DNA of 64,000 nucleotides from Gammaproteobacteria bacterium 13_2_20CM_66_19 (GTDB lineage Bacteria > Pseudomonadota > Gammaproteobacteria > Steroidobacterales > Steroidobacteraceae), in contig MNCZ01000099.1 in assembly GCA_001914695.1 (NCBI GenBank), positions 1 to 64,000 of the forward strand. Reading direction: 5' to 3'. The notes below the pieces were generated by a model that searched no databases, was not told the DNA's origin, and saw only the letters and a list, made by a program, of their open reading frames with translations. This document shows positions 1-64,000 of the stretch, piece after piece. How positions within the stretch are numbered: position 1 is the first letter of the stretch; every line of letters starts with the position of its first letter. Made by a program: the position numbers and the translations under genes.

Positions 1-2285
1 CCCACATCTACATCCGCGGTATCGCGAGCGGCGGGACGAACCATTCGGGCTCGCAGCCGAGCGTCGGCGAGTACCTCGACGAGCAGCCGGTCACGACCAT
101 CGACGGCAACGTCGACATTCACATCTTCGACATTCAGCGCATCGAGGTCCTCGAGGGCCCGCAGGGCACGCTCTACGGCGCGAGCTCGCAGTCGGGCACG
201 GTCCGCATCATCACGAACAAACCCGACCCGACCAAAATCAGCGCGGGCGTGGACGTGCAGGGCAATCAGATCCTCACGCACGGCGGCGGTTACGAGGTCG
301 AAGGTTTCGTGAATATTCCGATCACCTCGAACATGGCGGTGCGACTCGTAGGCTGGGACGAGCACGACGGCGGATACATCAGCAACGTCGCCGGCACCAA
401 CGCCAACGCTTGCATCTTCAACGGGGTCCGCACTTTTGGTGCCTGGAGCGGCCAGCCAGAGGTGAGCGCATACCAGGCAAACGGGTCGGTAATACCGAAT
501 AACTATCCATGCACGCCCGTGTCGAGCGCCCCCCTTGGCGCGGGTTCAATCAACAACGCCGCCTACGTGAAGAACAATTACAACCCGGTCAATACCAAGG
601 GCGGCCGCGCGGCGCTGCGCTGGAACCTCGGGGACTGGACGATCACGCCGACCTTCATGGCACAGAATGTCACGACGGAGGGTTTCTTTGCCTATGACCC
701 GGGTGTCGGCGACCTGCAGCTCGCGCACTTCTCCCCGGAGAACTCATCGGACTCGTGGTATCAAAGCGCGCTGACCGTCGAGGGCAAGCTCAGCAACCTC
801 GACCTCGTGTACTCGGGAGGCTTCTTCAAGCGCGACACACACTCGCTCGCCGATTACAGCGATTATTCCGTGTTCTACGACCGCGTGTACGGCTCAGGTA
901 TCTATTGGAACGGAAACAGCGGTAACCACATCATGCCCCAGGAGCTGGTCAACAGCCGGCACGACTACGAGAAGTGGAGTCACGAGCTGCGGGTGAGCAC
1001 CCCCGTGCAGCTGCCCGTCAAGGGGACCTTCGGTGTCTTCGTCCAGCGCCAGCTGCACAACATCTTCGAGCAGTACATCATGCCAGGCTACGGGTTCGTG
1101 AATCCGTATGGCTCCTCGCAGAATCCGGCGGGTTTGACGGACGCGTATTCGATACCGACCCTGTTCCAGACCATCTGGCTCACCGATGAGACCCGTGTCG
1201 ATCGAGACCAGGCGGCATTCGCCCAGGCCACATGGGATGTGACCAGTAAGCTCTCGCTGACCGGGGGAATTCGCGCCTACAAGTTCGACAACACCCTGGA
1301 TGGCTTCTTTGGGTATTCGAACGGCTACACCAGCGGGTCGGGCATGGCGCACTGCTTCAGGGATGCCGCCGGCAACTTCATTCCGACCCCCGTCAAGTTC
1401 GCACCCTGCACTGACCTGGCGAAGCGCATCGCTGATCACGGCACCGTGCCACGCGTCAACCTCACCTACAAGCTCATGCCGGAGGCGATGGTCTACGCGA
1501 CTTACTCCAAAGGCTTCCGACCGGGCGGTGTGAACCGCACGGCCGCGGCCGGTATCCCGCCCTACAGCGCCGATTTCCTGAAGAACTACGAGATCGGCTG
1601 GAAGACGCAGCTGTTCGATCGCCACCTGCGCTGGAATGGCGCCATCTTCCGCGAGGATTGGAACGACTTCCAGTACTCGTTCCTCGGCGTCAACAGCGTC
1701 ACCATCATCGAGAACGGCGCCAGCGCCCGTGTCACGGGCCTCGAGAGCAGCATCGAGTGGGCGCCGACACGGAAGTTCCTTGGGAGTCTCAACTTCCAGT
1801 GGATCAACCCGTACCTGACCCAGCCACTTTGTTCCCACGGGCCGCCTTGTCCGGGCACGCATTCCGATGGCGTATACAGCTATGTCTGGGCTCCGGAAGG
1901 AACCCATCTGCCGATTACCCCGGACTTCAAGGGCAGCCTGGTCGCGCGGTTTAACCTGAACCCGATCGGGAAATGGGAGCCCTATATCCAGGGCAACTGG
2001 ACGTATCAGTCCTCGGCCTCGGTTCAGTTGCGGGTCGATCAGTCGGCCGTTGTTGGAGACATGCCTCCGTACGCCCTGGTGGATCTCAGGATGGGTGCCA
2101 CCAACGACAAGCTGAGCGCGGAGTTTTTCGTCACGAACCTGTTCGACCGGCTCGCACAGCTCTCGCGGTTTACGCAGACGGCTCCCACGCTCTCCGATAC
2201 ATCGCCCCGCCCAGTGGACACGCAGCCGTACATCATCCCGGCGCAGCCGCGCGCGATCGGACTCAAGGTGGCCATGCGGTTCTGA
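1..2285 (+). CDS. TonB-dependent receptor, 5'-truncated by the window edge
   Basis: Frame 3 is open from base 3 (HIYIRGIASGG...IQRIEVLEGPQGTLYGASSQSGTVRIITNKP = plug domain) and continues into the 249-2285 ORF; beta-barrel-like C-terminus ending in Phe (KVAMRF). Confidence 0.93.
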   Translation, partial: HIYIRGIASGGTNHSGSQPSVGEYLDEQPVTTIDGNVDIHIFDIQRIEVLEGPQGTLYGASSQSGTVRIITNKPDPTKISAGVDVQGNQILTHGGGYEVEGFVNIPITSNMAVRLVGWDEHDGGYISNVAGTNANACIFNGVRTFGAWSGQPEVSAYQANGSVIPNNYPCTPVSSAPLGAGSINNAAYVKNNYNPVNTKGGRAALRWNLGDWTITPTFMAQNVTTEGFFAYDPGVGDLQLAHFSPENSSDSWYQSALTVEGKLSNLDLVYSGGFFKRDTHSLADYSDYSVFYDRVYGSGIYWNGNSGNHIMPQELVNSRHDYEKWSHELRVSTPVQLPVKGTFGVFVQRQLHNIFEQYIMPGYGFVNPYGSSQNPAGLTDAYSIPTLFQTIWLTDETRVDRDQAAFAQATWDVTSKLSLTGGIRAYKFDNTLDGFFGYSNGYTSGSGMAHCFRDAAGNFIPTPVKFAPCTDLAKRIADHGTVPRVNLTYKLMPEAMVYATYSKGFRPGGVNRTAAAGIPPYSADFLKNYEIGWKTQLFDRHLRWNGAIFREDWNDFQYSFLGVNSVTIIENGASARVTGLESSIEWAPTRKFLGSLNFQWINPYLTQPLCSHGPPCPGTHSDGVYSYVWAPEGTHLPITPDFKGSLVARFNLNPIGKWEPYIQGNWTYQSSASVQLRVDQSAVVGDMPPYALVDLRMGATNDKLSAEFFVTNLFDRLAQLSRFTQTAPTLSDTSPRPVDTQPYIIPAQPRAIGLKVAMRF

Positions 2286-2317
2286 GTCTGGAGCGCTGCC
2301 GGCTCCCGGGCTGAATG

Positions 2318-3646
2318 TCACCCTGCCGCGAGTGTGCGGCCGATCGCCCCGGTGAGCTTCTCGACGAGCTCCGCGAGCTCCGCCTCGCTTGCGTTGAAGG
2401 GCGGCGCCACGATGACGGTGTCGCCACCGGTGCCGCCGACGTTGCCCGCGCAGGGATAGATGATGAGCCCGTCCTCGAACGCGCCGCGCCCGATCGACTG
2501 GCTCAAGGCCCGCTCGGCCGGGAAAGGCTCGCGCGTCGCGCGGTCGCGCACGAATTCGATCCCGATCAGGTAGCCCCGCCCGCGCACGTCACCCACGGCG
2601 TCGAATCGGCCGAGCGCTGCACCGAGCTCACGGCGCAGCGTCTCGCCGCGGCTGCGGACCCGCTCGACGAGGGACTCGCGCTCGATGATCCGCTGGACGG
2701 CAAGTGCGGCGGCGCACGCGGCGGTGTGTCCCGAGTAGGTGTGTCCGGTCATGATCGCCCCGTGCCGGGAGAGGATCGTGGCCCCGATTTCCTTGCGCAG
2801 GATCGTCGCGGCGAGCGGGATGTAGCCCCCCGCCAGACCCTTTCCGACCGCCATCACATCAGGGACGACTGCGTCGTGCTCGAGCGCGCGCCAGGTGCCG
2901 CAGCGACCCGCCCCGCTCATCACCTCGTCCGCGATGATGAGCACCCCGTGCCGGTCACAGATCGCCCGCACCGCCTGGGCGTATCCGGGCGGAGCCGGCA
3001 CCGCCCCTCCCGCAGCTCCGACGACCGGCTCGAAGATGAACGCCGCGACCCGCTCCGGGCCCGCCGCGCGGATGCTTGCGTCGAGCTCATCCGCGAGAGC
3101 TGCGACCAGCTGCTCGCCCGCTAAGCCGCGGAGCGGCCGGTATGCGTTCGCCGCCGACACGAATGAGACATCGAGGAGGCTCCCCTCGAACGGCCGCCGG
3201 CGCTCGCGGAAACCCGACACCGAGAGCGCGCCGAGCGTGTTGCCGTGATAGGAGCGCTCGCGGGCGATGAAGCGCTTCCTCCCCGGCAGGCCCCGGGCGT
3301 CCCAGTACTGCAGCGCCACCTTCAGCGCCGATTCCACCGCCTCCGAGCCGCTGCCGGAGTAGACGATGTGGCCGAAGTGCGGGCCGCAGCGTGCCAGCAG
3401 GAGGCGGGTCAGCTCCTCGAGCGGCTCGCTGGTGAAGAGGTATCGGTAGCCGCAGGCCACCTGCTCGAGCTGGCGGGCGATCGCCGCGTTGACCTCGCGG
3501 TTGCCGTGGCCGATGCTGAACGCCGCCGGGCCGCCCGAGCCGTCGAGATAGCGACGCCCGTCGGCGTCGTAGAGATAGCTCCCCTCGCCTCGCACGATGC
3601 GCGGCAGTGCCTCCATCCCCCAGCCGACGGGACGCCGTGCGGTCAT
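2318..3646 (-). CDS. Class III (PLP-dependent) aminotransferase, omega-/beta-amino acid type
   Basis: 442 aa; IIADEVMSGAGRCG and MAVGKGLAGGYIPLAA PLP-lysine motif; overlaps the next gene by 4 bp. Confidence 0.9.
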   Translation of the reverse strand: MTARRPVGWGMEALPRIVRGEGSYLYDADGRRYLDGSGGPAAFSIGHGNREVNAAIARQLEQVACGYRYLFTSEPLEELTRLLLARCGPHFGHIVYSGSGSEAVESALKVALQYWDARGLPGRKRFIARERSYHGNTLGALSVSGFRERRRPFEGSLLDVSFVSAANAYRPLRGLAGEQLVAALADELDASIRAAGPERVAAFIFEPVVGAAGGAVPAPPGYAQAVRAICDRHGVLIIADEVMSGAGRCGTWRALEHDAVVPDVMAVGKGLAGGYIPLAATILRKEIGATILSRHGAIMTGHTYSGHTAACAAALAVQRIIERESLVERVRSRGETLRRELGAALGRFDAVGDVRGRGYLIGIEFVRDRATREPFPAERALSQSIGRGAFEDGLIIYPCAGNVGGTGGDTVIVAPPFNASEAELAELVEKLTGAIGRTLAAG

Positions 3647-5004
3647 CGCGAGGCGCTCGGCACGGTCACCGTGGCCGTAAGCGCCGAGCGCGAGCCGACG
3701 AGCAGCATCGCCATCGCGGCGATCGCAAACGGTCCGCTGAACAGCCCGTAGAGCTGCTGCGCTTCCCAGCCTCGATCGAGCAACGCACCGCTTGCGAACG
3801 GCGCGAGGATGGCCCCGAGACGCCCGATGCCGATCGCGCAGCCCATGCCGGTCGCGCGCACCGCGGTGGGGTACAGCGGGGGTCCGACGGCATAGAGGCC
3901 CGCCATGGCGGCGTTCGAGAGCACCCCGAGGAGCAATGCCGTCCAGAGCGCGAGCTCGAGGCGGTGCACAACGGCGCCGAAGGCCGCAATGAGCAGTGCG
4001 GAAGCGATGAGCGAGCCGATGAGGAGCCGGCGCGCGTCGGCGCGCGCCGCCACGACCGCAAACCCGCCGCAGCCGACGATGCCCCCGAGGTTGAGCAACA
4101 CGCCCGCGGTCAGTCCCGCCGTAGCCGACAGGCCGGCCGCGTTCAGGAGCCGCGGCGTCCAGCTGACGAAGAAGTAGAACGCCGCCATGGTGCAGAAGAA
4201 GGTGACCCAGACGAGGAAGGTGGTCGGAGTCAGCAGCCAGTGCAGCGGCGCGCGAGTCTCGGCGGGCCGCGCGCCGCTGCTCGCCGGACTCCCGGGCAGG
4301 ACGCCGAGCTCCGGCAGGACGCCGAGCTCGGGCAGGCGCATCCGGACGAGCAGCTCATTCAGGCGACCGAGCGCCCCGGGCGGGCGGCGCGCGAGGAGAA
4401 AAGCGAGGGACTCGGGCAGCGCCCGCCAGGCCACCACCAGCAGGGCGAGCGTCATCACGCCGCCGATGGCAAACGCCGAGCGCCACCCAAAGCGAGGTAT
4501 GGCGAGCGCGGTCAGCGCGCCGCCGAGCGTCGCGCCGACCGGGTACCCGGTCGAGTAGGCCGCGAGCGCGGCGCTGCGCCAGCGGTCGGGTGCGTACTCG
4601 GACACGACCACCGCGACGCTCGCAATCGTGCCGCCGATGCCGACGCCGGTCAGCGCACGCAGCGCGAGCAGCTCGCCGAAACCGCGCGCCGCCACCGAGC
4701 CGAGCATGCCGGCTCCGGCAATCAGGACGGCCACGAGGATGATTCTGCGCCGGCCGAAAACGTCGGCGCACGGCGCGAGGAGGAGCGAGCCTGCGGCCAT
4801 GCCGACGAGCCCCGCGCTGAAGAGCTCTCCGAGCTCCGAATTCGGCAGGTTCCATGCGGCCTTGACGCCCGAGGCCGAGAACGACATCGCCAGGATGTCG
4901 AAGCCGTCGAGCATGTTGAGGGCGATGCAGAGCGCGATGGCGAGCGCCTGGAAGGAGGTCAGCGGACCCTGCGCCACCGCTTGTCTTATGTTGTTGTCAT
5001 TCAC
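3643..5004 (-). CDS. MFS transporter (aromatic acid/sugar-proton symporter-like)
   Basis: 453 aa, 12 hydrophobic segments, LDGFDILAMSFSASGV and FGRRRIILVAVLIAG motifs. Confidence 0.85.
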   Translation of the reverse strand: MNDNNIRQAVAQGPLTSFQALAIALCIALNMLDGFDILAMSFSASGVKAAWNLPNSELGELFSAGLVGMAAGSLLLAPCADVFGRRRIILVAVLIAGAGMLGSVAARGFGELLALRALTGVGIGGTIASVAVVVSEYAPDRWRSAALAAYSTGYPVGATLGGALTALAIPRFGWRSAFAIGGVMTLALLVVAWRALPESLAFLLARRPPGALGRLNELLVRMRLPELGVLPELGVLPGSPASSGARPAETRAPLHWLLTPTTFLVWVTFFCTMAAFYFFVSWTPRLLNAAGLSATAGLTAGVLLNLGGIVGCGGFAVVAARADARRLLIGSLIASALLIAAFGAVVHRLELALWTALLLGVLSNAAMAGLYAVGPPLYPTAVRATGMGCAIGIGRLGAILAPFASGALLDRGWEAQQLYGLFSGPFAIAAMAMLLVGSRSALTATVTVPSASR

Positions 5005-5057
5005 CCCGCCGGCCTCCGCATCTCGCCGCCGCGCCGGGGGTCATGATGCCACAGACC

Positions 5058-5894
5058 TCAATGCGCGCGGATGATCCACACCCCGAACGCGATGGCGACT
5101 GCGGCGAGCGCACGCACTCGCGTGACCCGCTCGCGCAGCACGATCGCCCCGAGCGCCGCGCCGAACACGATCGAGGTCTCGCGAACCGCGGCAACCGCGG
5201 CCACCGGTGCGCGCGTCATCGCCCACAGCGCCAGCGTGTACGAGCCGACCGAGCACGCCCCGCCCAGTGCGACGGCGGGCAACTGTCGGCGCACGTCGGC
5301 CCAACGATAGTCGCGGCGCATCGCGACCCACACCAGCCACGGCAGCCCAACGAGCAGCGACAGCCACAGGCTGTAAGCGACCGGCGCACGGGAGGCGCGC
5401 ACGCCGAGGCCGTCGATCGTCGTATAGGCGGCGATGACGCAGGCGTTGAGAAGCGCCAGGCGCGTGGCTGCGGGCGAGTGCCCGCGCGAGTGCGCGTCAC
5501 AGATCATCGAGAGCACACCCGCCGATACCAGCGCGACGCCGGCATAGACCGCTCCTGACAGCGATTCACCGATCAGCACGCCGCTGCCGATCGCGACCAG
5601 GAGCGGCGCGGTGCCACGCATCAGCGGATAGGCATGGCTCAGGTCGCCGAGGCGGTAGGCGGCGGCGAGCAGCAGGCCATAGAGCACTTCGACCACGGTC
5701 GAGGCCGCAAGATACGGCCAGCTCGCCGCCGAGGGTGCCGGTAGGAACGGCAGCGCGATAGCCGACAGGACTCCCGCGCCAATGTATACGCCTGCGGCCG
5801 CGACGCGCGTGTCGTGCCCGGCCTTGACCAGCACGTTCCAGCTGGCATGCAGAAACGCGCCGAGCAGCACCGCCAGCAGTACGCCGGCGCTCAT
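5058..5894 (-). CDS. EamA/DMT-family transporter
   Basis: 278 aa, two hydrophobic repeats, GVLSMICDA / ETSIVFGAALGAIVLRERVTRVRALAAVAIAFGVWII. Confidence 0.85.
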   Translation of the reverse strand: MSAGVLLAVLLGAFLHASWNVLVKAGHDTRVAAAGVYIGAGVLSAIALPFLPAPSAASWPYLAASTVVEVLYGLLLAAAYRLGDLSHAYPLMRGTAPLLVAIGSGVLIGESLSGAVYAGVALVSAGVLSMICDAHSRGHSPAATRLALLNACVIAAYTTIDGLGVRASRAPVAYSLWLSLLVGLPWLVWVAMRRDYRWADVRRQLPAVALGGACSVGSYTLALWAMTRAPVAAVAAVRETSIVFGAALGAIVLRERVTRVRALAAVAIAFGVWIIRAH

Positions 5895-5998
5895 TCTTCG
5901 GCGCTCCGGTGCGCCGTGGCGCCTTGCCCCGCTCTGGCGCTAAGCTCGCCCGGTGTCTCGCCCCCGTGGCGGTGACGAGTGCCTTCGGAGAGACAGCG

Positions 5999-6880
5999 AT
6001 GTTGGCCAGCGCGGTCTTCATCACCTGCGCCGTCACCGGCTCGGGCGATTCGGTGAGAAAAAACGCCCACGTGCCCGTCACGCCCGAGCAGATCGCGACC
6101 TCGGCGCTCGAGGCGCATGAGGCGGGAGCGGCGATCGTGCACGTTCATGTTCGTGATCCGGCATCGGGAGCGCCGAGCCGCGACCCGGCGCTCTTTCGCG
6201 AGGTGTTCGAGCGCATCCGCGCGAGGAACCGCGAGGTCATCGTCAACCTGACGGGGGGGATGGGCGGTGATCTCATGCTGGGACCCGACGAGTCGCCTCT
6301 CGACTTCGGCCGCGGGACCGATTTCGTGGGGCCTCGTGAGCGCATCGCGCACATCATCGAGCTCGAGCCCGAGATCGGGAGCCTCGATTGCGGCTCTCTG
6401 AACTTCGATGAGTCGCTCTACGGCACGACGCCCCGGTATCTGCGCTCCATGGCGGAGGCGTACCGCAGCAAGCGCATTCGCCCGGAGATCGAGGTCTTCG
6501 AGCTCGGGCACATCGAGCTCGCCCGGCAGCTCATGGCTGAAGGTCTCATCGAGCAGCCTGCTCTTTTTCAACTGTGCCTCGGCATCAAGTACGGCGCCCC
6601 CGCGACCGCCGAGGCCATGCAGGCGATGCGCGATGCCCTGCCGCCCGGTGTGCACTGGTCGGCGTTCGGCGTCGGCCGGATGCAGATGCCCATGGTCGCT
6701 TCTGCGGTGCTGCTCGGAGGCAACGTGCGGGTGGGCCTCGAGGATAACCTGTACCTCGAGAAGGGTGTGCCGGCGACCAACGCCCAGCTGGTCGAGCGCG
6801 CGGTCAGGATCGTGGAGCTGCTCGGCGCACGCGTGCAATCATCCGCCGAGGCGCGGCAGCGGCTCGGCCTGCGACGCTAG
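5999..6880 (+). CDS. BKACE family (DUF849) 3-keto-5-aminohexanoate cleavage enzyme-like protein
   Basis: FITCAVTGS, IVHVHVRDP (HxH metal site), VNLTGGMGGD, NVRVGLEDNLYL motifs; ATG at 5999 preferred over the upstream start. Confidence 0.92.
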   Translation: MLASAVFITCAVTGSGDSVRKNAHVPVTPEQIATSALEAHEAGAAIVHVHVRDPASGAPSRDPALFREVFERIRARNREVIVNLTGGMGGDLMLGPDESPLDFGRGTDFVGPRERIAHIIELEPEIGSLDCGSLNFDESLYGTTPRYLRSMAEAYRSKRIRPEIEVFELGHIELARQLMAEGLIEQPALFQLCLGIKYGAPATAEAMQAMRDALPPGVHWSAFGVGRMQMPMVASAVLLGGNVRVGLEDNLYLEKGVPATNAQLVERAVRIVELLGARVQSSAEARQRLGLRR

Positions 6881-6883
6881 CCC

Positions 6884-7108
6884 CTATCTGCGGTTGGGCT
6901 CGTGGGGAAGCGGGCAGTGATCGCCCGGAAGCGGATTGAGCGGGAGGCGGAGCGCGGACCGCCCGTCGGCGCGAGCCCTGAGAGCGCTCTTCCATTGCCA
7001 CACACAGTGCTGCAGCAGACCCCCGTCGGGGGTTGCCACCGCGGCACGAAGCCAGCGGTTCGAGCTCGGGCCGGCGTAGAGCAGTGCAGGACGTGGGCGC
7101 CGGGTCAT
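6884..7108 (-). CDS. Hypothetical 74-aa microprotein
   Basis: Strong Shine-Dalgarno AAGGAG (7115-7120) 6 nt upstream of ATG (7106-7108); no recognised family. Confidence 0.55.
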   Translation of the reverse strand: MTRRPRPALLYAGPSSNRWLRAAVATPDGGLLQHCVWQWKSALRARADGRSALRLPLNPLPGDHCPLPHEPNRR

Positions 7109-7173
7109 GACCGTCTCCTTGGCTCGCGCGTCACACCACGCGCTCTGGGGCTACCGCGGCGCCGCCCGAGCCG

Positions 7174-10005
7174 CTAGGCCGCGCCCAAGGCCTGGCGGCG
7201 CGCCGCCTTGAGCGCCTTGAACCGTCCGGTCGCGGACAGCTCCTCCGCCGCCGCCTGCGCGGTCCACAGTGCAGTGCGCCGCGCGACGAACGGGCTCTTC
7301 GCGAGCTCCTCGAGGGTGCCGGCCTTGGCGAACAGGAACCCCTGACCGGCGACGCACCCGAGCGCGAGAAGCGCCCCGACTTGCGGATCGAGCTCGATCC
7401 CCTCCGCCACCGTATCCAGCCCGAGCGTCTCGCCGAGCGTGATGACCGCGCGCGCAAGCTCCGGACCGTTGTCGGAGCTCGTCAGGCGGCTCACGAACGA
7501 GCGATCGATCTTCAGGATGTCGATCGGGAAGCGGTGCAGGTAGGAGAGCGACGAGTACCCGGTTCCGAAATCGTCGATCGCGAGGCGCACCCCGACCTCC
7601 TTCAGGCGCATGAAGCGCTCGAGATTCGCGTCGGTGTTGTACATGATCGTGCTCTCGGTGAGCTCGATGACGAGATTGCCCGGCTCGAGCCCGGACTCGT
7701 GCAACGCCTGAGCGACATCGCGCTCCAGCTCGCCGTGCTGCAGGTGGCCTCCGGAGATGTTCACCGCGAGCCGCAGCCCGTGCCCCCCGGCGATCGAGGT
7801 GCGCCAGGCGCAGAATTCCCGGCAGGCCTGGCGCAGCACCCAGCGCCCGAGCTTGATGATCTGCCCGCATTCCTCCGCCACCTGGATGAAGCGCGCGGGC
7901 ATCAACACGCCGGCCTCCGGATGCCGCCAGCGAACCAGCGCCTCGACCCCGAGGAGGCTTCGCGTGCCGAGGTCGATGATCGGCTGATACTCGACGAAGA
8001 ACTCCTGGTTGGTGAGCGCCCGGCTGATGTCCGCCTCGAGCCGCATGCGCTCGTGCAGCACATCCTGCATCTGCGGCTGAAAGGTGACATGGCGGTTCTT
8101 GCCCGCCGCCTTGGCGTGGTACATGGCGATGTCCGCCTTGCTGAGCAGCGCCTCGGCGCTCGAGTCCGGAACGGACAGCGCGACGCCGACGCTCGCCGCC
8201 ACCCGCAGCTCGGCGCGATCGAGCTGAAATGGCAGCTCGAGCGCGTCGATCAGCGCGTCGGCCAGATGCTGCACCTCGGCGGCCGTCGCGATCCCCTCCA
8301 CCAGAATCGCAAACTCGTCGCCGCCGAGCCGCGCCACGGTGTCGGACGAGCGCGTGGTCTTCACGATGCGCTGCGCGACCGCCTGCAGCAGCCGGTCGCC
8401 TGCGTCATGGCCGAGGGAATCGTTGATGTTCTTGAAGTTGTCGAGGTCGAGGAACATGACCGCGACCGAGCTGTGGCCGCGCTGGGCGAGGGTCACCGCG
8501 TGCTGCACCCGATCGCGGAACAGGTTGCGATTGGCGAGCAGCGTCAGGGGATCATGGAACGCGAGCTGCCGCAGCTGCTCCTCGAGCGCCTTGCGCTCGC
8601 TGATGTCGCGGAAATTGAGCGCCAGCCCCTCGACCGCCGGATCCTGCATGAGATTGCTGCCGACGCTCTCGATCACGCAGCGCTCGTCCTTGCGCTGAAT
8701 GCGCAACTCGATCGGGCCCACGGTCCCCGAGGGTATGGCGGCGACTTCGTGCAGGAACATGCGCAGTCGCTCGCCGTCCTCCCCGCCCCAGAACTCGGGA
8801 AGGTTCCTGCCGGTGATCTGCTCGGGCCTGAGGCCGAGCGTGCGCTCGGCGGCGGGCGAGGCAAAGCGCACGACCCCGTCCGCGGTGACGATCATGATGA
8901 CGTCGGAGGCGTTGGCGATCAGCGATGCGTAACGCTCTTCGACCAGGCGCGCCGCGCGGCGCTCGCGCACCAGGGCGTCGCCCCGCAGCAGCACGCCCTG
9001 CCGCACCATGAGGAGCAGCATCAGGCCGAAGACGATCATGGTCATGACGGTCGCGGGGCCGGCGACGGCGCCGCGGCTGAAGTACGCCAGCACCAGGAAG
9101 GCGGCCAGCATCGCGGCAAAGGGGAGCGACCGTGCCAGGGTGTCGGACGTGTTCGCCACGGCGCGCACCGGCACCGCGGCGCGGCGTATCTGAGCGCGGC
9201 CGGCGGCGGCGAGCGGCAGATTGCAGGCGAGGTAGAGCACGTCCTGCAGGTCGCCCGGCAGATAGTAGCCGCGCACCTTGGCGAGCGACCAGAGGATGTC
9301 GGCGAGGAACATCGTGGCAAAACCGCCGAGCAGCAGCACCGGCACTTGCCAGCCGCCTTCGCTGCCCGCGCCGGCGAGCAGCACCACCCCGAGCATCAGC
9401 AGCAGGATGCAGTCGAAGGCGAGGTAGGCCTGGCTCAGCGTTTCCTTCAGCAGGCCCAGCTGGACGTGCGCGGCCGCAGGGTGGATCACCAGGAACCAGA
9501 AGAGCGCGCCGAAGCCGACGGTGAATATCGCGGCATCGAGCGACAGCTGGACCCACGGCACGCGCACGGCAGCGGCGCGGATCATGTAGAGCGCCGCGGC
9601 CCCGAGCGTCAGATAGAAGGCGCAGAAGAAGAAGTCGGCGGGACCCGGAAAAGGATCGCGGCCCCGCAGCCACGAGACCGCGCCGATCGCAACACCGACG
9701 AAATAAAGACCCAGCGAGAGGGTAAGCCAGAGCCACGCGCCTCGTAGCGTCCCCCGCGCGGTATGGCGCACCACGGCGTAGGCGAAGACGACGGACGCCA
9801 GCTGAGCCGGCACATCGGAGAGCAGTCCGACGTAATGGGTGACCCGCGGTCCGCCGAGCCCCGTGAGCATCCAGAGACTGCCCGCAACGACGTAGACCGC
9901 GAGAGCGAGCAGGAGTCCGCCAACCCACCGTGGGGTGAGTCGCGGCTCGATCGTTTGTTCGGCGATAACTTCTGTGTCCACGTCGCGTATCTGGGACTGC
10001 CTCAC
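7174..10005 (-). CDS. Membrane-bound PAS-GGDEF-EAL cyclic-di-GMP signalling protein
   Basis: 943 aa; about 8 TM segments, PAS (VEERYASLIANASDVIMIV), ARLGGDEFAILV, GVEALVRWRHP, AIDDFGTGYSSLSYLHRFPIDILKIDRSFV. Confidence 0.95.
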   Translation of the reverse strand: MRQSQIRDVDTEVIAEQTIEPRLTPRWVGGLLLALAVYVVAGSLWMLTGLGGPRVTHYVGLLSDVPAQLASVVFAYAVVRHTARGTLRGAWLWLTLSLGLYFVGVAIGAVSWLRGRDPFPGPADFFFCAFYLTLGAAALYMIRAAAVRVPWVQLSLDAAIFTVGFGALFWFLVIHPAAAHVQLGLLKETLSQAYLAFDCILLLMLGVVLLAGAGSEGGWQVPVLLLGGFATMFLADILWSLAKVRGYYLPGDLQDVLYLACNLPLAAAGRAQIRRAAVPVRAVANTSDTLARSLPFAAMLAAFLVLAYFSRGAVAGPATVMTMIVFGLMLLLMVRQGVLLRGDALVRERRAARLVEERYASLIANASDVIMIVTADGVVRFASPAAERTLGLRPEQITGRNLPEFWGGEDGERLRMFLHEVAAIPSGTVGPIELRIQRKDERCVIESVGSNLMQDPAVEGLALNFRDISERKALEEQLRQLAFHDPLTLLANRNLFRDRVQHAVTLAQRGHSSVAVMFLDLDNFKNINDSLGHDAGDRLLQAVAQRIVKTTRSSDTVARLGGDEFAILVEGIATAAEVQHLADALIDALELPFQLDRAELRVAASVGVALSVPDSSAEALLSKADIAMYHAKAAGKNRHVTFQPQMQDVLHERMRLEADISRALTNQEFFVEYQPIIDLGTRSLLGVEALVRWRHPEAGVLMPARFIQVAEECGQIIKLGRWVLRQACREFCAWRTSIAGGHGLRLAVNISGGHLQHGELERDVAQALHESGLEPGNLVIELTESTIMYNTDANLERFMRLKEVGVRLAIDDFGTGYSSLSYLHRFPIDILKIDRSFVSRLTSSDNGPELARAVITLGETLGLDTVAEGIELDPQVGALLALGCVAGQGFLFAKAGTLEELAKSPFVARRTALWTAQAAAEELSATGRFKALKAARRQALGAA

Positions 10006-10054
10006 CTGCCGACGGGCAGGGCGGACCGCCGACGAGCCGGCCGCCGCAGGGGCG

Positions 10055-10070
10055 AATTTGAGCGCAAATT
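10055..10070. promoter_or_regulatory. Perfect inverted repeat AATTTG-AGCG-CAAATT upstream of the GGDEF/EAL gene
   Basis: Read directly; in the divergent intergenic region 10006-10252. Confidence 0.35.
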
Positions 10071-10252
10071 GCCGGAGCGGCCAGCGACGGAACCCTCCGG
10101 CGTGACGCAGTTCCCGCGGGAGGTGAAGAAGTGTGCGCTGCGTTCACGGCGCGCGTCGCGCCCGGAAGCGCCCGGTGCACGGGCTCGGGCAATTCCCTTC
10201 CGGGGTGCGCCGGCCATAGAATCGGGTGCGGACACGGACCCACGGCGGCACG

Positions 10253-10849
10253 ATGGTGTTTCTTCACGGCTTGCTCGACCGACTGCTGGTGGTGTGCGCG
10301 GTGGTCGCCGGCGGTCTCGTCCCGGGTTTCATTGCGCAGTATCGGCAGCGCCTCGGCGGCCGCCTCGATCAGGCGCGGCTCGACCTCGAGCCCTGGCAGA
10401 GGCTCGCCGACCAGTTCCATCACGGCGATATCCGGACGTTGATCCAATATCATCTGGACAGCGGCGACGCGAAGTTTCACGCCGAGGGCGCCGTGATCCG
10501 CTCGCTGGTCGACACCGTGCACCAGCTGCAGAGCGCCGTCGATGCGCTGCACGGGAGCCTCGTTCGACAGGTCGGGTATCTGCTGCTGCACGCCGACCCA
10601 GATCTGGCGCGCGCGACCTTCAACGACTGGGTGCCGACCTTTGCGCTCTCCGCGGAGGGGATCGTGTTTGCGCTTGCGTTCGCGGCGGTGACCTGGCTCG
10701 TGTTTCAGGGCGCGTGGCGGCTCGCCGCTCTCGCCGGCCAAGGTCTCGCCGGTCGGGCCAGCGCCTCGCCCGACGAACCGATTCCTCAGCCGAGGCGCCT
10801 CAGCCCGGGGGACGGTCGCCCGCGAAACGGATCGCAGTGGCGCCGGTGA
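10253..10849 (+). CDS. DUF2937 family membrane protein
   Basis: LVPGFIAQYRQRLGGRLDQARLDL pattern, central TLIQYHLDS region and C-terminal TM; ATG at 10253. Confidence 0.7.
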   Translation: MVFLHGLLDRLLVVCAVVAGGLVPGFIAQYRQRLGGRLDQARLDLEPWQRLADQFHHGDIRTLIQYHLDSGDAKFHAEGAVIRSLVDTVHQLQSAVDALHGSLVRQVGYLLLHADPDLARATFNDWVPTFALSAEGIVFALAFAAVTWLVFQGAWRLAALAGQGLAGRASASPDEPIPQPRRLSPGDGRPRNGSQWRR

Positions 10850-11492
10850 TAGGACCCACGGTCGCCCGCTCGCTGACGTAGAGCTCGACCTCGCGCTCGA
10901 AACGCAGGTTCCCCTGGACCACCGCGCCGGGGCCGATCACGATACGGGGCTTGCGCGGCCGGCTCGAGGACCCGCCAAACCAGCCACCGGGCTCGTGCAC
11001 GAGAATGCCGCCCTCGACGCGCGACTCCCCGCTGAGGTCGATGTCCCCTCCAACCGTGCTCAGCCCGCCGCCCACGTGGGCGGTCTTGAGGGTGATCTGT
11101 CCGTTGACGTTCTTCAAGCCACCCCCCACATCGGCGCCGCTCTCGAGATCCATCGCGCCGTTCACGGAGGTGACCTCATGGCTCACGTGCGCCCCGGCAC
11201 CGAGCGTGACGTGACCGTTGACCGTGGTCACCGAATCCGCGGTGGCGTGCGCGCCGACATCGATCCCACCGTTCACGGTGCGGGCCGGTCCGACGGTCGC
11301 GCCGTCGTCGATCCGTATGGAGCCGTTGACGGTCCCGACGGCGCCGCTGTGCTGGCCCGCGGGCACATGGATCGAGCCGTTGACCGTGCCGGCCCCGCTC
11401 TCGGTCGCCGTCACGTCCCCGTTGACGCCGTCGCAGGCCGCGACCGCCATCGCCACCACGCCCAGCATGGCGAGCAGGCCATAACGCCACAT
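10800..11492 (-). CDS. Lipoprotein with about 7-8 imperfect 'VNG' repeats (predicted beta-solenoid)
   Basis: Signal peptide and lipobox (MLGVVAMAVAAC); repeated TVNGSIxV...-type units with an 18-19 aa period; Met at 11492. Confidence 0.75.
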   Translation of the reverse strand: MWRYGLLAMLGVVAMAVAACDGVNGDVTATESGAGTVNGSIHVPAGQHSGAVGTVNGSIRIDDGATVGPARTVNGGIDVGAHATADSVTTVNGHVTLGAGAHVSHEVTSVNGAMDLESGADVGGGLKNVNGQITLKTAHVGGGLSTVGGDIDLSGESRVEGGILVHEPGGWFGGSSSRPRKPRIVIGPGAVVQGNLRFEREVELYVSERATVGPITGATAIRFAGDRPPG

Positions 11493-11594
11493 GTTGGTTT
11501 CCTCCTGAGACGTGAGCGGGCCGCGGACTCGGTCAACAGCGCCGGCCAACGGTCCCGGGCCGTGCTGCGAGAGGCGCGATTCTTATTTTACATG

Positions 11595-11660
11595 ACTTCG
11601 GCTCATGACCGGCTTCACTTCGGCTCGCGAACGCCTTCACTTCGGCTCATCAACGGCTTC
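11595..11660. repeat. Three tandem copies of an imperfect 22-bp repeat (ACTTCGGCTCATGACCGGCTTC)
   Basis: Units at 11595-11616, 11617-11638, 11639-11660; about 3-4 mismatches between any two units. Confidence 0.85.
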
Positions 11661-11665
11661 GCGCC

Positions 11666-12238
11666 TTACACGACTTCCGGCAACAGCAGCTCCATCTCGA
11701 TGATGGAGGGAGACGGCTGACCGGCTGCCGGGCGCATCCCGAGACGCTGCGCCAGGCGGAGCATGGGTACGTTGTCCGCGAAAGTGCTCACTGTCACGCG
11801 CACATAGCCGCGGAGCCGCGCGTATTCCAACAGCTGTCTCGCGAGCATCGTGGCAAGGCCGCGGCGCTGCCAGGTGTCGGCGACCGCCACCGAGAGCTCG
11901 CAGCTCAAGCTCCCGGGCGCTGCCGCGTAGCGTGCCACGCCGACGATGCGCTCGGCGCCCCCCTCGCCCGCCAGCGCAACCAAAGCCATCTGCGAGCGGT
12001 AATCGACCCGGACGAGCCGGTCGAGCGCCTCCGGGGAGAGCTCGCGAACCGCGCCCAGAAACCGGTTGTAGCGGGCGCGAGCGCTCAAGCCCGCAAGAAA
12101 TTCACGCTTGAGGTCCCGATCCGAGCCGCGGATCGGGCGAACGCGGCAGCTGCGTCCGCCGGCGAGCGTGAGCGTGGCCCCGTCGTGCACGGTGGCGGGG
12201 TCCGCGCCGTGCCAGCGCGACTGTGGGCTCCTACGCAC
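11666..12238 (-). CDS. GNAT-family N-acetyltransferase (start uncertain)
   Basis: VAVADTWQRRGLATMLARQLLEYARLRGYVRVTVSTFADNVPMLRLAQRLGM. ORF start is GTG at 12238; an internal GTG (VHDGATLTL) is also possible. Confidence 0.82.
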   Translation of the reverse strand: MRRSPQSRWHGADPATVHDGATLTLAGGRSCRVRPIRGSDRDLKREFLAGLSARARYNRFLGAVRELSPEALDRLVRVDYRSQMALVALAGEGGAERIVGVARYAAAPGSLSCELSVAVADTWQRRGLATMLARQLLEYARLRGYVRVTVSTFADNVPMLRLAQRLGMRPAAGQPSPSIIEMELLLPEVV

Positions 12239-13445
12239 TGGGGCCTCCCGATGCAGCCTGCTGCCGCCCCAGCGAGGAGGCGAAGACCGCCAGCCCTAAG
12301 ACCGCGAGCCCTGCCCCCACCCAGCCGGTGGAGGCCCAACCAAAGCCCGCCGTCACGGCGAGGCCGCCGAGCCAGGCGCCGAGCGCATTGGCGATGTTGA
12401 AGGCCGAATGGTTGAGGGCGGCCGCGAGCGTCTGCGCGTCCCCGGCCACGTCCATCAGTCGGGCCTGAAGGGCCGGCACCAGCGCCACCCCGCTCCCGAT
12501 CAGCAACACGGTCGGCACCGCGGCCCAGGCGCTGCGCACCACGACGCTGAAGAGACTCAAGACTAGGATGTTCCAGATCAGCACAGCACCGATCGTGCGC
12601 GTCAGCGACCGGTCCGCCAGCCATGATCCGACCAGGTTGCCGAGAATCATGCCGACGCCCAGGACCGCGAGCACGAGCGGAACCTGACGGGCCTCGAGTC
12701 CCGTGAGCTCGGTGAGAGTCGGCGTGATGTAGCTCACCACGGCGAACAGCCCCCCGAATCCCACCGAACCGACGCCGAGGGTGAGCCAGACCTGCCTGCG
12801 CGCGAGTGCGCCAAGCTCGCGTCGCGGGCTGGCGTCCGCAGCCGCCGGTGCCGGCGGCACCCAGCGCAGGATCAGGAGGCACGTCAGCGCACCGATCGAC
12901 CCCACCAGAGCGAAGCACGCACGCCAGCCGGATGCCTGTCCCACCCAGGTGGCGAGCGGCACCCCGAGGAGGGTCGCGCCGGTGAGCCCCAGCATCATGC
13001 GGCCGATCGCCCGGGTCCGCTCGGCAGCGGGCACCAGCGAGGCGGCGGTGAGCGCCGCCACGCCGAGGTAGGCGCCGTGCGGCACTCCGCTCAGGAATCG
13101 CCACGCGACGAGGGTGCCGTAGTCCGGCGACAGTGCGCTCGCGAAGTTACACCCGGCAAAGCAAGCGGCCAGCGCGATGAGCAGTGCTCTCCTGGGCGCG
13201 CGCGCGGCGAGCATCGCGATCAGCGGGGAGCCGAGCACCACGCCGAGTGCGTAGGCGCTGATCAGGTGCCCGGCGGCCGGCACGGACGCGCCGAGGTCGG
13301 ACGCGACGTCCGGCAGCAGCCCCATGATCGCGAACTCGCCCGTGCCGATGCCGAAGCCACCGAGCCCGAGCGCCAGCTCCGCCCACGCCGATGAGTGTCG
13401 AGGCGCGAGCTCGCGTGCAGCTGCGCCCGGGTCGGCGTCTCTCAC
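12231..13445 (-). CDS. MFS transporter (DHA1/AraJ-like)
   Basis: 404 aa; GIGTGEFAIMGLLPDVASDLG motif typical of the drug/arabinose efflux subfamily. Confidence 0.87.
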   Translation of the reverse strand: MRDADPGAAARELAPRHSSAWAELALGLGGFGIGTGEFAIMGLLPDVASDLGASVPAAGHLISAYALGVVLGSPLIAMLAARAPRRALLIALAACFAGCNFASALSPDYGTLVAWRFLSGVPHGAYLGVAALTAASLVPAAERTRAIGRMMLGLTGATLLGVPLATWVGQASGWRACFALVGSIGALTCLLILRWVPPAPAAADASPRRELGALARRQVWLTLGVGSVGFGGLFAVVSYITPTLTELTGLEARQVPLVLAVLGVGMILGNLVGSWLADRSLTRTIGAVLIWNILVLSLFSVVVRSAWAAVPTVLLIGSGVALVPALQARLMDVAGDAQTLAAALNHSAFNIANALGAWLGGLAVTAGFGWASTGWVGAGLAVLGLAVFASSLGRQQAASGGPSA

Positions 13446-13452
13446 GGTGCCC

Positions 13453-14295
13453 TCAGCCGACCGCCTGGGACGATCGCAGCGGCGTGACGTGGGCGGGCGG
13501 GCCTGCCTCGTCGATCTTCACGCGATCCATGCGCGCTCGTTCCCATCCCTCGAGCGTGAGTCCGCGCAGCTCGAACAAGGCGCGGATTTCGCTCACCGGC
13601 CAGGCGAGCACCTGCTCGAGCAGCGGCACGACGATGCCGAAGGCGTTGTCGCTCAGGACGGTGCTCCGGGCAATCCTCGCGAGCTGTCGGTTTTCCGAAA
13701 CCGCGATGGTGAAGCCGTCGCGGCTGTTCACGTGGAGCATCACGTGCACGTCCGAGCTGCCGTCGCCGACGTAGACGGTGCGGTTGGCTGTCACGCCGAG
13801 TCGCTCCTCGAGCTCTTCCAGCACCGCGACCTTGCCGTAGCCGGCCGGCACCCTCGTGATCGCGCGCACCTCGCCCGACGTCGGGTCGTAATCGAACTCG
13901 GTGCCGTGGATGTGCTCGGGCGGCACGATCCCGGAGAGCGCCGAGACGGCGATCTCCCGCGGGGCCGCCGAGACCACGGCGAAGGAGAACCGGCAGCCCG
14001 TGATGCCCTGCTGCAGGAACTCCATCAGCGCCGCGATCCCGTGGCGCAGGTGTGCACGGCGTCCGGCCTCGATGAGGTGCTCGCGCCGCACGCCGCGAAA
14101 CTCGGGATCGTGGCGGATGAGATAAGCGAGCTCTGCGCCCTGCTGCACGAGGTGGCTCGAGGCGAGGCCCGTGACTTTCTCCTTGAAGGCGCGGACGCCG
14201 AGCAGCTCGGCCAGCACCTCCCCCGAATCATTGAAGCTCAGGGTCTGGTCGAAGTCCGATGCGATCAGGTAATGCCGCAGTGGTGACGGTTTCAA
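13453..14295 (-). CDS. HAD-superfamily phosphatase (HAD-IB/MtnX-like)
   Basis: DFDQTLSF motif I, VVSAAPRE, VYVGDGSSDVHVML motif. The ORF track starts at 14385. I favour the TTG at 14295 because GGAGG lies 5 nt upstream of it. Confidence 0.75.
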   Translation of the reverse strand: MKPSPLRHYLIASDFDQTLSFNDSGEVLAELLGVRAFKEKVTGLASSHLVQQGAELAYLIRHDPEFRGVRREHLIEAGRRAHLRHGIAALMEFLQQGITGCRFSFAVVSAAPREIAVSALSGIVPPEHIHGTEFDYDPTSGEVRAITRVPAGYGKVAVLEELEERLGVTANRTVYVGDGSSDVHVMLHVNSRDGFTIAVSENRQLARIARSTVLSDNAFGIVVPLLEQVLAWPVSEIRALFELRGLTLEGWERARMDRVKIDEAGPPAHVTPLRSSQAVG

Positions 14296-14333
14296 GAGTC
14301 CCTCCTCGAGCACGAGTAGTTGAGTCCCAGGCA

Positions 14334-14351
14334 AAGCTGGTATATCTGCTT
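14334..14351. promoter_or_regulatory. Putative operator O1: AAGCTGGTATATCTGCTT
   Basis: 14/18 self-complementary; 16/18 identical to O2. Confidence 0.6.
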
Positions 14352-14435
14352 TGACAGTTGCGGCAATCCAATGTTCTCCTAGCAAGAAGCACGCCGTCAG
14401 GTAAACATTAGCATATGCATTGAAACAACGCTCTC

Positions 14436-14453
14436 AAGCTGATATATCTACTT
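14436..14453. promoter_or_regulatory. Putative operator O2: AAGCTGATATATCTACTT, within the perfect dyad TCTCAAG-N12-CTTGAGA (14432-14457)
   Basis: 7-bp perfect dyad abutting the regulator ATG at 14458. Confidence 0.65.
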
Positions 14454-14457
14454 GAGA

Positions 14458-15576
14458 ATGCCAGCTCCCGCTTCCCGCTCCATACCGAAGTATTCGCAGG
14501 TTTATTCGGCTCTTAGGCGCGACATCGAGTCGGGCCGCTGGCGCGAGGAGACGAAGCTGCCGAGCGAGGTCGATCTGGTGCGCCAATTCGGGGTGTCACG
14601 CATCACCGTCACCCGCGCCGTGAGGGAGCTGCAGGCGGCCGGGCTGGTGCAGCGGGTCGCCGGATCCGGCACCTTCGTGAAGCGCTCGCGCACCACGCTT
14701 GGGCAGTCCTTCGGTCTTCTGATCCCGGATCTCGGCGAGACCGAGATCTTCGAGCCGATCTGTCAGGGCATGATGGCGTCCCCGCTCGCGCGCGCTCATG
14801 CGCTGGTCTGGGGAAGCGCGGCGACCGAGGCAGCCTCCAATGAGGCGCGCGCGCTGAGCCTGTGCCGGCAATACATCGAGCGCGGCGTGTCGGGCGTGTT
14901 CTTCGCGCCGGTCGAGCTCACGCCCTCCAAGGACGAGGTGAATCGCGGCATCCTGCGCGCGCTCGACGAGGCACGGATCCCGGTCGTGCTGCTCGATCGT
15001 CCGGTCGTGCCCTACCCCCAGAACTCGCAGCATGATCTGGTGGGCATCGACAATCGCCGTGCGGGTTACGTGATCACCGAGCATCTGCTGAATCTCGGCT
15101 GTCGGCGTATCGTCTTCGTCGGCCTTCCGCACGCAGCCGCGACCGTCAATGCGCGCGAGGCCGGGTATCGCGAGGCTCTCTACGCGCACAAGGTGTCCTT
15201 CGGGCGCGCTTCGCTGCAGCGCCTCGATCCCGAGGACGTAACCGCAGTCAGGAAGCTGCTGGAATCGATGCGTCCCGACGGCATCGTGTGCGCCAACGAT
15301 CGCACTGCCGGACGGCTGCTACATTCGATCAGGCAGCTCCGGCACCGCGTGCCCGAGGACATCCGCCTGGTCGGCATCGATGACGTCGAGTACGCGCGGC
15401 TGCTGCCGGTTCCACTCTCGACGCTGCGCCAGCCGACGCATCAGATCGGCGAACTCGCACTCGCGCTCATGCTGGAGCGGATCGCGCGGCCCACCCTGCC
15501 ACCGCGCGAAGTGCGGCTCGGCTGCGAGCTGATCGTGCGCGAGTCCTGCGGCGCCGCGATGGCTCGCGGCCGCTGA
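14458..15576 (+). CDS. GntR-LacI chimeric transcriptional regulator (AraR-like architecture)
   Basis: N-terminal GntR wHTH (YSALRRDIESGRWREETKLPSEVDLVRQFGVSRITVTRAVRELQAAG) followed by LacI/PBP1 effector domain (FGLLIPDLGETEIFEPICQGM...VGIDDVEYARLLPVPLSTLRQPTHQIG). Confidence 0.9.
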   Translation: MPAPASRSIPKYSQVYSALRRDIESGRWREETKLPSEVDLVRQFGVSRITVTRAVRELQAAGLVQRVAGSGTFVKRSRTTLGQSFGLLIPDLGETEIFEPICQGMMASPLARAHALVWGSAATEAASNEARALSLCRQYIERGVSGVFFAPVELTPSKDEVNRGILRALDEARIPVVLLDRPVVPYPQNSQHDLVGIDNRRAGYVITEHLLNLGCRRIVFVGLPHAAATVNAREAGYREALYAHKVSFGRASLQRLDPEDVTAVRKLLESMRPDGIVCANDRTAGRLLHSIRQLRHRVPEDIRLVGIDDVEYARLLPVPLSTLRQPTHQIGELALALMLERIARPTLPPREVRLGCELIVRESCGAAMARGR

Positions 15577-15653
15577 GGCGCGTACCTGGATCCGAAGCGC
15601 GCCGGTGCTACTATTCGCCGCCTTCAGGCAAACCACGCGCGAGCGAGGTGCAT

Positions 15654-17183
15654 ATGGCGCGGGCGGGCGAAGTGGACTCGAGCAGGCGTGAGTTCGTGCA
15701 GAGTGCGGCATCTGTGGTGGCGCTGGCCGCGGCTCCGGTCGCGCTCAGCGCGGCGGGGGGCAGCGAGGCGGACAAGGCGGCGGTGCTGGCGCAGATACCG
15801 GCCATGCACGAGGCGAACGTGAAGCGCCTCCAGGACTGGATCGCGCTGCCCTCGATCGCCGCCGAGAACAGGAATTACCCGCAAGGAGCCGAGTACATGG
15901 CGAAGCTCGCGCGCGAGGCGGGCTTCGCGGGCGTCAAGCTCATACCCACCTCCGGCAAACCCGGAGTGTTCGGCAAGCTCGATGCGGGAGCCCGCACCAC
16001 CGTTGGAATCTACTTCATGTACGACGTGAAGCAGTTCGAGCCCTCCGAATGGAGCTCGCCACCGCTCGAGGCGCGGCTCGTGCGCCGGGAGGGCCTCGGC
16101 ACCGTGTGCATGGGGCGTGGCGCAGTGAATCAGAAGGGTCCGGAGAACTCCTTCCTGAGCGCGTTGCTCGCCTTCAAGGCCGCCGGCCGCAAGCTCCCCG
16201 TGAACCTGGTGCTGGTGTGCGAGGGCGAAGAGGAGATTGCCTCACCGCACTTCCAGGAGCTCACCATGACCCCGGAAGTGCTGGCCGAGCTGCACAAGTG
16301 CTCCGGGGTCTTCATGCCCGAGGCGGGCCAGGATCGCGACGGCGGCGTACTGGTGTCGCTCGGCGCCAAGGGCGTCGTGGAGCTCGAGCTGATCTCGAGC
16401 GGAGAGCGCTGGGGCCGCGGGCCGGCCCACGATGTGCACTCGAGCCTCGAGGCGCAGGTCGATTCCCCGAGCTGGCACCTGGTGCAGGCGCTGAACACTC
16501 TGGTCGGGGCCGATGGTCACACGCCGGCGGTCGACGGCTTCTTCGAGAAGGCGAGGCCCCTCAACCCGGCGCAGGAGCGGATGGTGCGGGAGCGCGCGGC
16601 CAAGACTTCCGAGAACACCGTGAAGAAGACGCTCGGCGTCGAGCGCTGGGTCCACGACTCGAGCTGGGTCGATTCGCTGCTGCGGCTCGAGTCGCAGCCG
16701 ACCATCAACATCGAAGGGCTGGTCGGCGGCTACACGGGTCCGGGGGGCAAGACGGTGCTGCCGCACCGGGCCGTCGCCAAGATCGACATGCGCCTGGTGC
16801 CGGACATGACCGCGAGCGATACCCTCGCCAAGCTGAAGGCGCACCTCGCCAAGCGCGGCTTCGCAGACATCGAGGTCAACATGAGCGGCGGCTACAACCC
16901 GACGCAGACCGACCCCGACAGCAGTTTGATCCGCGCGCAGCTCGCGACCTATCGCAAGCTGGGGCACGATCCGCAGCCGTGGCCGCGCGGCGCGGGCTCC
17001 TGGCCGGGCTATGTCTTCACCGATCCGCCTCTGAGCTTGCCCGCGGGTCACTTCGGCCTGGGCCACGGAACCGGCGCGCACGCGCCGGATGAGTACTACC
17101 TGATCGAATCGGACAACCCGCGGGTTCTGGGCCTCGAGGGTGCGGTGGCATCCTTCGTCGCGTACCTGTACGCGCTCGCCTAG
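15654..17183 (+). CDS. Tat-exported M20-family peptidase-like protein with atypical metal-binding motifs
   Basis: Tat-like SSRREFVQSA signal; CEGEEEIASP and GAHAPDEYYLIE conserved, but IYFMYDVKQ and GRGAVNQKGP differ from canonical GHxDVxP and GRGxxDDKG. Confidence 0.82.
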   Translation: MARAGEVDSSRREFVQSAASVVALAAAPVALSAAGGSEADKAAVLAQIPAMHEANVKRLQDWIALPSIAAENRNYPQGAEYMAKLAREAGFAGVKLIPTSGKPGVFGKLDAGARTTVGIYFMYDVKQFEPSEWSSPPLEARLVRREGLGTVCMGRGAVNQKGPENSFLSALLAFKAAGRKLPVNLVLVCEGEEEIASPHFQELTMTPEVLAELHKCSGVFMPEAGQDRDGGVLVSLGAKGVVELELISSGERWGRGPAHDVHSSLEAQVDSPSWHLVQALNTLVGADGHTPAVDGFFEKARPLNPAQERMVRERAAKTSENTVKKTLGVERWVHDSSWVDSLLRLESQPTINIEGLVGGYTGPGGKTVLPHRAVAKIDMRLVPDMTASDTLAKLKAHLAKRGFADIEVNMSGGYNPTQTDPDSSLIRAQLATYRKLGHDPQPWPRGAGSWPGYVFTDPPLSLPAGHFGLGHGTGAHAPDEYYLIESDNPRVLGLEGAVASFVAYLYALA

Positions 17184-17204
17184 CGCTCGCCAGGCGCGCG
17201 CGAC

Positions 17205-17762
17205 TCAGAACGCATAGCTCAGCGTCACGAAGTCCTGACCCCGGTTCGGAAGCCGGATGCCACCGTTCGACCAGTGGCGTACCGACAGCTCGAGGTCGGA
17301 GCCGCCGTCCGAGAGCCGGACCCGCATGGCGAGCTGCGATGCGAAGTTCCAGTGTGTTGAATTGAGCGAGTCCGCTTGCGTCTTGTAGGAGGCCCCGAAC
17401 CCCAAGAACAGCCGCCAGCGGGATTTGCCGATGAGCCTCCAGCGCCTCGAAGCGGAGACTCCCCAATAGGGCTCGGCGAGCAGCCGGGACACGTGGGGGT
17501 CCGACTCGCCCGCCGTCTGGCGCGTGGCCATCCGGAAGACTCCCAGCTCATAGCGGTCGTGATCGAAGATCAAGGTCGCCGGAATCACCGTGCCTCCCGT
17601 GCCGCCCCAGAAGTGATAGGTGCCGCCGACTCCCAGGCGCAACTCACAGCCATCGCACGGCAGCAGGCTCTGCGCCGCGCCTGCACGCGACACCGCGCCG
17701 AGCAGACCTCCGATGATCAGAACCCCGGCTAAGCTCAGCCACTTTGCTGGTACCTCCCTCAT
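17205..17762 (-). CDS. PagL-like lipid A 3-O-deacylase / acyloxyacyl hydrolase family outer-membrane protein
   Basis: Signal peptide, small beta-barrel, catalytic-type motif RHWSNGGIRLPNRGQDFVTLSYAF (HxSN) with terminal Phe; Met at 17762. Confidence 0.78.
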   Translation of the reverse strand: MREVPAKWLSLAGVLIIGGLLGAVSRAGAAQSLLPCDGCELRLGVGGTYHFWGGTGGTVIPATLIFDHDRYELGVFRMATRQTAGESDPHVSRLLAEPYWGVSASRRWRLIGKSRWRLFLGFGASYKTQADSLNSTHWNFASQLAMRVRLSDGGSDLELSVRHWSNGGIRLPNRGQDFVTLSYAF

Positions 17763-17838
17763 CGCACACCTCGACGACCTGCGGGCCTCCTCGAGAGACC
17801 GCGTGTAAAAAGCTAGTCGCGTTGCAGTGCGTTTCGCA

Positions 17839-17908
17839 TCATGAGTTGCGGGGAGCTCGCGATCCTGCTTTGGCGGGGAGGCCGAGCTACCCCTTTGGGG
17901 GTCATGAG
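17839..17908. other. Compact multi-hairpin intergenic element flanked by TCATGAG repeats (structured RNA or small REP/MITE-like element)
   Basis: Outer stem AGCTCG/CGAGCT, inner CCTGC-TTTG-GCGGG, adjacent ACCCC-TTTG-GGGGT; TCATGAG at 17839-17845 and 17902-17908. Confidence 0.5.
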
Positions 17909-18077
17909 AGCAGCCGTGCCCACTCGAGCCCGGCGGCGGCGTCCAGTGCGTTCCGGTGACCGACCAGCGGCGCCGCCCAACCCCGACCATTGATCAGACA
18001 CCGTGCTACTTCCAGACGGCGCGCACATGTGGGAGCATCCGCTGCAGCAGACGCGAATCGCCCGTAACCACACAACT

Positions 18078-18869
18078 ATGCGCAGCCCGAGGGTCTCCGC
18101 GTTGCTTGCAGCAGCGCTGCTCTTGATACCCCTGCAGCGGGCGCTGGCCGACACGCGCTATGTCTGGAGTGACGCCTCCGGCGACGAGCAAGTCACTCGC
18201 GAGCCGCCTCCCCAGGGCATCGTCTATTCACGCATCAGCATCCCGGACGCCATCTCGTGGCGTCGTCGGCCTGAGATGCCCAAGGCGTTCACCCCGAAGA
18301 CACCCCCTTCGACCCAGGAGCTGTTCAATCAGGCAGCGAGTTCGATCTACTGGGTCGAGAGCATCGAGGGCGACAAGCTCAATTCGGAGCGAATTACCCA
18401 TTACGGCTCGGCCGTCGCCATTTCGGACGAACTGGCGCTGACCAATTGCCACGTCACACGCGGGAGCGGCGCTCAGCTCACGATCGGCGCCGGCAGAACC
18501 GACGAGACCGGTGAAGCGGAGCTCGAGGCCGCCGATTTTGATGCCGACCGCTGCGTCATTCGTAGCCGCACGCTGCGCCTGCAGGCGGTCAAGGGCATCC
18601 GGCCCTACGATAACCTGGAGATCGGTGAGACGGTCTACACGATCGGCAATCCGCGGCGGCTGGAGCGCACCCTCGGTAACGGCCTGGTCTCGGGCAAGCG
18701 AGAGCTCCAAGGCGAGCGCTGGATTCAATTCACAGCGCCGATCTCTCGCGGTTCATCCGGCGGCGGACTGTTCGACGCGCAGGGGAATCTTATCGGTATC
18801 ACCTCGCTGTCCATGCGCGACGCGCAGGGTATCAACTTCGCGATCCCCGCCGAAGAATTCTGGAAGTAA
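18078..18869 (+). CDS. Secreted trypsin-like serine protease (S1 fold), DUF4124-like N-terminus
   Basis: Signal peptide; LTNCHVT (His), DADRCVI (Asp), SRGSSGGGLFD (Ser); GITSLSMRDAQGINFAIPAEEF. Confidence 0.85.
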   Translation: MRSPRVSALLAAALLLIPLQRALADTRYVWSDASGDEQVTREPPPQGIVYSRISIPDAISWRRRPEMPKAFTPKTPPSTQELFNQAASSIYWVESIEGDKLNSERITHYGSAVAISDELALTNCHVTRGSGAQLTIGAGRTDETGEAELEAADFDADRCVIRSRTLRLQAVKGIRPYDNLEIGETVYTIGNPRRLERTLGNGLVSGKRELQGERWIQFTAPISRGSSGGGLFDAQGNLIGITSLSMRDAQGINFAIPAEEFWK

Positions 18870-18878
18870 CCGACAGCC

Positions 18879-19844
18879 GTGCGCATCGGCTTCATCGGAC
18901 TCGGCAACGTCGGTAGCCAGCTGGCCGGCAACCTGCTGCGTCACGGCATCGACCTGACGGTGCGCGACGTCGACCCGGAGCGGGTCGCGGCGCTCGTCGC
19001 GCGCGGCGCGCGGGCGGCGGACTCCCCGCGAGAGCTCGCCGCGGGCGTCGGGCTCGTGATCACGTGCCTGCCCTCCCCGGCCGTATCCGCGCAGGTCATG
19101 GAGCGGCCCGACGGCGTGCTCGCCGGGCTCGCGCGGGGCAAGATCTGGCTCGAGATGAGCACTACCGACCCCGCCGAGGCGCGCCGCCTGGCCGCCCGCG
19201 TCGAGGAGCGCGGCGCGATCGCCATGGACTGTCCGGTGTCCGGCGGCTGCCACCGCGCCGCCACGGGCAACATCTCGATCTTCGCCGGCGGCTCGCGCGA
19301 GGCCTTCGAGCGGGTGCTGCCGGTGCTCGCGATTCTCGGCCAGCGGATCCTGCACACCGGCCCCGTGGGCTCGGCTTCCATGCTCAAGGTCCTCACCAAC
19401 TATCTCTGCACGGTGCATCTCGCCGCGCTCGCCGAGGCGCTCACGGTCGCGAAGGTCTCAGGTCTCGACCTGAACACGACCTACGAGGGCATCCGTATCT
19501 CCTCCGGAAACTCCTTCGTGCACGAGACCGAGTCGCAGGTCATCCTGAACGGCAGCCGCGACATCAACTTCACCATGGACCTGGTGATCAAGGACGTGGG
19601 ACTGTTCGATGAGCTGGCCCGCGCTCACGGAGTGCCCCTCGAGCTGTCGCCGCTGGTGCTCGGCGTGTTCAGGGACGGCGCGCGCCGCTACGGCGAGCGC
19701 GAGCTCTCGCCCAATATCATCCGCCGCCTCGAGGAGGCCTGCGGGGTGCGGGTGCTGGGCGAGGGCTTCCCCCCGCAGATCGTCGACACCGAGCCCAAGG
19801 TTCCCGGCTACGAGGTGGTGCCGCGGCGCGGCCCGGCGCCGTGA
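18879..19844 (+). CDS. 3-hydroxyisobutyrate dehydrogenase-family NAD(P)-dependent oxidoreductase
   Basis: GFIGLGNVGSQLAGNL Rossmann motif, DCPVSGG, KVLTNYL catalytic Lys/Asn; GTG start. Confidence 0.9.
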   Translation: MRIGFIGLGNVGSQLAGNLLRHGIDLTVRDVDPERVAALVARGARAADSPRELAAGVGLVITCLPSPAVSAQVMERPDGVLAGLARGKIWLEMSTTDPAEARRLAARVEERGAIAMDCPVSGGCHRAATGNISIFAGGSREAFERVLPVLAILGQRILHTGPVGSASMLKVLTNYLCTVHLAALAEALTVAKVSGLDLNTTYEGIRISSGNSFVHETESQVILNGSRDINFTMDLVIKDVGLFDELARAHGVPLELSPLVLGVFRDGARRYGERELSPNIIRRLEEACGVRVLGEGFPPQIVDTEPKVPGYEVVPRRGPAP

Positions 19845-21277
19845 ACGGCACGCTCATCGAGAAGCGCTCGATCGACTACGTGCCGCTCGCCGAAAGGCAC
19901 GGCAAGGTCTGGCATCTCTGGCCGGTCTGGTTCTCGGGGGATGCGCATCTGGCGACCCTCGCGGTGGGCGTGCTCGGCATCAGTCTCGGGGGGAATCTGC
20001 TCTGGACCGCGGTGGCGGTGGTGGCGGGCTGCCTTCTCGGCACCTTCTTCATGGCGTTCCACTCGACCCAGGGGCCGCAACTGGGGCTCCCTCAGATGAT
20101 CCAGTCGCGGCCGCAGTTCGGCTACAGCGGGGCGCTGCTGGTCTGGGGAGTGGCCATGATCGCCTACGTGGGCTACAACGCCTTCAACCAGGTGCTGGCC
20201 GCGCAGGCGCTGCACCAGCTGAACGGCTCGATCTCCCCCACCTCCCCCACGGCCATCGTGCTCATCGCGCTCGGTGCGGTGGCCCTCGCGGCGCTCGGCT
20301 ACGACAAGATCCACGCGGCGCAGCGGGGTTTCGCTTACCTGATGATCGTGATCCTCACGGTGTTCTCGGTCGGGGCGTTGTTCACGCTCTCTTTTCCGGC
20401 GGTGCAGTGGGACCCCGCGGGCTTTCGCGGAGTGCCGTTCCTCGCGCAGCTCTTCGCCGCCGCCTCCTACCAGCTCAGCTGGTCGATCTACGTGTCGGAC
20501 TACTCGCGCTATCTGCCACGCGACGTCGGGGTGCGGGCATCGTTCTGGTGGACCTATCTCGGGGCTTTCGTAGGGGGCGCCTGGATGATGCTGGTCGGCA
20601 CCGTCGCGGCCGCGGCCGCCCCCAGGCTCGACGTCGCCGCCGCCATGGAGCATGCGGCGGATGCGGTGCTCCCGGGGCTCGGTAGGGTGCTGCTCGTGGG
20701 AGCGCTCCTCGGACTCGTCACGATCTCGGCGCTCAACTTCTACGGCGCCTCGCTGACGCTCCTGAGCTGCGCCGACACGGTGAAGCCGCTGCGTTGCACG
20801 GCCGTGAAGCGCCTCGTGAGTCTCGCCGTCGCATTCGTGGCGAGCAACGCGATCGCCCTCTCCTCCTCCAGCAACTTCGTCAACCGCTTCGAGGACCTGC
20901 TCGCCGTGCTCCTTTATCTCTTCACGCCCTGGACGGCGATCAACCTGGTCGACTTCTATCTCGTGCGCAAGGGCCACTACTCGATTCGCGAGATCTTCAA
21001 TCCCGCCGGCATGTACGGCCGTTGGAACTGGCGCGGGCTCACCGCCTACCTCGTGGGCTTCGCGGTCATGATTCCCTTCTTCAGCTCGGGCCTCTACACC
21101 GGGCCCATCGCCCGTGCCCTCGGCGGCGCCGATATCGCGATGCTGGTGGGGCTGCCGGTCGCCGCCGGTGTCTATCTGCTCGTCTGCCGCTCGCTCGACC
21201 TCAAGCTCGACGCGCGGCGCGCCGCCGCCGCGGACGTCGGGCTCGAGCCGGGCGCGCCGAGTGCACAGACCGCGTAA
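19841..21277 (+). CDS. NCS1-family (purine/cytosine permease-like) transporter
   Basis: 478 aa, 12 TM; GNLLWTAVAVVAGCLLGTFFMAFHSTQGPQLGLPQMIQSRPQFGYSGA; 4-bp overlap with the upstream gene. Confidence 0.88.
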   Translation: MNGTLIEKRSIDYVPLAERHGKVWHLWPVWFSGDAHLATLAVGVLGISLGGNLLWTAVAVVAGCLLGTFFMAFHSTQGPQLGLPQMIQSRPQFGYSGALLVWGVAMIAYVGYNAFNQVLAAQALHQLNGSISPTSPTAIVLIALGAVALAALGYDKIHAAQRGFAYLMIVILTVFSVGALFTLSFPAVQWDPAGFRGVPFLAQLFAAASYQLSWSIYVSDYSRYLPRDVGVRASFWWTYLGAFVGGAWMMLVGTVAAAAAPRLDVAAAMEHAADAVLPGLGRVLLVGALLGLVTISALNFYGASLTLLSCADTVKPLRCTAVKRLVSLAVAFVASNAIALSSSSNFVNRFEDLLAVLLYLFTPWTAINLVDFYLVRKGHYSIREIFNPAGMYGRWNWRGLTAYLVGFAVMIPFFSSGLYTGPIARALGGADIAMLVGLPVAAGVYLLVCRSLDLKLDARRAAAADVGLEPGAPSAQTA

Positions 21278-21296
21278 TTGCCAGTAGCATCGACCC

Positions 21297-21935
21297 ATGC
21301 CCAAGGTCGTCGATCACGCGCAGCGCCGGGACGAGATCGCACTCGTCGCCTGCCGGGTGGTGGCCCAGCACGGTTTCGACGGGGCGAGCATGGTGCGTAT
21401 CGCGCACGAGGCCGGCTATACCACCGGCATGCTGGCGCACTACTTCGACACCAAGCAGGACATCATCATCGCCGCACTGCGGCTCATTCTGCGGCGCATC
21501 GAGGAGCGCCTCACCCAGCCGGCGGCGCGGGGCGGGCGGCCGGATCTGCTCGCGCTCCTCACGGAGGCGCTGCCCCTCGACGAGCACCGGCGCACCGAGT
21601 GCGCGTTCTGGACCACCTTCTGGGGACAGGTCAGCACCGACAAGCGGCTGAAGCGCATCAACGCCTGGGTGCACCGCGAGTACCTGCGTCTCTTCGAGCG
21701 CTGCCTCGCGCAGTGCTGGCCGGAGTGGGCACAGTGGCCCGCGGCGAAGCGTGACTACGTGCTGCGCTCGCTCGTCACCTTCATCAACGGACTCACCGCG
21801 AGCGCCGTGGCCAACCGCGGCGACTGGCCGCCTGAGCTTCAGGTCGAGCAGTTGCGGCTGCAGCTGCAGCTGTTGCGCGCCTGGGCGACGGGCACGGCCG
21901 GCGCGCCGCTCGCACAGCAGGCGGCGGGCGCTTAG
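21297..21935 (+). CDS. TetR/AcrR (BetI-like) transcriptional regulator
   Basis: RRDEIALVACRVVAQHGFDGASMVRIAHEAGYTTGMLAHYFDTKQDII. Confidence 0.88.
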   Translation: MPKVVDHAQRRDEIALVACRVVAQHGFDGASMVRIAHEAGYTTGMLAHYFDTKQDIIIAALRLILRRIEERLTQPAARGGRPDLLALLTEALPLDEHRRTECAFWTTFWGQVSTDKRLKRINAWVHREYLRLFERCLAQCWPEWAQWPAAKRDYVLRSLVTFINGLTASAVANRGDWPPELQVEQLRLQLQLLRAWATGTAGAPLAQQAAGA

Positions 21936-21961
21936 GGCTTGCGGCCGGCCGCGGGCGGCGT

Positions 21962-22603
21962 TCACCGCTCGCGTGTCACGCCGACAGGCAGAACGTCCGC
22001 GGCGCGCATCTCGGGATCCGCGAAGGCCTCGGGACGGTTCAAGTACTCGAGCGCCATGTCGACGGCGTCGTGGCCCCAGAAGAGCTCCTCGCCGATCACC
22101 AGCGTCGGCACGCCGAAGACGCCGCGCGAGATCGCCCAATCCGTGTTCGCGCGCAGCCGCTCCTTCACCGCCGGATCGGCAATGGCCGCCTGCGGATTCG
22201 TGACTCCGAGCAGGGGCGCAAGATCGGCGATGACCGCGGGATCGCTGACGTCCCGGCCGTCCCGGAACACGGCATCGAGCACGGTCCCCGCGGCACGGCG
22301 ATCGCCGCCGGCTGCAATGATGAGACGCAACGCCGAGAGCGGGTTGAACGGGTGGGCCGGCGGCATGCGCATCGGGATCGCCATGCTCCGAGCGCGCCAT
22401 ATGACGAAGCGATAGGTGAAGCGGCGCTTGGACGGAATCTCCGCAGGCCCCGCCTGCCCGAAATGCTTGAGCAACCCGGCCAGCAGGACCGGTACGCACT
22501 CGAGCTGCACGTGGGGCGGCAGCTCCACGAGGCGCGGGAAGGCGAGGTACGCAAAGGGCGAGATGACGTCGAATACCCAGGAGACCTTCACGGCTTGACT
22601 CAC
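21962..22603 (-). CDS. DsbA-fold 2-hydroxychromene-2-carboxylate isomerase family protein
   Basis: VFDVISPFAYLAFPRL..., GVFGVPTLVIGEELFWGHDAVDMALEYL. Confidence 0.87.
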   Translation of the reverse strand: MSQAVKVSWVFDVISPFAYLAFPRLVELPPHVQLECVPVLLAGLLKHFGQAGPAEIPSKRRFTYRFVIWRARSMAIPMRMPPAHPFNPLSALRLIIAAGGDRRAAGTVLDAVFRDGRDVSDPAVIADLAPLLGVTNPQAAIADPAVKERLRANTDWAISRGVFGVPTLVIGEELFWGHDAVDMALEYLNRPEAFADPEMRAADVLPVGVTRER

Positions 22604-22624
22604 CCTCGGGCTCCGCGCGCAGCT

Positions 22625-23491
22625 TCAGCTCATGAACTCGATCTCGACCCCCGGGGGCGCGGGCGAGGTGCGGTCCACGAAAAGATCTCCGAGCAGCACC
22701 GCGCCCGGCTCGACGCTGTAGCGGGCGAAGTCGCGCACGCCCGCCTCGGCGAGCACGCTGTCGTCGATGAAGAAATGTCCGGTGCACTCGCGCGCCGGCC
22801 TGTTGAGGATGACGTGAGCGGCATCGGCCACGATCTCGGGCTTGCGCGAGCGGCTCATCATGGCAGCGCCACCGAGCGCAAACTCCACGGCCGCGGTTGC
22901 GATCGTCGTCCGTGGCCACAGCGCGTTGCAGGCGATGCCGTCCGCGCGGTACTGCTCCGCGAGTCCGAGCATGCACAGCGACATCCCATACTTCGAGAGC
23001 GAATAGGCCAGGTGCCCCGCGAACCACTTGGGTCGCAGATCGAGCGGCGGCGAGAGCGTCAGGATGTGCGGATTCCGCGCCCGCTTCAGGTGAGGCAGGC
23101 AGGCGCGCGAGGTGACGAAAGTGCCGCGGGTGTTGATCTGCTGGATGAGATCGTAGCGGCGCATGTCGATCTGCTCGGTGGAGGCGAGATTGATCGCCGA
23201 GGCGTTGTTGATGCAGATGTCGATGCCGCCGAACGTGCGCGCGCATTGGCGCACCGCCTCCGCCACGCTCGCCTCGTCGCGCACGTCGACCACGAGCGGC
23301 AATGCCTTGCCCCCCGCCTGCTCGATCTCCCGCGCGGCGCTATGGATCGTGCCCGGGAGCTTCGGATGCGGCTCGGCGGTCTTCGCCGCGATCGCGACGT
23401 TCGCCCCATCGCGTGCCGCCCGCAGCGCAATCGCGAGCCCGATTCCGCGGCTGGCGCCGGTAATAAAGAGTGTCTTGCCGGCGAGGCTCAC
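22625..23491 (-). CDS. Short-chain dehydrogenase/reductase
   Basis: TGASRGIGLAIALRAARDGA, INNASAI, AYSLSKYGMSL (YxxxK). Confidence 0.9.
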   Translation of the reverse strand: MSLAGKTLFITGASRGIGLAIALRAARDGANVAIAAKTAEPHPKLPGTIHSAAREIEQAGGKALPLVVDVRDEASVAEAVRQCARTFGGIDICINNASAINLASTEQIDMRRYDLIQQINTRGTFVTSRACLPHLKRARNPHILTLSPPLDLRPKWFAGHLAYSLSKYGMSLCMLGLAEQYRADGIACNALWPRTTIATAAVEFALGGAAMMSRSRKPEIVADAAHVILNRPARECTGHFFIDDSVLAEAGVRDFARYSVEPGAVLLGDLFVDRTSPAPPGVEIEFMS

Positions 23492-23904
23492 CGTTCCCGT
23501 GCCCCCTTCACCTCGATCCGATTGCCGTCAGGGTCCTCGATATAGAATGAGCGTCCCTGGCCCTCGGCGCCGTAACGCGCCGCCGGATCGATGACGCCGA
23601 CGCCGCGGGAGGCAAACCACGACGCGAGCTCCGGCTCGTTGAACGGCGCGAGCGCGAGACAAAAGTGCTCCACATTGGGTACTCCGGCGCGCGAGCCGGC
23701 GGCGGGGCGGCCGAGGGGACCGTCGAGCGTCACGAGGTCGATGAGGCTCCGTCCGGCCCGCAGCTGCGTGAGGCCGAGCTCGGGCTGCTCGCGCTCCACG
23801 CGACAGCCGAGGACGTCGCGGTAGAACGCCAGCGCCCGGGGGAGCTCGCGCACCCGCAGCACGATGTGATCGATGCCTTGAACCACGAACGGCGGCTCGG
23901 ACAT
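23488..23904 (-). CDS. VOC (glyoxalase/extradiol-fold) protein
   Basis: GIDHIVLRVRELPRALAFYRDVLG ... SFYIEDPDGNRIEVKG; 138 aa, 4-bp overlap with SDR. Confidence 0.88.
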   Translation of the reverse strand: MSEPPFVVQGIDHIVLRVRELPRALAFYRDVLGCRVEREQPELGLTQLRAGRSLIDLVTLDGPLGRPAAGSRAGVPNVEHFCLALAPFNEPELASWFASRGVGVIDPAARYGAEGQGRSFYIEDPDGNRIEVKGARER

Positions 23905-23914
23905 CCGGCAGCTC

Positions 23915-24253
23915 CTACGGCTTGCCGGAGTAGTTGCCGTCCAGGTAGTCGAGGATCTGCCTGGCTTCCTCGTCGGTGAGCGGACCGCCGAAGCGATCCC
24001 TCATCTTCTGAACTTCCTTTTGCCACACGGCCCGGTTCATGGCCGGCGCGTTGCTCGGTATGTAATCGAGGCTGTGACAGATGTTGCAGCGACCCTCGGT
24101 CAGCTCGCGCCCGGGAGCATCCTTCAGCCGCACGGTCTCCTCCTTGAGCTGAGCGGGTACCAGCGGCTCCGCCGCCCCTAGCCAGCCGCCGGCGCCACCT
24201 AGCACGAGCGCCGCCGTGGCCAGTGCGGGCAAGCGGGCGAGCGCGACCTTCAC
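23915..24253 (-). CDS. c-type cytochrome, SorB-like sulfite dehydrogenase subunit
   Basis: Signal peptide, CNICH heme motif, SNAPAMNRAVWQKEVQKM; 4-bp overlap with sorA-like gene. Confidence 0.8.
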   Translation of the reverse strand: MKVALARLPALATAALVLGGAGGWLGAAEPLVPAQLKEETVRLKDAPGRELTEGRCNICHSLDYIPSNAPAMNRAVWQKEVQKMRDRFGGPLTDEEARQILDYLDGNYSGKP

Positions 24254-25437
24254 GCGATCTCCAGGCTCACGGCCTGCACGATGTTGTCGTGGTAGCCGGA
24301 AGGATTGGGCGTCAGCTTATCCGGCTGCTTCGCCCCGTTGCGGCTGCGCGCCCGCACCGCCACATCGAGCCGGCCGGCCCTCGAGGTGTCGAGCACAAAG
24401 CGGAACTCGCGCCAGGCAAAGCGCCCCAGATCGCGCTGGAGCGTGGCGTCGCGCCACCTCTGTCCACCGTCCACCGAAACCTCCACCCCCTCGATTCCAG
24501 CGCCGCCGTCCCAGGCCTTGCCGGCGAGCTCGGCGTGCGCGCCGCGACTCAAGCGCGCGCCCGAGCCGGGACTCACGATGAGTGAGTTCACCAACAACTC
24601 GGTGACCGGCGTGGTCTCGGCGGTCTCCTGGCTCGTGAAGCGCGCGCCGGGAAACGCTCCGGTCGGCACCCGGTACGCGGTCTTCATCCAGAAGCCGTCG
24701 AAGGCGCGCGGCTCGATGCGGATCGAGGCGAGATGCTTCATCCAGTAGGTTCCGACCCAGCCCGGCACCACCAGTCGCGCCGGTGCGCCGTTCCAGTGCG
24801 GGAGTGGCCGGCCGTTCATCTCGAAGGCGACCAGCGTGCTCTCATCGAGCGCCCGCTCGACGGGCAAGCTCTTGACGAAAGCCGGCGTCGCCGGAAGCAC
24901 CGGGGCGTCCGCGCCACCGAACACGACTTCGAGCGCGTCCGCGGCTACGCCGGCTCGCTGCAGCACCTCGCGCAGCCGCACCCCGCGCCAGCGCGCGTTG
25001 CCCATCGCGCCGCCGCCCCACTGAACCCCGGGTACGCGGGGAGTGAAGAGCCCACGCCGATTTCCCGCGCATTGATTGACCGCCACGACCTCGACCTGCT
25101 CAAAGCCGCTCCTGAGCTCGGCGAGCGACAGGGTGAGTGCCCGGCGTGCGCTGGCGCCGGAGACCTGCAGCCGCCAGCTGTCAGGATCGATGCGCGGAAT
25201 CACCGTGAGGTGATAGCGCACGAAGAACGCGCCGTTGTCCGTGAGCGGGGCCGCGAGATCCGCGAGCGGGGTTTCGAAGTTCGGCGGGCGGAAGCTACGC
25301 CGGATGAGCGGCTTCTTGCCGGGGAGCGCAGCGAGTGCCTCGACCTGCGCCACCGTGCCCGCGCCATCGGAGGCCCACACGCGCCCGATGAGGCAGCCGC
25401 CCGTGGCGGCGAGCAGGAGCTCACGCCGGGTCGCCAT
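24250..25437 (-). CDS. Sulfite oxidase-family molybdopterin enzyme (SorA-like), Tat signal
   Basis: MATRRELLLAATGG Tat motif; NQCAGNRRG catalytic Cys region; GVQWGGGAMGNARWRGVRLREVL; SVDGGQRW dimerisation domain. Confidence 0.88.
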   Translation of the reverse strand: MATRRELLLAATGGCLIGRVWASDGAGTVAQVEALAALPGKKPLIRRSFRPPNFETPLADLAAPLTDNGAFFVRYHLTVIPRIDPDSWRLQVSGASARRALTLSLAELRSGFEQVEVVAVNQCAGNRRGLFTPRVPGVQWGGGAMGNARWRGVRLREVLQRAGVAADALEVVFGGADAPVLPATPAFVKSLPVERALDESTLVAFEMNGRPLPHWNGAPARLVVPGWVGTYWMKHLASIRIEPRAFDGFWMKTAYRVPTGAFPGARFTSQETAETTPVTELLVNSLIVSPGSGARLSRGAHAELAGKAWDGGAGIEGVEVSVDGGQRWRDATLQRDLGRFAWREFRFVLDTSRAGRLDVAVRARSRNGAKQPDKLTPNPSGYHDNIVQAVSLEIA

Positions 25438-25517
25438 GGCGACTCAATTCCGCTGGTTTCATTGGAATCCCCCGGCGCAGCCGACCTGGCTCAAGCGGGC
25501 GGGAAGGATACCGTAAT

Positions 25518-25532
25518 CCCCCGAAGCGGGGG
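25518..25532. promoter_or_regulatory. CCCCC-GAAGC-GGGGG perfect hairpin in the sorA/apbE divergent region
   Basis: Read directly; about 60 bp upstream of the apbE start. Confidence 0.45.
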
Positions 25533-25593
25533 TACCGCCGCCACCGGCCGGGCGCCCGCGAGCGGACGCGAGTACCCTAAGGCTCCCAACGCC

Positions 25594-26673
25594 ATGATGA
25601 CGCGCATGCTCAGGTTCATCCTCGCCGCGCTTTCCGCGGTGCCGTGCCTGGCCATGCAAGCGGTCACCGCAGCTCCCGCGGCGCCGCTGCCCGCTCGGGG
25701 GGCGTGGCTCGAGCGCACGGAAGCGATCATGGGCACACGCATTTACGTGCAGCTCTGGTCGCAGGACCGGGCCAAAGGCAACGCCGCGATCGATGCGGTG
25801 ATGGCGGAAATGCGCCGCATCGATGCGCTCATGAGCCACTACAAGCCCGAGAGCCAGTTGTCGCAGATCAACGCGCGCGCCAACCGCGAGCCGGTCCAGG
25901 TGGACAAGGAGCTGTTCGATCTCATCAAGCTCTCGACCCACTACTCCGAGATCACCGCAGGCGCCTTCGATATCACCTACGCGAGCGTCGGCTACCTCTA
26001 CGACTATCCGCGCCACGTCCATCCGACCGAAGCGCAGATTCAGCAAGCGCTCCCTGCGGTCAACTGGCGCCGCATGCTGCTCGATGAGCAGCATCACACC
26101 GTGCGCTTCGAGCATCCTGGGATGCGTATCGACCTGGGCGGCATCGGCAAGGGGTACGCCGTCGATCGCGGTGTTGAAATCCTCGAGGCGCGCGGCATCC
26201 GGCACGCCGTGGTCAGTGCAGGCGGCGACAGCCGCATCCTCGGCGATCACCTGGGTCGGCCGTGGCTGGTGGCGATCCGCCATCCCGATGACCCGCACAA
26301 GGTGGTGACCCGCATTCCGCTCAGCGACATCGCCATGTCGACTTCGGGCGACTACGAACGCTATTTCGACGAGAAGGGCGTCCGCTACCACCACATCATC
26401 GACCCGCGCACCGGCCATTCGGCCAGCAAGGTGCGCAGCGCCACGATCCTCGCGCCGACCGCCACGCAGACCGACGGCATGTCGAAGACCGCTTTCGTGC
26501 TGGGCCCTGAAAAAACGCTCGAGATCATCAACCGCATGCCCGAGTACGATGCGGTGTTCGTGTGCCCTGACGGGCGGGTGTTGTACTCCAACGGGCTACG
26601 GCCGCCGGCGCCACGGCCGGCGGGCGCCCCGCCGGCAACGCCTACTGCGGTGAGCCCCCGTGTGACACCTTGA
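25594..26673 (+). CDS. apbE: FAD:protein FMN transferase (ApbE), exported
   Basis: Signal peptide; MGTRIYVQLW, DLGGIGKGYAVDRG, VSAGGDSRILG, DPRTGHSA, TDGMSKTAFVLG. Confidence 0.93.
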   Translation: MMTRMLRFILAALSAVPCLAMQAVTAAPAAPLPARGAWLERTEAIMGTRIYVQLWSQDRAKGNAAIDAVMAEMRRIDALMSHYKPESQLSQINARANREPVQVDKELFDLIKLSTHYSEITAGAFDITYASVGYLYDYPRHVHPTEAQIQQALPAVNWRRMLLDEQHHTVRFEHPGMRIDLGGIGKGYAVDRGVEILEARGIRHAVVSAGGDSRILGDHLGRPWLVAIRHPDDPHKVVTRIPLSDIAMSTSGDYERYFDEKGVRYHHIIDPRTGHSASKVRSATILAPTATQTDGMSKTAFVLGPEKTLEIINRMPEYDAVFVCPDGRVLYSNGLRPPAPRPAGAPPATPTAVSPRVTP

Positions 26674-26914
26674 GCAGCGCGTCGATCTCCGCTTCCGCGG
26701 CGAGCCAGTCCTCGGTCTCGTGACCGGGGGCAAAGCCGCGCCGCTCGGCGCGCAGGTATGCGTTTTCCGCGATCGTCGTGCGCCGCATTTCGGCGGTCAG
26801 CGTCACCCGCGTGGGTTGCGGCGTCACTGACTTGGGCGGCCGCGCGGCAACGCGCGGCGTGCCGGTGCGTGCGGTGGAACTCGCCGGGATATCGCTTGAG
26901 CGTCTGGTAGCCAT
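26642..26914 (-). CDS. DUF2934-like small protein
   Basis: IAENAYLRAERRGFAPGHETEDWLAAEAEIDALL pattern; Met at 26914. Confidence 0.7.
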   Translation of the reverse strand: MATRRSSDIPASSTARTGTPRVAARPPKSVTPQPTRVTLTAEMRRTTIAENAYLRAERRGFAPGHETEDWLAAEAEIDALLKVSHGGSPQ

Positions 26915-27030
26915 CGACTCCTCCTTCAACGAGGCGCTCACTTTGCGCGGGCAGCTTCGCGTGCGCAAGGGCCGGCAGGCGATGCAAGCGCTTACCGCGC
27001 GGCGCTCGTGTTCCTCCGCCCGCCGGGACG

Positions 27031-27135
27031 GGACTCGGACTTACCTTGTGCCGGGAGATCGTCGAAGCGCACGGCGGGCTGAGCCTCGCGAACCGTCCGG
27101 GGGGCGGCGCGCTCGCCACGGTTTGGCTGCCGTGA
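27031..27135 (+). pseudogene. Relic of a sensor histidine kinase C-terminus (ATPase G2 box to stop codon)
   Basis: Frame from 27031 reads [34 protein letters not shown]; no kinase-like sequence upstream in this frame. Confidence 0.7.
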
Positions 27136-28072
27136 GAGCGCCGCCGTTGCCGGCCGCGGCTGGGCGCGCGGGCGCGGGGGCGCCGGCCGAGAGGTCGAGA
27201 CCCTGCAGGTATTTGCGAAAGCCGCGTCCGAGCTCGGCGTGGCCGAGCGCGTATTCGACGGTCGCCTGCAGATAGCCGAGCTTGCTGCCGCAGTCGTAGC
27301 GCTTGCCGCTGAAGCGATAGGCGTAGACCGCCTCCTCGCGCATGAGCGCCGCGATGCCGTCGGTGAGCTGGATCTCGCCGCCGGCGCCCGAGCCGATGCT
27401 CTCCAGATGCTCGAAGATCGCCGGGGTGAGCACGTAGCGGCCGACGACCGCGAGGTTCGAGGGTGCGACGGCGGGCTTGGGCTTCTCGATGATGCTGCGC
27501 ACGCGGCTGGTCACCGCGCGGTCGCCGTCCACTGCGACGATGCCGTACTTCTCGGTGTCCTGCCGCGGCACCACCTGCACGCCGAGCACGCTGGAGTGCC
27601 GGGACTCGTAGACCTGCGCCATCTGTGCGAGGCAGGCGACGTCGCTGCGAATGAGATCATCCGCCAGATGCACGAAGAAGGGCTCGGCGCCCACGGCGGG
27701 CTGCGCGCAGAGCACCGCATGACCGAGCCCGAGGGGCGCCGGCTGCCGGATATAGATGCAGGAGGCGTAGGAAGGCAGGACGCTGCGCAGCTGGTTGAGC
27801 AGATCGCTCTTGCCCTGCTGCTTGAGCGTCAGCTCCAGCTCCTGGTCGGAGTCGAAGTGATCCTCGATGGCGCGCTTGGAGGCGCCGGTGATGAACACCA
27901 GGCGCTGCGCGCCCGCGGCGAGGGCTTCCTCGACCGCATACTGGATCAGCGGCTTGTCGACCACCGGGAGCATCTCTTTAGGGCTCGCCTTGGTCGCGGG
28001 CAGAAAGCGCGTGCCGCGCCCCGCCACGGGAAAGACCGCGGTGCGGATCGCCGACTTGAAGCGGGTCCTCAT
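27041..28072 (-). CDS. galU: UTP-glucose-1-phosphate uridylyltransferase with a non-homologous C-terminal tail
   Basis: [40 protein letters not shown]; Met at 28072; the last ~30 residues are antisense to the kinase relic. Confidence 0.93.
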
Positions 28073-28086
28073 CTTCTCTCCAGGGC

Positions 28087-29241
28087 TCACTGGGGGCCGC
28101 CGCCGCAGGTGGCCCCCGCCGGCCGCTCGGTGCGCTCGGCCCACTTGAAGACCGAGGGCCGCATGCTGTCCCAGGAGCGGCATTTCGGGCAGCGCCAGTA
28201 CCAGCCGACGCTGTGGAGCCCGCAGTCATCGCACTGGTAGCGGCCGCCGGCATCGCCGATGCGCATCAGGAGCGCGCCGAGCGAGCTCGCCTCCGCAGCC
28301 GACTCGATCCCGCCGCCGAGGTCCGCAGCCAGGCCCGCAAGTCCGGCGGCGTCCGCGGGCGGCAAGGCGGTGGCGAGAAGCCAGGCGAGCTGCCGCGGCG
28401 TGACCCGGCCGCTCTGTCGCAACCGCGCCCCGAGCTCGCTCAACATGTCGGCGCGCCCGATCTGGCGAGCGCTGCCGAGCACCGCGGGAATGATCTCGAG
28501 CGCAAGTCCCGGCGACATCTCGAGCGCGTGCAGGTAGAGGAGCAGGGCACCCGCGGCGTCACCGGCCTTCTCGGCGATACGCGCGGTGAGGATGTCAGCC
28601 CGCGGCAGCTCCGGCTGGTGCGTGCGCGCCTGCCGCAGCAGCGTCCGCGCGCGCTCGCTGTCACCCTGCACCAGCGCGTGCTCGGCGAGCTCGCAGAGGT
28701 AGTGGGCGGCGACCCGCCCCCGCTCGGCCTGCACGGCCGGCGGCAGCTCGTGGAACACCTTGAGCGCCTTGGCCCAGTCGCCCTGGGTCTCGTAGATGGC
28801 TACCAGCTGATCGAGCGCCGCGTGCCGGTACTCGCGCGAAGCCGCCAACTCCTCGAAGACACGCTCGGCCCGGTCCATGAGTCCCGCGCTCTGATAGTCG
28901 AGCGCCAGAGCGAACGCGGCCTTGTCGCGCAGGCGTGGACCGCCGTGATCGCGCAGGCGCGAATGAAGCGCGATGGCGCGATCGACCTCGCCGCGGCGCC
29001 GGAACAGGCTCCCCAGCGCGAACTGCATCTCGGCGGCATCGCCCTCCGCCTCGGCGGCCATGCGCGTGAAGATCTCAGCGGCGTGATCGAAGCGGTCGTT
29101 GATGAGGTGGTCGAGGCCCACGTAGTAGTCGCGCGGCAACCGCACGGTGCGCGCCGCGCCGTTGCGGCGGCCGAGAAACCAGGCGGCGAGCCCGACGAGG
29201 ATGAACGCCAGAGCCAGGAGCAGTGGGGGCAGCTCGAACAC
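28087..29241 (-). CDS. lapB: LPS assembly regulator LapB/YciM (TPR, C-terminal rubredoxin-like Cys site)
   Basis: N-terminal [28 protein letters not shown]-terminal [28 protein letters not shown]. Confidence 0.93.
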
Positions 29242-29300
29242 ACCGCGACGATATCAGGTCCGCGTGGCAAGCGATAACGCCGGCCGCCGGACGGTGGACT

Positions 29301-29603
29301 CTAGTCGCGGATCGGCCGGCCGGCCCCATCGTTCACGCGCTCGCGCAGATCCTTCCCGGGCTTGAAGTGCGGCACGTGCTTGCCGGAGAGTGCCACCGCC
29401 TCGCCGGTCTTGGGGTTGCGCCCCTGACGCGGCGGCCGGAAGTGCAGCGAGAAGCTGCCGAAGCCGCGAATCTCGATGCGCTCGCCCTGCGAGAGCGCGT
29501 CGCTCATGATCTCGAGAATCTGCTTCAGCGCCAGCTCGACGTCCTTGGCCGGCAGGTGCTTCTGCTTGGCAGTGATTATCTCGATGAGCTCAGACTTGGT
29601 CAT
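29301..29603 (-). CDS. ihfB: Integration host factor subunit beta
   Basis: [31 protein letters not shown]...[23 protein letters not shown]. Confidence 0.95.
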
Positions 29604-29629
29604 GCGTTGCGACATAAGGCCAGAAGCGC

Positions 29630-31306
29630 TCAGCGTTCTCCGGAACCGATCTGCTCTTTCAGGAGATCCCCGAGGCTGGTGCCCGAGGGCGTCTGCTCCG
29701 AGCGGTAGCTCTGGACAGCCTCGGCCTCCTCGTGCGCTTCCTTGGCCTTGATCGACAACGAGATGGTGCGTGATTTCTTGTCGACGCCGGTGAACTTCGC
29801 CTCCACCTCGTCGCCGACCTTGAGGACCGTGCGCGCGTCCTCGACTCGGTCGCGGCCGAGCTCGGAGGCGCGCAGCTGTCCTTCGACACCGTTGCCGAGA
29901 TCGATGACCGCGCCGCGGGCGTCGACGTCCTTCACCACACCCTTGACGATCGTGCCCTTGGGGTTGTCGGCGATGTAGCTCGAGAACGGATCCTTCGCGA
30001 GCTGCTTGACGCCGAGCGATATGCGCTCGCGCTCCGGGTCGATCGACAGCACCATGGCCTCGATCTGCTGGCCCTTCTGGTAGTTGCGCACCGCCTCCTC
30101 GCCGGGCTGATCCCAGGAGATGTCCGACAGGTGCACGAGGCCGTCGATGTTGCCGGGGAGCCCGATGAAGATGCCGAAGTCGGTGATCGACTTGATCTGG
30201 CCCGCCACCTTATCGCCGCGGTTGTAATTCTCAGCGAACTCCTTCCACGGGTTCGCCTGGCACTGCTTGAGGCCGAGCGATATGCGGCGGCGCTCCTCGT
30301 CCACGTCGAGCACCATCACCTCGACTTCCTGGCCGGTGTGCACCACTTTCGCGGGGTTGACGTTCTTGTTGGTCCAGTCCATCTCCGAGACGTGCACCAG
30401 TCCCTCGACCCCGTCCTCGATCTCGACGAAGGCGCCGTAGTCGGCGATGTTGGTGACCTTGCCGAACACGCGGGTGTTCGGCGGGTAGCGCCGCGCGATG
30501 TTCTGCCACGGATCGGCGCCGAGCTGCTTGAGTCCCAGGCTCACCCGCGAGCGCTCGCGGTCGAACTTGAGGATGCGCACCTCGACCTCGTCGCCCACCT
30601 TCACGACCTCGGAGGGGTGCTTGACGCGCTTCCAGGCCATGTCGGTGATGTGCAGCAGCCCATCGATCCCGCCGAGATCGACGAAGGCGCCGTAATCGGT
30701 GAGGTTCTTGACCGTGCCGCGCACCACCGCGCCTTCCTGCAGGTTGTCCATGAGCGCGCTGCGCTCGGCGGAGAACTCCTGCTCGACCACCGCGCGGCGC
30801 GACACCACGACGTTATTGCGCTTCTGATCGAGCTTGATGACCTTGAACTCGAGCGGCTTGCCTTCGAGATACGAGGTATCGCGCACCGGGCGCACGTCGA
30901 CGAGCGACCCTGGAAGGAAGGCGCGCACGTTCTCGATCTCGACGGTGAAGCCCCCCTTGACGCGCCCGGTGATGACACCGGTCACGATCTCGGATTTGTT
31001 GAACGCCTCCTCGAGGCGCGTCCAGGTGCGGGCGCGCTTTGCCTTCTCGCGCGACAGGCGGGTCTCGCCGGTGCCGTCCTCCACCGAATCGAGTGCGACC
31101 TCCACCTGGTCGCCGGGCTTGACCTCGACCTCGCCGCGCTCGTTCTTGAACTGCTCGAGGGGGATGACGGCCTCGGACTTGAGGCCTACGTTGACGATGA
31201 CGACGTCGGGGGTGACATCCACCACGAGCCCCGTGAGGATCATTCCCGGGCGGATGCGTTGATTGGCGAGACTGTGCTCGAAAAGCTGCGCGAAACTTTC
31301 TGTCAT
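29630..31306 (-). CDS. rpsA: 30S ribosomal protein S1
   Basis: [26 protein letters not shown]; six S1 repeats. Confidence 0.97.
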
Positions 31307-31317
31307 ACCTTCACTTT

Positions 31318-31334
31318 GCACGCCACCGGCGTGC
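31318..31334 (-). promoter_or_regulatory. GCACGCC-loop-GGCGTGC hairpin in the rpsA 5' leader
   Basis: Perfect 7-bp inverted repeat, 3-nt loop, 11 nt upstream of the rpsA ATG. Confidence 0.55.
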
Positions 31335-31442
31335 CTGCACTGGAGCACTCGTCCTGAGGCCCAGGAAAGAAACACCGGGCACCCGCAATCCGGCGAGCGC
31401 CGACTTCGAATCACCTTCCGTGCGTACGCGAACGAGAGGCTG

Positions 31443-32132
31443 TCACGGCCACAGGCACCGGGCGGTCATGAGTTCCAGCACCCGCCCGACGATCGCCTCG
31501 ATCTTGATGCCGGTCGAGTCGATCACGCAGGCGTCGGACGCCGGCCTCAACGGGGCGACCGGGCGGGTCTGATCCCTGAGGTCCCGCTCGGCTATCTCGC
31601 GCGAAAGGGCGGGAAGGCTAACATCCGATCCCTTGTCTTTCAACTGCTTATGCCGGCGCAGGGCCCTTTCTTCGGGGGTGGCGGTCAGGAAGATCTTCAG
31701 GTCGGCCCCGGGGAAGACCACGGTGCCCATATCGCGCCCGTCCGCGACCAGCCCCGGGGATCTGGCAAAGGCCCGCTGGCGCCCGAGGAGGGCCGCGCGG
31801 ACCGCCGGCCATGCCGCAACCCGTGAGGCCCCCTGCCCGGCGCCTTCCGAGCGAATCGCCTCGGTGACGTCGCGCCCGTCGAGCCACACGCGCTCGCTCC
31901 CGTCGGGGGCGGAGCCGAAACGGGCGTCCATGGACGCGGCGATCTCGCCATGACCGCGCTCGTCGACGCTCTCGAGACCCGCGGTGGCGCCGGCCAGCGC
32001 CACCAGGCGGTACAGCGCGCCGCTGTCGAGCAGGTGCCAGCCGGTGCGGCGCGCGACGGCGCGGCTGATGGTGCCCTTGCCCGAGCCACTCGGGCCGTCG
32101 ATGGTCACGATAGGGGATCGCGTGCGGGACAT
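31443..32132 (-). CDS. cmk: Cytidylate kinase
   Basis: [58 protein letters not shown]. Confidence 0.96.
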
Positions 32133-32148
32133 CCTCAGGCAGCGTCCG

Positions 32149-33474
32149 TCAGAGCGCCTCGATCCGCAAGCCCGCGGCGCGCGCCGTGTCCACGAACCCC
32201 GGGAAAGAGGTCGCCACGTTCGCCACCTCGAGGATCTCGATCGGCGCGCGCGCTTTGAGCGAGGCGACCGCGAACGCCATCGCGATGCGGTGATCGCCTG
32301 AGCTGTCGATGGTGCCGCCGCCGAGCTCTCCGGCGCCGCGGATCCACAGGCCGTCGGGGAGCAGCTGGTGCTCGACCCCGAGACGCTCGAGCCCCGCCGC
32401 CATGGCAGCCAGCCGATCGCTCTCCTTGACGCGCAGCTCGAGCGCGCCGCGCACCAGCGTCTCGCCGCTCGCGCACGCGGCGGCGATGAAGAACACCGGA
32501 AACTCGTCGATCGAGTTGGGAATCAGCGTCTCGGGCACGGTGATGCCGTGGAGCGCGCTGCGGCGCACCTCGATATCCGCGACCGGCTCGGCGTCGCTGT
32601 CCCCGGCTGCGGTGCGCGGCTGCAGGCGGATGTCGGCTCCCATGCGGCGCAGCAGCTCGATGAGACCGGTGCGCGTCGGGTTCACGCCGACGTTGGTGAG
32701 GGTGAGGGCGGGATCGGCCGCCAGGCAGCCGGCGACCAGAAAGAACGCCGCCGAGGAGAAATCCGCGGGCACCGCGATGCGCGTGCCGGTGAGCGGCTGC
32801 CCCCCCTCCATCGCAATCCTTCGCCCGTCGCGCTGCAGCCGTACGCCGAAGGCGCCGAGCATGCGCTCGGTGTGATCGCGCGCGGGCGCGGGCTCCGTGA
32901 GCTCGGTGCGTCCGGTGGCGGCGAGCCCCGCGAGCAGCACCGCGGACTTCACCTGCGCGCTCGCCACCGGGAGGCTGTAATGAATGGCGCGCAGATGCGG
33001 CGTGCCGCGGATCTCGACCGGCGGGCGGCCCTCGCGCGTGTGGATGCGCGCGCCCATCATCTGCAGCGGCACGGCGACCCGCTCCATCGGCCGGCGCATC
33101 AGCGACTCGTCGCCGATGAGCGTCGAGTCGAATCTCTGCGGCGCCAGCACTCCCATCATCAGGCGCATCGCCGTGCCGGCGTTGCCCATGTCGAGCGGCG
33201 CCGGCGACGGCGCGAGGCCGTGTGCGCCCACGCCGTGCACCACGACCTCGGTTTCCGCGGGCCGCTCGATCGCAACCCCGAGCTGCTCGAGCGCCCGCGC
33301 GGTGGACAGGCAGTCCTCGCCCGCGAGAAACCCGCTGATGTGCGTGTCCCCGTCGGCGAGTGCGCCGAGCATGAGGGCGCGGTGCGAGATCGACTTGTCG
33401 CCGGGCACGGTGAGCGAGCCCTTGATGCTCCCGCCGGCGCGCACTCGATAGCGGTCGGCGCCCGGTGGGCTCAT
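32149..33474 (-). CDS. aroA: 3-phosphoshikimate 1-carboxyvinyltransferase
   Basis: SLTVPGDKSISHRALMLGALADG; LDMGNAGTAMRLMMG; VKESDRLAAMAAGLERLG; Met at 33474. Confidence 0.96.
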   Translation of the reverse strand: MSPPGADRYRVRAGGSIKGSLTVPGDKSISHRALMLGALADGDTHISGFLAGEDCLSTARALEQLGVAIERPAETEVVVHGVGAHGLAPSPAPLDMGNAGTAMRLMMGVLAPQRFDSTLIGDESLMRRPMERVAVPLQMMGARIHTREGRPPVEIRGTPHLRAIHYSLPVASAQVKSAVLLAGLAATGRTELTEPAPARDHTERMLGAFGVRLQRDGRRIAMEGGQPLTGTRIAVPADFSSAAFFLVAGCLAADPALTLTNVGVNPTRTGLIELLRRMGADIRLQPRTAAGDSDAEPVADIEVRRSALHGITVPETLIPNSIDEFPVFFIAAACASGETLVRGALELRVKESDRLAAMAAGLERLGVEHQLLPDGLWIRGAGELGGGTIDSSGDHRIAMAFAVASLKARAPIEILEVANVATSFPGFVDTARAAGLRIEAL

Positions 33475-34667
33475 TGCACCGCCCGCGGATAGGAGCCGAG
33501 CACCCGGAAGAGCGAGGCGCGCTTCCTGAGCGCCGCCAGCGCCTTGGACACCCGCGGCTCGTCGGCATGCCCCTCGAGGTCCATGAAGAACACGTAGTCC
33601 CACTTGCGCCGCCTGGAGGGCCGCGACTCGATGCGGGTGAGCGACACCCGGTGGCGCGCGAGCGGCTCGAGCAGCCGGTAGAGCGCCCCGGGCGCGTCGG
33701 TGTGCCCCACCGAGACGAGGAGCGTCGTGCGATCCTCGCCGCTCGGGGCGAAGAGCCTGCGCCCGAGCACGAGGAAGCGCGTCGTGTTGTCGGCGCGGTC
33801 CTCGATCTCCGCGACCAGGATCTTCAGGCCATAGATCTCGGCCGCGGTCTCGCCCGCGATCGCGGCGCTCCCCTTCTCGTCGCGGGCGCGCCGCGCCCCC
33901 TCGGCGTTGCTGGATACCGGCACCTGCTCGACGCCCGGCAGGTGCTCGTCCAGCCACTGCCGGCACTGGCCGAGAGACTGGGGGTGCGAGCAGACGCGCT
34001 CGATGCGCGCGATCTCGCTCATGGCGCCCATGAGGTGATGACGCACGCGCAACTCCACCTCGCCGCAGATCTTGAGCGGGGAAGTGAGGAAGCGATCGAG
34101 CGTGTGGTTGACCGTGCCCTCGGTGGAGTTCTCGATCGGCACGACGCCGAAGTCGGCGCTCCCCGATTCCACCTCGTGAAATACCTCATCGATCGAGGCG
34201 AGAGGGAGCGCGCGTACGGAGTGGCCGAAGTGATTGAGCACCGCGGTCTGAGTGAAGGTGCCTTCGGGACCGAGGAACGCCACCTTGAGCGGCTCCTGCT
34301 GCGCAAGACACGCCGACATGATCTCACGGAACAGGCGCAGGATCTCCGCATCGCGCAACGGCCCGGTGTTGCGCGCCTGGGCCTGCCGCAGCACCTGCGC
34401 CTCGCGCTCCGGGCGATAGAAATCCACCGTCCGCGCGCCGCTCGTCTTCGAGATCCCGACCTGCTGCGCGAGGCGCGCCCGCTCGTTGATCAGCGCCTGA
34501 ATCTTCTCGTCGACCGCGTCGATGCGGCCGCGCGCCTCCCCGAGATCGAGCGGCCCTGGCGCCGGCGCCGCCCCCGGCGCGATGCGCGCCGGCCCGTCCC
34601 CCGCCGGCGCCCGAGGTGCGGACTTGCGGCGCGCCGCGCGCGGGGGCTTCGGGTTCTTTCGGGCCAT
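33471..34667 (-). CDS. pheA: Chorismate mutase/prephenate dehydratase (P-protein)
   Basis: RIDAVDEKIQALINERARLAQQVG; VAFLGPEGTFTQTAV; VPIENSTEGTVNHTLD; ESRPSRRRKWDYVFFMDLEGH. Confidence 0.96.
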   Translation of the reverse strand: MARKNPKPPRAARRKSAPRAPAGDGPARIAPGAAPAPGPLDLGEARGRIDAVDEKIQALINERARLAQQVGISKTSGARTVDFYRPEREAQVLRQAQARNTGPLRDAEILRLFREIMSACLAQQEPLKVAFLGPEGTFTQTAVLNHFGHSVRALPLASIDEVFHEVESGSADFGVVPIENSTEGTVNHTLDRFLTSPLKICGEVELRVRHHLMGAMSEIARIERVCSHPQSLGQCRQWLDEHLPGVEQVPVSSNAEGARRARDEKGSAAIAGETAAEIYGLKILVAEIEDRADNTTRFLVLGRRLFAPSGEDRTTLLVSVGHTDAPGALYRLLEPLARHRVSLTRIESRPSRRRKWDYVFFMDLEGHADEPRVSKALAALRKRASLFRVLGSYPRAVQ

Positions 34668-34694
34668 GGACAGGCGCTCCCCCTTGCCGTGCGC

Positions 34695-35864
34695 TCAGGC
34701 GATGCGCGCCGACAGCACCCCGTCGATGGCGCCGATCCTCGCGAGGAGCTCCTCGCCGACGCCGCCGTCGGCATCGATGAGCGTGTAGGCGTACTCGCCG
34801 CGCGACTTGTTCAGCAGGTCGGCGATATTGATCCCATGCGCGGCGAGACAGGTGGAGATCTGGCCTACCATGTTGGGCACGTTGCGGTTGGCGACGCTGA
34901 GTCGCGTGGTGTTCGGTACCCTCGGCAGCACCGCCTCCGGATAGTTGACGCTGTTTCTTATGTTGCCGTTCTCGAGAAAGTCGCGCAGCTGCTCGGCGAC
35001 CATGACGGCGCAGTTCTCCTCCGCCTCCCCGGTCGAGGCGCCGAGATGCGGCAGGGTCATCACCCGGGGATGCTCCTTGAGCAGACGGCTCGGGAAATCG
35101 CACACGTAGGCATGCAGCCGCCCGGCGTCCAGAGCCGCGAGCACCGCGGCGCTGTCGACGATGGCGGCGCGCGCGAAGTTGAGCAGCGTCGCGCCGGACC
35201 TCGCGAGCGCGAGCCGCGCGCCGTTCACCAGTGCCTCGGTGCTCTCATTCAGGGGCACGTGCACCGTGATCGCGTCGGAGCGCGTGAACAGGTCTTCGAG
35301 GGAGAGTGCCTGTTCGACGCTCGACGACAGCTGCCAGGCGCGCTGCACGGTGAGCTGCGGATCGTAGCCGAGCACCTTCATGCCGAGCGCCAGCGCCGAA
35401 TTCGCCACCTCGACGCCGACCGCCCCGAGCCCCACCACCCCGAGCGTGCGACCGGGGAGCTCGAAGCCGAGGAAGCTCTTCTTGCCCTTCTCGACCGCGG
35501 CCTCGATGGCCGCATCGTCCCCCTCGAGGGCACGCACGAACAGCCACGCGGGTCCGATGTTGCGCGCCGCCAGCAGCAGCCCCGCCAGCACCAGCTCCTT
35601 CACCGCGTTGGCGTTGGCGCCCGGGGTGTTGAAGACCGGAATGCCGCGCCGGCTCATCTGGTCGATGGGGATGTTGTTCACGCCCGCGCCGGCGCGGCCG
35701 ATGGCGCGCACGCCCGGCGGGATCGCGAAGTCGTGCAGGTCGGCCGAGCGCACCAGGATCGCGTCGGGGTTCGTCACCTTCGCGCCGACCTCGTAGCGCT
35801 CGCGCGGCAGCCGCGCGAGCCCCCGGCTGCTGATCTCGTTGAGCGTCAGGATACGGTAAGCCAT
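34695..35864 (-). CDS. serA: D-3-phosphoglycerate dehydrogenase
   Basis: GRAGAGVNNIPI, LGVVGLGAVGVEVANSALALGMKV, HLGASTGEAEENCA, C-terminal ACT domain. Confidence 0.95.
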   Translation of the reverse strand: MAYRILTLNEISSRGLARLPRERYEVGAKVTNPDAILVRSADLHDFAIPPGVRAIGRAGAGVNNIPIDQMSRRGIPVFNTPGANANAVKELVLAGLLLAARNIGPAWLFVRALEGDDAAIEAAVEKGKKSFLGFELPGRTLGVVGLGAVGVEVANSALALGMKVLGYDPQLTVQRAWQLSSSVEQALSLEDLFTRSDAITVHVPLNESTEALVNGARLALARSGATLLNFARAAIVDSAAVLAALDAGRLHAYVCDFPSRLLKEHPRVMTLPHLGASTGEAEENCAVMVAEQLRDFLENGNIRNSVNYPEAVLPRVPNTTRLSVANRNVPNMVGQISTCLAAHGINIADLLNKSRGEYAYTLIDADGGVGEELLARIGAIDGVLSARIA

Positions 35865-35870
35865 TTGCCT

Positions 35871-36953
35871 TCAGCCGTGGCGGCGCTCGAATTCCTTCAT
35901 GAAAGCCACCAGGGCCTGCACCCCCTCGAGCGGCATCGCGTTGTAGAGGCTCGCGCGCATGCCGCCGACGGAGCGATGGCCCTCGAGGTTGGCGAGCCCG
36001 GCGCGGCGGGCCTCGGCGACGAAGGTCTCATCGAGCGAAGGCGTGGCGAGCGTGAAGGGCACGTTCATCCACGAGCGGCACTCCCGCGCGACCGGGTTCG
36101 AGTAGAAGCCGGAGCCGTCGATCGCCTGATAGAGCAGCTCCGCCTTGGCGCGGTTGCGCGCGGCGACCGCACCGAGTCCCCCCTGCGCCCTCAGCCACCG
36201 GAACACGAGGCCCGCGCAGTACCACGCGAAGGTGGGCGGGGTGTTGAGCATCGACCCTGCCTCCGCGATGCCTTTGTAGTCCCACACCGCGGGCGTCCCG
36301 GGCCGCGACTTGCCCGTCAGCTCCTCGCGCACGATGACGACCGTGAGACCGGCCGGCCCGATGTTCTTCTGCGCCCCCGCGTAGATCAGGCCGAACTTCG
36401 ACACCTCGAGAGGACGCGAAAGGATCGTCGAGGACATGTCGGCCACCAGCGGCACGCCGGCGGTGTCGGGCACGTACGGAAACTCCACTCCACCGATCGT
36501 CTCGTTGGGCGTGTAGTGCACGTAGGCGGCGCCCGGGGTGAGGCGCAGCGTCTCGGCGGCAGGCACGGTCGTGTAGCGGGAGGCGCCCTCGTCGGCGACG
36601 ATGCTCACCTTCCCGGCGAGCCGGCGCGCCTCGCCGATCGCCTTCTTCGACCAATGGCCGGTATTCAGGTAATCGACGGCGGAGTCGGCGCGCGCGAGGT
36701 TCAGTGGCACGGCGGCGAACTGACCCGTTGCGCCACCCTGCACGAACAGCACCTTGTAGCTCTCGGGAACCGCGAGCAGCTCGCGCAGCAGCCGCTCGGC
36801 TTCGCGCGCCACCGCGAGGAAGGGCTTGCTGCGATGGCTCACCTCCATCACCGAGGCGCCCGAGCCCTGCCAGTCGGTGAGTTCCCCGCGGACCTGTTCG
36901 AGGACTTCCAGGGGCAGCGCGGCCGGCCCCGCTGCGAAGTTGAAGACGCGCAT
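35871..36953 (-). CDS. serC: Phosphoserine aminotransferase
   Basis: VFNFAAGPAALPLEVLEQVRGEL; YAGAQKNIGPAGLTVVIVRE. Confidence 0.96.
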   Translation of the reverse strand: MRVFNFAAGPAALPLEVLEQVRGELTDWQGSGASVMEVSHRSKPFLAVAREAERLLRELLAVPESYKVLFVQGGATGQFAAVPLNLARADSAVDYLNTGHWSKKAIGEARRLAGKVSIVADEGASRYTTVPAAETLRLTPGAAYVHYTPNETIGGVEFPYVPDTAGVPLVADMSSTILSRPLEVSKFGLIYAGAQKNIGPAGLTVVIVREELTGKSRPGTPAVWDYKGIAEAGSMLNTPPTFAWYCAGLVFRWLRAQGGLGAVAARNRAKAELLYQAIDGSGFYSNPVARECRSWMNVPFTLATPSLDETFVAEARRAGLANLEGHRSVGGMRASLYNAMPLEGVQALVAFMKEFERRHG

Positions 36954-36956
36954 GGC

Positions 36957-39581
36957 CTAAGTATCTGCGGCCGGCTCGCCGGCGCCGGCCTGCAACTCGC
37001 GCTCGGCCGCGGCCTCCTCTTCGCCCGTATCCAGGCTCTCGACGCGCCCGATCCCGGCGAGCCGCTCGCCTTCGCCGAGCCGGATGAGCCGCACTCCCTG
37101 GGTGTTGCGACCCTGCACGGAGATCTCGTCCACCGCGGTGCGCACCAGCGCGCCGGTGGAGCTGATCAGCATGATCTCCTGCCCCGGCATCACCTGCAGC
37201 GCCGCCACCGTGTCGCCGTTGCGGTCGGAAGTCTGCAACGCGATCACGCCCTGGCCGCCGCGGCCGTGCACGGGAAACTCCGCGAGCGGGGAGCGCTTGC
37301 CGTAGCCGGCGGCGGAGCCGGTGAGCACGTGCCCCTCGCCGACCACGATCAGCGAGATCAGCTGCTGGCCGCTACCCAAGCGTATGCCGCGCACCCCGGC
37401 CGCTTCGCGCCCCATGTAGCGCACTTCGCTCTCGTGGAAGCGGATGGCCTTGCCGCCGCTCGACACCAGTATGATCTCGCGCTCGCCGTCGGTGAGCGCC
37501 ACCCCGACCAGCTGATCGTTGTCGTGCAGGTCGACCGCGATGATGCCGGTGGAGCGCGGGCGCGAGAAGGCGCTGAGCGGCGTCTTCTTCACCGTGCCGG
37601 CGCGGGTGGCCATGAACACGAAGTGCTGCTCGTCGTACTGCTTGATCGGCAGCAGCGCGTTGATCTTCTCGCCCTCCTCCAGCGGCAGCAGATTCACCAT
37701 GGGCTTGCCGCGCGCGCCGCGGCCCGCCTGCGGCAGCTCGTAGACCTTGAGCCAATACACCTTGCCGCGGTTGGAGAAGCACAGCACGGTGTCGTGGGTG
37801 TGGGCGACGAACAGCTTCTCGACGAAGTCCTCGTCCTTGACGGCGGTGGCGCTCTTGCCGCGACCGCCCCGGCGCTGGGTCTGATACTCGGTGAGCGGCT
37901 GGCTCTTGGCGTAACCGGCGTGCGACAGCGTCACCACCACGTCCTGAGGCTCGATCAGGTCTTCGGTGGTGAGGTCGAGGTGATCGCGATTGATCTCCGT
38001 GCGGCGCGCATCGCCGTAGTTCGTGCGGATCTCGAGCAGCTCCTCGCGCACCACCTGGGTGAGCCGCTCGGGGCGCGCCAGGATGTCGCTGAGGTCCTGG
38101 AGCTGCGCGAGGAGCTCGCGGTACTCGGCGACGATCTTGTCCTGCTCGAGCCCGGTGAGCCGGTGCAGCCGCATGTCGAGGATCGCCTGCGCCTGCGCGT
38201 CGGACAGCCGGTAGGCCCCGCCGGCGAGTCCGGCCTCGGCCGGCAGCTCCCGCGGGCGCGTGGAGATGGCGCCGGCGCGCTCGAGCAGCTCGCTCACGAT
38301 GCCCGGCGGCCAGGAGCGCGCGAGCAGCCCCGCGCGCGCCTCGGCGGGCGAGGCGGCGGCCTTGATGAGCGCGATCACTGCATCGATGTTGGCGAGCGCG
38401 ACCGCGAGGCCCTCGAGGATGTGCGCCCGCTCGCGCGCCTTGGCGAGGTCGAAGATCGTCCGCCGGGTGACGACCTCACGCCGGTGGCGGATGAACGCCT
38501 CCAGCATCTCCTTCAGCGACATCAGCTTCGGCTGGCCGTCCTGGAGCGCCACCATGTTGATGCCGAACACCGTCTCCAAAGGCGTCTGGGCATACAGGTT
38601 GTTGAGGACGATCTCGGTGACCTCGCCGCGGCGCAGCTCGATCACGATGCGCATGCCGTCCTTGTCGGATTCGTCGCGCAGCCCGTCGCCGGCGATGCCG
38701 TCGATCTGCTTCTCGCGCACCAGCTCCGCGATGCGCTCGATGAGGCGCGCTTTGTTCACCTGGTAGGGGAGCTCGGTCACCACGATCGCCTGGCGATCGC
38801 CCCGGCCGATGTCCTCGATGCTGACCCGCGCGCGCACCGACAGGCGCCCCCGCCCGGTGCGATAGGCGGTGGCGATCTCCTGCGCGCCGTTGATGATGCC
38901 GCCGGTCGGGAAGTCCGGCCCCGGCATGTGCTGCATGAGCGAGGCGAGCGGCAGCGACGGATCCTCGAGCAGCGCCAGGCACGCATCGACGGTCTCCGTG
39001 AGATTGTGCGGCGGAATGTTGGTCGCCATGCCGACCGCAATGCCGGTCTGACCGTTCACCAGCAGGTTCGGGATGCGCGTCGGCAGCACCGAGGGCTCGA
39101 GCTCGGTCTCGTCGTAGTTGGGCGTGAATTCGACGGTTTCCTTGGCGATGTCGGCCAGCAGCTCGTGCGCGATGCGCGACATGCGCACTTCGGTGTAGCG
39201 CATGGCCGCCGGCGGATCGCCGTCGACCGAGCCGAAATTGCCCTGGCCGTCGACCAGCAGGTAGCGGAGCGAGAACGGCTGCGCCATGCGCACGATGGTG
39301 TCGTACACCGCGCTCTCGCCGTGCGGGTGGTACTTGCCGATCACGTCGCCCACCACGCGGGCGGACTTCTTATAGGCCTTGTTCCAGTCGTTGCCGAGCT
39401 CGCGCATGGCGTGCAGCACGCGGCGGTGCACGGGCTTGAGTCCATCACGGACGTCGGGCAGCGCCCGCCCGACGATCACGCTCATGGCATAGTCGAGATA
39501 GGACTGCCGCATCTCTCCTTCGAGACTGACCAGCAGCACTTCACGGGCGATTTCGGCCATCGAAGGGCTTGAGTCCCCCAC
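36957..39581 (-). CDS. gyrA: DNA gyrase subunit A
   Basis: [57 protein letters not shown] (QRDR); C-terminal GyrA box QRRGGRG. Confidence 0.98.
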
Positions 39582-39635
39582 CTTATCCGGCGGCGAAATA
39601 AAACGGCAATTCTATCACGCGAGCGCCGCCGCCCC

Positions 39636-39651
39636 GGGGCCTGACGGCCCC
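39636..39651. terminator. GGGGCC-TGAC-GGCCCC hairpin, possible terminator after the GYD gene/gyrA leader structure
   Basis: Perfect 6-bp stem extended by flanking CGCCGCC/GGCGGCG; no clear U-tract. Confidence 0.4.
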
Positions 39652-39673
39652 GCGAGGCGGCGGGCGAGCGCCT

Positions 39674-39994
39674 TCAGGCGCCCGGGGCTCTGTAGGTGAG
39701 CTTCTTCGTCAGCGCGCGATCGGTCTCCTCAACGGTGAGAAGCGCCGTGGTCCGGGTTCTGGCGATACCGGTCGCGGATACGGCGAGGGAAAGCGCCGCC
39801 GCGCTCACCGTGTCGGGGAACTCCGCAATCACGACGACGTCGCTGTCGCCGAGCGCGAAGTAGAAGGCCTCGACCTTCCCCTCGAGGCTCTCGACCGCCT
39901 TGACGACTGCCTGCTTGCGACCGGACGCCTTGTCTTTCTGCAGGCCGCGCAAGCCTTCGGCCGAATAGGCCGCCTGGATGAGGTACTTGGGCAT
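39674..39994 (-). CDS. GYD domain-containing protein
   Basis: MPKYLIQAAYSAEGLRGLQKDKASGRKQAVVKAVESLEGKVEAFYFALGDSDVVVIAEFPD. Confidence 0.88.
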   Translation of the reverse strand: MPKYLIQAAYSAEGLRGLQKDKASGRKQAVVKAVESLEGKVEAFYFALGDSDVVVIAEFPDTVSAAALSLAVSATGIARTRTTALLTVEETDRALTKKLTYRAPGA

Positions 39995-40114
39995 GGTGTG
40001 CTCCTTGGTGAAAACCGCGCCGCACATTCTAAGCCCGCCCATGCACCGATATACTGCGCGTAAGCGCTTCGCGCTCATCGCGACAGCTCTCGGGGAGTCA
40101 CCGCTGGGAAAACC

Positions 40115-41458
40115 GTGTCCACCAGGCAACCGGCCGACCTGCTGATCGAAGCCCGCTGGCTGCTGCCGATCGCGCCCGCGAACGTCGCTCTTGCCGAGCA
40201 CGCGCTCGCGGTATCGGCGGGACGCATCCTCGCGGTGGGTCCCGCGGCGGAGCTGCGCGAGCGCTTCGAGGCCCGCGAGCACGTAGTGCGTTCGCGCCAT
40301 GTGCTGCTGCCCGGCCTGGTGAACGCCCACACGCACGCCAGCCACGCGCTGCTCCGGGGCCTCCCGGTGCGCGGTCCGCGCTCATCCTGGCTGCGCGAGA
40401 CCCTCGCGCCCATCGAGCGGCGCTGCCTGAGCGCCGACTTCGTGCGCGACGGAACCCGGCTCGCGCTCGCGGAGATGCTGCGCGCCGGGATCACCTGCTT
40501 CGCGGACCTGAGTCTCCATCCGGAGGAGGCCGCGCGCGCTGCGGCCGCGGCGCACGTGCGCGCGGCGATCGCACTGCCGGTCTCGGAAGCCCCCACCCCG
40601 TGGGCGGAGAGTGCGACCGCACATCTCGCCCGCGCCGAACGGCTCTGGGACGAGTACCGGTCGGACCCGCGGATCGCGCTTTACTTCGCGCCGCTCGTCT
40701 CGCACGGTATGAGCGAGGCGCTGCTCACGCGAGTGCGGCGCGTGGCCGATGAGCTCGACGCCCGCATCGCGCTGCACCTCGAGGAATTTGCCGCTCTGAC
40801 GGAGCCTTCCGGGCCCGGGCCGCAGGGCGCGCCTGGCGTCGAGGACAGCGCGCGCGCGCCGCCCGGCTCAGGGTGGCTGCGCCAGCTCAGGGCACTCGGC
40901 CTGCTGCGCGCCGGATTCACCGCGATCGGCGCCACGGTCTGCGATGAGGCGGATCTGGAACTCCTCTCCCGCCACGGCGCGAGCGTGGTCAGCTGTCCGC
41001 AGGCGGATCTGCGCCTCGGCGCGCGTGTCCCGGTCGTGGCGAGGGGCGTCGATCGCGGCGCGCTCGGCACCGACAGTCCGGCCGCGGCCGGCGCGCTCGA
41101 CGTGCTCACCGAAGCGCGCACCGCGGCGCTCGTCTGCGGCGTAGATGCGGCGCAGGCGCTGCGCATGGCGACGCTCGGCGGCGCCGCGGCGCTCGGGCTT
41201 GCCGCGAGGATCGGCTCGCTCGAGCCCGGCAAGGCGGCCGATCTCGCCTGCATCGATCTCGGGGGGCTCAGCGGCGCTCCGGGCTCAGGCGTCCACGACG
41301 CGATCGTGTTCGGGGCCGCCCGCGGCCAGGTGAGCGATGTGTGGACGGCCGGGCGGGCGGCGCTCTGCGCCGGGCGCCTCGTGGCACTCGATGAGGAGGA
41401 GCTCGCCGCGCTCCCCATGCGCTGGGCGGAGCGCATCGGGATGGAGGCCGCCGCGTGA
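40115..41458 (+). CDS. TRZ/ATZ (MtaD-like) amidohydrolase with divergent catalytic motif
   Basis: PGLVNAHTHASHALLRG metal site, GALGTDSPAAAGALDVL; expected HxxH region reads AIGATVCDEADLELL. Confidence 0.82.
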   Translation: MSTRQPADLLIEARWLLPIAPANVALAEHALAVSAGRILAVGPAAELRERFEAREHVVRSRHVLLPGLVNAHTHASHALLRGLPVRGPRSSWLRETLAPIERRCLSADFVRDGTRLALAEMLRAGITCFADLSLHPEEAARAAAAAHVRAAIALPVSEAPTPWAESATAHLARAERLWDEYRSDPRIALYFAPLVSHGMSEALLTRVRRVADELDARIALHLEEFAALTEPSGPGPQGAPGVEDSARAPPGSGWLRQLRALGLLRAGFTAIGATVCDEADLELLSRHGASVVSCPQADLRLGARVPVVARGVDRGALGTDSPAAAGALDVLTEARTAALVCGVDAAQALRMATLGGAAALGLAARIGSLEPGKAADLACIDLGGLSGAPGSGVHDAIVFGAARGQVSDVWTAGRAALCAGRLVALDEEELAALPMRWAERIGMEAAA

Positions 41459-42162
41459 GCGCACCCGCGGGCGCAAACGCCGACCGCGCGGAGCTCGCGC
41501 GGTTCGAGGCCGCCGCCGCGGGGTTCTGGGATCTGCAGGGAGAGTTCCGGCCGCTGCACCTCATCAACCCGGTGCGGCTCGAATTCATCGCCGAGCGCGC
41601 AAGGCTCGCGCACCAGCGGGTGCTCGATGTCGGCTGCGGCGGCGGGCTCCTCGCCGAGGCGCTCGCGCGCGCCGGCGCACGCGTCACCGCCATCGATCTC
41701 GCGCCCGGAATGATCGAGGTGGCGCGGCTGCACGCGGCGCAGGGCTCCCTCGCCATCGACTACCGCGTCGCCGCCGCAGAGGAGCTCGCGGCGGCGGAGC
41801 CTCGAGCCTTTGACGTCGTGACCTGCATGGAGATGCTCGAGCACGTGCCCGAGCCCGCAGCGATGGTGGCGACGCTCGCGCGCGCGCTGCGCCCGGGCGG
41901 CGCGCTCTTTGTCTCGACGCTCAACCGCAACCTCCGCTCGTTCCTCCTGGCCATCGTCGGCGCGGAGTATCTGCTCAAGTTGATTCCTCGCGGCACGCAC
42001 GAGTACGAGCGGCTCATCCGGCCCGCGGAGCTGGCCCGCTGGGCGCGCTCCGCCGGGCTCGAGCTGCGCTCGATGGCGGGCCTCGAGCTCAACCCCTTCA
42101 CCGCGCGCGCAGCGCTCACTCGCAGCGTCGCGGTGAACTACCTGGCGCATTTCGGGCGATGA
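41455..42162 (+). CDS. ubiG: Ubiquinone biosynthesis O-methyltransferase
   Basis: FWDLQGEFRPLHLINPVRLEFI; VLDVGCGGGLLAEALARAGARVTAIDLA; EMLEHVPEP; TLNRNLRSFLLAIVGAEYLLKLIPRGTHEY. Confidence 0.95.
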   Translation: MSAPAGANADRAELARFEAAAAGFWDLQGEFRPLHLINPVRLEFIAERARLAHQRVLDVGCGGGLLAEALARAGARVTAIDLAPGMIEVARLHAAQGSLAIDYRVAAAEELAAAEPRAFDVVTCMEMLEHVPEPAAMVATLARALRPGGALFVSTLNRNLRSFLLAIVGAEYLLKLIPRGTHEYERLIRPAELARWARSAGLELRSMAGLELNPFTARAALTRSVAVNYLAHFGR

Positions 42163-43556
42163 CGACGCTCGCCGTTCTCCTCGTCGCCGCGGCCGCGCTC
42201 GCCACCGGCGCGGTGCTCGGTGCCCTGGTGGTGCAGCTGCGCGCCGCGGGTCGCATCGAGGCGCTGCGGATCGAGCTCGCCGCCGCGAGCGTGCGACTCG
42301 AGGCGAGCGCCCTCAATGAAGCCGATCGCCTGAAGCTCCTCGAGGAATCCGAGACGCGGCTGCGCGCCGCGTTCGACTCGCTCGCGGGAGAGACGCTGCG
42401 CACGAACAGCGAGCTCTTCCTGCGCCTCGCGCGCGAGGCGCTGGGACGCGACCAGGCCGTGGCTGCCGGCGCGCTCCGGGAGCGCGAGCTCGCCATCGAG
42501 CAGCTGGTGCAGCCGCTGCGCGCCGCGCTCGAGCGCACCGAGGCGCAGGTGCAATCCCTCGAGTGCGAGCGCCGCGAGGCCTTTGCGACTCTCCGCACCC
42601 AGATCGAGACGCTCGCCGGCGGACAGGCGCAGCTGCAGCGCGAGACGCGCAACCTCGCCACCGCGCTCCGCCGTCCCGAGGTGCGCGGCCGCTGGGGCGA
42701 GCTGACGCTTCGCCGCCTGGTCGAGCTCGCCGGCCTCACCGAGCACTGCGACTTCACCGAGCAGCTGCAGGTGGTGGGCGAGGACGGCTCGCTCCGTCCC
42801 GATCTCGTCGTGCACATGCCCGACGCGCGCGATCTCGTGATCGACGCCAAGACGCCGCTCGAGGCCTTTCTCACCGCCCTCGAGGCGCAGAGCGAGGAGG
42901 AGCGCCGCGAGGCGCTCAGGCGCCACGCGCAGCAGGTCGAGACGCGGGTGCGCGAGCTCGCCTCCAAGGAGTACTGGACGCAGTTCGAGCGCAGCCCCGA
43001 GTTCGCGGTGCTGTTCCTGCCGGGCGATCAGTTCCTCTCCGCAGCTCTCGGCGAGCGTCCGGAGCTGCTCGAGACCGCGCTCGGCCAGAATGTGATCATC
43101 GCCACGCCGTCGACGCTGATTGCGCTGCTCAAGGCGGTCGCCTACGGCTGGCGGCAGGCGGCAGTCGCGCACAACGCCGCGCTGATCCGCGACTTGGGTC
43201 AGGAGCTCTACCGGCGGCTCGCCACCTTCAACGGCCATCTCGGGCGGATGGGACAACGTCTCGCCACCGCGGTTGAGGCCTACAACGCGGCCGTCGGCTC
43301 GCTCGAGCGCCACGTGCTGCCGCAGGCGCGTCGCTTCGGCGAGCTCGGCGTCACGGCGGACGCGCCGCTCCCGGAGCTCGAGCCGATCGTGCAGCTCACG
43401 CGCAGCCCCGGTGGCCCGAGCGCAGCGGAGCGACCGACCGCCTCACCGCCCGCCGGCGCGCCCGTCGCCGCGCCCGTCGCCGCCCCCGGAGAGGACACGC
43501 CGGGCGTCGCCCAGCCCGGAGGCAGCCCGGGCGCGAGCAATGCCCGACAGGCCTGA
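42159..43556 (+). CDS. rmuC: RmuC-family DNA recombination protein
   Basis: N-terminal TM, coiled coil, RRPEVRGRWGELTLRRLVELAGLTEHCDF; RPDLVVHMPDARDLVIDAKTPLEAF. Confidence 0.93.
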   Translation: MTTLAVLLVAAAALATGAVLGALVVQLRAAGRIEALRIELAAASVRLEASALNEADRLKLLEESETRLRAAFDSLAGETLRTNSELFLRLAREALGRDQAVAAGALRERELAIEQLVQPLRAALERTEAQVQSLECERREAFATLRTQIETLAGGQAQLQRETRNLATALRRPEVRGRWGELTLRRLVELAGLTEHCDFTEQLQVVGEDGSLRPDLVVHMPDARDLVIDAKTPLEAFLTALEAQSEEERREALRRHAQQVETRVRELASKEYWTQFERSPEFAVLFLPGDQFLSAALGERPELLETALGQNVIIATPSTLIALLKAVAYGWRQAAVAHNAALIRDLGQELYRRLATFNGHLGRMGQRLATAVEAYNAAVGSLERHVLPQARRFGELGVTADAPLPELEPIVQLTRSPGGPSAAERPTASPPAGAPVAAPVAAPGEDTPGVAQPGGSPGASNARQA

Positions 43557-44376
43557 GGCGCCCGCCGCCCGCGCCCTCGCCTGGCTCTACTCCCCTCGGG
43601 CGTTGCGCGAGCCGCTCGCGACGCTCTTCGCCCTCGAGCGCGAGATCGGCGAGAGTCTCCGCCCCGGCCTCGACACCCAACTCGCCCACGCGCGCCTCGC
43701 GTGGTGGCGAGAGGAGTGCGAGCGCTCCACGCAGGCACGCCCGAGCCACCCACTCACCCGCGAGCTCGGCGCGCTGTTTGCGGCCTCGGGGCTCGCGCCG
43801 CCCGCAGGCCTCGCGGGACTGGTCGACATCGCCGTGTGGGACCTGGCCGCGGCGACTTTCGGAACGCGCCGCGAGCTCGAGGGCTATTGTGAGCGCTGGA
43901 GCGCCGCCATGATCGAGCCGGCGGTGCAGCTCGCCGCGCCGGCGGCGGCGGCGGAGCCCGCGCGCGCCCTCGGCCGGAGCCTGCGCGAGATCGAGCTGCT
44001 GCTCTCGCTCGCGAGCGATGCGCGGCTCGGACGGCTGCGGCTGTCGCTCGATGAGCTCGAGCGCGCCCCGGCGACGCCGGAGGAGCTCGCGCGGCCGCCG
44101 TGGCCGGCGGCCCTTGCGGAGCTGGTGCGGGCGCGGCACCGCCAGGCGCGGGCGGCGCTCGAGGCGAGCGTCGCTGCGCTTCCGCCCCTGGCGCAGCCGC
44201 CGCTGCGCGGTCTCATCGTCTGGGCCGCCGTGAGGCGCGCGCACTCGCGGCGCGCGGAACGCCGCTTGCCGCGCGCGAGCCTCTCGCGCGAGCATCACGC
44301 GCCGCTCGACGGCTGGTGCGCGTGGCGCGCCGCGCGGCGGGCGGACGCCGGACGCGGCTTCGCCCGATCAGGCTGA
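43540..44376 (+). CDS. Squalene/phytoene synthase-superfamily protein, lacking obvious DDxxD motif (NDUFAF6-like?)
   Basis: TLFALEREIGESLRPGLDTQLAHARLAWWREECE...HPLTRELGALF pattern; ATG at 43540 overlaps rmuC. Confidence 0.72.
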   Translation: MPDRPEAPAARALAWLYSPRALREPLATLFALEREIGESLRPGLDTQLAHARLAWWREECERSTQARPSHPLTRELGALFAASGLAPPAGLAGLVDIAVWDLAAATFGTRRELEGYCERWSAAMIEPAVQLAAPAAAAEPARALGRSLREIELLLSLASDARLGRLRLSLDELERAPATPEELARPPWPAALAELVRARHRQARAALEASVAALPPLAQPPLRGLIVWAAVRRAHSRRAERRLPRASLSREHHAPLDGWCAWRAARRADAGRGFARSG

Positions 44377-44404
44377 GCCCAAGCGAGAGGAGCGCTGAAC
44401 CTTA

Positions 44405-45202
44405 GTGTTTGATCCCCGCAACCACACCGCAGGTCCCGCCGAGCTCGCCGGCCGGGTGATCGCGATCACCGGTGCAGGCTCGGGCCTCGGCCGCGCGGTC
44501 GCCCTCGCCTGCGCCCGGCATCAGGCGAGCGTCATCGTCGTCGGCCGCAACGCGCCGGCCCTCGAGGCGGTGCACGCCGAGATCGCCGCGGCCGGGCAGC
44601 CGGAGGCGAGCATCGCGCTGCTCGACCTCGAGAAGGCGGTGGCGCGCGATTACGAGGCCCTCGCTCATGCCGTGCTCGAGCGCTACGGGCGCCTCGACGG
44701 ACTGCTGCACAACGCCGGGCTTCTCGGAACCCTGACGCCGATCGAGCACTACGACGTGCCAACCTGGTGCCGCGTGCTGCACGTCAACCTCACCGCGGCG
44801 TTCGTGCTCACCCAGGTGCTGCTGCCCGCGCTGAAGAAATCCGCCGACGCGTCGCTCGTGTTCACCGCCAGCAGCGTCGGGCGCCGCGGGCGCGCCTACT
44901 GGGGCGCGTACGCCGTGTCCAAGTTCGCCGTCGAGGGGCTGGCGCAGGTGCTGGCCGCGGAGCTGGAGAACGTGAGCCACGTGCGCGTCAACACTCTCAA
45001 CCCCGGGCGCGCGCGCACCGCCATGCGCCGCCAGGCCTATCCCGCCGAAGACCTCGAGAGCCTGCCGCCGCCGGACTCCCTCACCGGACCCTACATTGCG
45101 CTCCTCGGGCCGGCGAGCCGCGGGGTCACGGGGCAGGCCTTCGACGCTCAGACGCCGGGCGGAGCCGCCGGCCCGGGGAGCAGCGCGCGGCGCTCCGCCT
45201 GA
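44405..45202 (+). CDS. YciK-like SDR family oxidoreductase
   Basis: VIAITGAGSGLGRAVALACARHQASVIVVGRN; HNAGLLG; GAYAVSKFAVEGLAQVLAAELE. Confidence 0.9.
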   Translation: MFDPRNHTAGPAELAGRVIAITGAGSGLGRAVALACARHQASVIVVGRNAPALEAVHAEIAAAGQPEASIALLDLEKAVARDYEALAHAVLERYGRLDGLLHNAGLLGTLTPIEHYDVPTWCRVLHVNLTAAFVLTQVLLPALKKSADASLVFTASSVGRRGRAYWGAYAVSKFAVEGLAQVLAAELENVSHVRVNTLNPGRARTAMRRQAYPAEDLESLPPPDSLTGPYIALLGPASRGVTGQAFDAQTPGGAAGPGSSARRSA

Positions 45203-46007
45203 GTGAGCTCGCGGAAGCGGCCGCGCGCGAGCGTGCGCTCGAGCATGACGGGGCCGAGCTGGGTACGCAGCACGCGGCTCACCAGCGCCCCCTGGCGCTC
45301 GAAGAGTTGCCGCACCTGCCGGCCGCTCGCGCCGCGCACCGTGAGCGCGTACCAGCGATTGGCGGCCTCCCCGCCGCCGGCCTCGCAGCGCTCGACCGCG
45401 AGCTGCGCCCCGCTATCGAGGGCTCCGCCGCGGATGCCCTCCAGCTGCGGCGCGCTGAGCTCCCCTCGCACCCGCACGCTGAATTCGCTCCTGAGCGAGT
45501 GAACCGCGCGCTGCAGATGCAGCGCCAGCTCGCCGTCCGAGGTCACGAGCTCGAGGCCCCCATCCGGACGCGGCATCGGACTCACCGCGATGAAGCGCCG
45601 CCCCGAGCGCCGCGGCAACCGCTCGAGGAGCGCCGTCCGGGGTGTCTCTCCCGCAGCGGGGTCCCCGGGGTCGGCCGGCGTCCGCAGCGGCTCGCCGGGC
45701 GAGCGGTGACAGACGAAGGCCCGCGCCCGAGCGGGCGCGGCGTGCGCGCGCACCAGGCGACCGTCGAGACGCACCTCGTCGTGGGGAGCGACGCGCGCCC
45801 CGAGCGTCGCGGTGCGGCCGTTGACGGTGAGCCGGCCGGCGCGGATCCAGACTTCCGCCTCGCGCCGCGAGGCGAGCCCGGCACGCGCCAGCATCTTCTG
45901 CAGCCGCTCGGTGAGCGGCCGCACCGCCGCGCGCGCCGCAGTCGGGCCACGCGGGCGGCCGGGAGCTCGGCGACGCGCGGCGGCCGCGGGCCGCGGTGCG
46001 CGCCGCA

Positions 46008-46008
<1 letters not shown>
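45148..46008 (-). CDS. RluB/RsuA-family pseudouridine synthase-like protein with altered catalytic motif
   Basis: S4 domain RLQKMLARAGLASRREAEVWIRAGRLTVNG; FIAVSPMPRPDGGLELVTSDGELALHL; QVRQLFERQGALVSRVLRTQLGPVML. Confidence 0.85.
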
Positions 46009-46648
<640 letters not shown>

Positions 46649-46652
<4 letters not shown>

Positions 46653-47602
46653 CGGGGATCCTGTCCGGCGTGCGGTGCGCGCGGGTCGGCGCCCTCGGGC
46701 GCCGCAGCGGGGCCAGCTACCACGCGCAAGCCCGGCGCGGGGCTCGCGGCGCGCACGTGCAGCGGGCCGTAGGCCTCGGCCTGCACGATCTCGATCAGCG
46801 CCTCGCGCAGGAGCTCGAGCACCGCGGCGAAGGTGACCGTGACGCCCATGCGCCCTTCCTCCGGCCGGAACAGCTGCACGAAGGGCACGAACCCCGAGGC
46901 GCCCTCCAGCTGCGCGAGGATGTCGCTCATGCGCTCGCCCACCGACAGGCGCTCGCGCTGGATGTGATGGTGGGCGAACATCTCCGAGCGCGCCACGACT
47001 TCCTTGAACGCGATCAGCATCTCCTGCAGCGCGATCTGCGGCAGCGCCTCGAGCGGGCGGCGGTCCTTCAGCTCGACGCTCGTCGGCCACACGTCGCGCT
47101 CCAGGCGCGGCAGGCTGTCGATCTCGGCGGCGGCGCGCTTGAAGCGCTCGTATTCCTGAAGCCGCCGCACCAGCTCCGCGCGCGGGTCCTCCTCGGCCCC
47201 CTGCTCGGCCTTCGGCCGCGGCAGGAGCATCCGCGACTTGATCTCCGCCAGCGTCGCGGCCATCACCAGGTACTCCCCCGCGAGCTCCAGCTGCAGCTCC
47301 TGCATCAGCTCGATGTACTTGATGTACTGGCGCGTGATCTCCGCGAGCGGGATGTCGAGGATGTCGAGGTTCTGCCGGCGGATGAGGTACAGGAGCAGAT
47401 CGAGCGGCCCCTCGAAGGCCTCGAGGAACACCTCGAGCGCCTGCGGCGGGATGTAGAGGTCGCGCGGCAGCTGCGAGATCGGCTCGCCGTTGACGACCGC
47501 GAACGGCATCTCGACCTGCTGCGGCGGCGGCTCGGGCGCGCTCGGCTGGGGTGTGTTGGAGACCACGATCGAAAGGGTCGGTTTCGCCTTCATGGGGGTC
47601 AC
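46649..47602 (-). CDS. scpA: Segregation and condensation protein A
   Basis: LEAFEGPLDLLLYLIRRQNLDILDIPLAEITRQYIKYIE; MAATLAEIKSRMLLP. Confidence 0.95.
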
Positions 47603-47610
47603 CGCGTAAG

Positions 47611-48825
47611 TCAGTCGGGACGCAGGTGCATGGCGCGGCGGACTTCGTCGAGCGTCTCGCGCGCCGCTTCGCGCGCCTTGTCGGCGCCCTCGGCGACGAT
47701 GCCGCGCACCAGCTCCGGGTTGTCCTCGTACTCCTGGGCGCGCCGGCGCATGCCGTTGATCTCCTCGACTATCTTATCGATCACCGGCTGCTTGCAGTCG
47801 AGGCAGCCGATGCCGGCGCTGCGGCAACCCTCGCTCGCCCACTTGCGGGTCGCCTCGTCGGAATAGATCTGGTGCAGGTCCCACACCGGGCACTTGTCGG
47901 GGTCGCCGGGATCGGTGCGCCGCACGCGCGCGGGGTCGGTCTTCATGGCACGGAGTTTTTGTGCCACCTGCTCGGGCTCCTCGCGCAGCCCGATGGTATT
48001 GCCGTAGGACTTCGACATCTTGCGCCCATCGAGTCCCGGCACCTTCGGAGTTGCCGTGAGGAGCACCTGCGGCTCGGGCAGGATCGTGACGCCCGTGCCC
48101 TCGAGGAAGCCGAGCAGCCGCTCGCGGTCGGCCACCGTGATGCGGTTATTGCTGTGCACCAGAGCCTGCGCGCGCTGCAGCGCCTCGGTGTCGCCGGCCT
48201 CCTGGAACCTGCGGCGGAGCTGGCGGTAGTTGGTTGCGTTGCGTCCCCCGAGGCTCTTCACGGCGCGCTCCGCCTTCGCCTCGAAGTCGGGCTCGCGTCC
48301 GTAGAGATGATTGAAGCGCCGCGCGGCCTCGCGCGTCAGCTCGACGTGCGCCACCTGATCCTCGCCCACCGGCACGTAGGCGGCGCGATACACCAGGATG
48401 TCCGCGCTCTGCAGCAGCGGGTAGCCGAGGAAGCCGTAGGTGCCGAGATCCTTCTCTTTCAGCTGTTCCTGCTGATCCTTGTAGCTCGGCACGCGCTCGA
48501 GCCAGCCGAGCGGAGTGATCATCGACAGCAACAGGTGCAGCTCCGCGTGCTCGGGCACGTGCGACTGGATGAAGAGCGTCGCGACTCCGGGGTTGAGGCC
48601 CGCGGCCAGCCAGTCGATGAGCACCTCGCGGATGTGCTCCTGAAGCGGCGCCGTCTCGTCGTAGCCGGTGGTGAGCATGTGCCAGTCGGCGACGAAGAAG
48701 AAGCACTCGTACTGGTACTGCAGCTCGACCCAGTTGCGCAGCGCGCCGTGGTAGTTGCCGAGGTGCAGCCGGCCGGTGGGCCGCATGCCGGAGAGGACGC
48801 GCCGCGCGGGCGCCGGCTGGCTCAC
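47611..48825 (-). CDS. trpS: Tryptophan-tRNA ligase
   Basis: RVLSGMRPTGRLHLGNYHGALRNWVELQ; GRKMSKSYGNTIGL (KMSKS). Confidence 0.96.
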   Translation of the reverse strand: MSQPAPARRVLSGMRPTGRLHLGNYHGALRNWVELQYQYECFFFVADWHMLTTGYDETAPLQEHIREVLIDWLAAGLNPGVATLFIQSHVPEHAELHLLLSMITPLGWLERVPSYKDQQEQLKEKDLGTYGFLGYPLLQSADILVYRAAYVPVGEDQVAHVELTREAARRFNHLYGREPDFEAKAERAVKSLGGRNATNYRQLRRRFQEAGDTEALQRAQALVHSNNRITVADRERLLGFLEGTGVTILPEPQVLLTATPKVPGLDGRKMSKSYGNTIGLREEPEQVAQKLRAMKTDPARVRRTDPGDPDKCPVWDLHQIYSDEATRKWASEGCRSAGIGCLDCKQPVIDKIVEEINGMRRRAQEYEDNPELVRGIVAEGADKAREAARETLDEVRRAMHLRPD

Positions 48826-48947
48826 GTGCCTGGCCGCAGCAGCGCTGCGGCTGCCGGCACGGGTGGCTGTGCGTCGCGGGGGATGGCGGCGGCGCGCGGT
48901 TGCCCCGCACGGCGCACGACGGAAAGGCGCTGATTCACGAGGGCGAA

Positions 48948-49580
48948 TTATAGCGCACGCCCGGTGATCGGGCCGAGATCGCCCTTGCCCTGGCGCACGA
49001 TCAGCGGCGGCGTCACCGAGAGATCAACCACGGTCGTCGGCTCGATGCCGCAGTCGCCGCCGTCGAGAACCGCATCGATCTCGTGGCCGAGCCGCGCCAT
49101 GATCTCGCGCCCCTCGGTGAGGGGTTGTGGGTCGGAGGCCAGCAGCAGCGTCGAGCTCATCAGCGGCTCGCCGAGCTCCTTCAGCAACAACCGCGGCACC
49201 GGATGATCGGGGATGCGCACGCCGATGGTGCGCCGGCGCGGGTGCTGCAGGCGGCGCGGCGTCTCGCGCGTCGCGCGCAGCAGAAACGTGTACGGCCCGG
49301 GCAGACACGCATGCAGCATGCGGAACTGCCAGGTCTCGAGCCGTGCGAAGCGGCCGACCGCGGCGAGATCCGCGCACACCAGCGTGAAGTGGTGATGGCG
49401 ATCCGCCTGGCGGATGCGGCGCACGCGCTCGAGTGCGGCCTTGTCGCCGATGTGCCAGCCGAGCGCGTAACAGGAATCGGTCGGGTAGGCGATGACCGCT
49501 CCGGACCGCAGCAGCTCCACGGCGCTGCGGATGAGGCGCGGCTGCGGATTGACGGGGTGCAGCTTGATGTATTCGGCCAT
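48948..49580 (-). CDS. Sua5/YciO/YrdC-family protein (YciO-like)
   Basis: LLRSGAVIAYPTDSCYALGWHIGDKAALERVRRIRQADRHHHFTLVC; CLPGPYTFLLRAT; Met at 49580. Confidence 0.9.
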   Translation of the reverse strand: MAEYIKLHPVNPQPRLIRSAVELLRSGAVIAYPTDSCYALGWHIGDKAALERVRRIRQADRHHHFTLVCADLAAVGRFARLETWQFRMLHACLPGPYTFLLRATRETPRRLQHPRRRTIGVRIPDHPVPRLLLKELGEPLMSSTLLLASDPQPLTEGREIMARLGHEIDAVLDGGDCGIEPTTVVDLSVTPPLIVRQGKGDLGPITGRAL

Positions 49581-49697
49581 TGCTTCGCGCTGCCGCAGAA
49601 CTCCCTGACGATGGAACTCGGACGCCGCGCATGACAATATACGCGGCCGTTTTGCCGCGTACAGCCTCGACTTCGGAACACCCGCGCACCGCTCCCC

Positions 49698-50270
49698 ATG
49701 CAGGCTCTCACCGCCCTCGCGCCGCTCGTGGCATTCTTCGCGACCTACCGGCTGCGCGGCCTGTACGCGGCGACCGCGGTGCTCATGGCCGCCATGGTGC
49801 TGGTGCTCGCCCTCGACTGGCTGCGCCACCGGCGCATCCCCGCGCTCCACGCGTTGTCGGCGGTGCTGGTGCTCGTCTTCGGCTCGGCGACGCTGCTGCT
49901 GCACAATCGCCTGTTCATCCAGTGGAAGCCCACCGTGTTGTTCTGGGCGCTCGGCCTCGCTTTCCTCGCGAGCTCGCGGATCGGCGAGCGCACGCTCACG
50001 GAGCGGCTGCTCGCGCCGGCGCTCGGCGAGCGGTTGCGGGCGAGCCCCGCTCAGTGGCAGCGGCTGAACCTCTCGTCGGGGGTGCTGTACGCGCTGCTGG
50101 GCGCACTGAACCTGGTGGTGGCCTACAACGCCAGCGAGCGCGCCTGGGTCAACTTCAAGATGTTCGGGCTGACGCTGCTCACCTTCGCCGGCATCACCCT
50201 GCAGCTGCTGTGGCTCGCACGCGCGCGCATCGCCGCCCGCCCCGGCGCCGGCGCCTGCGAGGGCGGCTGA
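49698..50270 (+). CDS. yciB: Inner membrane-spanning protein YciB (septation protein A)
   Basis: PLVAFFATYRLRGLYAATAVLM; FIQWKPTVLFWALGLAFLAS; WVNFKMFGLTLLTF. Confidence 0.92.
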   Translation: MQALTALAPLVAFFATYRLRGLYAATAVLMAAMVLVLALDWLRHRRIPALHALSAVLVLVFGSATLLLHNRLFIQWKPTVLFWALGLAFLASSRIGERTLTERLLAPALGERLRASPAQWQRLNLSSGVLYALLGALNLVVAYNASERAWVNFKMFGLTLLTFAGITLQLLWLARARIAARPGAGACEGG

Positions 50271-50284
50271 ACGGAGGCAAGCGT

Positions 50285-50566
50285 ATGAGCGAATCGGTCA
50301 TGGTGCAGATGCGGACCGCGCTCGAGCGCGCGCTCGCGCCGAGCACGCTCGAGATCGTCGACGACAGCGCGCGCCACGCGGGCCACGCGGGCGCACGCGG
50401 CGGCGGCCATTTCAAGGTGACGCTGGTGGCCGGTGCCTTTCGCGGCCGCAGCCGCCTCGAGCGCCACCGCATGGTCTACGCCGCGGTCGCCCCGTTGATG
50501 GGCGAGGCCGTGCACGCACTCAACATCGTCGCGCGCAGCCCCGAGGAAGCATCCGATCGAGGATGA
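50285..50566 (+). CDS. BolA family protein
   Basis: STLEIVDDSARHAGHAGARGGGHFKVTLVAGAFRGRSRLERHRMVYAAVAPLMGEAVHAL. Confidence 0.93.
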   Translation: MSESVMVQMRTALERALAPSTLEIVDDSARHAGHAGARGGGHFKVTLVAGAFRGRSRLERHRMVYAAVAPLMGEAVHALNIVARSPEEASDRG

Positions 50567-50610
50567 GTCGTCACCAACAAGTCGTTTCCAACAGCCAATT
50601 CGGTGTCTCC

Positions 50611-51549
50611 ATGAACCACTTGCGTCTCCTGCTCCTCGCGGCCGCGCTCGCCGCGCTCGGCGCCTGCCAGCCGAAGACCGCGGCGACCGCCGGCGATGTC
50701 TCGCCGCCGGTAGCGACCGTGGACGGCACCCCCATCAGCCGCGACTTCTATGAGTTCTACATCAAGGGAATCAGCGGCAAGACTTCCGCGGAGCTCCCCC
50801 CCGAGCAGCGCAGTCTCGCGCTCGACAACCTGATCCGCGCGCGCCTCGTGGCCGAGGAGGCCGCCAAAGAAGGTCTCGACAAGAGCACCGACACCGCAGC
50901 GCTCCTCGAGCTCTCGCGCCTCAACGTGCTGCAGCAGGCGGTGTCGGACCGCTACCTGAAGGATCGCAAGGCGAGCGAGCAGGAGCTGCGCGCGGAATAC
51001 GAGACGCAGCTGGGCAGTCAACCGAAGCAGGAATACCACGCGCGCCACATCCTGGTGGCCACCGAGCCCTTCGCCGAGAAGATCGTCACGCGCCTCGGCA
51101 AGGGTGAGAAGTTCGACGAGCTCGCCAGGCGCGAGTCCATGGATCCCTCCAAGAGCAACGGCGGCGACCTCGGCTGGTTCACCCCCGATCGCATGGTGCC
51201 GGAATTCTCGGGCGCGGTGATGGGCCTCAAGCCCGGTGAATACACTCACAAGCCCGTGCAGACGCAGTTCGGCTGGCACGTGATCCAGCTGCTCGACAGG
51301 CGCGAGCTGACGCCGCCGCCCTTCGAGCAGGTGCGCCAGCGCCTCGAGCAGATCGTGCAGAACAAGAAGTTCCACGGCTACGCCGACGAGCTGATGCGCA
51401 GCGCCAAGATCCAGAGGTTTCTCGACAAGGCGCCCTCGGGTCAGGCGGCGGGCAACGCGGGAGGCGCCGCTGCGCCGGGCGCGGCGACGGCGGCACCGGC
51501 TGGCACGCCCGCGGCGCCCGCGCCGAGCCCAACACCGAGAAAGAACTAA
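50611..51549 (+). CDS. Parvulin-type (PpiC/PrsA-like) peptidylprolyl isomerase lipoprotein
   Basis: MNHLRLLLLAAALAALGAC lipobox; EYHARHILVATEPFAEKIVTRLGKGEKFDELARRESMDPSKSNGGDLGWF. Confidence 0.92.
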   Translation: MNHLRLLLLAAALAALGACQPKTAATAGDVSPPVATVDGTPISRDFYEFYIKGISGKTSAELPPEQRSLALDNLIRARLVAEEAAKEGLDKSTDTAALLELSRLNVLQQAVSDRYLKDRKASEQELRAEYETQLGSQPKQEYHARHILVATEPFAEKIVTRLGKGEKFDELARRESMDPSKSNGGDLGWFTPDRMVPEFSGAVMGLKPGEYTHKPVQTQFGWHVIQLLDRRELTPPPFEQVRQRLEQIVQNKKFHGYADELMRSAKIQRFLDKAPSGQAAGNAGGAAAPGAATAAPAGTPAAPAPSPTPRKN

Positions 51550-51566
51550 GCGCGCCGCTCACCCGC

Positions 51567-54427
<2,861 letters not shown>

Positions 54428-54451
54428 TAGTGCCCCGCTCCGTAAGGATGG

Positions 54452-57400
54452 TCAGACCGCCGCCAGCCGCACGGCCTCGTCGACGTCGACCGTGACCAGG
54501 CGCGAGACGCCCGGCTCGTTCATGGTCACGCCGATCAGCTGCGAGACGAGCTCCATGGTGGCCTTGTTATGGGTGATGAGCACGAACTGCACGCGCGAGG
54601 ACATGTCGCGCACGATGTCGCAGAAGCGTCCGACGTTGTGCTCGTCGAGCGGCGCGTCGACCTCGTCCAGCAGACAGAACGGGGCGGGGTTGAGATCGAA
54701 GATCGCGAACACGAGCGCCACCGCAGTCAGCGCCTTCTCGCCGCCGGACAGGAGGTGGATGGTGCTGTTTTTCTTGCCCGGGGGCCGCGCCATGACGGCG
54801 ACGCCGGCGGTGTGCTTGTCCTCGCCGACCAGCTCGAGGTAGGCGTGCCCTCCGCCGAAGAGGCGCGGGAATTTGTCGCGCAGCCCCGTGTTGATGCGTT
54901 CGAACGTGTCCTCGAACCGCGCACGGGTCTCCTTGTCGATGCGCCGCATCGCCTCCTCGAGCGTCGAGAGCGCCGACGTGAGGTCGGCGTACTGACTGTC
55001 GAGATACTCCTGGCGCTGCGTCTGCTCCTTGAGCTCGTCGATGGCGGCGAGATTGACCTGTCCGAGCTTCTCGACCTCGGCACGCGCCTCGGCGAGCGAC
55101 TGCTCCCAGGCCGCCACATCGGCGGTCGGCTCGAGGCCGGCGAGCACCTCGCCGAGGTCGCAGCCGGTCTCCGCGAACTGCTCGGCGAGCGCCGCCCGCC
55201 GCACGTGAGTCTCCTGGGCGGCGAGGCGCGCCGCATCGAGCTCCTCGCGCGCAGCGCTCACCCGCTGCTCGGCCATCAGGCGCCGCTCATCGAGCGCCTT
55301 GAGGGCGGCGTCGGCTTCCTCGAGGGCGCTGCGCGCCACGGCCAGCTCCGCCTCCACCGTGAGTCGCAGCGCCAGCGCCTCGTCGAGGCGCGCCTGAAGC
55401 GCGGCGATCGGCTCATCGCCCGTGGCCAGCTCCTGCTCGAGCTCCGCGCGCCGTCGCTCGAGCTGCTCGCGCTGCTCGCTCATGCGACGCAGGCCCACGG
55501 CCATCGAGCTCTCGCTCGAACGGCGCGACTCGAAGCTGACGTGCAGGTCGCGAGCCCTCGCCTGCGCCTCCTGTGAGCGCGCACGCGCCGAGCCAAGCGC
55601 CGCGCGCCGCTCCTCGCGCTCCTCGCTCAGCGTGCGCTCGCGCGTCGCGAGCTCGGCGGCCAGCGCCTGCGCGCGCGCGAGCTCGGCGGCGGCGCGTGAC
55701 AGCGCCTCCTCGGCCACCGCGCTCTCGCGCGCGATGTCTGCGGCGCTCTGCTGCAGCCGCTCGCCGCGCTCGCTCACTTCCTCGGCGCGCGCCTGGGTCG
55801 CCTTGAGCCGGCCGAGGAGCTCGGCGTGCCTCTGCTGTGCGGCCTGCAGCGCCGTCTGGGTACGCTCGCGCTCGGTCTCGGCCTGCGCTTGCCGCTCGCG
55901 CGCCGCGGCGAGCTCTGCTTCGGCCTCCGCGACCCGCTGGTCGGCTTCCGCCGACGCACCGCGCAGGCTCCTCAGGCGGTGCTCGCGCTCGAGAGTCCCG
56001 GCCCGCGGGTCGGGGCCGCGGCTGACGCGCAGCCAGTCGCGGCCGACCCACTCGCCCGCGGGCGTGATGAAGGAGCGTCCGTCGACGAGGCCGCCGCGCG
56101 CCGCGAGCGCCTTGCCAAGCGATTCGGCCGTCGACACCGCGGCGAGCCGCGCGATGACCGCCGGCGGACCCTTGACGTGGGCGGCGAGCGTCTTCGCCTC
56201 AGCACCGCGGGCGCGTTCGCCGCTCTCCACCAGGGTGAGTCGCCCGGCGGCGAGACCGGCGAGTGCGCCCGAGAGCTCCTCCAGCCGCTCGACGCACACG
56301 GCCTCCAGGTAGTCACCGAGCGCGGTCTCGACGGCGCGCTCCCAGCCCGGCTCGACTTCGAGATCCGCCGCGAGCCGCGGCCGCGCGGCGAGGCCCGCAC
56401 CGCGCAGCCACTCGGCGGCCTGCCCCGCATGATCCGAGAGCGCCGCCGCCTGCAGCGCCTCGAGCGAGGTGAGCTCGCCGCGCGCCGCTTCGCGCGCGCC
56501 GCGCGCGCCCTCGAGGCGCTCCTCGCAGCCGAGCTGCGCGGTGCGCAGCGCCTGCACCCGCGCCTGCGCCTCGGCGAGCGCCCCCGCGCACCGCTCGCTC
56601 GCGCGACGCGCCTCGGATTCCTCGAGCGCGAGCTGGCCGAGCTGCGGGCCGCCATCCTGCGCGCCGAGACTGAGCCGCTCTCCGGCGAGCCGCTCGGCCT
56701 GCGCCCGAAGCTGCCGCAGCTGGTTCTCGAGTTGCTCGATGCGGGTACGCTCGACCTCGGTGGACTGCTGCGCCCCGCTCGCCGCCCGCGTGTGCTCTTC
56801 CCAGCGCTGCTGCCACTCCTGGAGCGCCTGCTCGCTCGCCTCGAGCGCCGCGCCGGTGCGCTGCTCGGCCTGCTGCGCGGCCTCGCGCTCGGGCGCGAGC
56901 CGCGCGATCTCCGCACACACCGCGGCGAGCTCGCCCTGGTCGCGGGCGATGTCCGCCGCGAGCTCCCCGAGTGTCGCCTGCGCCTGCGCGAGATCCGCGC
57001 GCTGGCGCTCGCGCAGCTCGCGGGTGTGCTCGATCGACTGCTCGAGCCGCGAGATGTCGGCTCCGACCTGGTAGTAGCGGCCCTGCACCGCCGACAGACG
57101 GTCGCCGTGAGCCGTCTGCACCGCACGCTGCTTCTCGATCGCGGCCTCGGCGGCGCGCTGCGCGGCGAGCGCCTCCTGCATGGCGAGCTCGCGCCCGCGC
57201 ACCGCGGCGTCGTGCACCTTGCCGCCGCTGTCGAGGTCCCGCAGGCGCAGCGCCAGGAGCTCCGCGGCGAGGCGTCGCTCCTGCTCCTTCAGCGCCTGGT
57301 AGCGCCGGGCGGTCGCCGCCTGACGCTGCAGGTGCCGGATCTGCTTCTCCACCTCGTCGCGCACGTCCTGGAGCCGCTCGAGATTCTCGCGGGTCTCGGC

Positions 57401-57952
57401 GATGCGCGCCTCGGTCTCCTTGCGCCGCTCCTTGTAGCGCGAGACACCGGCGGCTTCCTCGACGAAGGCGCGCATGTCCTCGCTCTTCGCCTCGATGACG
57501 CGCGAGATCGTGCCCTGCTCGATGATGGCGTAGCTGCGCGAGCCGAGCCCCGTGCCGAGAAACAGGTTGGTGATGTCCTTGCGCCGGCAGCGCACGCCGT
57601 TGATGAAGTACGCCGAGGTGTCGTCGCGCGCCACCTGGCGCTTCAGCGAGATCTCACCGTAGCTCGCGTAGGCGCCGCCGATCTTGCCGTCGGAGTTGTC
57701 GAACACCAGCTCGACGGAGGCCATGCCGACCGGCTTGCGCGCGGCGGAGCCGTTGAACACCACGTCCGCCATGTTGTCGCCGCGCAGATGCTTGGCGGAG
57801 AGCTCGCCCATCACCCAGCGCACGGCGTCGATGACGTTCGACTTGCCGCAGCCGTTGGGACCGACGACACCGGTGAGATTGCTGGGGAAGGTTATTTGGG
57901 TGGGATCGACGAAGGACTTGAAGCCGGCGAGCTTGATCTTGGTCAGCCGCAT
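54452..57952 (-). CDS. smc: Chromosome segregation protein SMC
   Basis: MRLTKIKLAGFKSFVDPTQITFPSNLTGVVGPNGCGKSNVIDAVRWVMGE; LLSGGEKALTAVALVFAIF..PFCLLDEVDAPLDEHNV. Confidence 0.97.
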   Translation of the reverse strand: MRLTKIKLAGFKSFVDPTQITFPSNLTGVVGPNGCGKSNVIDAVRWVMGELSAKHLRGDNMADVVFNGSAARKPVGMASVELVFDNSDGKIGGAYASYGEISLKRQVARDDTSAYFINGVRCRRKDITNLFLGTGLGSRSYAIIEQGTISRVIEAKSEDMRAFVEEAAGVSRYKERRKETEARIAETRENLERLQDVRDEVEKQIRHLQRQAATARRYQALKEQERRLAAELLALRLRDLDSGGKVHDAAVRGRELAMQEALAAQRAAEAAIEKQRAVQTAHGDRLSAVQGRYYQVGADISRLEQSIEHTRELRERQRADLAQAQATLGELAADIARDQGELAAVCAEIARLAPEREAAQQAEQRTGAALEASEQALQEWQQRWEEHTRAASGAQQSTEVERTRIEQLENQLRQLRAQAERLAGERLSLGAQDGGPQLGQLALEESEARRASERCAGALAEAQARVQALRTAQLGCEERLEGARGAREAARGELTSLEALQAAALSDHAGQAAEWLRGAGLAARPRLAADLEVEPGWERAVETALGDYLEAVCVERLEELSGALAGLAAGRLTLVESGERARGAEAKTLAAHVKGPPAVIARLAAVSTAESLGKALAARGGLVDGRSFITPAGEWVGRDWLRVSRGPDPRAGTLEREHRLRSLRGASAEADQRVAEAEAELAAARERQAQAETERERTQTALQAAQQRHAELLGRLKATQARAEEVSERGERLQQSAADIARESAVAEEALSRAAAELARAQALAAELATRERTLSEEREERRAALGSARARSQEAQARARDLHVSFESRRSSESSMAVGLRRMSEQREQLERRRAELEQELATGDEPIAALQARLDEALALRLTVEAELAVARSALEEADAALKALDERRLMAEQRVSAAREELDAARLAAQETHVRRAALAEQFAETGCDLGEVLAGLEPTADVAAWEQSLAEARAEVEKLGQVNLAAIDELKEQTQRQEYLDSQYADLTSALSTLEEAMRRIDKETRARFEDTFERINTGLRDKFPRLFGGGHAYLELVGEDKHTAGVAVMARPPGKKNSTIHLLSGGEKALTAVALVFAIFDLNPAPFCLLDEVDAPLDEHNVGRFCDIVRDMSSRVQFVLITHNKATMELVSQLIGVTMNEPGVSRLVTVDVDEAVRLAAV

Positions 57953-58007
57953 CGCGCCTATCTTCCGCCTCCTGGGCGGCCCCGAGGATGGTGTAGTGTA
58001 GAGGAAT

Positions 58008-58397
58008 ATGCCCACGACGCCCACCAAGGCTCTCGAGACCTTCGCGAACCCCGCGCCCGATCGCGACTACACCATTCGCATGCAGATTCCCGAGTTCACG
58101 TGTCTGTGTCCACGCACAGGGCAGCCGGACTTCGCGACGCTGGATCTGGAGTACGTGCCCGACCGGCTGTGCGTGGAGCTGAAATCGCTGAAGCTCTATA
58201 TCTGGTCGTTCCGCGACCGTGGCGCGTATCACGAGGCGGTCACGAACGAAATTGTCGATCACCTCGACGCGACGCTCCGCGCGCGGTTCCTCCGCCTCAC
58301 GGCGCGCTTCAACGTGCGCGGCGGGATCTGCACGACCGTTGTCGCAGACAGACGACAGGACGCCTGGGAGCCGCAGCCGAAGGCGGTCCTGCCGTAG
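58008..58397 (+). CDS. queF: NADPH-dependent 7-cyano-7-deazaguanine reductase (type I)
   Basis: [56 protein letters not shown]. Confidence 0.95.
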
Positions 58398-58529
58398 AAG
58401 TCCCGCGGCCGCGGCGGCGCAGCGCAGCGCACCCGCGCAGCGCAGCACCCGCGGAGGGCGCACATCAGGTAAACCACCACCCCGAAAGAGCTCAGGTTTC
58501 ACCACCTGTACAGCCCGGGGACCGCCGGT

Positions 58530-58535
58530 ATAATC
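58530..58535 (+). promoter_or_regulatory. Consensus -10 hexamer TATAAT upstream of dksA
   Basis: Perfect TATAAT; no good -35 match at 17 bp. Confidence 0.4.
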
Positions 58536-58578
58536 GCGCGTTCTTCACGAGGCTGATGCCGATTTGAGGAGCCATTAG

Positions 58579-59352
58579 ATGCCGGCCAAGAGACCAGCGC
58601 CTAGGTCCGCGAAGGGCAAGAAGGCGGCCAGCCGGCCAGCGGTCAGGAAGGCGACCGCGCACAAGCCCGAACCGCTGCGTGTGAGAGCGGTCGCGGCGCC
58701 GCCGCACAAGACCCCGCCCCCGCCGAAGAAGCCCGGCGCGGCCGCACCCCCCGCTGCCAGCGAGCCGGCTGCCGAAACGAGAAAGCCGCTGCGCCCCGGG
58801 CTTCCCGCGAGCCCGCCCCGCGCTGCGACCTCGATGCTCGGCGGCAACCGCGTCGGGCCCGCGCCCGCTGCGACGGCCGACGGCGAGGACGCCGAGCTGA
58901 TCGAGCCGGGAAGCCTGCTCGCCGGTCCCCGCAACGTCCAGCCGTACATCGCCAAGCGGGGCGAGCAGTACATGAGCAAGGAGCAGCTCCAGCACTTCCG
59001 CAACATTCTCAACAGCTGGAAGCGCGACCTCATGGTCGAGGTGGATCGCACCGTCACGCACATGAAGGACGAGGCGGCGAACTTCCCGGATCCCAACGAC
59101 CGCGCAACGCAGGAGGAGGAATTCAGCCTCGAGCTGCGCACGCGTGACCGCGAACGGAAGCTCATCCGCAAGATCGACGACGCCCTCAAGCGCATCGAGG
59201 ATGGCTCCTACGGCTACTGCCTCGAGACCGGCGAAGAGATCGGGATCAAGCGCCTCGAGGCGCGCCCGGTGGCCACGCTCAGCATCGAAGCCCAGGAACG
59301 CCGCGAACGGCGCGAGCGCCAGTACGGCGACCGCGACGACCGCTATCGCTAG
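58579..59352 (+). CDS. dksA: DksA-family RNA polymerase-binding factor, Cys-depleted finger, long Pro/Ala/Lys-rich N-terminal extension
   Basis: YMSKEQLQHFRNILNSWKRDLMVEVDRTVTHMKDEAANFPDPNDRATQEEEFSLELRTRDRERKLIRKIDDAL; YCLETGEEIGIKRLEARPVATLSIEAQERRE. Confidence 0.92.
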   Translation: MPAKRPAPRSAKGKKAASRPAVRKATAHKPEPLRVRAVAAPPHKTPPPPKKPGAAAPPAASEPAAETRKPLRPGLPASPPRAATSMLGGNRVGPAPAATADGEDAELIEPGSLLAGPRNVQPYIAKRGEQYMSKEQLQHFRNILNSWKRDLMVEVDRTVTHMKDEAANFPDPNDRATQEEEFSLELRTRDRERKLIRKIDDALKRIEDGSYGYCLETGEEIGIKRLEARPVATLSIEAQERRERRERQYGDRDDRYR

Positions 59353-60250
59353 AGCACCCCGGGCCGCGCGGGCGGACTACGTCGGGCGCTTCGCGCCCTC
59401 CCCGACCGGATCGCTCCATCTCGGCTCGCTCGTCGCCGCGGTGGGCAGCTTCGCCGATGCCCGCAGTCGCGGCGGCCGCTGGCTGCTGCGGATGGAGGAC
59501 CTGGACGCATCAAGGGTGATTCCCGGCTGCGCCGAGCGCACGCTGCGCATGCTCGAGGCCCTCGGGCTCACCTGGGACGGCGCGGTCGAGTACCAGAGCG
59601 CCCGCACGCATCACTACGGCGAGGCCCTCGCCACCCTCGAGGCGCTCGGCCTCACCTTCCAGTGCAGTTGCACGCGGGCCGAGCGCAATGCCGACGGCGG
59701 TTATCCGGGCACGTGCCGCAACGGACCGCAGAGCCGGGGAGCCACTGCCACGCGCTTTCGCGTCGATGACAGAACGGTCTGCTTCGAGGACCGCGCGCAG
59801 GGGGAGTGCCGCTTCGAGCTGGGCGAGCGCGGGGACGTCATCATCCGCCGCCGCGACGGGGCGTTCGCCTATCAGCTGGCGGTGGTCGTGGACGATGCGC
59901 TGCAGGGGGTGACGGACGTCGTCCGCGGTGCCGACCTGCTCGACAGCACGCCCTGGCAGATCGCGCTGCAGGGGGCATTGAGGCTGCCCACCCCGCACTA
60001 CCTCCACCTGCCGCTGGTCACGGAGCCCGGCGGCGCGAAGCTCGCCAAGGCCCGGCGCTCCGTGGCGCTCGATCCGCACCCCTCAGGCCGGGAGCTGCAC
60101 GAGGCCCTCAGGCTCCTCAACCAGGGCCCTCCGGACACGCTCAAGCTCGAGTCACCCAGCCGGGTGCTCGAATGGGCCTGCGCCCACTGGGAACTGGACC
60201 GGTTCCACGGCGTGCGGGAAGTCCGCGCCGCCGCCCCCGGCGCCGACTGA
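59345..60250 (+). CDS. gluQ: Glutamyl-Q tRNA(Asp) synthetase (start uncertain; ATC at 59345 proposed)
   Basis: DYVGRFAPSPTGSLHLGSLVAAVGS; CSCTRAE..YPGTC zinc site; no ATG/GTG/TTG near the expected N-terminus. Confidence 0.88.
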   Translation: MARAPRAARADYVGRFAPSPTGSLHLGSLVAAVGSFADARSRGGRWLLRMEDLDASRVIPGCAERTLRMLEALGLTWDGAVEYQSARTHHYGEALATLEALGLTFQCSCTRAERNADGGYPGTCRNGPQSRGATATRFRVDDRTVCFEDRAQGECRFELGERGDVIIRRRDGAFAYQLAVVVDDALQGVTDVVRGADLLDSTPWQIALQGALRLPTPHYLHLPLVTEPGGAKLAKARRSVALDPHPSGRELHEALRLLNQGPPDTLKLESPSRVLEWACAHWELDRFHGVREVRAAAPGAD

Positions 60251-60375
60251 AGCGGAGTCTCCGGAAGCGCGCTCGGCGAGTTGGGTTCGCGGCGCCGCTA
60301 CCGACGGATGTAATATGGTATGTCGAAACGGCCCAGCACTAGGGAAGGTGCATAACCCATAGTGAGGGACCTGCG

Positions 60376-60711
60376 ATGAGCGCGCGAATAATTAAGAAGT
60401 ATCCCAACAGGCGGTTGTACGACACGGTAGAGAGTCGGTACATCACGCTCGCCGATATCCGCCGGCTGGTGATCGAGCGGGTCGACTTCGTGGTCATCGA
60501 CAAGAAGACCCAAGGCGACATCACCCGCCCGATCCTGCTGCAGGTGATCGCGGAGCAGGAGCATGACGGCGAGCCGCTCATGAGCCGCGATTTCCTCTCA
60601 CAGGTGATCCGCTCCTACGGCGACGCCATGCGCAGCACCGTCGGCAGCTACCTGGAGCAGAGCCTGAAGCTGTTTGCGAGCCAGAACGGCGGACGCGGGC
60701 CCCCGGGCTGA
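60376..60711 (+). CDS. PhaR-like PHA accumulation regulator (DNA-binding N-terminal domain)
   Basis: MSARIIKKYPNRRLYDTVESRYITLADIRRLVIERVDFVVIDKKTQGDITRPILLQVIAEQE. Confidence 0.88.
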   Translation: MSARIIKKYPNRRLYDTVESRYITLADIRRLVIERVDFVVIDKKTQGDITRPILLQVIAEQEHDGEPLMSRDFLSQVIRSYGDAMRSTVGSYLEQSLKLFASQNGGRGPPG

Positions 60712-60737
60712 GAGGCAAGCGCGCGGCGCCGCGGCCG

Positions 60738-62822
60738 TCAGGAGTCGAGGTCGCGCATCGACAGACGGATGCGTCCCTGGCGATCCACCTCGAGAACCTT
60801 CACGCGAATCAGATCGCCCTCCTTGAGCTTGTCGCTCACCCGCTCGACGCGCTCGTTCGAGATCTGCGAGATGTGCACCAGCCCGTCGCGGCCGGGAAGG
60901 ATGGTCACGAAGGCTCCGAAATCCATGAGCCGCGCGACCTTGCCCTCGTAGATCTGGCCCACCTCGACGTCGGCGGTGATGAGCTCGATGCGCCGCTGCG
61001 CCTCGCGCCCGGCGGCGCCCGAGACCGAAGCGATCTTGACCGTGCCGTCGCTCTCGATGTCGATGGTGGTGCCGGTCTCCTCGGTGATCTGGCGGATGAC
61101 CGCCCCGCCCTTGCCGATGACGTCGCGGATCTTCTCCTGATCGATCTTGAGCGTGATGATCGACGGGGCCCACTCGGACATCTTGGCGCGCGGCTCGCGG
61201 ATGACCTTGTTCATCTCATCGAGGATATGCAGGCGGCCAGCGCGCGCCTGCTCGAGCGCCACGCGCATGATCTCGGGCGTGACGCCTTCGACCTTGATGT
61301 CCATCTGCAGCGCCGTCACGCCGTCCCTGGTGCCGGCGACCTTGAAATCCATGTCGCCGAGGTGATCCTCGTCGCCGAGGATGTCGGTGAGCACCTTATA
61401 GCGGCTGCCCTCGAGCACCAGCCCCATGGCAACGCCCGCCACCGGCGCCTTGATCGGAACCCCCGCGTCCATGAGCGACAGCGACGTGCCGCACACGCTC
61501 GCCATCGAGCTCGAGCCGTTCGACTCCAGGATCTCCGACACGACGCGGATCACGTACGGAAAGGCAGTCATGTCCGGCATCACCGCACTGACGCCGCGAC
61601 GCGCGAGATTGCCGTGCCCGATCTCGCGCCGCTTCGGGGCTCCCATCATGCCGGTCTCGCCCACCGAGAAGGGCGGGAAGTTGTAGTGCAGCATGAACGG
61701 CTCGCGCCGCTCGCCCTCGAGGGCGTCGATGATCTGCGCATCGCGGGTGGTGCCGAGCGTGGTCAGCACCAGAGCCTGGGTTTCCCCGCGGGTGAAGAGC
61801 GCCGACCCGTGCGTGCGCGGCATCACGCCGACCTTGACCGTGATCGGGCGTACGGTGCGCGTGTCGCGCCCGTCGATGCGCGGCTCGCCGTTGAGGATCC
61901 GCTGGCGCACGATGCGGCTCTCGAGCCTGAAGAGCGCGCTCTCGACGGCCTCCTGGGTCCACTTGGGCTGATCCCCTCCGGCGAGCGTCGCGAGGGTCTG
62001 GGTCTTGATCTCGGTGAGCCGCGCGTGCCGCTGCTGCTTCTCGGTGATGGTGTAAGCCTGGGCGAGCGCCGCCTGCGCATGGAGGCTGAGCGCGCTCATG
62101 AGCTCGGCGTTTTCCGCCGGCGGCTGCCAGCTCCAACGCGGCTTGCCCGCTTCCGCGGCGAGCTCCTTGATGACGCGGATGGCGGTCTGCATCTGCTCGT
62201 GTCCGAACACGACGGCTCCGAGCATCACTTCCTCGGACAGCCCCTTCGCCTCCGACTCGACCATCAGCACCGCGTGCGCGGTGCCGGCGACCACCAGATG
62301 CAACTGCGATTGCGCGAGCTCCGTCGCGGTCGGGTTGAGGACATAACGGCCGTCCTTCCACCCGACCCGCGCAGCTCCGATCGGGCCGTTGAACGGAATG
62401 CCCGACAGGGCGAGCGCGGCGGATGCGCCGAGGAGCGCCGGAATGTCGGCATCGATGTCCGGGTCCATCGACAGCACCGTCGCCACCACCTGCACGTCGT
62501 TGTAGAACCCGTCCGGAAACAGTGGACGGATGGGGCGGTCGATGAGGCGCGAGGTCAGCGTCTCCTTCTCGGTCGGCCGGCCCTCGCGCTTGAAGAAGCC
62601 GCCCGGGATGCGGCCGGCGGCGTAGGTCTTCTCGACGTAGTTGACGGTCAGGGGAAAGAAATCGCGCCCCGCGGTCGGGGTCTGCTGTATGCAGGCGGTG
62701 ACCAGCACGACGGTATCGCCCATGGCGACGCGCACCGCGCCTTCCGCCTGGCGGGCGATCTCACCCGCGTCGATGGTGACTGAATGCTGACCATATGAGA
62801 ATGATTTGCTGACGACGCTCAA
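60738..62822 (-). CDS. pnp: Polyribonucleotide nucleotidyltransferase
   Basis: 694 aa; two RNase PH domains, KH ([20 protein letters not shown]) and S1 ([30 protein letters not shown]). Confidence 0.97.
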
Positions 62823-62876
62823 GGCTCAATCCTCGAAAAGTTGGATCTTCGGAAATCTCAAGGGCGAAAACACAAA

Positions 62877-62897
62877 GGCCGCGCGTTGCCGGCGGCC
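62877..62897 (-). terminator. Hairpin GGCCGC/GCGGCC between rpsO and pnp (terminator/attenuator)
   Basis: On the minus strand GCGGCC...GGCCGC stem located just after the rpsO stop, followed by a T-rich stretch (CTTTGTGTTTT). Confidence 0.6.
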
Positions 62898-62906
62898 CTT
62901 GAGTTT

Positions 62907-63176
62907 TCAGCGGCGAAGCCCGAGTCGCTCGACGAGCTCCTGGTACTTCTGGGGTTGCGTGGCTCTGAGGTAATCGAGGAGCTTGCGCCGCTGGTTCACG
63001 AGCTTCACGAGCCCGCGGCGCGAGGCGTGGTCACGCTTGTGCGCGGTGAAGTGCTCGCCGAGTCCGTTGATGCGCTCGGAGAGCAGTGCCACCTGAACTT
63101 CCGGTGAGCCGGTGTCGGCCGGTCCGCGGCGGAACTGCGCGAGGATTCCGCCCTTTTTCTCGCTGGTTAAGGCCAT
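62907..63176 (-). CDS. rpsO: 30S ribosomal protein S15
   Basis: [70 protein letters not shown]. Confidence 0.97.
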
Positions 63177-63227
63177 GGCGCGATCGTCCTAACTAATTGT
63201 CTCAAGAGCCCTTTTAGCAAGCGCGGG

Positions 63228-63257
63228 ATTCTACCCGCCCGTAGCGTGCCGCTACAA
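63228..63257 (-). promoter_or_regulatory. Putative rpsO promoter (TTGTAG - 18 bp - TAGAAT)
   Basis: Read on the minus strand, about 50 bp upstream of the rpsO ATG. Confidence 0.45.
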
Positions 63258-63289
63258 GCCGCACGCGATGCGTTCCGTTACGCGGCCGT

Positions 63290-63322
63290 CCGATGAGCGG
63301 CGCAACGGTGTGCGCTCATCGG
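63290..63322. other. Perfect 10-bp inverted repeat CCGATGAGCG-N13-CGCTCATCGG
   Basis: Read directly; intergenic upstream of rpsO. Confidence 0.6.
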
Positions 63323-63576
63323 CGAGCCGCACGGGACGACTCACCTGCCATGCGGCGCGAGAATCGCGGGGGCGGCGTGCGATTCCGAAGTGCGCCGCGC
63401 CCTGTCCGCGGTTTGCATCAGGCGCCGCTCACGACATAATGCGGCCGACAAATCAGCGACTTACGAATCCTGTCTCAGAGCGCACTGCGCTGGCGCGACG
63501 TGCATCTACGACTCCCCGGCCGGCGCGTCCGTAGGATCGCACGCAGTTCTGTCGCGATCCTGAAACGTCTGCCCGC

Positions 63577-64000
63577 ATGAGCGCTGATGCATTGATCGAA
63601 GGACTGCCCGATCTCGTCGTCCTGATCCGACGGGACGGCCTGGTGCTGGAATGCGGCGGAGGACACGGCGTGCCGGGCCTTCGCTGCCGCTTGGATGCGG
63701 CCGGCAAGCGGATCGAGAGTCTCTGGCCGGCGCCCGTCGCGGAGTTCCTGAAGCTGCTCATGCGCCGGTCGCTGGCGCTGCGCACCACGGCGGAAGCGCG
63801 CTTGGAGCACGACGGCATCGCCTATGAGGCACGCGCCAGCGCCCGGGGTCCGGAGCGCGCGCTGTGCATCATCCGGCAGGCCTCGGCAAGCTCGCGGGAC
63901 GACTCGCTCGAGGGGAGCGACGAGCGGCCCCGTCCCCAGCTCGACCGCCGCGGCTTCCTCAGACGTTGCAAGGAGTCGATGGCGATGGCGGCGCTGCGCG
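63577..64000 (+). CDS. Probable signalling protein N-terminus (PAS-like, likely followed by EAL/GGDEF), truncated by the window end; absent from the ORF track
   Basis: ATG at 63577, open to base 64000: MSADALIEGLPDLVVLIRRDGLVLECGGGHGV...PQLDRRGFLRRCKESMAMAALR. Confidence 0.6.
   Translation, partial: MSADALIEGLPDLVVLIRRDGLVLECGGGHGVPGLRCRLDAAGKRIESLWPAPVAEFLKLLMRRSLALRTTAEARLEHDGIAYEARASARGPERALCIIRQASASSRDDSLEGSDERPRPQLDRRGFLRRCKESMAMAALR

Follow-up and report, generated by a model that had tools for sequence, protein, structure and literature searches.

A GntR-LacI chimeric regulator and a HAD-IB phosphatase are encoded divergently in the window, the whole 64,000-nucleotide stretch analyzed here. 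We consider it likely that the two palindromes lying between them, O1 and O2, are the operators of this chimera, that the protein occludes its own promoter and the divergent HAD promoter separately, and that the regulator mRNA is leaderless or nearly so. The chimera and the phosphatase appear to form a dedicated local divergon, because the motif is conserved, the operator is missing from same-genus HAD genes that have no such regulator, and only two sites were found in the genome. For a group of GntR-LacI chimeras that occurs in Acidobacteriota, Gemmatimonadota, Verrucomicrobiota, and Gammaproteobacteria, mostly uncultured, the comparison predicts the operator sequence, autoregulation, and one probable target, the HAD-IB phosphatase. 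The mechanism would be that of an ordinary autoregulated bacterial divergon; the comparative evidence is unusually clean. In the literature, we found no paper on this regulator–HAD pair and no description of this chimera group.

In the proposed switch, the regulator, whose GntR winged helix is of the AraR/HutC type and whose effector domain is LacI-type, would bind both O1 and O2, presumably as a dimer. O2 would cover the regulator's core promoter, and at the divergent phosphatase gene O1 would cover either the promoter or the leader. Ligand-free regulator would keep RNA polymerase off each promoter independently and so repress both genes. A ligand, probably sugar-like, would release the regulator, and phosphatase and regulator levels would rise together.

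The palindromes and the genes around them

The features of the region are collected in Table 1. O1 and O2 are identical at 16 of 18 positions, are each self-complementary at 14 of 18, and start 102 bp apart. O2 lies within an extended dyad with perfect arms, TCTCAAG (14432-14438) and CTTGAGA (14451-14457) separated by 12 nt, which abuts the regulator ATG at 14458. The preliminary description had set out this geometry, coordinates included, correctly to the base. With up to 3 mismatches allowed, chance alone would give 0.01 matches in 64 kb; the window yields 4 strand-matches, corresponding to 2 sites. Leave-group-out PWM scores are 19.5 for O1 and 22.7 for O2, and none of 13,032 background positions scores as high as either.

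Table 1. Coordinates of genes, predicted operators, and candidate promoters in the window
Feature	Position	Strand	Basis or remark
MFS exporter, AraJ/Cmx type	12231-13445	-	Directly downstream of the HAD gene
HAD-IB phosphatase, 280 aa	13453-14295	-	PF12710, HAD-IB match, fold search
O1, HAD-proximal predicted operator, AAGCTGGTATATCTGCTT	14334-14351	.	Sequence and leave-group-out PWM
Candidate HAD promoter at O1: TTGCCG, 16 nt, TATACC	14334-14372	-	-10 would lie inside O1; weak, position uncertain
Alternative HAD promoter: TTGAGA, 16 nt, TATGCT	14410-14437	-	-35 would lie in the O2 dyad; consensus match only
Candidate regulator promoter: TTGAAA (14420-14425), 17 nt, TATATC (14443-14448)	14420-14448	+	Putative, read from sequence
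Extended window-specific dyad TCTCAAG-N12-CTTGAGA around O2	14432-14457	.	Read from sequence
O2, regulator-proximal predicted operator, AAGCTGATATATCTACTT	14436-14453	.	4 nt before the regulator ATG
GntR-LacI chimeric regulator, 372 aa	14458-15576	+	PF00392 and PF13377 matches
M20 peptidase	15648-17183	+	Twin-arginine-like N-terminus (SSRREFVQSAASVVALAAA); 71 bp past the regulator stop

A genome-wide motif scan, proposed in the preliminary description, was carried out as a pattern search of the 3.1-Mb host assembly (about 83% complete) and returned O1 and O2 as the sole matches. With a relaxed family consensus, the next best sites in the assembly had 3 mismatches and were outnumbered by those in the reversed control. 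We rejected a wider regulon for the host genome: neither the pattern nor the relaxed consensus gave further sites.

The regulator carries an N-terminal GntR winged helix (PF00392 at residues 11-74, E 1.5e-21) and a C-terminal LacI-type sensor domain (PF13377, Peripla_BP_3, at residues 207-364, E 1.9e-32); by these domain matches, it has both architectural elements of AraR-type GntR-LacI chimeras. The chain ends about 8 aa past the last LacI-type match, with no visible C-terminal extension or tetramer tail.

The most likely HAD start codon is the TTG at 14295, which follows a strong GAGGAGGG Shine-Dalgarno at 14300-14307 (-12.3 kcal/mol), rather than the TTG at 14385 given by the mechanical ORF call. 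The HAD-IB motifs (DxD, S/T, K, and a GDxxxD-type motif) are all present, and the catalytic residues D14, D16, S109, K155, D178, and D182 are invariant in 8 orthologues. The predicted fold (model pLDDT 76) matches the phosphoserine phosphatase SerB and MtnX; a PDB sequence search with the HAD protein gave no match.

Co-transcription of the M20 peptidase gene with the regulator is a possibility, but an unsupported one. The preliminary description had suggested that the circuit might extend to this gene; we rejected it as a member, given that M20 adjoins no other regulator copy and carries no operator of its own. On the other side of the divergon, the Verrucomicrobium loci have an apparent MFS transporter, recognized by eye, at the same place as the window MFS gene, to which it has no blastp match.

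Conservation and linkage with the regulator

Orthologous regulators were gathered from the contig collection and from genomes of the window's genus. In the regulator tree, in which the branch of L004 was disregarded, the window protein falls in a twelve-member clade (support 97/95) whose members come from Acidobacteriota, Gemmatimonadota, Verrucomicrobiota, the window, and a second Gammaproteobacterial MAG. When palindromes were sought de novo in the 11 related loci, with the window left out, the same motif emerged, AAGYTGWTATAWCARCTT; it is palindromic with G-N6-C, and several sites show GT-N4-AC. Leave-group-out matrices place the top sites in the intergenic region upstream of the regulator in 12/12 loci, with one or two sites per locus; these outscore all of the 8,000 to 24,000 background positions used per group. 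In all, 29 operator sites were seen vs 1.7 expected in shuffles. L042 has a single clear site, L033 has the regulator and one site without an adjoining HAD gene, and L004, a same-genus orthologue whose contig ends there, keeps the core GATATATCAT at the start codon. The preliminary description had staked its reading on the sites being conserved in relatives with the same regulator, and conserved they are.

The relatives keep the 18-bp core, and the 26-bp extended dyad with its TCTC/GAGA flanks is specific to the window. Given that this dyad adjoins the start codon, O2 might be read as an RNA hairpin, acting in leader or ribosome-binding-site control, and no DNA operator. We find this scarcely credible: the other gene has a second copy, relatives do not keep the outer arms and often have a broken right half (such as TATCATTTA), and transcription is expected to start at the site or downstream of it.

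In 5 loci (L036, L037, L039, L041, and L043), a weaker second operator copy lies 22-23 bp from the distal HAD-side site. These copies have leave-group-out scores of 6-10 and partly coincide with a TTGAC -35 box. Their offset is about two helical turns, the spacing known for cooperative LacI-family sites (PMC4052901).

The HAD gene is divergent to the regulator in 9 of the 11 other clade loci; of the remaining two, L035 ends at the contig end and L033 lacks the HAD gene. The HAD gene with a divergent regulator is a conserved neighborhood in Acidobacteriota, Gemmatimonadota, Verrucomicrobiota, and the window, and beyond HAD no neighbor is widely common to the related regulator loci. The HAD tree is compatible with a single origin of the regulator–HAD pairing, weakly supported (58/34).

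Within the window's genus, 22 of the 36 other genomes carry the HAD gene, and a close regulator orthologue occurs only in G034. Upstream of 15 same-genus HAD genes without the regulator (66-75% identical), the operator is absent: the best score is 6.5 and most are below 5, where the same scoring gives 20.9 and 23.3 in the window. By this comparison, operator and regulator go together. Because the palindromes are found with the repressor beside the phosphatase and are missing where the phosphatase lacks the repressor, they are very probably this repressor's sites. Proximity by itself does not name the binding protein, and the palindromes could in principle be operators of another regulator sharing the region. 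There is only a slim chance of this, as the sites accompany this regulator in several phyla and are absent from those 15 HAD genes, the motif symmetry and G..C spacing are those of HutC/AraR-type sites (PMC4494728), and some sister regulators carry related variants upstream of their own starts. With conservation where the regulator is present and absence where it is not, the earlier claims of operators, autoregulation, and control of the divergent HAD gene hold as predictions; those of looping and M20 control do not stand.

The same-genus HAD genes without the regulator (L119-L133) often have another promoter-like block upstream, roughly TTCGCTTGATTGC, a short spacer, then TTTTGCTAA(C/G)GTG, which is absent from the window. 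The closest Gammaproteobacterial relative outside the genus (L033:4875-5865) has an upstream ORF resembling, by eye, a PIN-domain protein (YVDTSILGAYYCPE).

Spacing, promoters, and the regulator start

Two strong, near-identical sites within one intergenic region invite a model of loop repression, the one put forward in the preliminary description, in which a regulator tetramer or two interacting dimers bridge O1 and O2 and one complex shuts both promoters. AraR, itself a GntR-LacI chimera, forms a small loop on promoters with two in-phase boxes; the AraR promoter itself carries just one (PMC4218819). However, AraR looping requires in-phase, properly spaced operators (PMC4218819), and the 102 bp of the window correspond to 9.7 turns, which is not in phase. 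In relatives, the operators are 23, 56, 57, 90, 112, 124, 145, 153, and 154 bp apart. Across 10 loci, integral turns are not favored (mean cosine -0.33 at 10.5 bp/turn). The inter-site distance grows with intergenic length (r = 0.92, n = 9, p 5e-4, a p value made optimistic by the relatedness of the loci); the direction of this trend is clear. In a survey of the GntR family, the distance between jointly acting double sites stays constant, whereas operon-specific ones diverge as the intergenic region grows (PMC4494728).

Looping is thus unsupported, because spacing varies, has no common helical phase, and tracks intergenic length. The spacing of looped two-operator repression, in phase or at constant distance, was sought and not found (23-154 bp), and the regulator has no visible tetramer tail past its LacI-type core, although contacts of other kinds may occur. 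We regard the loop as improbable. The better model appears to be occlusion of the promoters, with a regulator mRNA that has little or no leader.

For occlusion, the position of O2 is central. The O2-equivalent site ends 3 nt before the start codon in 7 loci, 4 nt in the window, and 5 nt in L042, and its center lies 12.5-13.5 nt from the regulator start in 7/9 loci; in the same set, O1 lies 20-70 nt from the HAD start. As an exception to this fixed distance, the L004 site is nearer the ATG than a leaderless start allows; in two Verrucomicrobium loci, the site is 34-60 nt before the first in-frame start. None of the nine regulator starts with a close O2 has a Shine-Dalgarno (anti-SD pairing +0.6 to +1.7 kcal/mol). 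Most HAD starts do have one (-3.3 to -12.3 kcal/mol; random 22-mers average -2.8). Because O2 is so near the start codon and a Shine-Dalgarno is lacking, the regulator mRNA probably has no leader or almost none.

In the window, the candidate -10 TATATC falls inside O2, 15 bp before the ATG, and from TTGAAA-N17-TATATC, the likely promoter, the regulator RNA would start near 14455-14458. In L034, L035, L038, L039, and L040, the right operator half reads TATCAT instead of the palindromic TATCAG/A, creating a TANNNT-type box that starts 12 bp before the start codon. Such a box at this distance is a published mark of leaderless bacterial genes (PMC3160421). Several relatives resemble these genes in box position and in lacking a Shine-Dalgarno; they differ in that the box is also a predicted repressor operator. 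The window match is weaker: O2 reads TATATC/TATCTA, with no exact TANNNT. A bolder proposal is a cross-phylum divergon in which a leaderless repressor gene has the repressor's operator itself for its core promoter, with one set of bases serving as -10, half-site, and start-codon spacer, kept 3-5 nt from the start codon. We advance it tentatively, at somewhat less than an even chance.

The HAD promoter in the window has two weak candidates, neither firmly placed. On the HAD strand of several relatives, TTGAC(A/G) lies upstream of the distal site.

Relation to known regulators

The arrangement most resembles the operon-specific double-site divergons of the GntR family (PMC4494728). As there, the regulator is divergent from a structural gene, two palindromes each lie near their own gene, and the inter-site distance grows with intergenic length (here r = 0.92); both hallmarks, a site near each gene and growth of the distance, are found. 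That survey concerns FadR and HutC regulators, whereas the window regulator has a LacI-type sensor and its own AT-rich core, TATATA.

AraR of Bacillus subtilis shares the domain architecture and palindromic boxes, and its structure 4EGY is the closest solved DNA-binding domain by sequence (E 6.5e-12). Its recognition-helix R41, which contacts G, aligns with the Arg of SRITV in the window regulator. Where AraR has SRHTIRKA, the window protein has SRITVTRA, so that the second Arg of AraR (R45) is replaced by Thr; most relatives have Gly at this position. The AraR box, At(T/A)tGTaCGTAcaa(A/T)T (PMC4218819), differs from AAGYTGWTATAWCARCTT. AraR controls arabinose genes, whereas the neighbors here are the HAD phosphatase, MFS, and M20 genes, with no further operator in the genome; arabinose regulation is not indicated.

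NagR/YvoA, HutC-type GntR repressors, are alike in the winged helix (4U0Y, E 2.5e-11) and in a GT-N4-AC style palindrome; HutC-type sites are G-N6-C / GT-N4-AC palindromes (PMC4494728). HutC proteins differ in their UbiC-like sensor domain, the window regulator having a LacI-type one.

A single motif for all sister clades was tried and rejected: a convincing palindrome was found only in clade A and, as the variant CTGTANTATCAG, in part of B1/B2. Clades D, E, and F gave low-quality matches only and were dropped. The sister regulators L044, L046, L047, L049, L050, and L056 carry this variant near their own start codons, and they have Q or N after SR(I/L/V)TV, where others have G or T. The search in clade C gave a looser TGTCTATACA-like motif. 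In L051, L054, L055, and L067, a further Acidobacteriota clade of chimeras, the TGTCTATACA-like palindromes are closer to the HutC consensus.
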